NCBI RefSeq assembly: GCF_004519335.1
Contig: NZ_SOZD01000016.1
Location: 1-45,660 of the forward strand
Source of the DNA: Jiella endophytica
Lineage (GTDB): Bacteria > Pseudomonadota > Alphaproteobacteria > Rhizobiales > Rhizobiaceae
Direction: 5' to 3'
DNA length: 45,660 nucleotides
Made by a program: the position numbers and the translations under genes. Every line of letters starts with the position of its first letter. Position 1 is the first letter of the stretch. The notes under the pieces were generated by a model that was not told the origin of the DNA, made no database searches, and saw only the letters and a program-made list of their open reading frames with translations. This document shows, one piece after another, positions 1 through 45,660 of this stretch.

Positions 1-102
1 GTCGCCAGACTGCATCCCGACAAGACCCCCATGCGACGAAAACTCCTCAAGGCCGGATGGGACGAAAGCTTCTTCTTCGATCTCATTCGCCATATGCGAT
101 AG
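1..102 (+). CDS. C-terminal fragment of an unidentified protein (5' end outside window)
   Basis: An open frame runs from base 1 to a TAG at 100-102 and encodes the last 33 residues of a protein, ending FFFDLIRHMR. The tail is rich in basic and aromatic residues. I do not recognise the family. It is followed at once by a half-arm of the intergenic repeat at 107-293, so it probably ends its transcription unit here. It could also be a chance open frame. Confidence 0.4.
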   Translation, partial: VARLHPDKTPMRRKLLKAGWDESFFFDLIRHMR

Positions 103-106
103 ACCT

Positions 107-293
107 GCCCTCAAGGGGGGAGATCGATCTCGCTCCTGGCTCGTCGCCTTTCCGACAAAGATGGAGTTCGGCAGGAAACGTCGAACCATCGAGTGCTGCC
201 GGTGACGCTGCCGATCTCCCCCCTTGAGGCGGGGTCCGAAGGACGGGACGAGACGCGTGGCTCGTCCCTGCAGTCCGGCAGGACAGAGGGGGG
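107..293. repeat. Paired inverted intergenic repeat, copy 1 (one arm truncated)
   Basis: A short arm (107-126, CCTCAAGGGGGGAGATC type) faces a long arm (213-293) that starts GATCTCCCCCCTTGAG and ends AGGACAGAGGGGGG. The long arm carries an internal insert (about 233-275) also found in the copy at 11323-11396. The rest of 103-369 holds no supported gene. The same paired design recurs at 1455-1625, 11323-11489 and 27084-27261. Confidence 0.75.
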
Positions 294-369
294 TTCGCGG
301 GCGCCAACCCTCCACGAAATGCGGCAACGCGATATCCAGCCTGTGTTTGTTCGATCGCTCGCGACTCCC

Positions 370-1344
370 TCATCCCCGCGCCGCCTCGTCGGCCATGTGG
401 GCGCGGACGATATCGGCAAAGCTCGCATCGGCGGCAAAGCCGACGCTCGCAGCACGGCCGGCATCGAAGGTCCGCGGCCAGCCGGCGACGATCTTCTCGA
501 TCACCGCGTCCGGCTCGCGGCGGATGCGCCCCGCCACCTCGTCGCCGGCGACCTCGCGCAGCGCCTCGATCATCTCGGCAATGGTGACGGAAAGACCCGG
601 CATGGTCAGGCAGCGACGGGCGCCGAGAACGTCGGTGTCCATCGTCGCCGCATGCATCAGGAAGCCGACCGCCGAGGCCGGGCTCGCCACCCAGTGGCGG
701 ACGTCGTCGGCGACGGGCAGGATCGCCTCCTGGCCGGCCAGCGGCTCGCGGATGATGCCGGAGAAGAAGCTCGAGGCCGCCTTGTTCGGCTTTCCGGGCC
801 GCACGACGATCGTGGGAAGCCGGATGCCGACGCCGTCGACGAAACCCTTGCGGCTGTAGTCGTTGAGGAGAAGCTCGCAGATCGCCTTCTGGGTGCCGTA
901 GCTGGTCAGCGGCGCGGAGAGGAAACTGTCGCCGATCGGCTCCTCGAAGGGCGCGCCGAAGACGGCGATCGACGAGGTGAAGACGAGGCGCGGGCGGTAG
1001 TTCTCGCCCTGCGCGCGGATCGCCTCCAGGAGATGGCGCATGCCGTCCTGGTTGATCCGGTAGCCCTTGTCGAAATCGGCCTCGGCCTCGCCCGAGACGA
1101 TGGCGGCAAGGTGGAAGATGAAGTCGGGGCGCCTTTCGACGAGTGCCCTGACCGTCGCCTCGTCGGCGATGTCGCCGGCGCTCGCAGCGATTTCCACGCC
1201 GGCCGGCGCGGCGATCTCAGGCTTCACCACATCGAAGGCGTCGATCGCCGTGATCGTCTCGCCGGCAATGGTCTTTTCCGCGACGAGCCGGTCGATCAGC
1301 CGCCGCCCGACCATCCCTGCCGCTCCCAGCACCAGTATCCGCAT
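370..1344 (-). CDS. denD: NAD-dependent epimerase/dehydratase-family SDR, D-erythronate dehydrogenase-like
   Basis: 324 aa, extended short-chain dehydrogenase. The Rossmann motif GAAGMVG is at residues 7-13, SS at 124-125, and the catalytic Tyr149 and Lys153 lie in YGTQK. The GYRINQDG stretch (94-101) and overall length resemble the DenD subfamily, which oxidises D-erythronate at C2 to 2-oxo-tetronate for cytoplasmic tetronate catabolism. The ATG at 1344 has a good GGGAGG seven bases upstream. It lies on the same strand as, and downstream of, the SDR and sugar-acid dehydratase genes, but a 350-bp repeat-bearing gap separates it from them. No DenK or DenC partner is in the window, so the substrate is inferred from similarity only. 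Another sugar-nucleotide or sugar-acid epimerase is possible. Confidence 0.7.
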   Translation of the reverse strand: MRILVLGAAGMVGRRLIDRLVAEKTIAGETITAIDAFDVVKPEIAAPAGVEIAASAGDIADEATVRALVERRPDFIFHLAAIVSGEAEADFDKGYRINQDGMRHLLEAIRAQGENYRPRLVFTSSIAVFGAPFEEPIGDSFLSAPLTSYGTQKAICELLLNDYSRKGFVDGVGIRLPTIVVRPGKPNKAASSFFSGIIREPLAGQEAILPVADDVRHWVASPASAVGFLMHAATMDTDVLGARRCLTMPGLSVTIAEMIEALREVAGDEVAGRIRREPDAVIEKIVAGWPRTFDAGRAASVGFAADASFADIVRAHMADEAARG

Positions 1345-1454
1345 GTCGTTCCTCCCTTGATGCCTTTTTGACGCGCCGGCCTCGGGTCCTCGGCTTTCGC
1401 GCCTGCTGTCTTCGTCTTGCCGCCGGATGGTCGCGAATGCTTGTGCCCGTCGCG

Positions 1455-1625
1455 CCCCCCTCTGTCCTGCCGGACATCTCCCCCTCGAGGAGGGAGATCG
1501 GATCTCGTTCGACCGCGGCGCATCATCGTCGAAGAGCTCTCGTCACCTCCATCAACGAGCGCGCCCCCGTCAAAGCCGCGTGATCTCCCCCCTTGAGGGG
1601 GAGATGCCGGCAGGCTGAGGGGGGT
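1455..1625. repeat. Paired inverted intergenic repeat, copy 2
   Basis: The left arm (1455-1499) reads CCCCCCTCTGTCCTGCCGG, then a CTCCCCCTCGAGG hairpin and GAGATC. The right arm (1582-1625) is its reverse complement with a few substitutions and ends CTGAGGGGGG. The spacer is 82 bp. The outer ends form terminal inverted repeats (CCCCCCTC/GAGGGGGG), and each arm contains its own small palindrome. The pair fills most of the 350-bp gap between the two SDR genes, which otherwise shows nothing recognisable. Confidence 0.8.
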
Positions 1626-1694
1626 TCGAAAGGCGCCCCACCTCGATGTCTTTGCACAAGCCCTTTCGGTCCTTCGTGTTCCTGCAGCAACGCC

Positions 1695-2447
1695 CTAAAG
1701 CGACCAGCCGCCGTCGATCAGCTGCGTCGTGCCCGTCGTGAAGGCGCTCTCGTCGGAGGCGAGATAGACCGCGAGATGGGCGATCTCGGCCGCCGTGCCG
1801 ATGCGGCCCATGGGCTGGCGCTCGACGAACATCGCCCGGGCCTTGTCGGTGCCGCCAACCGTCTTGCCGAGGTCCTCGATGCGCCCGTCGAGGGAAGGCG
1901 ATTCGATGGTGCCGGGGCAGATGGCGTTGCAGCGGATGCCCTGTTTGATGAAGTCGACCGCCACCGAGCGGGTGAGGCCGATCACCGCCGCCTTGGTCGC
2001 CATATAGACGTAGCGGTTGGGCGCCGCCTTGATCGAGGAGGCGGCGGAAGACATGTTGATGATCGAGCCGCCGCCCTTTTCCAGCATGCGCGGGACCAGC
2101 GCCGAGATCGTCCGGTGCATCGCCTTGACGTTCAGCTCGAAGGAGAAATCCCAAGCCTTCTCGTCGCAGTCGAGAACGGTGCCGTGATGGACGTAGCCGG
2201 CGCAGTTGAACAGGATGTCCGGCGTCTCGACGCCGTCGAGATAGGCCTTCACGGCCGCAGAATCGGTGACGTCGAGGGCGGCGAGATGCGCCTTACCGCC
2301 GTGATCGAGACCGGTCAGCTTCTGTGCGTCGAGGTCGGACGCATAGACCGTCGCGCCCTCGGCGAGAAAGGCTTCGGCGACCGCCCTCCCGATCCCCTGG
2401 CCGGCGGCGGTGCAGACGGCGATCTTGCCTTCGAGGCGTCCAGTCAT
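1695..2447 (-). CDS. SDR, 2-keto-3-deoxy-L-fuconate dehydrogenase-like
   Basis: 250 aa classical short-chain dehydrogenase: cofactor motif TAAGQGIG at 13-20, NCAG at 81-84, catalytic Ser near 133-134, and Tyr148/Lys152 in YMATK. The segments CNAICPGTIESPS and RQPMGRIG, and the C-terminal LASDES-FTTG-IDGGW pattern, match the 2-keto-3-deoxy-L-fuconate dehydrogenase/BDH2 group that I know from non-phosphorylating L-fucose catabolism. The ATG at 2447 is preferred over the one at 2456 because AAGGA sits nine bases before it. It lies 136 bp downstream of the xylonate-type dehydratase on the same strand, so it plausibly oxidises that enzyme's 2-keto-3-deoxy sugar-acid product. The exact sugar is inferred. 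Confidence 0.75.
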   Translation of the reverse strand: MTGRLEGKIAVCTAAGQGIGRAVAEAFLAEGATVYASDLDAQKLTGLDHGGKAHLAALDVTDSAAVKAYLDGVETPDILFNCAGYVHHGTVLDCDEKAWDFSFELNVKAMHRTISALVPRMLEKGGGSIINMSSAASSIKAAPNRYVYMATKAAVIGLTRSVAVDFIKQGIRCNAICPGTIESPSLDGRIEDLGKTVGGTDKARAMFVERQPMGRIGTAAEIAHLAVYLASDESAFTTGTTQLIDGGWSL

Positions 2448-2583
2448 GTCAGGCATTCCTTCATGTCACACATCCTCGGCCAAAGCAGTGAAGAACGCCG
2501 GCTCGCTGGGATGTCATTGGCGGCGAGGCCGCGCTTCTTGGTTCGGCGAATGCCCGAGCCTTCCATGCCCGGGCGGCGTCCGG

Positions 2584-4404
2584 TCAGTGGTTGTCGCGGG
2601 GCACCTTCGCCATGTCGCCGCTCGCGCCGCCTTGCGCGAGGCGCTGATAGGTGACGGCCGGCTGCAGCACCATGCCGGTCTCGAACTGCGAGACGATGCC
2701 GCGCTGGATCTCCTGCCAGGGCGTCTGGTGGGCCGGGAAGTGATAGCCGCCCTCGGCCTCCAGCGCCTTGCGGCGTTCGGCTAGTTCCTCCGCGGAAATC
2801 AGAATGTCGGCGGTGCCCCGGCCGAGATCGATGCGCACCCGGTCGCCGGTCCGAAGCAGTGCTAGGCCGCCGCCGGCAGCGGCTTCCGGCGAGGCGTTGA
2901 GGATGGAAGGCGAACCCGATGTGCCGGACTGGCGGCCGTCGCCGATGCAGGGAAGCTCGGTGATGCCGCGCTTGATGAGATAGTCGGGCGCCCGCATGTT
3001 CACCACCTCGGCGCCGCCCGGATAGCCGATCGGACCGGCGCCGCGCATGAACAGGACGGATCGCTCGTCGATCTGGAGCGCCGGGTCGTCGATCCGGTGG
3101 TGATAGTCTTCCGGGCCGTCGAAGACGATCGCCTTGCCCTCGAAGGCCATCGGGTCCGCCGGGTTCTCCAGATAGGTCTTGCGGAACTTCGGCGAGATCA
3201 CCGAGAGCTTCATGATCGCCGAGGAGAAGAGGTTGCCCTTCAGGACCCGGAAGCCGGCATGGGGCTTCAGCGGGTTGTCGAAGGTGCGGATGACGTTCTC
3301 GTCCTCGATGACGGCGCCGCGGCAGTTCTCCCCGATGGTCCGGCCGTTCACCGTCAGGGCGTTTTCGGCGATCAGGCCCTGTTCCATCAGCTGATTGACC
3401 ACCGCCGGCACGCCGCCGGCATGATAGTAGTCCTCGCCGAGATATTCGCCGGCCGGCTGGAGATTGACCAGAAGCGGGATCTCCTCGCCATAGGTCTGCC
3501 AGTCGTCGATCGAAAGCTCGACGCCAACATGGCGGGCGAGCGCATTGAGATGGATCGGCGCGTTGGTCGAGCCGCCGATCGCCGAATTGACGCGGATGGC
3601 GTTGACGAAGGCGTCCTTGGTCAGGATGTCGGTCGGCTTCAGGTCCTCATGGACCATGTCGACGATGCGCTTGCCGGTGAGATACGAGATCTCCTGGCGG
3701 TCGCGGTAGGGCGCCGGGATCGCCGCCGAGCCGGGCAGCTGCATGCCGAGAGCCTCGGCGAGCGAGTTCATCGTCGAGGCCGTGCCCATGGTGTTGCAGT
3801 AGCCGGTGGAGGGCGCCGAGGAGGCGACGAGCTTGACGAAGCCCGGATAGTCGATCTCGCCGGCGGCCATCATCTCGCGGGCCTTCCAGACGATGGTGCC
3901 GGAGCCGGTACGCTCGCCGCGGAACCAGCCGTTGAGCATCGGACCGACCGACAGGGCGATCGCCGGGATGTTCACCGTCGCGGCCGCCATCAGGCAGGCG
4001 GGCGTGGTCTTGTCGCAGCCGATGGTCAGCACCACGCCGTCGAGCGGATAGCCGTAGAGCAGTTCGACGAGACCGAGATAGGCAAGGTTGCGGTCGAGGG
4101 AGGCGGTCGGCCGCTTGCCGGTCTCCTGGATCGGATGCACCGGAAACTCGATGGCGATGCCGCCGGCCTCGCGGATACCTTCGCGCACGCGCTTGGCCAA
4201 TTCCAGATGGTGCCGGTTGCAGGGCGAGAGGTCGGAGCCGGTCTGGGCAATGCCGATGATCGGCTTGCCGGACTGGAGCTCGTCCTGGCTGAGGCCGAAA
4301 TTCAGGTAGCGCTCGAGATAGAGCGCCGTCATGTCCGGGTTGGACGGATTGTCGAACCACGCGCGGGACCTGAGCGGGGTCTTGAGGGAAGTGCGATCGG
4401 TCAT
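2584..4404 (-). CDS. xylD: IlvD/Edd-family sugar-acid dehydratase, D-xylonate dehydratase-like
   Basis: 606 aa, the usual length for the sugar-acid branch of the IlvD/Edd family. These enzymes use an Fe-S cluster to dehydrate aldonic acids to 2-keto-3-deoxy acids. Candidate cluster ligands are Cys62 (SPCNRHH), Cys130 (GCDKTTP) and Cys203 (STGYCNTMG). Long stretches such as [10 protein letters not shown] and [14 protein letters not shown] closely resemble Caulobacter XylD. An upstream ATG would add 78 residues of atypical sequence. I chose the ATG at 4404, which has CGGAG eight bases before it. The next genes on the strand are a ketodeoxy-sugar-acid SDR and a DenD-like SDR, supporting a sugar-acid pathway. 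L-arabonate or L-fuconate cannot be excluded as substrate. Confidence 0.85.
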
Positions 4405-4455
4405 TGCGGCTCCGGGCGCGCGCCTTGGCGCGGCCATCGTTTCGTTTCGAAAACG

Positions 4456-4467
4456 ACGTATACAATA
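4456..4467 (-). promoter_or_regulatory. GntR-type operator candidate upstream of the dehydratase gene
   Basis: On the minus strand the site reads TATTGTATACGT, centred on the GTATAC palindrome, 52-63 bp before the dehydratase start codon. TTGTATAC half-sites of this type are typical for FadR-subfamily GntR regulators of sugar-acid operons in Rhizobiales. Only one half matches well and no GntR gene lies in the window. The rest of 4405-4683 shows no gene. Confidence 0.3.
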
Positions 4468-4683
4468 ACCCGGGATGAGCGCAAAGGCTTCTTCGGCCGC
4501 CGTGCCTCGTCGGAGGTACTTCGGCAATAAAAACGAGGTGTTCCCGAGTGCGTCGTCCAGGTTCCGGAGAGGTCGCACCTCTGGCGCCGGAGTGTCGGAC
4601 GGGCGCTTCCGTGCGGTCTTCAGCGAATACGCAGGCACCCGTTGCAGGGCTGCAAAACGGGCCGAAGATCGGCAGAACAGCGT

Positions 4684-5079
4684 TCAGAAGGTGCCGAAGA
4701 CGAGGCCCTGGCCGAGCAGGACCATCAGCCAGTGGCCGGCATCGATCGCCGCAAGGTCCCAGCCGAATCCCTGGAAGCGGCGATTGACGATGACCGTCGT
4801 CGCGACGAAGCCGATCCAGAGGAAGACGGCGGACAGCAGCGCATCCAGAAGGCTGACCGTCTCGAAATGGCTCAGCAGCACGGCGAACACCGCCGCCATG
4901 ACGAATTCCGACAGGATGGCGACGAGGATGTTGCCGGACCGCTCCGACATGCCGAGGACGTCGAAACGCGCCGCCCGCTGCCAGTGGCGGGCGAGCGCCG
5001 TGTACCAGATCGTCCCGACGATCATCGACACCACCGTCGCCAGGACGATGGCGAAATAATCGGTCGCCGCCAGCGACAT
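4684..5079 (-). CDS. DUF1761 family membrane protein
   Basis: 131 aa with four predicted transmembrane segments, at roughly residues 5-25, 52-70, 78-98 and 110-130. The N-terminal region with GTIWYT and the following alternation of helices fit the DUF1761 family, whose function is unknown. It starts at ATG 5079, preceded by a GAGGGGG stretch. It lies upstream of the sugar-acid genes on the same strand, but 279 bp with an independent promoter candidate separates it from them. A link to that pathway is not supported. Confidence 0.75.
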   Translation of the reverse strand: MSLAATDYFAIVLATVVSMIVGTIWYTALARHWQRAARFDVLGMSERSGNILVAILSEFVMAAVFAVLLSHFETVSLLDALLSAVFLWIGFVATTVIVNRRFQGFGWDLAAIDAGHWLMVLLGQGLVFGTF

Positions 5080-5254
5080 CGATCGTCCGTCCCCCTCGAA
5101 TCCCCGAAACGAGCTTGCGAGAGCAGATTTGTTCCGTCAACTTACTTTGGCGTTTCGCCTCGCCGGAACCGCTTCTCCGCAACGGAACAGGACGGGGCTG
5201 ATGGGCGAGCGCCACACCTCATTGCCCTTCGATCGTCGCCTTGGATTTCCTCGA

Positions 5255-6025
5255 CTAGCCTCGCCACTCCCAGACCGTCACCCGCTTGACGTCCTGATCC
5301 TCGAGGGCGCGGCTCACCGGAACGCGGTATTCTGCGAGGGGGTCGAGGCGGTGCTTCGGCAGATAGGCCCGGCCGGGATCGCCGACGATCACCCTGACGC
5401 CGCGGGCGACCTCCGCCTCGAACCAGGGGATCACGGCATCGGCCATCTGACGGTCATAGAAGACGTCCCCGGCAAGGAGAATGTCGGCGTCGAGCGGCCG
5501 GCCGACGAGGTCTTCCGGCGAGAAGCCGATCCCGCCGAGAGGCGATCCGGGCTCCCTGCCATTCAGCGCGAGATTGAGCGACAGCGCCGTCGCGGCGAAA
5601 GGATCGATGTCGGCGGCAAGCACGCCTCGCGCTTCGGCCATCGCGGCGGCGATGGCGACGAGGCCGGAGCCGCTGGCAAAATCCACCACCCGGCGCCCGG
5701 CGACCTCGAAGGGGTGATCGAGGAGATAGCGGGCAAGGCCCTGGCCACCCGCCCAGGCAAAGGCCCAGAAGGGCGGGGGCAGGCCGAGTTCGGCGAGTTC
5801 CTCCTCGGTCTTCAGCCAGATCTCGTGGGCTTCCGAGGCAAGGCGCAGCGCGATTTCCGGCACATGCGGCGGCCGCAGGACCGAGGTGTTGGCGAGGATG
5901 AAGGCCTCGGCGCGACCGGGATCGAGGCGGCGCGCTCCGCCAGCGGGCCCGCCGCCGGCTCCCCTCTCATAAGCCGCGCCGCGCCCGGCCGTCGCCGGCT
6001 CGTTCTTCGCCTGTCTCTCCGTCAC
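5255..6025 (-). CDS. Class I SAM-dependent methyltransferase, ETF-beta-lysine/PrmA-like
   Basis: 256 aa. The PFWAFAWAGGQGLARY block (85-100), SAM-binding motif DFASGSGLV (115-123) and acidic Asp139 closing the second strand are typical of the METTL20/ETFBKMT group, which includes an Agrobacterium enzyme that methylates lysines of electron-transfer flavoprotein beta and ribosomal protein L7/L12. I took the GTG at 6025 (VTERQAK) because GGAGG lies seven bases upstream. The open frame extends a further 94 residues of low-complexity sequence that I regard as non-coding. The gene is divergent from the 3-hydroxyisobutyryl-CoA hydrolase gene, whose pathway feeds electrons to ETF. That link is suggestive only. 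Confidence 0.8.
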   Translation of the reverse strand: MTERQAKNEPATAGRGAAYERGAGGGPAGGARRLDPGRAEAFILANTSVLRPPHVPEIALRLASEAHEIWLKTEEELAELGLPPPFWAFAWAGGQGLARYLLDHPFEVAGRRVVDFASGSGLVAIAAAMAEARGVLAADIDPFAATALSLNLALNGREPGSPLGGIGFSPEDLVGRPLDADILLAGDVFYDRQMADAVIPWFEAEVARGVRVIVGDPGRAYLPKHRLDPLAEYRVPVSRALEDQDVKRVTVWEWRG

Positions 6026-6187
6026 ATTCAGAGCCTCCGCCCGCTTCCGCGCCGTGCTGTTGTCGCGCCGGCGCTGCGCCCACCTCCCGGCAGCCGCGAT
6101 TCGTCCTTCTCTCCCGCCGTGAAGAGATGGACAACCCCGGTGGCGGCGACATGTTGGCCGAAAGCCGAAACCAGCAAAGGCCCTTCC

Positions 6188-7255
6188 TTGCCCTATTCCG
6201 ACAGCGAAAAGCCCGGCGACCCGGCGGCCGGCGTCATCATCCGCAAGGCCGGCCGGGCCGGGCGCATCACCCTTGCCAAGCCGAAGGCGCTGAACGCCCT
6301 CGATCACCAGATGGCGCTCGCCATCGAGGCGGCGCTTGACGCCTGGGCTAAGGACGAGGGCGTCGAAATCGTCGTCATCGACGCGCTGGGGGAAAAGGCC
6401 TTCTGCGCCGGCGGCGACATCGCCGCGCTCTATCGCGCGGGCAAGGAGGGCGACTTCCTGCCGGGGCGGCGCTTCTTCGCCGACGAATACCGGCTGAACC
6501 GGACGATCGCCCGGTATGAAAAGCCCTATGTCGCCCTGATGGACGGCATCGTCATGGGTGGCGGCGTCGGGCTATCGGCCCATGGCGATCACCGCATTGT
6601 CACCGAACGATCGATGGTGGCGATGCCCGAATGCGGCATCGGCCTGATCCCGGATGTTGGCGGCACGCTGGTGCTCGGCGAAGCGCCGGGCCGGCTCGGC
6701 GAATATCTCGGCCTCACCGGCTTTCGCATGAAGGCGGCCGACGCGATCCTCGCCGGCTTTGCCGACCACTGCCTGCCCTCGTCAGAAATCCCCCGGGCGA
6801 TCGCCCGGCTCGAGGAGACCGGCGATCCGAGGGCCATCGAGGCGTTGTTCGAAACGCCCGAGGAAGGCATCCTCGCCAGCCGCAGGGAGATGATCGACCG
6901 GTTCTTCGCCGCCCCGGACGCTGCGGCGATCCTCGCCGCGCTCGAGGCCGACGGGAGTGATTTCGCCGCCGAGACAGCCCGCAGCATCCGCCGCGGCTCG
7001 CCGCTTTCGGCCGCCGTCACGCTGGAACTGGTGCGCGCCGCACGCGCCGATCCGACCATCGAGACGGCGCTCGCGCGGGAATATCGCTACACCTTCCGTG
7101 CCCAGGAGAAGGGCGACTTTCTTGAAGGCACCCGCGCAGTCGTCATCGACAAGGACCGCTCCCCGCAATGGCCGGAAAAGCGCATCGAGGACCTTTCGCG
7201 CGAAAGGGTCGAGGCGATGCTGGCGACGCTCGGGGACGACGAGTTGAGCTTCTGA
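6188..7255 (+). CDS. Enoyl-CoA hydratase/isomerase-family protein, 3-hydroxyisobutyryl-CoA hydrolase
   Basis: 355 aa crotonase-fold enzyme. The CoA/oxyanion signatures AFCAGGDI (71-78) and MGGGVGLS (123-130), catalytic-type Glu148 (MPECGIG) and Asp156 (IPDVGG) are those of the HIBCH branch, which releases 3-hydroxyisobutyrate from its CoA ester in valine breakdown. It also has the long C-terminal region ending in RSPQWPEKRIEDL, characteristic of that branch. The start is uncertain: TTG 6188 has AAAGG seven bases upstream and places the crotonase fold correctly, and GTG 6119 is the main alternative. The next gene encodes the enzyme that oxidises its product, so the two form a two-step unit. 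Confidence 0.88.
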   Translation: MPYSDSEKPGDPAAGVIIRKAGRAGRITLAKPKALNALDHQMALAIEAALDAWAKDEGVEIVVIDALGEKAFCAGGDIAALYRAGKEGDFLPGRRFFADEYRLNRTIARYEKPYVALMDGIVMGGGVGLSAHGDHRIVTERSMVAMPECGIGLIPDVGGTLVLGEAPGRLGEYLGLTGFRMKAADAILAGFADHCLPSSEIPRAIARLEETGDPRAIEALFETPEEGILASRREMIDRFFAAPDAAAILAALEADGSDFAAETARSIRRGSPLSAAVTLELVRAARADPTIETALAREYRYTFRAQEKGDFLEGTRAVVIDKDRSPQWPEKRIEDLSRERVEAMLATLGDDELSF

Positions 7256-7320
7256 GGCACTGAGATAGCGATAGCTGCAGGTGGCGGGACACCGGGCAGG
7301 ACGACATGGGAGGATATGGG

Positions 7321-8181
7321 ATGCGGATCGGATTCATCGGTCTCGGAAATATGGGCGCGCCGATGGCGAAGAACCTCGGCGCGGCAGGCCACGAGGTGAC
7401 CGGCTACGACACGGCGGAAGTCGCGGTCGAGGGCGTTGCGGGCGCGGGCCGGATGCAGGACGCCGTCGCCGGCATGGAGGTGATCGTCACCATGCTGCCG
7501 AATGGCGGCATCGTGCGAACCGTGCATGAGGCTGTGGTTGCCGCGGCGGATCCAGAGTCGCTGATCATCGACTGCTCGACCATCGACGTCGAGAGCGCCC
7601 GGGCGGTGCACGAGCTTGCCGGCAAGAAGGGCCTGATGTCCCTCGACGCGCCGGTCTCCGGCGGCACCGGGGGAGCTGCCGCCGGCACGCTGACCTTCAT
7701 GGTCGGTGGGTCGCAGGCGGCCTTCGCCAAGGGCCGGCCGCTCTTCGAGATCATGGGGGCGAAGGCCGTCCATTGCGGCGAAGCCGGCGCCGGTCAGGCG
7801 GCGAAGATCTGCAACAACATGATCCTTGGAATATCCATGATCGGCGTCTGCGAAGCCTTCCATCTTGCCGACAGGCTCGGCCTCGACCGCCAGGCGATGT
7901 TCGACGTCGCCTCGACCTCGTCCGGTTCCTGCTGGTCGCTCAACACCTATTGCCCGGCCCCTGGCGTCGGCCCGGAGAGCCCTGCCGACCGCGACTACAA
8001 GGCGGGATTTGCGGCGGAGCTGATGCTGAAGGATCTCGACCTCTCGCAGACGGCAGCCGAGAAGAACGGCGCGGCGACGGAGATGGGCCGCCACGCCCGC
8101 GACATCTACAAGGCCTTCGTCGACGCGGGCGGACGGGGCAAGGACTTTTCGGCGATCCTCGAGAGGCTCGGCCAGTCCTGA
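7321..8181 (+). CDS. mmsB: 3-hydroxyisobutyrate dehydrogenase
   Basis: 286 aa beta-hydroxyacid dehydrogenase: NAD-binding GLGNMG at 7-12, substrate-binding DAPVSGG at 109-115, and catalytic Lys162 in GQAAKICNN. It converts 3-hydroxyisobutyrate to methylmalonate semialdehyde. The ATG at 7321 is preferred to the one at 7306 because GGGAGG lies at 7309-7314. It follows the 3-hydroxyisobutyryl-CoA hydrolase by 65 bp on the same strand, which supports a valine-degradation role. It ends tail-to-tail with the DUF411 gene, with only 22 bp between stops and no clear terminator. Confidence 0.93.
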   Translation: MRIGFIGLGNMGAPMAKNLGAAGHEVTGYDTAEVAVEGVAGAGRMQDAVAGMEVIVTMLPNGGIVRTVHEAVVAAADPESLIIDCSTIDVESARAVHELAGKKGLMSLDAPVSGGTGGAAAGTLTFMVGGSQAAFAKGRPLFEIMGAKAVHCGEAGAGQAAKICNNMILGISMIGVCEAFHLADRLGLDRQAMFDVASTSSGSCWSLNTYCPAPGVGPESPADRDYKAGFAAELMLKDLDLSQTAAEKNGAATEMGRHARDIYKAFVDAGGRGKDFSAILERLGQS

Positions 8182-8203
8182 ATTCTCCCGGCGTGGCGCA
8201 GCT

Positions 8204-8659
8204 TCAGCGGCCGGCCTCGTAGAACACCGGCTGGCTGCCATCGGCGGTGCCGAAGGCGTGGACGTCGAAGCGTGCGTTCGGATCGTCGCCCATGCCGGGC
8301 GAGCCCATCGGCATGCCTGGCACCGAAATGCCGCGGATCTTCGGACGCTCGGAAAGAAGCTTCTCGATCGCCTCCATGGGCACGTGGCCCTCGACGACAT
8401 AGCCGCCGATCTCGGCCGTGTGGCAGGAGCGCAGCGGCTCCGGTACGCCGGCAAGTCGCTTGGCGGTGTCGAGATCGTCGGTATCCCGGGTCTCCACCTC
8501 GAAGCCATACTTGCGGGCGATCGCCACCCAGGCCTCGCAGCAGCCGCAGGTTGGCGATTTGACCACCGTCATGTGGCGCTCGTCGTGGTCGGCACGGGCC
8601 GGCGCGGGCTGGCCGAAGGTCGTCGCTGCCAAAAGGACGCTCGCAAGCACCGTCTTCAT
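8204..8659 (-). CDS. DUF411 periplasmic copper-binding protein
   Basis: 151 aa. A signal peptide of about 23 residues (MKTVLASVLLAATTFG...ARA) is followed by the DUF411 domain with SPTCGCC at 35-41, SCHTA near 78-82 and EGHVP near 90-94, the cysteine, histidine and methionine positions expected to bind copper. The ATG at 8659 has GGAG nine bases upstream, whereas the one at 8674 has none. It lies 29 bp downstream of the P1B-type ATPase on the same strand. The pair probably forms a copper-resistance operon: the ATPase exports the metal and this protein handles it in the periplasm. The family's exact role is not established. Confidence 0.85.
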   Translation of the reverse strand: MKTVLASVLLAATTFGQPAPARADHDERHMTVVKSPTCGCCEAWVAIARKYGFEVETRDTDDLDTAKRLAGVPEPLRSCHTAEIGGYVVEGHVPMEAIEKLLSERPKIRGISVPGMPMGSPGMGDDPNARFDVHAFGTADGSQPVFYEAGR

Positions 8660-8688
8660 CGCAGTCGTCTCCATGGAAAGAAGGAAGG

Positions 8689-11235
8689 TCACAGCTTCAC
8701 CGTCCGCAGCCTGAGCGCATTGCCGATGACCGAGACCGAGGAGAGGCTCATCGCCGCAGCGGCAATCATCGGCGACAGGAGGAGGCCGAAGACCGGGTAG
8801 AGAATGCCCGCGGCGATCGGTACGCCGACGGTGTTGTAGGCGAAGGCGAAGAAGAGATTCTGCTTGATGTTGGCGATCGTCGCCTCGGCGAGGTGCCGCG
8901 CCCGCACGATCGCCTGAAGATCGCCCTTCACCAGCGTCATGCCGGCGCTCTCGACCGCAACGTCGGCGCCGGTGCCCATGGCAATGCCGACATCGGCGGC
9001 GGCGAGCGCCGGAGCATCGTTGATGCCGTCGCCGGCGACGGCAACCGTTCCGCCGCCCTGCCGCAGCTCCTCGACGAGGGCCTGCTTGTCCTCTGGCGAC
9101 AGGCCGGCACGGACCTCGTCGATGCCGAGCTCCTTCGCCACGGCATGCGCGGTGCGCTCGTTGTCTCCGGTCGCCATGACGATGCGCATGCCGCTCTCGT
9201 GCAGCGCCTCGATGGCCCCCTTCGTCGTCTCCTTGATCCTGTCGGCGACAGCGATGAGGCCGGCGGCCTCACCGTCGATCGCGACATACATCGCCGTCTT
9301 GCCCTCACCCTGCAGCCGTTCGGCGTCGCCGTCGAGGGGGGAGGGATCGACGCCCGCAGCTTCCAGCATCTCGCGGTTGCCGAGGAGGACGGACTTGCCG
9401 CCGACGGTTCCCTTCACGCCCCTCCCGGTGACCGAATCGAAGTCGTCTGCATCGGCAAGGGTGAGGCCGCGCTCCCTGGCGCCGGACAGGATCGCTTCTG
9501 CGAGCGGGTGCTCGGAGCCCCGTTCGAGGCTCGCCGCCGCCGACAGGACGGCGTCTTCGTCGCCATCCGGCGCGACGAGGTCGGTGAGGCTCGGGCGACC
9601 CTCGGTGAGGGTGCCGGTCTTGTCGACGACGAGGATGTCGACCTTGGAAAACCGCTCCAGCGCCTCGGCATCCTTGATGAGAACCCCGGCCGAGGCGCCG
9701 CGGCCGGTCGCCGTCATGATCGACATCGGCGTTGCGAGGCCGAGGGCGCAGGGGCAGGCGATGATCAGCACCGACACGGCGGCGACCAGCGCATGGGCGA
9801 GTGCCGGCTGCGGCCCGAAAACGGCCCAGGCGAGGAAGGCGAGGACCGCGACGGCGACGACGGCCGGCACGAAGTAACCGGCGACCCGGTCGGCCAGACC
9901 CTGGATCGGCGCGCGCGAGCGCTGCGCGGTCGCCACCATCTCGACGATGCGCGACAGGGTGGTGTCGGCGCCGACCGCCTGTGCTTCCATGACGAAAGAG
10001 CCGGACTTGTTGAGCGTGCCGCCGGTGAGCTTGTCGCCGGCATTCTTTTCCACTGGCACCGGTTCGCCGGTGATCATCGATTCGTCGACGGAAGAGCGGC
10101 CGTCGACCAGGCGGCCGTCGACCGGGATGCTCTCGCCCGGCCTGACCCGCAGCCTGTCGCCGGACCTCACTTCCGCGAGTTCGACGTCCTCGTCATTGCC
10201 ATCTTCACCAATCCGACGCGCGGTCTTCGGCGCCAGATCCATCAGTGCGCGGATCGCCGAGCCGGTGCGCTCGCGCGCCTTCAGCTCCAGCACCTGGCCG
10301 ACGAAGATGAGTGCGACGATCACCGCCGAGGCCTCGAAATAGACCGGCACGACGCCGTCCTCTTTGAACGACGCCGGGAAGAGGCCGGGAAGGAAGGTGG
10401 CGACGAGGCTATAACCATAGGCGGCGCCGACCCCGATCGCGATCAGCGTCCACATGTTGGGCGAGCGGTTGACGATCGAGGCCCAGCCCCGCTTGAAGAA
10501 GGGCAGCGCCGCCCAGAGGACGACGGGTGTCGCCAGCAGAAATTCCAGATAGACCGCCATCTGTTCGCCGACCCATTCCCTCACCGGAAGCCCGACCATC
10601 GGGCCCATGGTGAGGACGAGCAGCGGTACGGCGCAGAGAGCCGAGACCCACAGCCGCCGGGTGAAGTCGACGAGCTCGGGGTTCGATCCCTCGTCGCCGG
10701 TCGGAACGCCCATCGGCTCCAGCGCCATGCCGCATTTCGGGCAGTCGCCGGGATGGTCCTCGACGATCTCCGGATGCATCGGGCAGGTATATTGCGTGCC
10801 GGCGGGCATCGGCTCCTGTGCCGGCCGGTCGCCGAGATATGTCTCGGGATCGGCCTGAAACCTTGCCTCGCAGCCGGCCGAGCAGAAATAGAAACGCTGG
10901 CTGGAGCCGGACGCATCCTTGTGCTTGATCATGTGCGGGGCGTCGATCCGCTCGACCTCCATGCCGCAGACCGGGTCTTCGGCGGTGAGATAGGCGGCGG
11001 GATCGGCGAGGAATTTCTTGCGGCAGCCGTCGGAGCAGAAATGCACCATGCGGCCGTCATGCTCGGCCGTCGGCTTGCCGGCTTGCGGGTCGACGGTCAT
11101 GCCGCAGACCGGATCGCGGGTGACATGAGCCACACCGTTTCCCTGCCGGCCGTGACCCTCAGCGTCGTGGTTCGCATGATCATGGCCATCCTGGTGGTGG
11201 CCGCGATGGCCGTCGCGCTGCATCGTCTCCGTCAT
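8689..11235 (-). CDS. copA: Copper-translocating P1B-type ATPase with double YHS and heavy-metal-binding domains
   Basis: 848 aa. A His-rich tail (residues 9-28) is followed by two YHS modules (DPVCGM at 41-46 and 87-92, each with a distal FCS-GC pair) and a heavy-metal-binding domain (YTCPMHPEI at 149-157, CPKCGMAL at 165-172). The ATPase core has the TGEP loop at 389-392, the membrane CPC motif at 494-496, phosphorylated Asp538 in DKTGT, SEHPL, and GDGINDAP near the C-terminus. It has no classical GMTCxxC domain. It is predicted to pump Cu(I), possibly Ag(I), across the inner membrane. The start at ATG 11235 is kept, since the alternative at 11223 has GGAG too close. Confidence 0.93.
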
Positions 11236-11322
11236 GGGCTTTCTGCCTTCTCGGTCTTCGTCGCGATGGAGATGGGGCTTCCCGTTACTGGAAGGTCAAG
11301 GAAGGCGGTCACCGAAGCTGCC

Positions 11323-11489
11323 GATCGGCCCCCTGGTGGGGGGTCCATAGGACGGGATGAAACGCGTGCCCTGCAGCCTGGCAAGGCAGAGGGGGGCGCC
11401 TCGCACGGCCGGCGCAGAACATTCAAAAGGGAGCGCCCGGCACGCCCCCCTCTGGGCTGCCGCCCATTTCCCCCGCGAGGGGGGAGATC
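11323..11489. repeat. Paired inverted intergenic repeat, copy 3
   Basis: The first element (11323-11396) runs GATCGG...AGAGGGGGG and carries the same internal insert as copy 1 (GGACGGGA, ACGCGT, CCCTGCAG). The second (11444-11489) runs CCCCCCTCTGGGCTGCCG to GGGGGGAGATC. Here the G-rich ends face each other and the GATC ends face outward, the reverse of the arrangement at 1455-1625 and 27084-27261. It occupies the gap between copA and eutB. The rest of 11236-11636 shows no gene. Confidence 0.75.
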
Positions 11490-11636
11490 AACGCGGCGAT
11501 GCTCTCTTCCCACCTGAAGCCGTTTCCGCCATGGTGCAGCAAAATTGACCAGACACGGAATTTGCCATCAGATGGGGCAATCGTCGGGCCGTGCGACGCG
11601 TTACGCCGCCACCGGTCACCCCGCGAGGATATTGAG

Positions 11637-13004
11637 ATGCCACCCAATTCCCTGAAGACCCTTCTCGCCGAGGCGACGCCGGCCCGCTCCGGCGATTTCC
11701 TCGCCGGCCTCGCAGCGGAAAGCCAGGAGGCACGGGTGAAGGCGCAGCGGCGCCTCGCCGAAACGGGCCTTTCGGATATCCTCGCGACGCCGCTGATCGA
11801 CCCGGATAGGGATGAGGTGCAGCGGCTGATCCTCGACCAGCATGACGACGAAGCGTTTCGGCCGATCTCCGGCCTCTCGGTCGGCGAATTCCGCGACTGG
11901 CTCCTCTCGGACGAGGCGACGACCGACGCGATCTCGGCGCTGAAATGGGCACTGACGCCGGAAATGGTCGCGGCGGTCTCGAAGATCTGCCGCAACCAGG
12001 ATCTCATCGCCATCGCCAGGAAACGGCCGGTGGTGACGAAATTCCGCACCACCGTCGGCGAGCCCGGGCGGCTCTCGGTGCGCATCCAGCCGAACCATCC
12101 GACGGACGATGCCAAGGGGGTGGCCGCCTCGATCCTCGACGGCCTCGCCTTCGGTTGCGGCGACGCGGTGATCGGCATCAATCCGGCAACCGACAGCCCG
12201 TCGGCGATGCGGCGCCTGCTCGAACTGATCGAGGAGCTGCGCCTTCGCCTCGACTGCCCGGTGCAGTCCTGCGTGCTCGCCCATGTGACGACGGCGATCG
12301 ACGCGATGGGCCGCGGCGCACCGGTCGATCTGGTCTTCCAGTCGATCGCGGGGTCGCAGAAGGCCAACGAATCCTTCGGCATCAACCTCGCCATGCTGAA
12401 GGAGGGGCAGGACGCGGCAAAATCCTTGAAGCGCGGCACGGTGGGTGAGGACGTGATGTATTTCGAGACCGGGCAGGGCGCCGCGCTGTCAGCCGACGCC
12501 AATTTCGGCATCGACCAGCAGACCATGGAGGCGCGGGCCTATGCCGTCGCGCGGGCCTTCGACCCTCTGTTGGTCAACACCGTCGTCGGCTTCATCGGCC
12601 CGGAATATCTCTATGACGGCAAGGAGATAACAAGGGCCGGCCTCGAGGACCATTTCTGCGGCAAGCTGCTCGGCGTGCCGATGGGGGTGGACGTCTGCTA
12701 CACCAACCACGCCGAGGCCGACCAGGACGACATGGACAACCTCCTGACGCTGCTTGCCGTTGCCGGCGTTAACTTCGTCATGGGCGTGCCGGGCTCCGAC
12801 GACGTCATGCTGAACTACCAGTCGACCTCCTATCACGACGCCGCCTATGTGCGCCGGGCGCTGGGGCTGAAGCCGGCGCCGGAATTCGAGGCCTGGGCGC
12901 GGGAGGTCGGGGTGTTCGACGAGGCGGGCTTCCTGATGCCGGAAAAGCAGCGCGGCGACGCCGGCCTGATCGCCCGGTCGAAACTTCTGGAGGCGGCGGA
13001 GTAG
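11637..13004 (+). CDS. eutB: Ethanolamine ammonia-lyase large subunit
   Basis: 455 aa, normal length. This is the catalytic TIM-barrel subunit of the adenosylcobalamin-dependent enzyme that splits ethanolamine to acetaldehyde and ammonia. Recognisable blocks include FGCGDAVIGINPATDS, CPVQSCVLAHVTT, FQSIAGSQKANESFG and the C-terminal GVPMGVDVCYTNHAEADQ. GAGG lies eight bases before the ATG at 11637; the frame stays open 46 codons upstream without a better start. eutC follows on the same strand after an unusually wide 256-bp gap containing a large palindrome. No ethanolamine permease, eutA reactivase or microcompartment gene is nearby, so this is the stand-alone catabolic form. Confidence 0.96.
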   Translation: MPPNSLKTLLAEATPARSGDFLAGLAAESQEARVKAQRRLAETGLSDILATPLIDPDRDEVQRLILDQHDDEAFRPISGLSVGEFRDWLLSDEATTDAISALKWALTPEMVAAVSKICRNQDLIAIARKRPVVTKFRTTVGEPGRLSVRIQPNHPTDDAKGVAASILDGLAFGCGDAVIGINPATDSPSAMRRLLELIEELRLRLDCPVQSCVLAHVTTAIDAMGRGAPVDLVFQSIAGSQKANESFGINLAMLKEGQDAAKSLKRGTVGEDVMYFETGQGAALSADANFGIDQQTMEARAYAVARAFDPLLVNTVVGFIGPEYLYDGKEITRAGLEDHFCGKLLGVPMGVDVCYTNHAEADQDDMDNLLTLLAVAGVNFVMGVPGSDDVMLNYQSTSYHDAAYVRRALGLKPAPEFEAWAREVGVFDEAGFLMPEKQRGDAGLIARSKLLEAAE

Positions 13005-13057
13005 GGGCAGGTCGCAAAAGGCGTCTGCTTGGACAGGGGATCGCGAAAGCGGGAGCA

Positions 13058-13188
13058 TCGTCATTCTCGGGCCCCGTCCCGAGAATCCAGGGCAACCGCC
13101 GCAGCTTCGGCCGCTTCTGGCTTTTGCAGCTGCAGCCGGTCCTGCCCGACGATCTCTGGATTCTCGGGACGGGGCCCGAGAATGACGA
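13058..13188. repeat. 33-bp perfect inverted repeat between eutB and eutC
   Basis: Arms 13058-13090 and 13156-13188 are exact reverse complements over 33 bp (left arm begins TCGTCATTCTCGGGCCCCGT), around a 65-bp spacer. Each arm is itself near-palindromic (CTCGGG...CCCGAG), so RNA from this gap could fold as one long stem or as two short hairpins. The sequence belongs to the GTCATYCTCGGG...GAGAATCCAG type of intergenic repeat that also appears, shorter, at 21060-21630. It splits an otherwise co-transcribed gene pair. Confidence 0.85.
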
Positions 13189-13260
13189 AGCGTTACTGTC
13201 TGCGCCTGCCGGCTGAAACGACGGGCAATCGATCTGCCGATAGCCATGGGAGCCACCGTC

Positions 13261-14073
13261 ATGTCATCGGATGAAACATCCAAACTCCCCGTCTTCGTCA
13301 CGGGGCGCGACGAACACCCGTTGAAGCGCCTGCGCGACTTCACCGAAGCGCGGATCGGCCTTGGCCGGCGCGGCGCCGGCCTGCCGACGGCGGCCCATCT
13401 CGATTTCGCCGAGGCCCATGCCAAGGCCCGCGACGCGGTGCATTCGGAGTTTCAGGCCGACGCCATCGGGGCGGCGCTGCGCGAGGCCGGACGTGCAAAC
13501 ATCCCCGCCGAGAGCCAGGCCGGCGACCGGGCGACCTATCTGCGCCGCCCGGATCTCGGCCGGCGGCTCGCCGAGACCTCCCGCAAGTCACTCAAGGCCG
13601 TCGAGGGCGGGCCCTTCGACCTCGTCGTCATCGTCGCCGACGGGCTTTCGGCGACGGCGGTAAACGCCCATGGCGCCAAGGTCGCGGCCGGGCTTCTCGG
13701 CGCGCTGCCGAAGGACTGGCGGATCGCCCCGGTGGTTGTCGCCTCGGGCGCAAGGGTGGCGCTGTCCGACCCGATCGGCGAGGCGCTCGGCGCGAAGATT
13801 GCGCTGATGCTGATCGGCGAGCGGCCGGGCCTCTCTGCGGCAAACAGTCTCGGCGCCTATCTCACCTTCGCGCCGAAGCCCGGACGATCCGATGCCGATC
13901 GCAACTGCGTCTCCAACATCCGCCCGGGCGGCCTGAAGCCGGAGATTGCCGGCGAAAAGCTCGCCGGCCTTGTCGTCCGCGCCGCCGAACTCGGCCTTTC
14001 CGGCACCAGGCTGAAGGACGACGCCGACGACCGGCTCGGCAGCGACGGCGAGACGCCGAGGCTCGGCCCCTGA
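13261..14073 (+). CDS. eutC: Ethanolamine ammonia-lyase small subunit
   Basis: 270 aa, usual length. Supplies the Rossmann-like B12-binding part of ethanolamine ammonia-lyase. Typical features are ARIGLGRRGAGLPT (about 31-44), LDFAEAHAKARDAVH, the DLVVIVADGLSATAVNAH block, and the C-terminal DRNCVSNIRPGGL. The ATG at 13261 has GGGAG eight bases upstream and is preferred over the one at 13246. The gene has its own ribosome-binding site despite its distance from eutB. The hairpin between them could attenuate or stabilise the message. Confidence 0.95.
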   Translation: MSSDETSKLPVFVTGRDEHPLKRLRDFTEARIGLGRRGAGLPTAAHLDFAEAHAKARDAVHSEFQADAIGAALREAGRANIPAESQAGDRATYLRRPDLGRRLAETSRKSLKAVEGGPFDLVVIVADGLSATAVNAHGAKVAAGLLGALPKDWRIAPVVVASGARVALSDPIGEALGAKIALMLIGERPGLSAANSLGAYLTFAPKPGRSDADRNCVSNIRPGGLKPEIAGEKLAGLVVRAAELGLSGTRLKDDADDRLGSDGETPRLGP

Positions 14074-14176
14074 TCCTCCGGCGCTAATCCTCAGGCGACC
14101 CCAGCGACCCCTACCCGATGCCGGCAAATTCTTCCATCGCAGTGGTTTGAAGCTGCCGCGCGGCAACACATCTAAA

Positions 14177-14217
14177 GGCGACGGCCGGCGCCGCCGAGAG
14201 GCTCGCCGGCCGTCGCC
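14177..14217 (+). promoter_or_regulatory. Strong stem-loop in the terC leader
   Basis: Perfect 14-bp arms, GGCGACGGCCGGCG (14177-14190) and its reverse complement (14204-14217), close a 13-nt loop, 110 bp before the TerC-family start codon. No T-run follows, so it is not a standard terminator. It could be part of a cis-regulatory leader. I could not match the manganese-sensing yybP-ykoY motif that often precedes such genes. Confidence 0.4.
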
Positions 14218-14327
14218 GCGCCTGCCCGACGGTTTTCGGCCGCGGACCGGTGTGCCGCCAGGCGACGGCGGACGACAAAGCCACGCGGAATGGATCGGTA
14301 TCCTGCCGGTTTGCCGACGGGAGTTTG

Positions 14328-15365
14328 ATGTTGGAAGACTTTTTCACCAGTTCGTCGGGCAACGGTGCCGTTCCGCTCTTCGTCTGGCTCGCGACCATCG
14401 GCGGCATCGCCGCGCTCTTCCTCTTCGACTTCCTCACCCATGTCAGAAAGGCCCACGAACCGGGCTTCAAGGAAGCCGCCTTCTGGTCGGCCTTCTACAT
14501 CGCCATCGCCTGCATCTTCGGCGGCGGGGTGTTCCTGTTCTGGGACCACACCCACGGGGTCGAGTATTTCGCCGGCTTCATCACCGAGAAGAGCCTGTCG
14601 GTCGACAATCTCTTCGTCTTCGTCATCATCATGAAGGCCTTCCGCGTTCCCGGCGAGGACCAGCAGAAGGCGCTGCTGATCGGCATCGTGCTGGCGCTGA
14701 TCATGCGCGGCATCTTCATCGCCATCGGCGCGGCGGCGATCGAGCGATACGCCTGGGTGTTCTACCTGTTCGGCGTCTTCCTGCTCTGGACCGCCTGGAA
14801 GCTCGCTTCCGAGAGCCTTTCCGGCCACAAGAAGTCCGACGAGGAATATCAGCCCAACGCCCTGGTGAAGTGGTTCCAGAACCATCTGCCGGTCACCTCC
14901 GAGTTCCATGGCAACGCGCTGACGGTCCGTGAGAACGGCAAGCGGCACTTCACCCCGATGATGATCGTCATCATCGCGCTGGGGATGACCGACATCCTGT
15001 TCGCGCTGGATTCGATCCCGGCGATCTACGGCCTCACCGACGCGCCCTTCATCGTCTTCACGGCCAATGCCTTCGCGCTGCTCGGCCTTCTGCAGCTCTA
15101 TTTCCTGCTCGGCGGCCTTCTCGACAGGCTGGTCTATCTCGGTCTCGGCCTGTCGCTGGTGCTCGGCTTCATCGGCGTCAAGCTGATCTTCCACGCGCTG
15201 GAGGAAAACTCGCTGCCCTTCATCAATGGCGGCCAGCCGGTGGAGGGCCTGCCGCACATCTCGACGCTGTTCTCCCTCGGCGTCATCATCGGCATTCTAG
15301 CGATCACCACCATCGCCAGCCTATTGAAGAGCCGCGGCATGACCTCGCCCTTCAAGGGCAAGTAG
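14328..15365 (+). CDS. TerC-family integral membrane protein
   Basis: 345 aa with about nine hydrophobic segments. The TerC/Alx family is linked to manganese export and to loading of exported metalloproteins. The membrane segments carry the family's charged residues, e.g. FDFLTHVRK near residue 32, EKSLSVDNLFVFVIIM near 90, and MTDILFALDSIPAI near 220. The ATG at 14328 is preceded by GGGAG with a short four-base spacing; the frame is open 26 codons further upstream. It is monocistronic: a 254-bp leader with a strong hairpin precedes it and atpI follows after about 155 bp. Substrate is inferred from the family, not from the sequence. Confidence 0.88.
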   Translation: MLEDFFTSSSGNGAVPLFVWLATIGGIAALFLFDFLTHVRKAHEPGFKEAAFWSAFYIAIACIFGGGVFLFWDHTHGVEYFAGFITEKSLSVDNLFVFVIIMKAFRVPGEDQQKALLIGIVLALIMRGIFIAIGAAAIERYAWVFYLFGVFLLWTAWKLASESLSGHKKSDEEYQPNALVKWFQNHLPVTSEFHGNALTVRENGKRHFTPMMIVIIALGMTDILFALDSIPAIYGLTDAPFIVFTANAFALLGLLQLYFLLGGLLDRLVYLGLGLSLVLGFIGVKLIFHALEENSLPFINGGQPVEGLPHISTLFSLGVIIGILAITTIASLLKSRGMTSPFKGK

Positions 15366-15520
15366 CGCGGGCAACCGACCCGGGAGCCGACGAGCGGCAG
15401 CACTTTTGCAGCTAGCCGGCAGCTTGCATCGCCGGCCGCGGCCTGCGAGTGGTGCGGCCGGCATTCAGGAAGACGATCTCGCAGGACGACGATGTCGCCG
15501 CAACGAAGAATGAGGCCGAC

Positions 15521-15925
15521 GTGGCGAAGGACGACGACGCCGAGAGGGCAGGGCCGGCAGCCGGCGCCGCGGACACTGCGGCGTGGGACGCAAGGCGCGC
15601 CGCGCTCGACGCCAAGCTCGCCGAGCACCGCGCCCGCAATGCCGCCGAAAGCGCCAGGGAGCGCAAGTCCGGCACGTCGCAGGGCATCGCCGAGGGGCTG
15701 AAGCTCGCCTCGGAATTCGTCGCCGGCATCATCGTCGGCGCGGCGATCGGCTACGGCATCGACCGCCTCGCCGGAACGATGCCCTTCGGCCTCATCGTCT
15801 TCCTGATGATCGGTTTCGCGGCAGGCGTGCGCAACGTCCTCCATTCGGTCGGCCCGTCTTCCTCGCCGGCGCCGAAGACTTCGGACGAACCGCCCGGACG
15901 TTCCTCCCGCAACGGCGAAAGCTGA
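15521..15925 (+). CDS. atpI: AtpI/AtpZ-family F0F1 ATP synthase assembly protein
   Basis: 134 aa from GTG 15521, which has TGAGG five bases upstream; the frame stays open to GTG 15449, giving 158 aa, so the start is uncertain. A charged N-terminal half is followed by two transmembrane helices (about residues 67-85 and 92-112) with the [16 protein letters not shown] and [18 protein letters not shown] blocks seen in rhizobial AtpI. It is thought to assist c-ring assembly. It is the first gene of atpI-B-E-F'-F, and the 108-bp gap before atpB may carry a further promoter. Confidence 0.88.
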
Positions 15926-16033
15926 AAAACCCGGCCCGAAACCCGCCGAATGGGTGTTGCTTCGCGCCTTCGGTAACGCTATTGGCTGATCGTCTCATTT
16001 TGGGCGCAGGCATTCGACGAAGGACCAGGCCGT

Positions 16034-16792
16034 TTGGAACACGACCCGACAGATCCCATTCACCAGTTCCAGATCAACCGTATCGTGCCGATCAAGATCG
16101 GCGACTGGGATTTCTCCTTCACCAATTCCGCCCTCTTCATGGTGCTGACCGTCGCGATCACCGCCGCGTTTCTCTACTATACGACGCGCGGCCGCGGCCT
16201 CGTGCCGTCGCGCGGCCAGTCGATCACCGAGCTGACCTACGAGTTCACCGCCAACATGCTGCGCGACGCCGCCGGCACGGCGGGGATGAAGTTTTTCCCC
16301 TTCGTCTTCTCGATCTTCATGTTCGTACTGGTGGCCAACCTTCTCGGCATGTTCCCGTATTTCTTCACGGTGACCAGCCATCTGATCGTCACCTTCGCAC
16401 TCGCCATGCTGGTGATCACGGTCGTTGTCGTCTACGGCCTGATGAAGCACGGCCTGCACTGGTTCAAGCTATTCGTGCCGCCGGACGTGCCGGCGCTGCT
16501 GCTGCCGCTGGTGGTGCTGATCGAGATCGTCTCCTTCGTCTCCCGGCCGGTTTCGCTTTCGGTTCGTCTCTTCGCCAACATGCTGGCGGGCCACATCACG
16601 CTGAAGGTCTTTGCGGGCTTCGTCGTCTCGCTGAGCGCTCTCGGCGCCCTCGGCATTCTCGGCTCGATCCTGCCGCTGCTGATGGTGATCGCGCTGACGG
16701 CGCTGGAATTCCTGGTCGCCGCGCTGCAGGCCTATGTCTTCGCGGTGCTGACCTGCATGTATCTCAACGACGCCATCCATCCGGGCCACTGA
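16034..16792 (+). CDS. atpB: F0F1 ATP synthase subunit a
   Basis: 252 aa membrane subunit forming the proton half-channels of F0. The essential arginine is Arg178 in [12 protein letters not shown], and the C-terminal helix carries the [18 protein letters not shown] block. HQFQIN near residue 10 is typical of the alphaproteobacterial N-terminus. The start is a TTG with AAGGA about nine bases before it; no better in-frame start exists. It lies between atpI and atpE in the F0 operon. Confidence 0.96.
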
Positions 16793-16893
16793 TCCTTCGT
16801 CTTGAAGGGTCGAAACGGCCCGGCCCCTCCGCGGGGGCGCAGCGTCGCCCCGACAACCACCCGCTCATCAAACCCGTTCAAAGGAGTAGTCAC

Positions 16894-17121
16894 ATGGAAG
16901 CGGATGCAGCAAAGTTCATCGGTGCCGGTATTGCCTGCCTCGGCATGGGCGGCGCCGGAATCGGCCTCGGCACCATCTTCGGCCAGTATCTGGCCGGCGC
17001 CCTGCGCAACCCCTCGGCTGCCGACGGCCAGTTCGGCCGCCTGATCTTCGGCTTCGCCGTGACGGAAGCGCTCGGGATCTTCTCGCTGCTCATCGCGCTG
17101 CTTCTGCTCTTCGCCGTCTGA
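16894..17121 (+). CDS. atpE: F0F1 ATP synthase subunit c
   Basis: 75 aa hairpin proteolipid of the rotor ring. Helix 1 carries the glycine-rich [10 protein letters not shown] stretch, the polar loop is RNPSA (38-42), and the proton-binding carboxylate is Glu58 in [11 protein letters not shown]. The absence of the Na+-type ligand set argues for H+ coupling. It has the best ribosome-binding site of the operon (AAGGAG, seven bases before ATG), as expected for the subunit needed in highest copy. Confidence 0.96.
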
Positions 17122-17196
17122 GGCAAGCCAGCACGCGCCGAACGACAGGACCGGCGGCCATGATGGCTGCCGGCCGCTTACTGCCGGAGACCCGCG

Positions 17197-17796
17197 ATGT
17201 TCGTCACACAAGCCTATGCCCAGGACGGGGAGCCGACCGGGTCTCACGGCGCGAGCGCAATGCCCGAGGAGCACCACGAGGGCACCATCGCCGCAAGTGA
17301 ACACGGGGAAGGCTTTCCCCCGTTCAATCCCGAATTCTTTCCCTCGCAGCTGCTGTGGCTGGCAATCACCTTCGGCGTCTTCTACTGGCTGCTGAAGACG
17401 GTGATCATGCCGCGCATCGGCGGCATCCTGGAGAACCGCCGCGACCGGATCGCCCTCGACCTCGAGGCGGCCGACCGGATGCGCTCCGACGCAGACGAGG
17501 CCAAGGCCGCCTACGAGCAGGAGCTCGCCGAGGCCCGCAACCGTGCCCATTCTATCGCCCACGAGGCGCGCGAATCGGCCAGGGCCGATGCCGAGAAGGA
17601 GCGCAAGCGGCTCGACGCCGAGCTCGACGCGAAGCTCGAGGAGGCCCAGGGCCGCATCGCCGAGGTCAAGCGCGCAGCGCTCGGCGAGGTCGACCAGATC
17701 GCCCGCGACGTCACCGATTCGATCCTGCGCCAGGTCGCCGGCATCGAGGCGAACCAGGACGAGATCGCCGGCGCGGTCGAGCAGGCCAGCCGCTAG
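17197..17796 (+). CDS. atpG: F0F1 ATP synthase subunit b' (second peripheral-stalk subunit)
   Basis: 199 aa. An acidic, histidine-bearing N-terminal extension of about 45 residues precedes one transmembrane helix (about 48-68, LLWLAITFGVFYWLL). A long Glu/Lys/Ala-rich coiled coil then runs to the C-terminus. The pattern, with position immediately before a second b-type gene, identifies the b' subunit found in photosynthetic and alphaproteobacterial ATP synthases, where b and b' form a heterodimeric stator. GGAG lies seven bases before the ATG. Confidence 0.93.
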   Translation: MFVTQAYAQDGEPTGSHGASAMPEEHHEGTIAASEHGEGFPPFNPEFFPSQLLWLAITFGVFYWLLKTVIMPRIGGILENRRDRIALDLEAADRMRSDADEAKAAYEQELAEARNRAHSIAHEARESARADAEKERKRLDAELDAKLEEAQGRIAEVKRAALGEVDQIARDVTDSILRQVAGIEANQDEIAGAVEQASR

Positions 17797-17836
17797 CGCG
17801 CCGTGCGTCCGAGAGGACGCACAAGGGACGCGCTAT

Positions 17837-17895
17837 CTCTTTGATTCGACGCATCGTGCTTTCGGAAAATCGATTCCGATATCCGGGCCGATGCG
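17837..17895 (+). repeat. Dispersed intergenic element, copy A (between atpF' and atpF)
   Basis: This 59-bp stretch shares three blocks with 27595-27656 in the same orientation: CATCGTGC, AAATCGATTCCGAT and CGGGCCGATGC, in the same order with near-equal spacing. It fills the 114-bp gap between the two stator genes, just before the TAAGGAGG of atpF. Sequence identity in a non-coding context suggests a mobile or regulatory element, not chance. Confidence 0.6.
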
Positions 17896-17910
17896 GTAAG
17901 GAGGACGATC

Positions 17911-18390
17911 ATGGACAATACATTCTGGGCGCTCGTCGGCCTCGTCCTGTTCTTCGTCGTGGTCTTCTACGTGAAGGCGCCGACCAAGGTCGGCAAGAAT
18001 CTCGACGACCGGGCGGATCGCATCCGCAAGGAGATCGAGGAAGCGCGCGAGCTGAAGGAAGAGGCCAAGCAGCAGCTGGCCGAATATCAGCGCCGCCGCC
18101 GCGAGGCCGAGCAGGAAGCCAAGGACATCATCGCCGCCGCCAAGCGCGAGGCCGAGGCGATGCTGAAGGAAGCGCGCCAGCGCAACGAGGACTATGTCGA
18201 GCGGCGCACCGCCATGGCCGAGGCGAAGATCGCCCAGGCCGAGAGCGACGCGATCGCCGAGGTCCGCGCCTCGGCCATCAACATCGCCGTCGAGGCCTCG
18301 GCGAAGATCATCGCCGACCGCAATTCCGGCGGCTCCAGCGGCCAGTTCATCGACACCTCGATCGCCGAGGTGCGCAAGCGCCTCAACTGA
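17911..18390 (+). CDS. atpF: F0F1 ATP synthase subunit b
   Basis: 159 aa: one N-terminal transmembrane helix (about 5-22, FWALVGLVLFFVVVFYV), then a continuous amphipathic, highly charged coiled coil ending in the IDTSIAEVRKRLN dimerisation and F1-contact segment. TAAGGAGG precedes the ATG by six bases. It is the last gene of the F0 operon and is followed by a rho-independent terminator. The F1 genes are not in the window, consistent with the separate F0 and F1 operons of alphaproteobacteria. Confidence 0.95.
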   Translation: MDNTFWALVGLVLFFVVVFYVKAPTKVGKNLDDRADRIRKEIEEARELKEEAKQQLAEYQRRRREAEQEAKDIIAAAKREAEAMLKEARQRNEDYVERRTAMAEAKIAQAESDAIAEVRASAINIAVEASAKIIADRNSGGSSGQFIDTSIAEVRKRLN

Positions 18391-18416
18391 TCGCAAGGTC
18401 AGTCGCGGATCACTTT

Positions 18417-18448
18417 CAAAAGCCGGGCCCCTTGGTCCGGCTTTTTTT
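18417..18448 (+). terminator. Rho-independent terminator of the F0 ATP synthase operon
   Basis: Stem AAAGCCGG...CCGGCTTT, extended by G-C and wobble pairs, with a small CCTT loop, followed by a run of seven T. It lies 27 bp past the atpF stop codon. Confidence 0.9.
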
Positions 18449-18591
18449 GTGTCATGAGACAAGACCGGAACGGCCGGGCTCGCCGCGCAGAAACGCCGAT
18501 CACCGGCCGCGGCTGTCCATAGGCGGTGGCGCTCCAAGCAGCCCAGGGCATAGGATAAGCGAGAACCAACGTCGCAAGGAGAGGAACGACG

Positions 18592-19590
18592 ATGAACCCC
18601 GAGCCCCCCAGAAGCCGTCTTGCCGACGCACTCTTCGTGCCGGTCCTCACCCACTATAAGCAAGGTGCTCCCGGAACGGTCGATCCCGGCCGCACCCTTG
18701 CCCATATCCGGCACATCCGCCCGCATGTCCGCCAGGTGATGCTCGCCGGATCGACCGGCGACGGCTGGGAGATCTCCGATGCCGGCTTCGATGCGCTGAT
18801 CGATCTCGCCGCCTCGCAGGACGTCGCGGGGCTCGATGTCTCGCTGATCTTCGGCGCGCTGCGGCCGACGACCGAGGCGGTGATCGCAAGGCTCGGCCAT
18901 CTCGAAGAGCGGCTCTCGAAGGACCCGGCGCTGGAAGCGAGGGTGAGCGCTGCCGTCGTCTGCCCGCCGGTCGATGCCGATGCCAGCCAGGAGGCGATCC
19001 TCCGCCATTACGACGCCGTCCTGGCAGCGAGCCGCCTGCCCATTGCCGTCTATCAGCTGCCCCAGGTCACCTCATGCCGGATCGCGCCAGAGACGCTGGT
19101 GCGTCTCGCGCAATCGCCGCGGGTCACCCTCTTCAAGGATTCCTCCGGCGAGGATCAGGTGGCCGAGAGCCGCCTCGACTTCGGCTCCGTGGCGCTCGTT
19201 CGCGGCGCCGAGGGCGGCTATCTGGAAGCGCTGAAGCCGGCAGGGCCCTATGACGGCTGGCTGCTTTCCACCGGCAACGTCCTCGCCGAGCCACTGCGGC
19301 GCTTGCTGGCGCTGAAGGCGGAGGGCCGGCGCGCCGAGGCGGCGAAGCTGTCGGAGCAGCTTTCGGGCATCGTCTCGGAGATCTTCGGTGCGGCCGCGGC
19401 CGAAGGCGGCGCCAACGCCTTTTCCAATGCCAACCGGGCGATGGATCATGTCGCCGCCCACGGCTCCCGGTGGCGGGAGGCGGAGCTGCCGCTGAAGATC
19501 GACGGCAACCGCCTGTCGAAGCAGCTGGTGGAGGTCGCCGCCAAGGCCGCGGAGGCGTTTCTGCCGGGCAGCGCGGGCTATCTCGGCTGA
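18592..19590 (+). CDS. Dihydrodipicolinate synthase-family lyase/aldolase
   Basis: 332 aa TIM-barrel of the DapA/NanA superfamily. The Schiff-base lysine is Lys182 (TLFKDSSG), the catalytic tyrosine Tyr154 (IAVYQLPQV), and the substrate-carboxylate loop is AGSTGDGWE (52-60) in place of the usual GTTGE. These residues predict a class I aldolase or dehydratase acting on a 2-keto acid, but the specificity loops do not point to DapA itself. AGGAGAGG precedes the ATG at 18592. It stands alone after the ATP synthase terminator and before a convergent HEPN-like gene, so context does not reveal the substrate. Confidence 0.8.
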   Translation: MNPEPPRSRLADALFVPVLTHYKQGAPGTVDPGRTLAHIRHIRPHVRQVMLAGSTGDGWEISDAGFDALIDLAASQDVAGLDVSLIFGALRPTTEAVIARLGHLEERLSKDPALEARVSAAVVCPPVDADASQEAILRHYDAVLAASRLPIAVYQLPQVTSCRIAPETLVRLAQSPRVTLFKDSSGEDQVAESRLDFGSVALVRGAEGGYLEALKPAGPYDGWLLSTGNVLAEPLRRLLALKAEGRRAEAAKLSEQLSGIVSEIFGAAAAEGGANAFSNANRAMDHVAAHGSRWREAELPLKIDGNRLSKQLVEVAAKAAEAFLPGSAGYLG

Positions 19591-19627
19591 GCGGCATCAG
19601 CGGCACTGCTCCGGCCACCGGCAGCCC

Positions 19628-20104
19628 TCACGATCCTGCCACGAATTTCTGGGCGACCTTTCTGCGCACCTCTTCCAGCGTCGCCTCGAGTCGGTTGACC
19701 TGCGACAGGTCGCGGGTGGCGGCGGGATCGTATCGGGTGCGCAGATATTCCCGGCCCGCCGACATCGCCCGCAGATGGCGCGCGGTTCGCTTGCGCAGGC
19801 AAAGGCCAAGGGTGGCGACCCGAGCTGCCCGCTCGGCAAGATCGTGCTGCAATCCGCGCACCACCGTGGCCGGCTGTCCCTCCAGCACCAGCAGGGCGTT
19901 GAGATAGAGCTCGACCGCATGGATCGCCGCCAGCCTGAACGGCTCCAGCGTCAGCGGCTCGCCCGGCCGTCCACACTGCCGCAGCGCAACGGCGGCATCG
20001 CGATAGCTTTCGGCGAGAGCGAAGATCTCGGCGGCCGAGGCCGTCTCGCCGGGATATACCCGTTCCGCGCTCTCCTGCACCAGGGCGATGCCGAGCTTGC
20101 TCAT
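19628..20104 (-). CDS. HEPN-like domain protein, orphan
   Basis: 158 aa, mostly helical. The HAVELYLNALL helix (62-72), GLQHDL (84-89) and the RTARHL...YLRTRYDP stretch (106-127) resemble HEPN proteins, which contain an Rx(4-6)H RNase motif and often an RY-P turn; R104/R106 with H110 is the candidate motif here. HEPN proteins are often toxins paired with an MNT nucleotidyltransferase, but no such partner lies on either side. Start sites are weak: ATG 20104 is chosen and GTG 20116 is possible. An AT-rich TTTAAATAGGG segment near 20250 may hold its promoter. Family assignment is by eye and tentative. Confidence 0.5.
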   Translation of the reverse strand: MSKLGIALVQESAERVYPGETASAAEIFALAESYRDAAVALRQCGRPGEPLTLEPFRLAAIHAVELYLNALLVLEGQPATVVRGLQHDLAERAARVATLGLCLRKRTARHLRAMSAGREYLRTRYDPAATRDLSQVNRLEATLEEVRRKVAQKFVAGS

Positions 20105-20307
20105 CGCGAGGTCCACGCGCCCGAGACATGATCGGCCCGCCGGTCGGTCGCGATCCGGCCATGAACAGCGCTACCATTCCCGGTCTGCGCAAGGGCACCT
20201 GCCATCCGCTCCCTCCTACTGCGTATGAGGGATGATTTCCCGCTACGACTTTAAATAGGGTTTACGGATCAGGATCGATTGCAGCGGGTGGCAGAGCCGG
20301 CAACGCA

Positions 20308-20811
20308 TCAGAACGGCTTTACGACCACCAGGATGACGATGCCGATGAGGAGCACCGCCGGGACCTCGTTGATGATCCGCCAGCTGCGGGCCGGACGCTC
20401 GTTGCGATCCTCGGCAAAGCGCCTCGTGGCGGCTGTCAGCATCCCGTGGATGCCGGAAAGGATCAGCACCAGGAAGATCTTCACATGCAGCCAGTGGTCG
20501 CCGCCGGTCAGCCATCCGCCCGAAACGGCGAGCCAGACGCCGGCGACCCAGGTGGCGATCATCGAGGGGTTGATGATCCCCTTCAAAAGCCGGCGTTCCA
20601 TCACCTTGAAGGTCTCCGACTGCACCGAGCCGGGCTCGGCGTCAGCGTGATAGACGAAGAGCCGCGGCAGATAGAGCATGCCGGCCATCCAGGCGATCAC
20701 TGCGAAGACATGCACCGCCTTCACCCAGAGATAGGCCGAATCCGGCAAAAGCAGGAACATCAGCGCGGCAACGAGCACGGTGATGGCAAGGGCGATCAGC
20801 GCGTTTCTCAT
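20308..20811 (-). CDS. hemJ: Protoporphyrinogen IX oxidase HemJ
   Basis: 167 aa with four transmembrane helices. His34 in the WVKAVHVFAVIAWMAGML helix and the LPRLFVYH segment are the conserved heme-binding region of the UPF0093/HemJ family, which oxidises protoporphyrinogen IX in heme synthesis. In many Hyphomicrobiales hemJ lies directly between hemE and rho. Here it is on the same strand as hemE but 930 bp away across a repeat-filled gap, and no rho follows. The ATG at 20811 lacks a strong Shine-Dalgarno sequence. Confidence 0.92.
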   Translation of the reverse strand: MRNALIALAITVLVAALMFLLLPDSAYLWVKAVHVFAVIAWMAGMLYLPRLFVYHADAEPGSVQSETFKVMERRLLKGIINPSMIATWVAGVWLAVSGGWLTGGDHWLHVKIFLVLILSGIHGMLTAATRRFAEDRNERPARSWRIINEVPAVLLIGIVILVVVKPF

Positions 20812-21055
20812 CGTCGTTCGGATCGTCCTCGGGTCGCAGGCTTCGTGTCGGGGCCGGAAGGCCGAGTCGCTTCAGGCCAATGCCGACGGCCGTTCCTGAC
20901 TCGCCGCCTGCCGCCGAGTCAATTCGCCGCCAGCGCGGTGAGGCCGAAACCCCGCTTATACAGATCGGCCTGTGGGAAAGCTGTTGGCTAGGGCGCCCCA
21001 TGCTTCGCCGCCCATGCAGCAGCGGCAGGGAAAATCGGTCGCAGAGCCTAAAGCC

Positions 21056-21301
21056 TCGTCATCCCGGCCCCCGAGCCGGAATCCAGTCGTCTCAGTCGAA
21101 GTGGCCGTTCGAGTCAGGAATAACAACAAGCTGACGAACGATGGCCCCGCCACCGATTTGGAATGGATCCCGGGTCAAGCCCGGGATGACGAAGCGATGG
21201 GGCTGCCGCACCCTCAGAACCGTCGAGAGAATGCCCTTCCGCCCACGAATTGTCCGATGATCGCACCGCAGGAGATCCTCGGGACAAGCCCGAGGATGAC
21301 G
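21056..21301. repeat. Palindromic intergenic repeats and first copy of an 87-bp direct repeat
   Basis: Degenerate hairpin CATCCCGGCCCCCGAGCCGG at about 21059-21078, hairpin ATCCCGGGTCAAGCCCGGGAT at about 21167-21187, and the first 87-bp unit at 21215-21301 ending in hairpin ATCCTCGGG-ACAAG-CCCGAGGAT (21275-21297). Each hairpin is followed by GACG(AAGC). Part of the gene-free interval 20812-21741 between hemJ and hemE. Confidence 0.75.
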
Positions 21302-21504
21302 CCGCCGATGGGGGAACGCTTTTTGCAGGAACCCCACGCCACCTCGGGACCGGTCGGCGCCACTGCCAGGCCGGTCGTCGGATGCTGCGGTCCGATCTTG
21401 CGATCGGTCTTGCATGACCGCGCCTTGTCGGGGACCATCTCGGCACATAGTCCCGGTAACGTTGCGCATGTGGTCCCAAGCTCGCCGGAACCATCGGAGC
21501 GCGT

Positions 21505-21633
21505 CATCCTCGGGCTTGTCCCGAGGATTCACTGCTTCCGCAGCTCCAGAACCGTCGAAAGAACGCCCTTCCGCCCACGAATTGTCCGATGATCGCACCG
21601 CAGGAGATCCTCGGGACAAGCCCGAGGATGACG
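21505..21633. repeat. Inverted hairpin and second copy of the 87-bp direct repeat
   Basis: The second 87-bp unit (21547-21633) matches 21215-21301 at 85 of 87 positions, differing only near GTCGARAGAAYGCCC. Just upstream at 21505-21527 the same hairpin occurs in opposite orientation (ATCCTCGGG-CTTGT-CCCGAGGAT). Open frames through here, with recurring SSSGLSRGSPA peptides, are products of the repeat, not genes. Confidence 0.8.
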
Positions 21634-21741
21634 AAGCGGTGGTGCTTCCGGCAATTCTGCGACGGCCGTCCATCATCATCCGGCCGGATCGTCGCCTGGA
21701 CGGGATTCGCCGCATGGACGGGCTCATCCGCCAGAGGCGCC

Positions 21742-22764
21742 TTACCCCCTGATCCGCTTCAGCAGCGCCTCGACATGGGCGATCGGTGCGTCGGGGGTGA
21801 TGCCGTGGCCGAGATTGAAGATCAGCGGCCCGGAGCCGAGATTTTCGAGGATTCGGTCGATCCCTTCCTCCAGCGCCCGCCCGCCGGCGATCAGCCGCAG
21901 CGGATCGAGATTACCCTGCACCGGCCCTTCGGCCTGGAGTCCACGGGCAAAATCCATCGGCAGCTGCCAATCGAGTCCGACGGCATCGACGCCGGTCTTC
22001 TGGCGGTAGGTCGAAAGGAACGCTCCCGCTCCCTTGGCAAAGCCGATGATCCTGGCATCGGGTTTCGCAGCGCGGACCTTCTCGACCATCCGCCGCACGG
22101 GGCCGATCGCATAGGCCTCGAAGCTCGCCTCGTCGAGGACGCCGGACCAGGAATCGAAGATCTGCACGCAGTCCGCCCCGGCGGTCAGCTGGCGGATCAG
22201 ATAGTCGGCGCTCATCTCGGCGAGCAGGTAGAGCAGCGTTTCCATCTCCTCCGGATGGCGATAGCCGAACAGCCGCGCCGGCGCCTGGTCCGGCGTGCCG
22301 TGACCGGCGATCATGTAGGTCGCGACCGTCCAGGGGGCGCCGCAGAAGCCGATCAGCGTCGTTTCCGCGGGGAGTTCCTCGCGCAGCCTTGCGACCGTCG
22401 CGATGACGGGAGCGAGATGGGTCTCGGCCCGGCTCGGATCGAGCGAAGCGATCTCGTCCTCTCGGATCGGCGTCAGCTTCGGCCCCTCGCCTGCGACGAA
22501 ATGGAGGTCCCGATCGAGGGCGTCGGGGATCACCAGAATGTCGGAAAACAGGATCGCCGCGTCGAAGCCGAAGCGGCGGATCGGCTGGAGGGTCACCTCG
22601 GTGGCAAAGTCCGGATCGTAGCAGAGGTCGAGAAAGCCTCCGGCCTTGGCCCGCAATTCGCGATATTCCGGCAGGTAGCGGCCTGCCTGGCGCATCAGCC
22701 AGACGGGCGGCGGCGAGACCGTCTCGCCATTCAGCACCCGCAGAAGCTTGCGCTGTTCCGTCAT
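21742..22764 (-). CDS. hemE: Uroporphyrinogen decarboxylase
   Basis: 340 aa, standard length. Signature [16 protein letters not shown] (20-35) holds the conserved arginines that bind the substrate's carboxylates, and [14 protein letters not shown] is the second family signature. GHGITPDAP near the C-terminus also fits. It decarboxylates uroporphyrinogen III to coproporphyrinogen III. The ATG at 22764 has GGGAG six bases upstream; the one at 22785 has nothing comparable. In alphaproteobacteria hemE marks one side of the chromosome origin, and here it diverges from maf across a 535-bp gap. Confidence 0.97.
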
Positions 22765-23299
22765 GGCGTTCTCCCAATCTTCCAAGAATCTCTTTTAAGA
22801 GAAATTGCTGATTCTTAGAGTCGGTGAATAGCCGGGATTCACATCCGGCGCCAATTTGGGCAATCTGCGCGGGACTTGGAGGCGGCGGTCGAATCCGGTG
22901 TCGCGACCGTCGATGTGAAGTCTGGGGAGGCTCTCAAATCCGCGAGACATCCGAAAGGCTTGGCGGGCGCGTCGCGATTTCGGCGGCTGCGGACGAGGCG
23001 TTGGTTTTGCAAAGGCGCTTGACGGGGCTTTGCCACAGATTCGCTGTCGCCCGGCCACAAGCGGATGGAGGCAGCCGATTGTGGATATGTGACGGTTCGA
23101 TGAACAGGGCGCGTGCAGCGTGGCCCGGCTGTCGGCGCGTTCACCCAAGCGGCCCACAGGCCGGCGAGAATCCCGGGCGTATCCGCCCGAGCCACTTGCT
23201 TCGCGGCAGCGAATCGAATCCGTCACCTCTTGCCTTGCTGAGGGGACGGCTCCATCAAGCACCCAACCCGTGAAGATTTGATTAAAAAGGCCCTCAACC
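22765..23299. other. oriC: Candidate chromosomal replication origin (oriC)
   Basis: Gene-free 535-bp gap between divergent hemE and maf. Caulobacter and rhizobial origins lie beside hemE, with maf-aroE-coaE on the other side. Seen here: nine GANTC sites (22786, 22810, 22818, 22836, 22891, 23038, 23168, 23211, 23216), about two being expected at this GC content; DnaA-box-like 9-mers ATATCCACA (23080-23088, minus) and TTTGCCACA (23029-23037), each with one mismatch to TTWTNCACA; weaker GGATTCACA (22835-22843) and CTATTCACC (22823-22831, minus); AT-rich ends at 22786-22820 and 23273-23290; and a TCTCTT/AAGAGA inverted repeat at 22789-22802. No full CtrA site (TTAA-N7-TTAA) was seen. Against it, ppsR, dnaQ, rho and mnmE are absent from the flanks. 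Confidence 0.6.
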
Positions 23300-23899
23300 A
23301 TGCCCAAAGGCATCGTGCTCGCTTCCGGCAGCGTCCATCGCCGGGAACTCCTGAAGAATGCCGGCGTGGACTTCACCGTACGCCCCTGCGACCTCGACGA
23401 ACGGGCGATCGAGGCGCCGCTCCTTGGCAGCGGCGCCACGGCGGAGGACGTCGCCTCGGTCCTGGCGGAGGCCAAGGCGGTCGACGTGTCCAAGAGCCAT
23501 CCGGACGAGATCGTCATCGGCGCCGACCAGACCCTGGCGCTCGGCGACAGGGTATTCCACAAGCCGGCCAATATGGAGGAGGCGCGGCGCACGCTGCTCT
23601 CTCTGTCCGGCGAGACGCACACCTTGAACAGCGCCGTCGTCCTGGTGGAGAAGGGCGTCGTCACCTGGCGCCATGTGGCCGTGGCGCGGATCACCATGCG
23701 CGAGCTCGATCCGGCGTTCATCGGCCGCTATTTAGCATCGGTCGGCTCGCGGGCGCTGACCAGCGTCGGCGCCTATCAGATCGAGCGGGAGGGCGTGCAG
23801 CTGATGGAGGCGATCGACGGCGACTATTTCACCATCATCGGCCTGCCGATCCTGCCGCTGTTGAAGGAATTGAGGCAGAGGGGAGAGATCGATGGCTGA
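23300..23899 (+). CDS. maf: Maf/Ham1-type nucleoside triphosphate pyrophosphatase
   Basis: 199 aa. Family signature [12 protein letters not shown] (7-18), IGADQTL with the catalytic-type Asp near residue 75, KPAN, and the C-terminal [28 protein letters not shown] block. Maf proteins hydrolyse non-canonical or surplus nucleoside triphosphates to monophosphates and are linked to cell-division control. It is the first gene of maf-aroE-NTF2-coaE and overlaps aroE by 8 bp. In many relatives a ppsR gene lies between the origin and maf; here it is missing. Confidence 0.93.
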
Positions 23900-24869
23900 C
23901 GAAAACGGGGAATGGACGCCGAAGCCCTATGTCAGCGGTGCCGAGCGGCCCCGCGGTGAGGGCTCGATCTTCGATCCGAACCACCGGACAAAGGATGAGG
24001 AGGGCCCGAAGGCCTTCATCACCGGCTGGCCGGTCTGGCATTCCCGCTCGCCGGCAATCCACGGCGCGTGGCTGAAGCAATTCGCGATCCCCGGCTCCTA
24101 TGTCCGCATGGGTGTCCCGCCGGAGGAAATCGGCGAATTCTTCGAGACGCTCGGCGAATCGGGCTTCGTCGGCGGCAACGTCACCGTCCCCCACAAGGTC
24201 GCCGCCTTCGAGGCGGTCGAGCGGCGTGACGGCGACGCCGAGGCGATCGGCGCGGTGAACACGCTGTGGTTCGAGGACGGCGCGCTCGTCGGCGGCAACA
24301 CGGATGCCTATGGATTTGCCGCCAATCTCGACGAGCGGCTGGCCGGCTGGGCCGATGCCGGAACGACGGTGGTGCTCGGCGCCGGCGGCGCGGCGCGGGC
24401 GGTGGTCCACGCGCTTTTGTCGCGCGGGGTTGAGCGGGTCGAGATCGTCAACCGGACGATGGGACGGGCCGAGGCGCTGGCGGCGCGTTTCGACAGGCTG
24501 TTTCCCGGCCGCATCGCCGCCCATGGCGAGGAGGAGCGGGCAAAGCTTCTCGAACGGGCGGACCTTCTGGTCAACACGACGCCGGTCCCCGAGAAAGACC
24601 CCGACGACGAGACGCCCGACTGGTTTCCCGAGCCGCTGCCCGACCTTTCGGCGCTGCCCGACCACGCTCTCGTCACCGATATCGTCTATACGCCGCTGAT
24701 GACACCGACGCTTCTTGCCGCGAAAGAGCGCGGCCTTGCTTATGCCGACGGCCTCGGCATGCTGCTGCATCAGGCCGTGCCCGGCTTCGAGCGCTGGTTC
24801 AAGCGCCGGCCGACGGTCGACGAGACGCTGAGGGCGCGGCTCGTCGCCGACATCGAAAGCGGATTGTGA
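23892..24869 (+). CDS. aroE: Shikimate dehydrogenase
   Basis: 325 aa, about 40 residues longer than usual owing to a charged N-terminal extension (residues 1-38) before [14 protein letters not shown]. The catalytic lysine is Lys102 in [17 protein letters not shown] lies at 136-141, and the NADP-binding motif GAGGAARA at 163-170. It reduces 3-dehydroshikimate in aromatic amino-acid synthesis. The start overlaps the end of maf by 8 bp, and the stop overlaps the next gene by the coupling sequence GTGA. A start at an internal codon nearer residue 38 is possible, but I see no Shine-Dalgarno sequence supporting it. Confidence 0.95.
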
Positions 24870-25300
24870 CGATGAACGAGGCTTTCCAACAGGGCCGGCC
24901 GAGCGGCTTCCGGCTGGCGATCGAGCGGCTGTTCCAGAGCTATGTCGAAGGCTTCGACGATTTCGACGTCGACCGGGTGCTCGACTGCTTCGCCTATCCG
25001 GTAACGATCTGGCAGCTCGGCAAGGGCACGGTCTTTGCCGATGCCGGCGAGCTCGCCGAAAATGTCGAGGCGCTGTTCGACGTCTTCGAGAACGAGGAAA
25101 TCGCCCATTCGGAATTCCGCGTCATCGAGGCGAGCTCCTGCGGCAATGCTGCCTTCGTCGCGCTATCCTGGAAGCAGGAGCGCAAGGATGGCGAGGTCGC
25201 GATGGAGTTCGACTGCCGCTATGCGCTCAGGCGCAACGACCTTTCCGGCGAATGGCTGATCGCGCTGGCGATCAACGAGGAAGAGGCGCCGCTCTGGTGA
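24866..25300 (+). CDS. NTF2/SnoaL-like domain protein inserted between aroE and coaE
   Basis: 144 aa. A helix followed by an alternating beta pattern ([35 protein letters not shown], then several strands) matches the NTF2-like cone fold; no enzymatic residues are obvious. The GTG at 24866 forms a GTGA overlap with aroE, and its own stop forms a GTGA overlap with coaE, so it is translationally coupled on both sides. ATG 24872 is an alternative start. A gene at this place is not part of the conserved maf-aroE-coaE-dnaQ order I know, so it is likely a lineage-specific insertion that has become integrated in the operon. Confidence 0.7.
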
Positions 25301-25920
25301 TCGTCCTCGGCCTGACCGGCTCGATCGGCATGGGCAAGTCGACCACGGCGGAACTCTTCGCCGAGGCCGGGCTGCCGGTCCATTCCGCAGACGCGGCGGT
25401 TCATGCGCTCTATGCCGGCAAGGCCGCTCCGGCGATCGAGGCAGCGTTTCCGGGCAGCGTCAAGGACGGTGTCGTCGACCGCGCCGAACTCTCCGACCGG
25501 GTTCTCGGCGATGGCGAGGCGCTGCGGCGGCTCGAGGCGATCGTCCATCCGCTGGTGCGCGAGGCGGAGGCGGATTTCCTGACCAGGGCCCGCGCCGACG
25601 GCGCGCCGGCCGCCGTCCTCGACATACCGCTGCTCTACGAGACCGGCGGCGAGACCCGCTGCGACCACGTCGTCGTCGTCTCGGCGCCCTTCGAGACACA
25701 GTGCGCCCGGGTGCTCGCCCGGCCGGGCATGAGCGAGGAGCGGTTTCAGGCGATCCTTGAAAAGCAGCTGCCGGACGCCGAAAAGCGGCGCCGGGCGGAT
25801 TTCGTCGTCGACACGTCCCGCGGCATCGAGGATGCCCGGCGCCAGGTTTCGGCGATTCTGGAACGGCTGATCGGCACCCGGGGCGGCACCGCACCCGTGG
25901 GCGACGGCGAGAAGCGCTGA
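25297..25920 (+). CDS. coaE: Dephospho-CoA kinase
   Basis: 207 aa. The P-loop [12 protein letters not shown] (5-16) is diagnostic, followed by DAAVHALY, the HPLVRE segment and the DIPLLYETG lid motif. It phosphorylates dephospho-CoA in the last step of coenzyme A synthesis. The GTG at 25297 overlaps the preceding stop (GTGA) and places the P-loop at the expected distance; the earlier ATG at 25252 lies inside the NTF2-like gene. In most relatives dnaQ and secB follow; here a class II amidotransferase does, after 120 bp. Confidence 0.95.
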
Positions 25921-26040
25921 GGGAAAGCAGCAAGGAGCGCCGGCTTCGCCGCGTCAGGCCCGCGCCATCAAGGCGTCAGACAATCGCCGGATCCTGCCGC
26001 GTTTCCTTTGTCCTCGCTCCGACCGTCCGGTCCTTCTGCC

Positions 26041-26967
26041 ATGTGCCGACTTCTCGCCTATGCCGGCCCGCCGATCTTCCTCGGCAGCCTCCTCACCGAG
26101 CCGCGCTCCTCGCTGATCGCCCAGTCGATGGCGGCCCGCCAGGCGAAGACGCCGGTCAATGGCGACGGCAGCGGCATCGGCTGGTATGGCGAGCGCGACG
26201 AGCCGGGACTCTACCGCTCGATCGTGCCGGCCTGGTCCGACGCCAATCTCGTCTCGCTCTGCCGGCAGATCCGCTCGCCGCTGTTCATGGCGCATGTCAG
26301 GGCGGCGACCGGCGGCGAGGTCTCGATGGCGAACTGCCACCCCTTTACCGACGGACGGTCGCTGTTCACCCATAACGGCCAGATCGGCGAATATGCCCGG
26401 TTGCGGCGCAGAATCGAGGCGTTGATCCCCGACGAGGCCTATCATCTGCGCCAGGGATCGACGGATTCCGAGGCGATCTATCTGGCGGCCTGCGGCGCCG
26501 GCCTTGCCGGCGATCCGGGCGACGCTCTGGCGAAGACGCTCACCGCGATCGCGGCGATCCGCGATGCGACTCCCGGCCTGGGAGCCGGCCGGGACATGGC
26601 GGCAAGCGCCGGGGCACCGAGTATTGGGGCGCCAAGCGTCGGGGCGCCGAGCGCTGGGAGTGCTGCCGGCGCCATCCGCTTCGCCGCCGTCCATGCGGAC
26701 GGGGAGCGGCTGACCGCCTATCGCTGGGCCGACGACGGCCGGCCGCCATCGCTCTACTGGCGGCGGATCGGGGATCCGGCGGCGACCGGTACGGTCATCG
26801 CCTCGGAGCCCTGCGAAGACGGGGAGGAGGGCTGGAACTCGATGCCGCCGTCCTCAATGCTGACGGCCTGGCCGGACGGGCGAATGACCCTCGCGCCCTT
26901 CGAACCGCTGATCGGCAGTGCCGGCCGGGGAAAAATCGCTGAAGGAAACACGCGCCAGGTCGCCTGA
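26041..26967 (+). CDS. Class II glutamine amidotransferase, EgtC-like
   Basis: 308 aa Ntn-hydrolase. The start is fixed by the need to expose Cys2 (MCRLLAY), the nucleophile, although no clear Shine-Dalgarno sequence precedes it. NGDGSGIGWYGE, AHVRAATGG and FTHNGQI form the glutamine-binding pocket. No egtB, egtD or synthetase gene is adjacent, so the acceptor is unknown; many alphaproteobacterial members are annotated as stand-alone amidotransferases. Residues about 191-205 are a (GAPSx)3 linker encoded by three 15-bp tandem units, which could vary in copy number. It lies 120 bp after coaE. Confidence 0.85.
   Translation: MCRLLAYAGPPIFLGSLLTEPRSSLIAQSMAARQAKTPVNGDGSGIGWYGERDEPGLYRSIVPAWSDANLVSLCRQIRSPLFMAHVRAATGGEVSMANCHPFTDGRSLFTHNGQIGEYARLRRRIEALIPDEAYHLRQGSTDSEAIYLAACGAGLAGDPGDALAKTLTAIAAIRDATPGLGAGRDMAASAGAPSIGAPSVGAPSAGSAAGAIRFAAVHADGERLTAYRWADDGRPPSLYWRRIGDPAATGTVIASEPCEDGEEGWNSMPPSSMLTAWPDGRMTLAPFEPLIGSAGRGKIAEGNTRQVA
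26611..26655 (+). repeat. Three 15-bp tandem units inside the amidotransferase gene
   Basis: Units GGGGCACCGAGTATT, GGGGCGCCAAGCGTC and GGGGCGCCGAGCGCT at 26611, 26626 and 26641 encode GAPSI-GAPSV-GAPSA. Copy change keeps the frame, so this is a candidate length-variable linker. Confidence 0.8.
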
Positions 26968-27083
26968 GGGAATGCGCGGGAGCGCATCCTGCCCGCGGCA
27001 AGGCTTCATGAGGGGGCGGCCGGCGTTCGCCGAGATTTGGCGCGATGCGCGACGCCCATGTGGAATGCCGGTCTTTGTTACGA

Positions 27084-27261
27084 CCCCCCTCTGCCCTCCC
27101 GGGCGTCTCCCCCTCAAGGGGGGAGATCGGCCTTCCGGGAGCGCCTCGCCTCTTCCTTCGGCGTTCGATCGTCAGACCTGCGACATGAGACTTTTGCGCA
27201 GACGCAAATCGCACGACTGATCTCCCCCCTTGAGGGGGAGATGCCGGCAGGCAGAGGGGGG
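27084..27261. repeat. Paired inverted intergenic repeat, copy 4
   Basis: Left arm 27084-27128 (CCCCCCTCTGCCCTCCCGGG... GGGGGGAGATC) and right arm 27219-27261 (GATCTCCCCCCTTGAGGGGG... GGCAGAGGGGGG) are inverted around a 90-bp spacer, in the same arrangement as 1455-1625. It lies in the 372-bp gap between the amidotransferase and the small secreted protein, two genes that converge. Nothing else is recognised in that gap. Confidence 0.8.
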
Positions 27262-27339
27262 TGAAACCCTTCACGAAACCGTGACTGGCACCAGCCCTAT
27301 CATGTCGGAGCGATCCAGCGCCCGACCCGGCGGCAGGCG

Positions 27340-27525
27340 TCAGCCCTTCTTCTGGTCGCCGGCCGGCAGCTTGGGCGCCGGAGCGTCGTCGGTCTGGTCG
27401 GCAGTGACGATCGGCGTCATCGGCGCCTCGGCCGTCGTGTCCTTCTTAAAGTTGCAGGCGGCAGCACCGGAAGCGCTGGCAAGCGCGAGGCCGGCGGCGG
27501 TCGTCACGGCGAGAAAGACTTTCAT
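27340..27525 (-). CDS. Small secreted protein, 61 aa
   Basis: A signal peptide of about 22 residues (MKVFLAVTTAAGLALASASGAAA) is followed by a short mature part starting CNFKKDTTAE and ending in a Pro/Lys-rich tail. One cysteine lies right after the predicted cleavage site, but no lipobox LxxC is present. Similar tiny proteins with an ACNF/ACDYxK start are common and unnamed in Rhizobiales. The ATG at 27525 has GGAG eight bases upstream; the frame extends 50 codons further through the dispersed element at 27595-27656, which is not coding. Function unknown. Confidence 0.7.
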   Translation of the reverse strand: MKVFLAVTTAAGLALASASGAAACNFKKDTTAEAPMTPIVTADQTDDAPAPKLPAGDQKKG

Positions 27526-27594
27526 GTCGCATTCTCCGGCTGTGGTTTCGACGTTGCTGCGCTGGGCGCCCGATTGGACGCCCGAAGGACGCTC

Positions 27595-27656
27595 TAACCT
27601 GTTGAATCGCCACATCGTGCCTTTGAGGAAATCGATTCCGATCTTCGGGCCGATGC
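27595..27656 (+). repeat. Dispersed intergenic element, copy B
   Basis: Shares CATCGTGC, AAATCGATTCCGAT and CGGGCCGATGC with 17837-17895 in the same order and orientation, with one indel between the first two blocks. It lies in the 189-bp gap upstream of the small secreted protein gene and reads opposite to it. Confidence 0.6.
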
Positions 27657-27714
27657 CGTGGGCCATGCTAGCCAAGGCGGGCCTGCGCGCAAGCGCTGCA
27701 GGCCGGCGCGGGAA

Positions 27715-28902
27715 TCACTTCTTGGTGTCACCAGCCTGCGTTTCCGGGTGGTCGCCGGCGGCTGTTGCGTCGCTCTCGCCATCCGCCGGCTGTGAGCCCT
27801 TATCTGCCGGTGTCGCCGGGGCTGCGGATTTGACGGCGACCGGCGGGGCGGGGACCCGGGTCAGCCTGTAGCCGCGCTCGCGCAGCAGCGCGACGAGGCC
27901 TTTCTCGCCCGGCAGATGCAGCGCGCCGACGGCGACGAAGGTGCTGCCTTGGCTGAGATAAGGCCCAAGCCGCTCGGCCATGCGCAGATTGCGGTCGGTG
28001 ATGACCTTCTCCTCGAAGCTGTTGTAGCCTTCGCCAGCGCCGACCATCATGCCGCCCTCCGGGACGGCGGCCTCGATCGCCGGAATGATGCTGGAGACGT
28101 GCTCGCCGAGATAGAGCTCGATCATCGTTTCGAAGACGTCCTCGAGCTTGTCCTCGGCCGAGAGCATCGCGACGAAACCGTCCATCTGTTCCTTGATCGG
28201 GATCGCCGCCATGGTCTTCAGCTGTTCGATGGCGGTTTCCAGCCCCTCGACGGGCTTCTCATCCTCCCTGGCCAAGACCGCGAGGCGGGTGTCGAGAACG
28301 ACGGGCACGCCGCCTTCGGCCTGCGTCAGGCAGGCCGGCAGCATGAAGCCGCTCGACAGGAACCAGGGCTGCAGCCGCTCGACCGCCTGGAGCGGTACGC
28401 CCTTGGCCGAGAGCATGCGTTCGAGCGCGGCCTTCTCGGCCGGGTCGAGATAGTCGTCGAGTGTCTGGCCGTCGGGCAGCGTCGTCAGCGACGGGTCGGC
28501 GAAGATCGCGCCGGCGAGCTTCATCTGGTCGAGGATATCGGTCGTCTCGATGACCAGCCGGTCGCTTTCTTCGAAAGCCGTTTCGACCGGCGCCGGCAAG
28601 CGAAGGATCCGCGGGTCGCCGAGATGCATGGTGCCGAGAAGATAGGAGGGTTCGAGGCCCTCCTTGTCGATGCGATAGAACCGGCCCTCGCCGTTGACGA
28701 CCTTCGCTGCCGCCGCCGTGACGGCTTCCATCTTGCCGGCGGCGCGGAGCTCGGGAAGGAAGCTCTCGCCCCTGCATCCGGCGGCTGCCGCAAGGCTCGG
28801 CGAAGGCGCCAGCAGCGTTGCGGCAGTCATGGCCACTAAGGCCAGTAAGGCCGGAGCGGAGCGGAGGAGGCGCCGTGCCGGTGCCGGAAAACTCAGGATC
28901 AA
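27715..28902 (-). CDS. TraB/GumN family protein
   Basis: 395 aa. An N-terminal signal segment (SAPALLALVAMTAATLL) precedes the TraB/GumN domain with the paired metal-binding-type motifs SYLLGTMHLGDP and, near the C-terminus, TFVAVGALHLPGEKGL, as in the Tiki/TraB protease superfamily. The last 60 residues are an Ala/Pro/Asp-rich tail. The start is a TTG at 28902 with AAGGA nine bases upstream; other in-frame choices fall inside the signal peptide or lack a Shine-Dalgarno sequence. Likely periplasmic or membrane-anchored. Lies 97 bp downstream of xerC on the same strand. Substrate unknown. Confidence 0.85.
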   Translation of the reverse strand: MILSFPAPARRLLRSAPALLALVAMTAATLLAPSPSLAAAAGCRGESFLPELRAAGKMEAVTAAAAKVVNGEGRFYRIDKEGLEPSYLLGTMHLGDPRILRLPAPVETAFEESDRLVIETTDILDQMKLAGAIFADPSLTTLPDGQTLDDYLDPAEKAALERMLSAKGVPLQAVERLQPWFLSSGFMLPACLTQAEGGVPVVLDTRLAVLAREDEKPVEGLETAIEQLKTMAAIPIKEQMDGFVAMLSAEDKLEDVFETMIELYLGEHVSSIIPAIEAAVPEGGMMVGAGEGYNSFEEKVITDRNLRMAERLGPYLSQGSTFVAVGALHLPGEKGLVALLRERGYRLTRVPAPPVAVKSAAPATPADKGSQPADGESDATAAGDHPETQAGDTKK

Positions 28903-28999
28903 GGGTCTCGTCCTTACGCATCGTCTGCAGCGACCGCATGGCCAAAACCGCCGACACACCTTTAACGCACCCGGCCGCTGCTTGCCGGATCCGGCGCCG

Positions 29000-29953
29000 T
29001 CAGCCGCGGCGCCGGGCCCGCGGATGGGCATCGCGATAGATGGACATCAGCCGGCCGGAGTCGACCGCCGTATAGTTCTGGGTGGTCGAAAGGCTGGCAT
29101 GGCCGAGGAGATCCTGGATCGTCCGCAGATCGCCGCCGGCCGCCAGAAGATGCGTCGCGAAGGAGTGGCGCAGCGCATGGGGCGTCGCCGAAGGCGGCAG
29201 TCCGAGGGCGCCGCGCAGCCGGGCCATGTTGCGCTGGACGATCTGCGGCCGGAGCGGGCCACCCCGCGCGCCGCGAAACAGCGGCTCCTCGGCGGAAAGC
29301 GCGAAGGGGCAGAGCCTGCGATAATCCCCGATGGCCGTATGAATGGCCGGCAGCAGCGGCACGATGCGGGTCTTGCCGCCCTTGCCGGTGATCGCCATCG
29401 ACCGTGCGTCCGGCTCGAGGAGCGCGTCGCCGGGAAGGGTCAGCGCCTCGGAGATGCGCAGGCCGCAGCCATAGAGCAGCGTCAGCACGGCGACGTCGCG
29501 GGCGGCGATCCAGGGCTCGACCGCGAAGCTGCCGGCCTCCTCGGCGACCTCCAGCGCGTCGTCGACGGCCAGCGGGCGCGGCAGCGACTTCTGAGCCTTG
29601 GGCGCGCGCATCGCCCTTGCGCCGGCGGCGGAGGCGAGACCCTTGCGCTCGAGATGTTTGAGGAAGGCGCGCAGCCCCGAGAGATTGCGGCCGAGGGAGC
29701 GCGAGCCGGCGCCCTCGCGGCGCCTGTCGGCGAGAAAGGCCCTGAGCTCGGCGGCCTTCAGGTCGGAGAGGTCGGAAAGTCCGGCCGGCCGGGCGTTGTA
29801 TGCGGTGAGGAACACCAGGAACTGCCTGAGATCGCGCTCATAGGCGGCGATGGTGTGGGAGCTGGCGTTGCGCTCATTGGCGAGCGTCGAAAGCCAGGCC
29901 TCCTTCTCGGCGAGGAGTTCGCGGGTGGCGAAGACCAGGATCGTATCGCTCAT
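29000..29953 (-). CDS. xerC: Tyrosine recombinase XerC
   Basis: 317 aa. The N-terminal SAM-like DNA-binding domain (about 14-110) is followed by the catalytic domain with all six residues of a tyrosine recombinase: Arg166, Lys191, His259, Arg262, His285 and Tyr294. Length and the HALRHSFATHLL / LLGHASLSTTQNYT blocks fit the housekeeping XerC that resolves chromosome dimers at dif, not a phage integrase. The ATG at 29953 is preceded by GGAGG directly and by GAGG ten bases away. No att-like repeats or integrated element flank it. It diverges from the OsmC gene. Confidence 0.92.
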   Translation of the reverse strand: MSDTILVFATRELLAEKEAWLSTLANERNASSHTIAAYERDLRQFLVFLTAYNARPAGLSDLSDLKAAELRAFLADRRREGAGSRSLGRNLSGLRAFLKHLERKGLASAAGARAMRAPKAQKSLPRPLAVDDALEVAEEAGSFAVEPWIAARDVAVLTLLYGCGLRISEALTLPGDALLEPDARSMAITGKGGKTRIVPLLPAIHTAIGDYRRLCPFALSAEEPLFRGARGGPLRPQIVQRNMARLRGALGLPPSATPHALRHSFATHLLAAGGDLRTIQDLLGHASLSTTQNYTAVDSGRLMSIYRDAHPRARRRG

Positions 29954-30216
29954 CCTCCAATGACCTCGCTTCCTCTCACTCCGCCGGAACCGCCCTTGGC
30001 GCATCGTCCGGCGCGGCCCGAACTCACCAGACCATCCAATCGTCAAGAGAGTCTTTCGTGTGGCCGGCTCGTATCATTGGCCGATTGGAAGCGTCTTCGA
30101 AGGTTCTTTCGCCTGCCCTATCTTCCGCATCCGAGGCCGCCCGTGACCTTCGCACCGCTGAGGCGGGCGAGGCCGGCGGCTGAAATCCGTTTTCAACCCG
30201 TTCAGGAGACAGTCTC

Positions 30217-30651
30217 ATGAAACGCCATGCAACCGCAGTCTGGAAGGGTGCCCTTGCCGACGGCACCGGCGCGATCACCACCCAGTCCGGCGCCCTCGAC
30301 AATCACGGCTATTCCTTCAAGGCGCGCTTCGAGGACGAGAGCGGCAAGTCGGGCACCAATCCGGAGGAGCTGCTCGCCGCCGCCCATGCCGGGTGCTTCG
30401 CCATGCAGCTGTCGCACTTTCTCGCCGAGAACGGCACGCCGGCCGAGGAACTGAAGGCGAAGGCGGTGGTCAGCGTCGAGCAGGAAGGCGGCGGCTTCGC
30501 CATCAAGTCGAGCGCCATCACCCTCGAGGCCAAGGTGCCGGGCATCGACGAGGGCAAGTTCGGCGAGCTGACCGCCAAGGCCAAGGAGGGCTGCCCGGTC
30601 TCGAAGGCGCTCGCCGCCATCGAGGTCACACTCGACGCCAGGCTGGTCTGA
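30217..30651 (+). CDS. osmC: OsmC-family peroxiredoxin
   Basis: 144 aa, normal for OsmC. The two redox cysteines are Cys60 (AAHAGCFAMQLS) and Cys126 (AKEGCPVSKAL), with the NPEELLAAAHAGC signature. It reduces organic hydroperoxides, usually with lipoylated or dithiol partners. AGGAG lies about eight bases before the ATG. Monocistronic, ending in a good terminator at 30696-30728. The 263-bp divergent gap to xerC shows no OhrR-type operator that I can recognise. Confidence 0.93.
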   Translation: MKRHATAVWKGALADGTGAITTQSGALDNHGYSFKARFEDESGKSGTNPEELLAAAHAGCFAMQLSHFLAENGTPAEELKAKAVVSVEQEGGGFAIKSSAITLEAKVPGIDEGKFGELTAKAKEGCPVSKALAAIEVTLDARLV

Positions 30652-30695
30652 GCGCCGGCAGATCCGGCCGACCTTTCGGCAAGGCAGATGATGCA

Positions 30696-30728
30696 GCCCG
30701 CATGGCGAGACAGCCGTGCGGGCGTTTT
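30696..30728 (+). terminator. Rho-independent terminator after osmC
   Basis: An 11-bp stem GCCCGCATGGC / GCCGTGCGGGC with one G-T wobble and a GAGACA loop, followed by GTTTT. It lies 45 bp past the osmC stop, before the convergent TRAP transporter operon. Confidence 0.8.
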
Positions 30729-30781
30729 CGTTTCGGGAGCCGTCGAGCCGACGTGCCTGTCCGAGGCGGACGCGCCGGGCC

Positions 30782-32104
30782 TCAGCCGAGGAGGCGCGGC
30801 AGCAGGAGCGAGATCGCCGGGAAGGCGACCAGCAGCGCCACACGGACGATCTCCGAGGCGAAGAACGGCATGACGCCCGCAAATGTCCGGCGCATCGGCA
30901 CGTCCGGCGACAGCGAATTGATGATGAAGACGTTGAGCCCGACCGGCGGGGTGATCAGGCCGAGCTCGACGACCACCAGGATGATGATGCCGAACCAGAT
31001 CTTGGTCTCGTCAGGCCCGAGGCCGAAATCGATGCCGGCGATCACCGGCCAGAAGAACGGGATGGCGAGGATCACCATCGACAGGGAGTCCATCAGGCAG
31101 CCGAAGATCAGGAAGATCACGATGATCAGGACGAGGATCTCGTAGGGCGTCATGCCGCTGTTCTGGAGAAAGTCGGCCGCTGCCTGGGGCACCCCCGCCC
31201 TCGCCATGAAGATCTTCAGGAGCTCGGCGCCGAGAAGGATCAGGAAGATCATGCCGCTGGTGCGCGCCGTCTCGAGCAGCGCATCGAGAAAGGCCTGCCA
31301 GTTCATCCGCCGCATCGCGAATCCGTAGAGCCCGACGAGAAAGACGCCGATCGCGCCGGCCGCGGTGGGATTGTAGATGCCGGCATAGATGCCGCCGATG
31401 ACGACGCCGAAGATCACCGCGACGGGAATGACCGCAAGGCTCGCATCGAGGAGCTCCTGGCGTTGGACCGCCTCGCCCTCGGGCCCGGCGCCCGGCACCA
31501 GCCGGACATAGACGGCGATGGTGATCATGAACAGGAGCATCGCCAGGATGCCCGGAATGAGCGCGGCGGCGAACATCGTGACGATGTTGGTCTCGACGAT
31601 GATCGCATAGACGATCAGCACCACCGAGGGCGGGATCAGGATGCCGAGGGTGCCGCCGGCGGCGATCGTGCCGGTGGCGAGCGCCGGCGAGTATCTGTAG
31701 CGCCTGAGTTCCGGCAGGGCGACCTGGCCCATGGTCGAGGCGGTTGCCGTGGAGGAGCCGCAGAGCGCGCCGAAGCCGGCGCAGGCGGCGATCGCAGCCA
31801 TCGCGACGCCGCCGCGGAAGCGCCCCAGCCAGGCATTGGCGCAGCGGAACAGATCCCGCGACAGCCCGCAGCGCGAGGCGAGCCCGCCCATCAGGATGAA
31901 CATCGGCAGGACCGACAGGTCGTAGTTCGAGAACTGCGAATAGGCGAGGTCCTTCAGCTGGTAGAGAAGGACCGTCGGACCCGACTGGGCGATCGTACCG
32001 GCAATGCCGACGAGGATCATAGTATAGGCGATCGGCACCCTGACGGCGATCAGGAAGAACAGCACCGCCAGGCCACAGAATCCGAGAACGAGGGGGTCGA
32101 GCAT
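30782..32104 (-). CDS. dctM: TRAP transporter large permease subunit
   Basis: 440 aa with about 12 hydrophobic helices. Typical DctM features include the CGSSTATASTMGQVALPEL block after helix 3-4, GGTLGILIPPS, and GLITPPVGLNVFIIN near the C-terminus. It forms the sodium- or proton-coupled translocation channel of a tripartite transporter for carboxylate-type solutes. It is the last gene of dctP-dctQ-dctM, starting 7 bp after dctQ. The operon ends convergently with osmC. Confidence 0.94.
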   Translation of the reverse strand: MLDPLVLGFCGLAVLFFLIAVRVPIAYTMILVGIAGTIAQSGPTVLLYQLKDLAYSQFSNYDLSVLPMFILMGGLASRCGLSRDLFRCANAWLGRFRGGVAMAAIAACAGFGALCGSSTATASTMGQVALPELRRYRYSPALATGTIAAGGTLGILIPPSVVLIVYAIIVETNIVTMFAAALIPGILAMLLFMITIAVYVRLVPGAGPEGEAVQRQELLDASLAVIPVAVIFGVVIGGIYAGIYNPTAAGAIGVFLVGLYGFAMRRMNWQAFLDALLETARTSGMIFLILLGAELLKIFMARAGVPQAAADFLQNSGMTPYEILVLIIVIFLIFGCLMDSLSMVILAIPFFWPVIAGIDFGLGPDETKIWFGIIILVVVELGLITPPVGLNVFIINSLSPDVPMRRTFAGVMPFFASEIVRVALLVAFPAISLLLPRLLG

Positions 32105-32111
32105 GGTGGGA

Positions 32112-32696
32112 CTATTCGATCATCGTCGAGGTCGCCCTCGTGTCGATCAGCGCCGGGCGGCCGCGCATCCGCGCCAGGCCGTCGAAGACGTTGATGACAG
32201 CGGCGACGAACAGGAGAAACAGCGAGACGAGAATGGGTGGGAAGGCCGTCCACAAGGGCAGCTTGAGGACCGGAGTGACCTCGACATACTGCATGTAGCT
32301 CACCATGCCGAGGAACATCTGGCGCAGCAGCAGCAGCGCGAAGGCGATCGCGAAGATCGCCGAGAACAGCGCCATCGCCGCCTTCTTCGCCTCGCTCATC
32401 TGCTCGGTGAAGATATCGACCGAGACATTGGCGCCGACCAGCTGGCAATAGGGCAGGAACATGAAGATGACGATCGCAACGAGATGCTTCACCAGCTCGT
32501 AGTCGGCCGGGAAGGGGGCGCCGAAGGCGATGTTGGACAGGGCGCTGAGCGCCGTCATCACCGCGATGGCCGACATCAGGAAGCCGCCGCCGAGCGCCCA
32601 CCAGCGGATGAGCGCGGCGAGCGCGCGAGCGGCGCTCGCCATGCCGGAAGTGCGGCGGGGCTCCGGCGCCCCGCCGTCGTTTGTCGGTTCGATCAC
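32112..32696 (-). CDS. dctQ: TRAP transporter small permease subunit
   Basis: 194 aa, four transmembrane helices in the DctQ pattern (about 38-60, 72-95, 112-133 and 150-175), with the characteristic short charged linker VDIFTEQMSEAKKAA between helices 2 and 3. The GTG at 32696 overlaps the dctP stop as GTGA, implying translational coupling. An ATG at 32642 would remove 18 residues and is an alternative. Confidence 0.9.
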   Translation of the reverse strand: MIEPTNDGGAPEPRRTSGMASAARALAALIRWWALGGGFLMSAIAVMTALSALSNIAFGAPFPADYELVKHLVAIVIFMFLPYCQLVGANVSVDIFTEQMSEAKKAAMALFSAIFAIAFALLLLRQMFLGMVSYMQYVEVTPVLKLPLWTAFPPILVSLFLLFVAAVINVFDGLARMRGRPALIDTRATSTMIE

Positions 32697-33736
32697 GACT
32701 TTTGCTTTTCGATCGCAGCTTTCGCAGCCTTCACGAGCGCTGCGGAATCGAAGTCGCTGTGATCGGCGATCCACTTGTCGACCACCGGCGCCAGCGCGTC
32801 GTTGAAGGTCTTCATCTCCTCTTCGGAGAGGACGATGTGCTCGTTGCCGGCTTTCGTCGCCACCTCGATTCCGTGATCGTCGGCGGCGCGCCAGATCTCG
32901 GCGACCTTCTTCAGCCAGGCTTCGTCACAGTTCTTGTCGAAGACCGCCTTCAGGTCGTCGGGGAGGGCCTCCCAGCGGCCCCGGTTCATCGAGACCTGGA
33001 AGGTGGTGGTGCCGAAGCGCGTGCGATCCGGCCCCTCGATCTGATATTTGGTGACGTCCTGCAGCTTCAGCGCCGGGATGATCTCCCAGGGAATCAGCGC
33101 GCCGTCGACGGCGTTGGTCGACAGCGCCTGCGGCAGGTCGGGCACCGGCATGGTCACCGGCGTCGCGCCCATGGCGGTGACGACGTCGTTGCCGGTTGGG
33201 CCGGGAACGCGCAGCTTCTTGCCCTTGGTATCGGCCACCGTATGGACGGGATCCTTGGCCATGTGGATGGCCTGCCCGGCATGCACGTGGTTGAAGAGGA
33301 CGTGCACGGCCTCGTATTCCGGCGCGAGATATTCGTCGAACATCTCCCGCATGGCGAGGTTCGTCGCCGCGATGTCGTTGGTGAAGATCGTCGGCAGCTC
33401 GAAGACCTCCGAGCGCGGAAAGAGACCCGGCGTATAGCCGTTCACCATCCAGATGATGTCGACGACGCCGTCGGCCACCTGACGAAACAGCTGCGGCGGC
33501 GCGCCGCCGAGGGTCATCGAGGGATAGATCTCGATCTTGATCCGGCCATCGGAATCGTCGGCGATGGATTGCGCCCAGGGTTCGAACATCTTCGTCTGGG
33601 CCGGTGATTTCGGACCGAGAAAGTGGTGCAGCTTCAGCGTCACCTCGGGCTCGGCGGCCCAGCTCCTGCGCATCAGCGCCGGCATCGCGAGGACGCCGGC
33701 ACCCGCCACGAGAAACTCTCTGCGTTTCAATGTCAT
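32693..33736 (-). CDS. dctP: TRAP transporter substrate-binding protein
   Basis: 347 aa. The N-terminus has a twin-arginine pattern (KRREFLVAG, Arg5-Arg6) followed by a hydrophobic stretch and AWAAE-type cleavage near residue 28, so export is probably by Tat. The mature part is a DctP solute-binding fold with GKKLRVPGPTGNDVV, which contains the arginine that usually binds the ligand carboxylate. AGGAGG precedes the ATG at 33736 by seven bases. First gene of the TRAP operon; a MarR-type operator candidate lies 114-134 bp upstream. The substrate is probably an organic acid, unidentified. Confidence 0.92.
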   Translation of the reverse strand: MTLKRREFLVAGAGVLAMPALMRRSWAAEPEVTLKLHHFLGPKSPAQTKMFEPWAQSIADDSDGRIKIEIYPSMTLGGAPPQLFRQVADGVVDIIWMVNGYTPGLFPRSEVFELPTIFTNDIAATNLAMREMFDEYLAPEYEAVHVLFNHVHAGQAIHMAKDPVHTVADTKGKKLRVPGPTGNDVVTAMGATPVTMPVPDLPQALSTNAVDGALIPWEIIPALKLQDVTKYQIEGPDRTRFGTTTFQVSMNRGRWEALPDDLKAVFDKNCDEAWLKKVAEIWRAADDHGIEVATKAGNEHIVLSEEEMKTFNDALAPVVDKWIADHSDFDSAALVKAAKAAIEKQKS

Positions 33737-33849
33737 CAAAAGTCCTCCTCAGGTCCGATCCCGGCACCAGCCCTTATGGCGACGCCGGCCTTTCGGGAAG
33801 AAGCGGGCGGCCTCCCAGCCGCAATTGCCCGCCACCTCCGCGAAGATCG

Positions 33850-33870
33850 TTTTGTCACCAACTAGTTTGG
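33850..33870 (-). promoter_or_regulatory. Candidate MarR operator upstream of dctP
   Basis: The plus strand carries TTTTG-TCAC-CAA, merging into AACTAGTTTG (33860-33869), itself inside the near-palindrome CCAACTAGTTTGG (33858-33870). The AACTAGTTTG core recurs at 34800-34809 and 42094-42103, in the same 12-kb island. Confidence 0.5.
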
Positions 33871-33986
33871 CATGCCGCTCGATCGATTTCCATCCCCGGC
33901 TGAGGACCGGATGCAGATTCTCGCCCGCTCCGCGGTCTGCCTGCGCGACCTGTGGGCTGCATTCCGAGTGGCTGTCGCCACGGGGT

Positions 33987-34745
33987 TCAGGCGCTCATGC
34001 CGCCGTCGACCATCAGCGTCGTGCCGGTGGTGAAGCTGCTCTGATCGGAAGCGAGATAGAGCACCGACCGGGCGATTTCCTCTGCGGTGCCGTGGCGGGC
34101 GAGCGGGATCATGGCGTTGAAGAAGGCGGTGCCGTCCTCGCCGGTCGCCGCGGTGAAGCCCTCCTCGACGGCCTTCTGGAACGAATTGTCGATCGGTCCG
34201 GGATGGATGGTGTTGACCCGGATGCGGCGCGGCGCGAGCTCCTTGGCGAGGCATCGCATCAGCCCGACCTGGGCATGCTTGGCGGTGATGTAGGCGTAGA
34301 CGCCGGCATCGCCCCGCAACCCGGCGACGCTGGAGGTGATGACGATGCTGCCGCCGTCGTTCATCACCGGCACGGCGTGCTTGCAGGCGAGATAGGCACC
34401 CTTGACGTGGACCGCCTGCACCGCGTCGAAGACCTCGTCCGGATAGCTGGCGATCGGCCCGACGGTGCCGAAATTGCCGGCGTTGGACAACAGGACGTCG
34501 AGCCGTCCGAAGCGGTCCGTCGCCGCCGCGACGTAGCGTGCGGTCGCTTCCGCAGAGGCGACGTCGGCGACCAGCGACAGGATGCGGCCCGGCGCGGCGA
34601 CATCCGTGAAAGCTTCCGCTTCGAGCGGCATGCGGTCGACGACGGCAACCCGGGCGCCTTCCTGCAGAAACAGCCGGACGGCGGCGCGGCCGATGCTGCC
34701 GGCCCCGCCGGTGACGAGGCAGACCTTTCCCTCGAGCCATCCCAT
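33987..34745 (-). CDS. Short-chain dehydrogenase/reductase
   Basis: 252 aa classical SDR: GGAGSIG at 13-19, NAG at 88-90, catalytic Ser138/139, Tyr152 and Lys156 (YITAK), and a C-terminal SSFTTGTTLMVDGGMSA typical of the FabG-like oxidoreductase group. It is expected to oxidise or reduce an alcohol/ketone with NAD(P). GGGGAGG lies nine bases before the ATG. It is divergent from livK and upstream of the TRAP operon, with a shared operator-like site 55-73 bp before its start. It is probably part of the same pathway as the thiamine-diphosphate enzyme; the substrate is unknown. Confidence 0.85.
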   Translation of the reverse strand: MGWLEGKVCLVTGGAGSIGRAAVRLFLQEGARVAVVDRMPLEAEAFTDVAAPGRILSLVADVASAEATARYVAAATDRFGRLDVLLSNAGNFGTVGPIASYPDEVFDAVQAVHVKGAYLACKHAVPVMNDGGSIVITSSVAGLRGDAGVYAYITAKHAQVGLMRCLAKELAPRRIRVNTIHPGPIDNSFQKAVEEGFTAATGEDGTAFFNAMIPLARHGTAEEIARSVLYLASDQSSFTTGTTLMVDGGMSA

Positions 34746-34799
34746 CGGATGAGCCTCCCCATGCGGCGCCGGCCCCCGCCCGGCGTCAACCTGTGCTGG

Positions 34800-34818
34800 A
34801 ATTAGTTTGCACCCAAAC
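34800..34818. promoter_or_regulatory. Candidate MarR operator between the SDR gene and livK
   Basis: AATTAGTTTG (34800-34809) runs into the perfect inverted repeat GTTTG-CACC-CAAAC (34805-34818). It overlaps the -35 box of the livK promoter, so a bound repressor would block RNA polymerase. It could serve both divergent genes. Confidence 0.55.
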
Positions 34819-34834
34819 CTTCTTTCTGTATAGT
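34807..34834 (+). promoter_or_regulatory. Sigma70-type promoter for the livKHMGF operon
   Basis: TTGCAC (34807-34812), a 16-bp spacer, then TATAGT (34829-34834). The predicted leader to the livK start is about 230 nt; no riboswitch or second gene is seen in the rest of 34835-35071. Confidence 0.5.
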
Positions 34835-35071
34835 CCGGCCGTGGCCGGGATCCTCGGCCGTCCGGCGTTGTGGGAGGCGCGGACGGCGCAAGGTCGGGCG
34901 GCCCTTATGGTGGTGGATCGACGCCCGTGTCCCGGCCCTTTGCAGGGTCCGGCTCCGGCGCGGGTCTCGCCGCAAGCATCGCTGACTGGTGGCCGGTTCT
35001 TGAGGACCCGCCGCATCCGTTCCGTTCGGGGACGGGATTTCGCAATCGGACCATGCGTCGGGGAGGACGAG

Positions 35072-36355
35072 ATGGCGAATGGCGTTTTCACGATTTCATC
35101 GGTGATTTCCTTGTCGGCGGGGGCGCTTCTGGCGGCGCTCGCCAGCGGGGCCGCCCATGCGGCCGACGCACCGAAATGCGGCCTCGGCACAGGCCAGGCG
35201 GCGGACGGCAGGCCGATCCTCATCGGCTCGGTGGTCGGCGAGACCGGCCCGGACGATTTCAGCGCCGGGGCCGACGCCGCGAGAGCCTATTTCAAATGCG
35301 TCAACGCCAATGGCGGCATCAACGGCCGACCGATCGACTTTCGCGTCGAGGACGACCAGTGGAGCCCGGAAACCGCCTCGCAGGTCGCCTCGAAGCTGGT
35401 CAAGGACGACAAGGTGGTCGCCCTCGTCGGCAATGGCAGCTTCGTCGAGATGACGGTCAACGCCAAGCTCTACGAAGACGAGAACGTCGCGGTCGTCGCG
35501 TCCGCCTGCGCGGTGCGCGAATGTTTCGAGGCGCGCAATATCGCCTCCACCAACCAGGGCCCGGTGCCGAGCAACATCCTCACCGCCCAGTGGGCGATCG
35601 ACAATCTCGGCACCAAGAAGGTCGCCTGTATCGCGCTGAACATTCCCTCCAACGGCGTCTGGTCCTGCGACCAGACCGATCGCTGGCTCGCCGACCAGGG
35701 GCTCGAGGGCGTGCCCGTGCTGTTCGATCCCGGCTCGGCGGACCTGACCGCCGTGCTGCTGGAAGCGGTCGCGACCGGGGCCGACACCATGCTGGTGAGC
35801 CTCCCGGCCAATCTCGGCGTCGCCTTCTTCAAGGCAGCGGAGGAGCAGGGCCTGCGCGACCAGTACAACTGGATCGCGCCGACGCCGCTCTACAAGGAGG
35901 GCGTGCCCGAGGCGCTCGGCGACTACTGGGACGGCAAGATCTACATCAATGCCGAGCTGACGCCGTGGGATCGCGACGGCCCCGACGCCAAGCGCTGGCG
36001 GGAGGTGATGGACGCCTTCGCCCGGCCCGAGGATCCCCGCGACACCTTCAGCCAGGCTGGCTTCGTCTCGGCCAACATCCTCGTCGACACGCTGATGGAG
36101 ATGAAGCCGGAAGAGATCGACCGCGACAACGTCACCAAGGCCCTCAAGGCGGTGAAGAACTATCGCACCGACCTTCTCTGCTCGCCGTGGTATTTCGGCG
36201 AGGCCGCCTCCCACCAGCCGAACCATGCCGGCGTCGAGCTGGTCATCAAGTCCACCGGCTTCGAGGTGGTGGCCGACTGCTTCGAGGCGAAGGGCGGCAT
36301 GTTCGAGGACATTCTGGCGATGGAGAAGAGCCAGGGCATGACCGGCGCGAACTGA
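35072..36355 (+). CDS. livK: Branched-chain-type ABC transporter substrate-binding protein
   Basis: 427 aa. A signal peptide of about 30 residues (ending SGAAHA) is followed by a type 1 periplasmic binding fold: ILIGSVVGETGPDDFSAG, YFKCVNANGGINGRPI and VVALVGNGSF. The HAAT family includes binders of branched-chain amino acids, but also of aromatic acids and amides, and this one is too divergent to assign a ligand. Six or more cysteines in the mature protein are unusual and suggest disulfides. GGGAGG lies five bases before ATG 35072; the frame is open 93 codons upstream but without coding character. First gene of livKHMGF. Confidence 0.9.
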   Translation: MANGVFTISSVISLSAGALLAALASGAAHAADAPKCGLGTGQAADGRPILIGSVVGETGPDDFSAGADAARAYFKCVNANGGINGRPIDFRVEDDQWSPETASQVASKLVKDDKVVALVGNGSFVEMTVNAKLYEDENVAVVASACAVRECFEARNIASTNQGPVPSNILTAQWAIDNLGTKKVACIALNIPSNGVWSCDQTDRWLADQGLEGVPVLFDPGSADLTAVLLEAVATGADTMLVSLPANLGVAFFKAAEEQGLRDQYNWIAPTPLYKEGVPEALGDYWDGKIYINAELTPWDRDGPDAKRWREVMDAFARPEDPRDTFSQAGFVSANILVDTLMEMKPEEIDRDNVTKALKAVKNYRTDLLCSPWYFGEAASHQPNHAGVELVIKSTGFEVVADCFEAKGGMFEDILAMEKSQGMTGAN

Positions 36356-36373
36356 GCGCGGGGAGATCCGCCG

Positions 36374-37246
36374 ATGGGCGCTTACGGCCTGTTCCTCGTC
36401 AACGGTCTCGCGGTCGGGGCGATCTACGCTCTGTCCGGCGTCGGTCTGGTGATCCTCTGCCGCGCGACCGGCGTCCTCAACCTCGCCTATGGCGCGATCG
36501 GTGCGGCCGGGGCGATGATCGCCTGGCAGCTGATGCAGTATGGCTGCCCGGAAGCGATCGGCTGGCTGGCGGCGATCGGCACGGCGACGCTCCTGTCACT
36601 CGCCTACGGCCGGCTGATCGCCCCGCATCTGTCGTTCCGCGAGCCGGTCGTGCGGGCGGTGGCGACCCTCGGCTTTGCGATTATGATCCTGTCGCTGATG
36701 AATTTCTCCTGGGTCGAGGCGCCGCGCCGGCTGACCCTCGCGACGGACGCAATCGGCCTTTCGATCCTCGGCATGCGGGTCACCGGTACCCGGCTGATCG
36801 CCCTCCTCGCCGCCGTCCTGGTGACACTGGCGGTCGCCCTGTTCCTCGCCGCGACGCAAACTGGCCTGAGGATGCGGGCCCTCGCCAACGACCGCGATCT
36901 TGCCGCGGTGCTCGGCGTTCCCGTGGTTTCGGTCGAGACCGTCGCCTGGGGGATCAGTGGCGTCATCGCCGGCTTCTCCGGCATGATGTTCGCCGATCTC
37001 GTGCGGCTGAACCCGACGGTGCTGACCTTCCTGGTGATCCCGGCCGTTGCCGCAGCCATTGTCGGCCGGCTGGAATCGCTGATGCTGACGCTTGCCGGCG
37101 GCCTGACGATCGGCGTGGTGGAATCGATGGCGACGCTGATCCGGCCGGTGGCGCCGTTCCGCGCGGCGGCGCCCTTCGTCGTCGCCGCACTGCTGATGCT
37201 CTGGTATCAGCGCCATCGCCGGCTGACCTTCGCCGGCCGGGACTAG
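36374..37246 (+). CDS. livH: Branched-chain-type ABC transporter permease, LivH-like
   Basis: 290 aa inner-membrane permease with about eight helices. The N-terminal GLAVGAIYALSGVGLVILCRATGVLNLAYGA pattern is the LivH hallmark, and RMRALANDRDLAAVLGVPV carries the EAA-like loop that contacts the ATPases. GGGGAG lies eight bases before the ATG, 18 bp after livK. It pairs with the LivM-like protein encoded 3 bp downstream. Confidence 0.93.
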   Translation: MGAYGLFLVNGLAVGAIYALSGVGLVILCRATGVLNLAYGAIGAAGAMIAWQLMQYGCPEAIGWLAAIGTATLLSLAYGRLIAPHLSFREPVVRAVATLGFAIMILSLMNFSWVEAPRRLTLATDAIGLSILGMRVTGTRLIALLAAVLVTLAVALFLAATQTGLRMRALANDRDLAAVLGVPVVSVETVAWGISGVIAGFSGMMFADLVRLNPTVLTFLVIPAVAAAIVGRLESLMLTLAGGLTIGVVESMATLIRPVAPFRAAAPFVVAALLMLWYQRHRRLTFAGRD

Positions 37247-37249
37247 CCG

Positions 37250-38278
37250 ATGTCGGCGCTCGAAGCCCGCCAGCAATCCGCCGCCGGGACCGACGGGACC
37301 GGGACACTGCGCCTTATCCGCCTTGCCGGCCTCGTCGCCACCGCGGCCCTCGTCTTCGGCATCGTGCCTGAGGTGCTCGGCTCGCTCTGGCTGAAGGTGC
37401 TGATCTCCGCGGCGATCTACGGCCTCGCGGCCTCCGGCGTCGCGCTGCTCTACGCCCGGCTCGGCCTCGTCTCGCTGATGCAGGTGGCGCTCGTCGGCGT
37501 CGGCGGCTGGGTGACGCTGAAGATGTGGCATGCGACCGGGCTGCCCTTCGAGATCGACATGCTGGCGGGCGGCCTTGCCGCCGCGATCGTCGGGGCGCTG
37601 CTCGGACTGCCGGCGCTGCGCATGCGCGGGCTCTATTTCGCGCTGGTGACGCTGATGGCCGCCGCCGCCTTCCAGATCTTCATTACCGCGACGCAGTTCC
37701 CGAATGGCGGCGAGGGCTGGCTCGGCGTCAGCCGCAGCGCTCCCGCCTTCATGCCGCGGCCGCTGCTTGCGACCACCGACGCCGCGATGTTCCGCTATGT
37801 CGTGGCGGTCGCGGTGCTCTGCTTCCTGGCCATCGAGGCCTGCCGCAGGTCGCGGGCGGGCCGCGCCTGGGCGCTGATCCGCAAGAGCGAGGCCTCGGCG
37901 ATGGCCGCCGGGGTGAGCGTCGCCTTCTACAAGCTCGCCGCCTTCGCTCTGGCCGGCTTCGTCGCAGGCGTTGCCGGCGGCTTGCTGGCGGCAACCATCG
38001 GCGTCCTCGACGCTCGCAGCTTTCCTGCTGCCGATTCCGTCATGCTGTTCGCGCTGACCCTCGTCGGCGGCGCCTATGCCTTTCTCGGCCAGGCGATCAC
38101 CGGTCTCCTGTTTCGGGCTGTGCCGGCGCTGCTCAACGATGTCGGCGTCGACGGCGACATCGCCTTCCTGATCTTCGGCGCGGCGCTCCTGCATGCGTTG
38201 ATCACCGCGCCGACCGGCATCGCCGGGCAGCTCTTCGGCCTCTTCGGCAGGCTGATCCGCCTGGGGGGACGGCGATGA
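37250..38278 (+). CDS. livM: Branched-chain-type ABC transporter permease, LivM-like
   Basis: 342 aa permease with roughly ten helices. LSLMQVALVGVGGW, GLYFALVTLMAAAAFQI and the cytoplasmic GRAWALIRKSEASAMAAGVSVAFYKLAAF loop are typical of LivM. The start lies 3 bp after livH and the stop overlaps livG by ATGA, so translation is coupled. No strong Shine-Dalgarno sequence of its own. Confidence 0.93.
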   Translation: MSALEARQQSAAGTDGTGTLRLIRLAGLVATAALVFGIVPEVLGSLWLKVLISAAIYGLAASGVALLYARLGLVSLMQVALVGVGGWVTLKMWHATGLPFEIDMLAGGLAAAIVGALLGLPALRMRGLYFALVTLMAAAAFQIFITATQFPNGGEGWLGVSRSAPAFMPRPLLATTDAAMFRYVVAVAVLCFLAIEACRRSRAGRAWALIRKSEASAMAAGVSVAFYKLAAFALAGFVAGVAGGLLAATIGVLDARSFPAADSVMLFALTLVGGAYAFLGQAITGLLFRAVPALLNDVGVDGDIAFLIFGAALLHALITAPTGIAGQLFGLFGRLIRLGGRR

Positions 38279-38991
38279 TCGAGATCCGCGATCTCTCGGT
38301 CTCGTTCGGCGGCGTGCGGGCTCTCGACGGCCTCAGCGCGAGGCTGGACGACCCCATCGTCGGCGTCATCGGCCCGAACGGCGCTGGCAAGACGACGCTG
38401 CTCAACGCCTTTTCCGGCTTCGTGCCGGTGGCGTCCGGCAGCCTCACCGCCTTCGGCACCGACCTTCTCGCCATGGCGCCACACCGGCGGGCGCGTTGGG
38501 GCCTGAGGCGATCCTTCCAGACCGAGGAGATGGTCGACGATCTCACCGTCGCCGACAACGTCCGGGTGATGCTCGACGCGCTGACCATGAAGCCGCGGGA
38601 AAAGACTGCGGCGGTGGAGCGGGCGCTCGCCTTCGTCGGTCTTGCCGACCAGGGCCGGCTGCTCTGCGCCGGCATGGACCTCTACCGCCGGCGGCAGGTG
38701 GAGATCGCCAAGATCGTCGCCGGATCGCCGAAGGTCGTTCTTCTCGACGAGCCGGCTGCCGGCCTGCAGCCGAACGAGGCGGCGGCGCTGCGCGACATCC
38801 TCGTCGCGATTCCCGAAACCTGCGGCGCGCGGGTCGTGCTGATCGACCACGACGTCGATCTCATCGCGGCGATCTGCCGCTCGACGCTGGTGCTCGATTT
38901 CGGCCGCAGGCTGGCCTTCGGGCCGACCGGCGAGGTGCTGCGCGATCCGAAGGTGAAGGCGGCCTATCTCGGTCTCAAGGAGGCAGCATGA
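38275..38991 (+). CDS. livG: Branched-chain-type ABC transporter ATP-binding protein, LivG-like, with degenerate signature motif
   Basis: 238 aa. Walker A GPNGAGKTT (33-41), Walker B VVLLDEP (154-160) and switch His192 (LIDHD) are intact. The ABC signature, normally LAYGDQRRLEIAR-like in LivG, is replaced by MDLYRRRQVEIAK (134-146), so the key glycine is lost. In the LivG/LivF heterodimer that signature completes the site formed with LivF's Walker A, so one ATP site is predicted to be weak or inactive. The ATG overlaps the livM stop, and its own stop overlaps livF (ATGA). Confidence 0.92.
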   Translation: MIEIRDLSVSFGGVRALDGLSARLDDPIVGVIGPNGAGKTTLLNAFSGFVPVASGSLTAFGTDLLAMAPHRRARWGLRRSFQTEEMVDDLTVADNVRVMLDALTMKPREKTAAVERALAFVGLADQGRLLCAGMDLYRRRQVEIAKIVAGSPKVVLLDEPAAGLQPNEAAALRDILVAIPETCGARVVLIDHDVDLIAAICRSTLVLDFGRRLAFGPTGEVLRDPKVKAAYLGLKEAA

Positions 38992-39692
38992 CGAGTGCCC
39001 TTTCGATCGACGGCCTGTCGGTCGCCCGCGGCGGCAGGACCGTCCTCTTCGACCTGTCGATGCGGCTCGAAAGCGGCCGGATCGTTGCCCTGCTCGGGCC
39101 GAACGGTGCCGGCAAGAGCAGCCTCGTCCTCGCTTTGGCCGGGCTCCTGCCGATCGCAAGCGGCACCATCCACCTCGACGGCGGCGCCATCGGCGGGCTG
39201 CCGCCGGACCGCATCCGCCGCGCCGGCATCGCCGCCGTGCCGGAGGGGCACCGGGTGCTGACCCGCCTCAGTGTGCGCGATAACATCCGCGTCGCTGCCC
39301 CGAAGGCCGACGGCGGCTTCGAGCGCGCCACGGCGATCTTTCCGGAGCTTTCGGCGCTTGCCGAGCGGCCCGCCGACACGCTTTCGGGCGGCCAGCAGCA
39401 GATGCTGGCGCTGGCCCAGGCGCTGGTCTGCCGGCCGAAATTCCTGCTGGCCGACGAAATGTCGCTGGGTCTTGCGCCGGTGATCGTCAGGCGGCTGATG
39501 GGCGTCGTCGAAACCGCGGCGCGGGGCGGCGTGGGCGTGCTTCTGATCGAGCAGTTCACCCATCTCGCTCTGGAGATCGCCGACCACGCCTATGTCATCA
39601 ATCGCGGCCGCATCCGCTTTTCCGGCGAGCCCGCCGAGCTGAAGGCCAATCCGCGGCTCCTCGAAGAGGCCTATCTCAGCCTGTCGGCCTGA
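38988..39692 (+). CDS. livF: Branched-chain-type ABC transporter ATP-binding protein, LivF-like
   Basis: 234 aa. Walker A GPNGAGKSS (37-45), full signature LSGGQQQ (132-138), Walker B FLLADEMSLGL (152-162, Asp156-Glu157), and the LivF-specific AAVPEGHRVLTRLSVRDN block. Overlaps livG by four bases; Shine-Dalgarno AAGGAGG lies in the livG end. Last gene of the operon; the 106-bp gap after it, towards the convergent thiamine-diphosphate enzyme gene, has a CGTCCAACTGGACG palindrome but no T-run. Confidence 0.94.
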   Translation: MTSALSIDGLSVARGGRTVLFDLSMRLESGRIVALLGPNGAGKSSLVLALAGLLPIASGTIHLDGGAIGGLPPDRIRRAGIAAVPEGHRVLTRLSVRDNIRVAAPKADGGFERATAIFPELSALAERPADTLSGGQQQMLALAQALVCRPKFLLADEMSLGLAPVIVRRLMGVVETAARGGVGVLLIEQFTHLALEIADHAYVINRGRIRFSGEPAELKANPRLLEEAYLSLSA

Positions 39693-39798
39693 TCGGCGCA
39701 ACCTGGCGCGACAGGCCGGCGCGAAGTCGCACGCGCGTTGAAAGCGTCCTATGAGCGTCCAACTGGACGCCCGGCGCTCTGACGCCCGGCACTCCTTC

Positions 39799-41514
39799 TC
39801 AAAGATGCGACAGCCAGACGTCGAGCACCGCCGAGCGGCCCTTATTGCGGACGATGTCGAAGGCTTCCGCCACCGCCGCCTCGACCTCCTCCGGCCGTTC
39901 CACGCGCCTTGCATGGGCGCCGCCGGCGGCCGCCGCGATGTCGGCATAGAGCGGCGGCGGATCGAAGCTGACGTCGATGTCGTTGGCGCGGGCCGCGTAG
40001 CCGTCCGGGTGGACGCCGAGGGCCGAGAAGCGCGGCGCCTTCCAGCCGCGATTGTTGTAGACCACCTGCAGGAACGGCGTCTGATACTTCGCCGCCATCC
40101 AGTGGACGCTGGAGGGGACCGAGAACATGTAGGAGCCGTCGCCGGTCAGCGCGACGACGGTCTTTTCCGGCGCCGCCAGCTTGGCGCCGATCGCCGCGCC
40201 GCCGTTCCAGCCGAGCGAGCCGCCGCCGGAGGTGAAGATCGAGCCCGGCCTGGTCATCGCCATGTGATTGAAGATCGTCGGGTAGTTGGTGATCCCCTCG
40301 TTGAGTACGATGGTCTCGTCGTCGATGTGGCGGCGGACGATGGCGGTGACGAATTCCGGCGTGATCAGCCCCGGATCGCCGACCTCGAGCGCCTGAAGCC
40401 TTTCACGACGGGCCTTGCTGGCGTCGCCGTAATGGGCCTTGCGCTGCGCGACGGCACCCGGCTCGGCGGGGTTTTTCGCCAGCGCCGCGTTGAGCTGGGC
40501 GAAGGCCGTGGCGGCATCGGTGCGGAAGGCGTGTTTGGCGCCGATATACCAGAGCGGCATCGCCTGCTTCAGCGGGTCGACGTCGAGATGGATGATCGTC
40601 GCGCCCTCGGCCGGCCGGCTGACCGTCGGGATCCAGGGCACGTCGCTGTCGACGACGAGGATCACGTCGGCTTCCGCCAGCGCCTCGTTCTGGCGCGGCT
40701 CGTTCCACTGGTTGCCGAGATAGAGCGGGTGGTCGTGGGGAAAGTTCATGGCGTTCGGCACCGACTCGACGACGCCGATGCCGAGGCTTTCGCAGAACTT
40801 GACGAGCTCCGGCACCGCGGCCGGGTTGCGGCCGACATAGGAGGTGACGAGCAGCGGCCGGCGGGCGGCGGCAATGGCGTCGAGAATGCTGCCGATCGCC
40901 GCCTCGGGAAGCGCCTGGGATCCGAGCGGCCGCCAGGCCTCGGGGTCGATCGTCACCGGGGCTTGGAGTTCCTCCTCCATCACCTCGCGCGCGCCCATCA
41001 GATAGACCGGCCCGCGCGGCTCGGAGGCGGCGAACTGCATTGCCCGGTGCACCAGTTGCTTGACGTTGCGGCCGGTGCGGATCTCGTTGTCGTATTTCAT
41101 GTAGCCGCGGACGATGCCGCGCTGGTCGTGGACGTCCTGGATCCACTGGATGAACTCGTTGCGGCTGCCGGTCATCTCGCCTTCCTGGGTGAAGGGCGAG
41201 GCACCGGCGAAGATCAGCACCGGCGCCCGGCCCTTCGCAGCGTTGTGGACGGCGCCGGCGAGCGCCTGAGTGCCGCATTCGACATGCACGACGACGGCCT
41301 GCGCCTTTCCGGACACCTGGGCGAAGCCCTGAGCCGCGCTCATTCCGGCCATCTCGTTCGGGCAGGTGATCACCCGCGGAATCGGCCGGCCCTCAGCCCG
41401 CGCCTTGGCGATCGCCTCGATCAGCCCGGGATGGTCGCTGCCGAAATTTGCGAAGATGTGGCTGACGCCGGCTTCGATCAGCGCCTCGAGAAAGGCGGTG
41501 CTGGTGGTGTACAT
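39799..41514 (-). CDS. Thiamine-diphosphate-dependent enzyme, acetolactate synthase/decarboxylase-like, substrate unknown
   Basis: 571 aa with the three-domain architecture of the POX/acetolactate synthase family. The cofactor-activating glutamate is Glu54 (CPNEMAGM), and the C-terminal domain has the GDGSYMF...VVYNNRGW magnesium/thiamine-diphosphate motif. The middle domain lacks an obvious FAD-binding segment, so it may be a simple decarboxylase or carboligase. I do not recognise a named subfamily. It is the second gene after marR (11-bp gap) and lies in an island with two transport systems and an SDR, which suggests it acts on an imported 2-oxo acid or hydroxyacid-derived substrate. Confidence 0.8.
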   Translation of the reverse strand: MYTTSTAFLEALIEAGVSHIFANFGSDHPGLIEAIAKARAEGRPIPRVITCPNEMAGMSAAQGFAQVSGKAQAVVVHVECGTQALAGAVHNAAKGRAPVLIFAGASPFTQEGEMTGSRNEFIQWIQDVHDQRGIVRGYMKYDNEIRTGRNVKQLVHRAMQFAASEPRGPVYLMGAREVMEEELQAPVTIDPEAWRPLGSQALPEAAIGSILDAIAAARRPLLVTSYVGRNPAAVPELVKFCESLGIGVVESVPNAMNFPHDHPLYLGNQWNEPRQNEALAEADVILVVDSDVPWIPTVSRPAEGATIIHLDVDPLKQAMPLWYIGAKHAFRTDAATAFAQLNAALAKNPAEPGAVAQRKAHYGDASKARRERLQALEVGDPGLITPEFVTAIVRRHIDDETIVLNEGITNYPTIFNHMAMTRPGSIFTSGGGSLGWNGGAAIGAKLAAPEKTVVALTGDGSYMFSVPSSVHWMAAKYQTPFLQVVYNNRGWKAPRFSALGVHPDGYAARANDIDVSFDPPPLYADIAAAAGGAHARRVERPEEVEAAVAEAFDIVRNKGRSAVLDVWLSHL

Positions 41515-41525
41515 GCCATCTCTCT

Positions 41526-42008
41526 TCAGTCGAGCGTCGCGACGATGCGGCGCAGCAGCGCGATCAGCTCGTGTTTCTTGTCGCCGACGATCGCGTCGAG
41601 CTCCCGGTCGTGCTCGGCGGCCGCCTCGGTCAGCGTCTGCAGCATCGCCTCGCCCGCCGGGGTGAGGAACAGCGCATGGCTGCGCCTGTCCGCCTCGATC
41701 CTGCTGCGGGCGATCAGCCCGTCCCGCTCGAGGCCGCGAAGCACCGGCGTGATCGTCGACTTGTCGCGCCCGCTGGCCCGGCTGAGCGCCAGCGGCGTGA
41801 TGCCGGGATTGCCCTCGATGATCGCCATGACCGCGAAACGCCCGGGCCTCAGATCCGCCTCGCCGGCCTTGCGCTTGAAGGCGTTGAACGAGGCGTTCTG
41901 CGCCAGGCGGAGGTGAAAGGCGATGTAGTTGTCGAGCTGGCCGAGCGTGACGGGCTGGGTCTTCGGGCGTGCGACCTCCGATCCGCGGCTCTTCGTCGTG
42001 GCTGACAT
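41526..42008 (-). CDS. MarR-family transcriptional regulator
   Basis: 160 aa, winged helix-turn-helix: recognition segment GITPLALSRASGRDKSTITPVLRGLERDGLI followed by the wing SRIEADRRSHALFLT, both flanked by helices for dimerisation (AFNAFKR and a C-terminal helix ending LLRRIVATLD). MarR proteins usually repress divergent or downstream catabolic genes until a phenolic or organic-acid ligand binds. It is co-oriented with the thiamine-diphosphate enzyme. ATG 42008 is chosen; GTG 42014 is close behind with GGGAG at longer spacing. A candidate autoregulatory site lies 85-104 bp upstream. Confidence 0.9.
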   Translation of the reverse strand: MSATTKSRGSEVARPKTQPVTLGQLDNYIAFHLRLAQNASFNAFKRKAGEADLRPGRFAVMAIIEGNPGITPLALSRASGRDKSTITPVLRGLERDGLIARSRIEADRRSHALFLTPAGEAMLQTLTEAAAEHDRELDAIVGDKKHELIALLRRIVATLD

Positions 42009-42092
42009 GGTCACCGGTTGGTATCGCTCCCGAAGCGGAAAGGCGTCACCCGCCTTTCCGGCGCAAATGATAGTTCACTGCCATTTTGCCCG

Positions 42093-42112
42093 CAACTAGT
42101 TTTAGATCAAAC
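42093..42112 (-). promoter_or_regulatory. Candidate MarR autoregulatory operator
   Basis: CAACTAGTTTT (42093-42103) continues into GTTTT-AGAT-CAAAC (42099-42112), an inverted repeat with one mismatch, the same composite architecture as at 34800-34818. It lies 85-104 bp upstream of the marR start. Confidence 0.5.
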
Positions 42113-42198
42113 GATCATCACGGCGATCCGATGGCAGACGGATGCGCGGGTCATCCCAGAATTTGTCGGTGTCTGCCCGCGAGGGGCGGGGAGGCGCC

Positions 42199-42213
42199 AT
42201 GCCGTGACGGCAT
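42199..42213. promoter_or_regulatory. Perfect 15-bp palindrome in the marR to 42412 gap
   Basis: ATGCCGT-G-ACGGCAT. It lies in the otherwise gene-free interval 42009-42411. It could be a dimeric operator or a short hairpin; no regulator can be named. Confidence 0.3.
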
Positions 42214-42411
42214 ATTCGCGTAAGCCGCCGGCCCGGGCAGCACTCTTGCAGGCGAATAGTATCCCCCGGATAAGATCAGTCCGCCGATGCTGCAGCTGCG
42301 AAGTATTTTCGTATGCAACAAACACTTGCATTAACACGATGGAAATCTCTGCCGCCTATTGCTTGTCCTCGACATTCCACCACCCGGACGATCCGCTGGC
42401 TGAAGGCGCAA

Positions 42412-42723
42412 GTGAAGGCAGCACGCTCACCCCTCGCCGTCTGGTTCGGCACCCTTGCGGCGAGCCTCGTCGGACTGGTCGCCTCGATGCCCGGCCCGAC
42501 CTTCGGCAAGGATGCCGGTGTCGCGGCGCTCTATCCGCCCTGGTGGTCGCAGGAAGAGGTCCTGCGCTCGGCCGGGAGCGCCGGCGACCTGATCGATACC
42601 GGCGGCTGGTCGTCCGTGGCGATCCTCGTCTTCAAGGACGAAGACCTGCCCCGGCGCCTGCGGGAGTCCGGGGCGCTGATGGTGATGAATGCCCGCCCAT
42701 TCGGTTGTTTTACTTTGCGCTAA
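42412..42723 (+). CDS. Small exported or membrane-anchored protein of unknown function
   Basis: 103 aa from GTG 42412, which has GAAGG five bases upstream; an upstream ATG at 42313 in frame lacks a Shine-Dalgarno sequence. An N-terminal hydrophobic segment (VWFGTLAASLVGLVAS, about 9-24) is followed by VAALYPPWWSQEEVLRSAGSAGDLIDTGGW and a C-terminal DLPRRLRESGALMVMNA. Proteins with this ALYPPWW ... RLRxxGAL-V layout occur in several alphaproteobacteria, unnamed. It ends 15 bp before the first chemotaxis receptor and may be co-transcribed with it. Confidence 0.6.
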   Translation: MKAARSPLAVWFGTLAASLVGLVASMPGPTFGKDAGVAALYPPWWSQEEVLRSAGSAGDLIDTGGWSSVAILVFKDEDLPRRLRESGALMVMNARPFGCFTLR

Positions 42724-42738
42724 CAGGAAACTGAGTTG

Positions 42739-44478
42739 ATGGACGCCCTCCCGGATCTCGAACGGCACCGCGCCAGGCTGACCGCCTCCCTCGCTATCGT
42801 CCTGATCGTCGCTGCGCCGATCATCGCAGCCCTCGACTGGGCAAGGGCCGGAGCCGGATGGCCGGCCCTCGTCGTCTCGCTCGGCCTCGGCGGGCTTGCC
42901 TATTTCCTCAGCCGCCAGGACGGCGCCGGCGCCAATGCGCGGATGGTCGTCGCGGTCGGCTTCGTCGCCGAAATCTCGCTGGTCGTCGCCGCGCTCGACG
43001 GCAGCAAGTACCAGGTCGACGCGCATATGGCCTATTTCGCTGGCCTTGCCCTCATCGGCGCGCTGTTCGACTGGCGGGCGATCGCCGGGGCGGCGCTGGC
43101 GACCGCCGTCCAGCACATCGTCCTCAACTTCATCATGCCCTCGGCGATCTATCCGGGCGGCACGGACATCGAGCGTCTCGCCATCCATGCGGTCATCCTC
43201 GTCGTCGAGGCCGGCGCGCTGATCTGGCTGGCGGTGAAGGTGACCGCGATGTTCACCGCGGTGTCGGAATCGAACTCTGCCGCCCAGCGCGGCATGGAGG
43301 AGGCCGAAAAGGCAGGCCGCACCGCCAGCGAGCTGCGCGAACGCCAGGATGCCGAGCAGAAGCGCCAGATCGCTCTCGACAACGCCAAGGCCGAGGATCT
43401 GCGCGCCTTCATCGGCCTCGTCGATGCGAGCTTCGACCAGCTCTCCTCGGGCGACCTGACGGTCCGCATGGCGGGCAAGGTCGCGCCGGAATTTCAGCCG
43501 ATCCAGGAGAAGTTCAACACCTCGGTGGAGGTCCTCGAGGAAGCCATCGGCAAGGTCTTCGGCACTGTCGGCACCATCCGCATGGGCCTCAACGAGATCA
43601 CCGTGGCGTCCAACGACCTCGCCCACCGCACCGAGCAGCAGGCGGCGAGCCTTGAGGAAACCGTCGCGGCCCTCGGCGAGGTGACCGGCGGCGTCAACCG
43701 GACGGCCGACAATGCCGGCCAGGCCCGCAAGACTGCCGATTCGGCGACGGTGAAGGCGAAGAAGGGCGGCGAGATCGTCGCCGAGGCGGTCACCGCGATG
43801 AGCCAGATCGAGGCCTCCTCGCAGCAGATCACCCAGATCATCGGCGTCATCGACGAGATCGCTTTCCAGACCAACCTCCTCGCCCTCAACGCAGGCGTCG
43901 AGGCGGCGCGGGCTGGCGAGGCCGGCAAGGGCTTTGCCGTCGTCGCCCAGGAAGTGCGTGCGCTGGCCCAGCGCTCGGCGGAAGCGGCGAAGGAGATCAA
44001 GTCGCTGATCAATGCATCGTCCGAGCAGGTGGAGCGCGGCGTCGAGCTGGTCACCGCTTCGGGCAAGTCGCTCGACGAGATCGTCGCCGAGGTCGCCGGC
44101 ATGGCGGGGATCGTTGCGAACATCGCCGAAGCGGCCCGCGAACAGGCGACGGGCCTGCGGGAAGTTTCCGGCGCTGCCGACCAGATGGACAAAGTGACGC
44201 AGCAGAACGCCGCGATGGTGGAAGAATCGACCGCTGCCGCACAGACGCTTTCCGCAGAGACCGACAACCTTGCCCACACGATCGCGCGGTTCAAGGTCAA
44301 GGATGGCGCCAGCGCCGGAGCCAGCCGAGCGGCCCCGCCGGCACAGCGTCCGGCTTCCGCGAAAGCCGCGCAGCCCAAGGCACCCGCCCCGAAGCCGGTG
44401 GCGCAGATGAAGGCCACCGGCACCGGCGGCGCGGCGAGGAAGCCGGCTGCCGCGGAGGACAGCTGGGAGGAGTTCTGA
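42739..44478 (+). CDS. Methyl-accepting chemotaxis protein, multi-pass membrane sensor
   Basis: 579 aa. The N-terminus has about six hydrophobic segments (roughly residues 15-170) with almost no periplasmic domain, then a helical linker. The signalling domain carries the hairpin tip with [22 protein letters not shown] followed by [24 protein letters not shown], where CheA and CheW bind. The C-terminus is an Ala/Pro-rich tether ending DSWEEF, which resembles the xWxxF pentapeptide that recruits CheR/CheB. A membrane-embedded sensor suggests detection of membrane or energy state, but the ligand is unknown. ATG 42739 follows AGGAAA; TTG 42736 is the alternative. Confidence 0.92.
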
Positions 44479-44523
44479 GCCGTCCGGCCGAGCGGCCAAG
44501 TGACTGGAAAAGCATGAAGAGGA

Positions 44524-44557
44524 GGGCGGCGCGTCGCGGGACGGCCGCCCTTTTTTT
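44524..44557 (+). terminator. Rho-independent terminator after the first chemotaxis receptor
   Basis: Stem GGGCGGC (44524-44530) / GCCGCCC (44544-44550) with a 13-nt loop, then seven T. It lies 46 bp after the stop codon. Confidence 0.88.
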
Positions 44558-44613
44558 CGCCATTACGTGGTTGCCGATGACGGAAAGGCCTCCATTCACG
44601 AGCCAAGTCTCGC

Positions 44614-44660
44614 GAAAATTAAGTTTTCTTTCGAACTTGTAATTCAATGATTTGCAATGG
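44614..44660 (+). promoter_or_regulatory. AT-rich promoter region of the second chemotaxis receptor
   Basis: A 47-bp AT-rich island, from GAAAATTAAGTTTTC on, in an otherwise GC-rich gap, containing the inverted repeat AAGTT-N8-AACTT, 40-86 bp before the receptor start. No clear -35/-10 pair can be fixed by eye. Confidence 0.35.
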
Positions 44661-44699
44661 CTGGCGCTTCGGCAGCCCTCCCTACAGGATCCAGGACCA

Positions 44700-45660
44700 A
44701 TGAATTTCTCGATTTCGCGCAAACTATCCGCGCTCATTGCCGTCGCTGCCGTCGTCAGCATCGTGGCGATGTCGCTGCAGCTCTACTCGCTCCACGAGAC
44801 GATCTGGAAGGATCGTAAGGCACTCATCGTATCTCAGGTCGACAGCGCGATTTCGATGCTGGCCGGTTTCCAGGCCAAGGTCGACAGCGGCGAGATGACG
44901 CTGCAGCAGGCCCAGGACCGCGCCCGCGAAGCGGCGCTGCCGATCCGCTTCGGCGACAACGACTACCTCTTCATGATGAGCGCCGACGGCAAGCGCGTGA
45001 TGCATCCCGATCCCAAGCTGATGGGCACCGATGCCTTCACCTCGAAGGATCCGACCGGCCGCTTCTACAACCGGGAAATGGTCGAGAACGCCCACAAGGG
45101 CGGCGGCTTCACGCCCTATTACCGCGCACGCCTCAAGGGCGACGGCCTCTCCCAGAAGCTTTCCTATGCTCAGCTCTTCGGGCCCTGGGACTGGACCGTC
45201 GCTGCAGGTCTCTATGTCGACGACCTCGAAGAGCAGTTCATGGGCCAGGTCTACAAGACGCTGATCTGGTCTGCCCTGCTGCTCGCCGTTCTGGTCGCCT
45301 GCGCCGTGCCGCTCGCCCGCTCGATCTCGCGGCCGATCAACCAGATGACCGAGGCGATGCGCAGGCTCGCCGCCGGCGACAAGAGTGCCGCGATCCCGGC
45401 CGTCGGCCGCAAGGACGAGATCGGCCAGATGGCCGGTGCGGTGCAGGTGTTCAAGGAACAGGCGATCGAGCGCGACCGGCTGGAGACCGATGCCGAGACC
45501 GCCCGGGTTTCCGAGGCGGAGGCGAAGCAGCGCCAGGCCGATCTCGAACACGCCAAGGCCGAGGATCTCAGAGCCTTCATGGGCGTCGTCGACGCAAGCT
45601 TCGATCGTCTGTCCTCGGGCGACCTGACGGTCCGCATGGCGGGCAAGGTCGCGCCGGAAT
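44700..45660 (+). CDS. Methyl-accepting chemotaxis protein with Cache sensor domain (3' end outside window)
   Basis: At least 320 aa, open to the window end. TM1 (about 8-28) is followed by a periplasmic single-Cache domain with the MSADGKRVMHPDP and GPWDWTVAAGLYVDD motifs (about 90-175), TM2 (about 185-208), a HAMP domain (ARSISRPINQMTEAM onwards), and then the linker [27 protein letters not shown]. That linker matches the first receptor, [27 protein letters not shown]. The final 49 nt are identical to 43444-43492. Cache domains of this type bind small carboxylates or amines. ATG 44700 has AGGA four bases upstream. Confidence 0.9.
   Translation, partial: MNFSISRKLSALIAVAAVVSIVAMSLQLYSLHETIWKDRKALIVSQVDSAISMLAGFQAKVDSGEMTLQQAQDRAREAALPIRFGDNDYLFMMSADGKRVMHPDPKLMGTDAFTSKDPTGRFYNREMVENAHKGGGFTPYYRARLKGDGLSQKLSYAQLFGPWDWTVAAGLYVDDLEEQFMGQVYKTLIWSALLLAVLVACAVPLARSISRPINQMTEAMRRLAAGDKSAAIPAVGRKDEIGQMAGAVQVFKEQAIERDRLETDAETARVSEAEAKQRQADLEHAKAEDLRAFMGVVDASFDRLSSGDLTVRMAGKVAPE

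Follow-up and report, generated by a model that had tools for sequence, protein, structure and literature searches.

A hemE–maf gap carrying a conserved GANTC-containing element as candidate chromosomal replication origin in an alphaproteobacterium

The chromosomal origins of Caulobacter and Rickettsia lie between hemE and the COG1806 gene ppsR, and the Wolbachia origin has been assigned to the hemE side after rearrangement, according to the available part of PMC1914354. The locus described here resembles the Caulobacter and Rickettsia origins in its position upstream of hemE, its divergent gap, its AT-rich tract and its DnaA-type boxes, but its other neighbor is maf without ppsR, and it has no CtrA site and few consensus boxes. 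The Caulobacter origin also contains GANTC sites, several of them, and loss of CcrM is reported to have left initiation control unaltered there (PMC3973325, in part); the effect described for Agrobacterium concerns a second, RepABC-type origin (PMC11514494, in part). Origins of the Rhizobium/Sinorhizobium/Brucella type share the synteny of this locus and have the same element upstream of hemE. However, they keep ppsR, and their hemE–ppsR gaps of about 400 bp carry 1–8 GANTC sites (69 loci), compared with nine in 535 bp here.

The window, meaning the whole stretch of DNA that we analyzed, is an entire contig (C7) of 45,660 bases from a 5.25-Mb genome in 28 contigs with one dnaA gene. Within it, hemE (21742..22764, minus strand; PF01208, 364.6 bits; the only match in the genome) and maf (23300..23899, plus strand; PF02545) are divergently oriented, and their ATG codons at 22764 and 23300 bound a candidate oriC gap at 22765..23299, which stands out by GANTC conservation, constant length and a GC-skew minimum. 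These start positions bear out the sequence-only reading, which had described a gene-free divergent gap of 535 bp. Across the ten same-genus loci (the window counted), gap length varies only from 533 to 537 bp. ORFs of 118, 149, 308 and 409 amino acids lie in or overlap it, and we rejected a coding origin because the gaps of the genus differ from that of the window by single bases in length and share 53–68% identity with it. Among named hemE sequences, that of Aurantimonas marina is the most similar (85%), with Mangrovicella, Aurantimonas and Aureimonas next, in a ranking from which records very near this genome may have been left out; judged from these sequences, the host bacterium is related to Aurantimonas.

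Nine GANTC sites lie in the gap, with five inside 22786–22895. The sequence-only reading had counted the same sites and expected about two, a figure that 500 mononucleotide shuffles of the gap reproduced (mean 1.9, maximum 7, none reaching 9). The window as a whole is depleted in GANTC, with 73 sites observed vs 276 expected; the median among 422 window tiles of 535 bp (step 107) is one site, and no tile has nine. Gaps of the genus carry 9–13 sites each (ten loci, window counted), and in the alignment eight of the nine window sites each recur in eight or all nine of the genus relatives, a level of conservation found at 10.5% of background positions. The sites at 22786..22790 (kept in 9/9), 22836..22840 (8/9), 23038 (8/9) and 23168..23172 (8/9) are accompanied by two doublets. 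The first, GATTC-TTA-GAGTC at 22810..22822 on the plus strand, has its first site kept in 13 and its second (22818) in all 15 aligned relatives; the second doublet, GAATCGAATC at 23211..23220 on the maf side, has both sites (23211 and 23216) kept in 15/15. The site at 22891..22895 is unconserved (0/9).

We compared GANTC density in roughly 800 kb sampled from each of two relatives, G001 (same genus) and G030. The homologous gap is the densest 535-bp stretch of the G001 sample (40 stretches of 20 kb), with 10 sites compared with 7 in the next independent stretch. In the G030 sample, the densest cluster has 8 sites, against 7 in the next independent one, and begins at 3,001,390, immediately upstream of hemE. 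The scarcity of good DnaA boxes and the placement of rho, mnmG and parS-like sites on other contigs speak for an ordinary GANTC-rich divergent promoter region, with the origin elsewhere. Yet this density has no equal elsewhere in the window or in the sampled portions of both relatives, the gap contains a deeply conserved element, and the skew switches at or near it in the G001 and G030 contigs, so that we regard such a reading as exceedingly improbable.

Cumulative GC skew in the window reaches its minimum at 22,179. Skew was also determined from 40 samples each of the G001 contig (5,577,574 bases; 20-kb samples) and the G030 contig (3,705,815 bases). The interpolated minimum of G001 falls at about 2.155 Mb and the maximum at 5.335–5.355 Mb, and the gap at 2.169 Mb is thus 14–16 kb off the minimum, an offset that counts against an origin there. 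The first 20 kb of this contig (L113; G001:C1:1-20000) have a GC content of 0.473, compared with 0.648–0.668 in the other 19 stretches, and are a probable foreign island. In G030, the sampled minimum is at 3.000 Mb, hemE at 3.00 Mb and the gap at 3.0014 Mb, with maf, aroE and coaE at 3.48 Mb, which puts maf 480 kb from hemE. The skew minimum, the conserved element (L196) and the densest GANTC cluster are all found together upstream of hemE, and therefore the origin signal goes with hemE and the element rather than with maf. As in Wolbachia, rearrangement of the opposite flank leaves the origin beside hemE. The same G030 gap contains a parS-like palindrome, TGTTTCACGTGAAACG. In the contigs of two drafts in which hemE has moved (G061 and G062), the skew minimum lies 30–40 kb from the element, a weak signal. 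The window and both sampled relatives thus have the minimum expected of an origin, in the gap or close to it.

The conserved element, TGATTCTTAGAGTCGGTGAATAGCCGGGATTCAC, occupies 22809..22842 on the plus strand and contains the hemE-side GANTC doublet. In an alignment of 16 gaps from the genus and other Aurantimonadaceae, this 34-bp block is better conserved than most of its surroundings. We built a matrix on these 16 loci and used it to scan 75 held-out loci, none longer than 21 kb. The top match within the entire locus was upstream of hemE in 73 of them, at 0–130 bp in 69 and at 161–231 bp in four, with most elements 41–59 bp from the gene. Nine of 104 gaps lack the exact core TTCT..GA.TC.GT, and the 95 that have it account for 91 of the 100 distinct sequences. 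For most other families of the order, the matrix gave no match to the element. Four loci from several other families of the order (L177, L188, L189 and L190) have runs of TTG repeats upstream of hemE, roughly at the position of the GANTC doublet of the window. The element was not found described in the accessible literature on alphaproteobacterial oriC, hemE, GANTC and DnaA-trios, a body of text that leaves most subscription papers uncovered.

The two matrix misses, Pseudaminobacter soli (L015) and Mesorhizobium ephedrae (L068), are loci where hemE lies away from ppsR and maf. A pattern search of both genomes places the element between ppsR and hemJ–rho, and no copy was found upstream of either relocated hemE. 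This genome-wide pattern fitted the Brucella-type element only; it missed five of eight genomes (G000, G001, G030, G024 and G063) and was informative only for G061, G062 and G064. One contig of the last (G064:C1) has the element twice, at 44230 (L192) and 2461812 (L195), more likely because a circular overlap was left untrimmed than because there are two origins. Because the element stays between ppsR and hemJ–rho where hemE has left, we treat it as an origin element and not simply as a hemE promoter, a candidate that these two genomes weaken. The element parts from hemE or from maf in different genomes, and is therefore tied to the origin gap. Unlike the Wolbachia case, then, the reverse rearrangement is also seen, with hemE gone and the element still in place.

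We also considered that the element could be the promoter of a hemE–hemJ–rho operon, with its GANTC sites serving CcrM/GcrA-dependent cell-cycle transcription and the origin elsewhere in the gap or nearby. The short distance to hemE in most loci suits a promoter, and the element is still upstream of hemJ where hemE has left. Moreover, intergenic regions of Alphaproteobacteria are enriched in GANTC, and many promoters in Caulobacter are targets of CcrM, as stated in the available parts of PMC3973325 and PMC11514494. This explanation is nevertheless unlikely in our estimation: neither relocated hemE has a copy of the element, the –35-like CTTGATA on the hemE strand of Rhizobium is absent by eye from the Aurantimonadaceae element, and the element and skew minimum occur together in G030, though hemE is there as well.

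The half of the element at 22823..22839 (plus strand), GGTGAATAGCCGGGATT, resembles a DnaA box and is a predicted DnaA-binding site, with four mismatches to a class consensus, TGTGGATAACGGGGATT. Counted by hand, the window version GGTGAATAG has three mismatches to TGTGGATAA, and GGTGGATAG, present at this place in 6/10 genus loci, has two; seven of the ten genus loci have one mismatch fewer than the window or a different first base. Two further box-like 9-mers lie toward maf. The sequence-only reading had given each a single mismatch. This is correct for ATATCCACA (23080..23088, minus strand) against the strict consensus TTATCCACA, and the position holds a perfect TTATCCACA in five of nine genus relatives and TTTTCCACA in a sixth. 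The weaker TTTGCCACA (23029..23037, plus strand), which directly precedes the GANTC site at 23038, departs from the strict consensus at two positions and comes within one mismatch only of the relaxed TTWTNCACA. At up to two mismatches, the strict consensus occurs twice in the gap, and 97 of 500 shuffles reach two, so that the count alone is within chance; the relaxed consensus at up to one mismatch occurs three times, a number reached by 3/500 shuffles. No cluster of consensus boxes was found in the gap, which has one 9-mer within one mismatch of TTATCCACA and two within two mismatches. The 9-mer at 23080 is the only one within one mismatch in the whole window, which counts against an origin.

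The lowest-GC 40-mer of the gap (GC 0.30) lies at 22776..22815, in support of the AT-rich ends noted earlier, and is a candidate DNA unwinding element. Among the 95 gaps that carry the element core, 85 have their lowest-GC 40-mer on the hemE side, with a start at or before the core and an end at most 30 bp before it. The locus therefore shows several features of hemE-linked origins, namely a gap directly upstream of hemE, an AT-rich region and a GC-skew minimum (in the window and two sampled relatives), and has maf in place of ppsR (COG1806) on the other side. We treat it as a homologous origin that has lost its ppsR flank, not as a textbook case, because its position relative to hemE and to the element is kept.

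For a class-wide comparison, 114 genomes were drawn, 93 of them with hemE, and we examined the best-scoring 29 loci of the 92 other genomes, which is not a random sample. The sequence upstream of hemE in this sample often contains an AT-rich tract, then TAG/TTG-like words and then a TGTGGATAACGGGGATT-like sequence. With up to four mismatches, the 17-mer TGTGGATAACGGGGATT occurs in 15/29 upstream regions, compared with 3/29 on the reverse strand and 0.3% of shuffles, and the other 14 fail at this threshold; with up to five mismatches the figures are 22/29, 4/29 and 3.2%. The consensus was picked by eye from these same 29 regions, and the reverse strand and shuffles serve as its controls.

A basal unwinding system (BUS) has an AT-rich tract, a repeat-like tract and a DnaA-type box in this order on one strand. 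The present locus, with the same order, resembles the BUS of Bacillus and others in these components and their shared strand (PMC8287927, in part), but differs in its trios. The published DnaA-trio rule asks for at least three consecutive NAN trios within 16 bp of a box, and the window has a run of one; the box beside it has three mismatches to TTATCCACA, where a BUS box has no more than two. The rule is satisfied by 2/19 Aurantimonadaceae-type tracts vs 43% of shuffles, by 1/67 other Rhizobiaceae-type tracts vs 50%, and by 4/22 class tracts vs 32%, with no excess over chance. The published rule led us to reject a strict DnaA-trio reading of the element. In their final 30 nt, the class tracts contain 6.3 TAG/TTG-like words on average; the figure is 2.6 for Rhizobiaceae-type tracts and 3.3 for Aurantimonadaceae-type ones. 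By analogy, the element may work like a BUS, and we claim no membership in that group for it.

The genome encodes a CcrM-type RAMA domain, for which only Caulobacter gives a match among 14 control genomes, and with its conserved GANTC sites the gap has the properties of a CcrM/GANTC-marked locus. All 54 distinct elements above the score cut have GANTC at the second position of the doublet, and 29 of them have it at the first. The cut of 8 bits removed 4/75 loci and favors the 54/54 figure; loci L064 and L198 have an element without the second-position site. The T-rich half of the element contains GANTC in most cases, which suggests, as a hypothesis, methylation-sensitive opening; the unaltered initiation control of Caulobacter after CcrM loss speaks against it. 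In Rhizobiaceae and Aurantimonadaceae, the opening tract beside the DnaA box could have become a tract with a near-constant CcrM site, whose full, hemi- or absent methylation would alter opening by DnaA. This proposal, which contrasts the tract (GATTC-TTA-GAGTC in most Aurantimonadaceae) with the TAG/TTG-type words of many other Alphaproteobacteria, is a tentative one that we consider unlikely.

The flanks of the gap are rearranged much as the sequence-only reading had described. No PF03618 match to ppsR was found in the genome (completeness 97%), dnaQ has left the neighborhood and is on contig C5, and ATP synthase subunit genes lie beyond hemJ (20308..20811, minus strand; TIGR00701 above cut-off) instead of rho–mnmE. 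A second hemE beside rho or ppsR would have pointed elsewhere; the genome has a single hemE, and rho is on C1. The mnmG (gidA) gene is on C28, close to two parS-like sites that are outside the contig of the window and count against an origin here; the parS pattern gave these two sites, and one when reversed as a control. The gene said to have entered the operon is indeed present between aroE and coaE (24866..25300, plus strand) and has tblastn matches in 9/9 genus relatives and in loci L005 and L010, with its NTF2-like label resting on a below-cut-off match (SnoaL_2, E 0.0024). Adjoining hemJ is a small gene at 19628–20116 (minus strand), which is there as described but matches HEPN only weakly (Pfam E 0.083, 13.5 bits vs a cut-off of 22). 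It has no tblastn match among the fetched loci of genus relatives and is possibly a recent arrival.

The unusual flanks do exist, yet they vary within the genus and are less striking than the sequence-only reading had implied. ATP synthase is the neighbor in four of nine genus relatives (G003, G004, G007 and G009), and in G005 rho is still about 6 kb away from hemE. In eight other Aurantimonadaceae loci (L003–L010, named or MAG), no ppsR match was found beside the origin, dnaQ is beside coaE in all eight, and rho–mnmE–mnmG follow hemJ in five (Aurantimonas marina, Mangrovicella, Aurantimonas sp. Leaf443 and two of four Aureimonas). Pararhizobium mangrovi (L012/L101) also has no ppsR match beside its origin, possibly through independent loss, and a hemE–maf gap of 549 bp. 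We rejected the rearrangement as a special feature of this locus because flanks are mixed within the genus; the changes are ordinary rearrangement around an origin.

CtrA control was also rejected, as the window gap has no exact TTAA-N7-TTAA site; the available text of PMC4433202 describes the S. meliloti origin as likewise without CtrA motifs. The Caulobacter origin gives rise to the small RNA CcnA (PMC8959179, in part), and the gap could encode a similar RNA. However, the window has no Rfam match at gathering scores, and we consider this highly improbable.

Together, these results support the proposal that the hemE–maf gap is the chromosomal oriC, and no check that we ran contradicts it; the gap is almost certainly the start site of chromosome copying. 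The joint reading adds that DnaA acts on the box half of the element, that opening occurs on the hemE side and that CcrM methylates the GANTC sites, and we give it a probability of roughly 0.88. Its observed basis is position, skew, the conserved element, GANTC conservation and what is seen in genomes with a displaced hemE or maf; its predicted components are binding by DnaA, the site of opening and the methylation effect. DnaA would bind the box half at 22823–22839 and the weaker boxes at 23029 and 23080. By analogy with other DnaA-dependent origins, the strands would first separate on the hemE side, across the T-rich half and the AT-rich tract (22776–22822). The GANTC sites would be substrates for CcrM; two of these sites belong to the T-rich half and probably sit within the stretch that opens first.

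The assignment places the origin for a poorly studied lineage and identifies a short element that stays put through rearrangements on either side. In practice, the element can serve to locate origins in draft Hyphomicrobiales genomes, and it offers a precise site at which to examine a possible effect of CcrM methylation on origin opening outside Caulobacter. If the tentative proposal of a CcrM-site opening tract is true, CcrM would gain a direct hold on initiation, unlike in Caulobacter.
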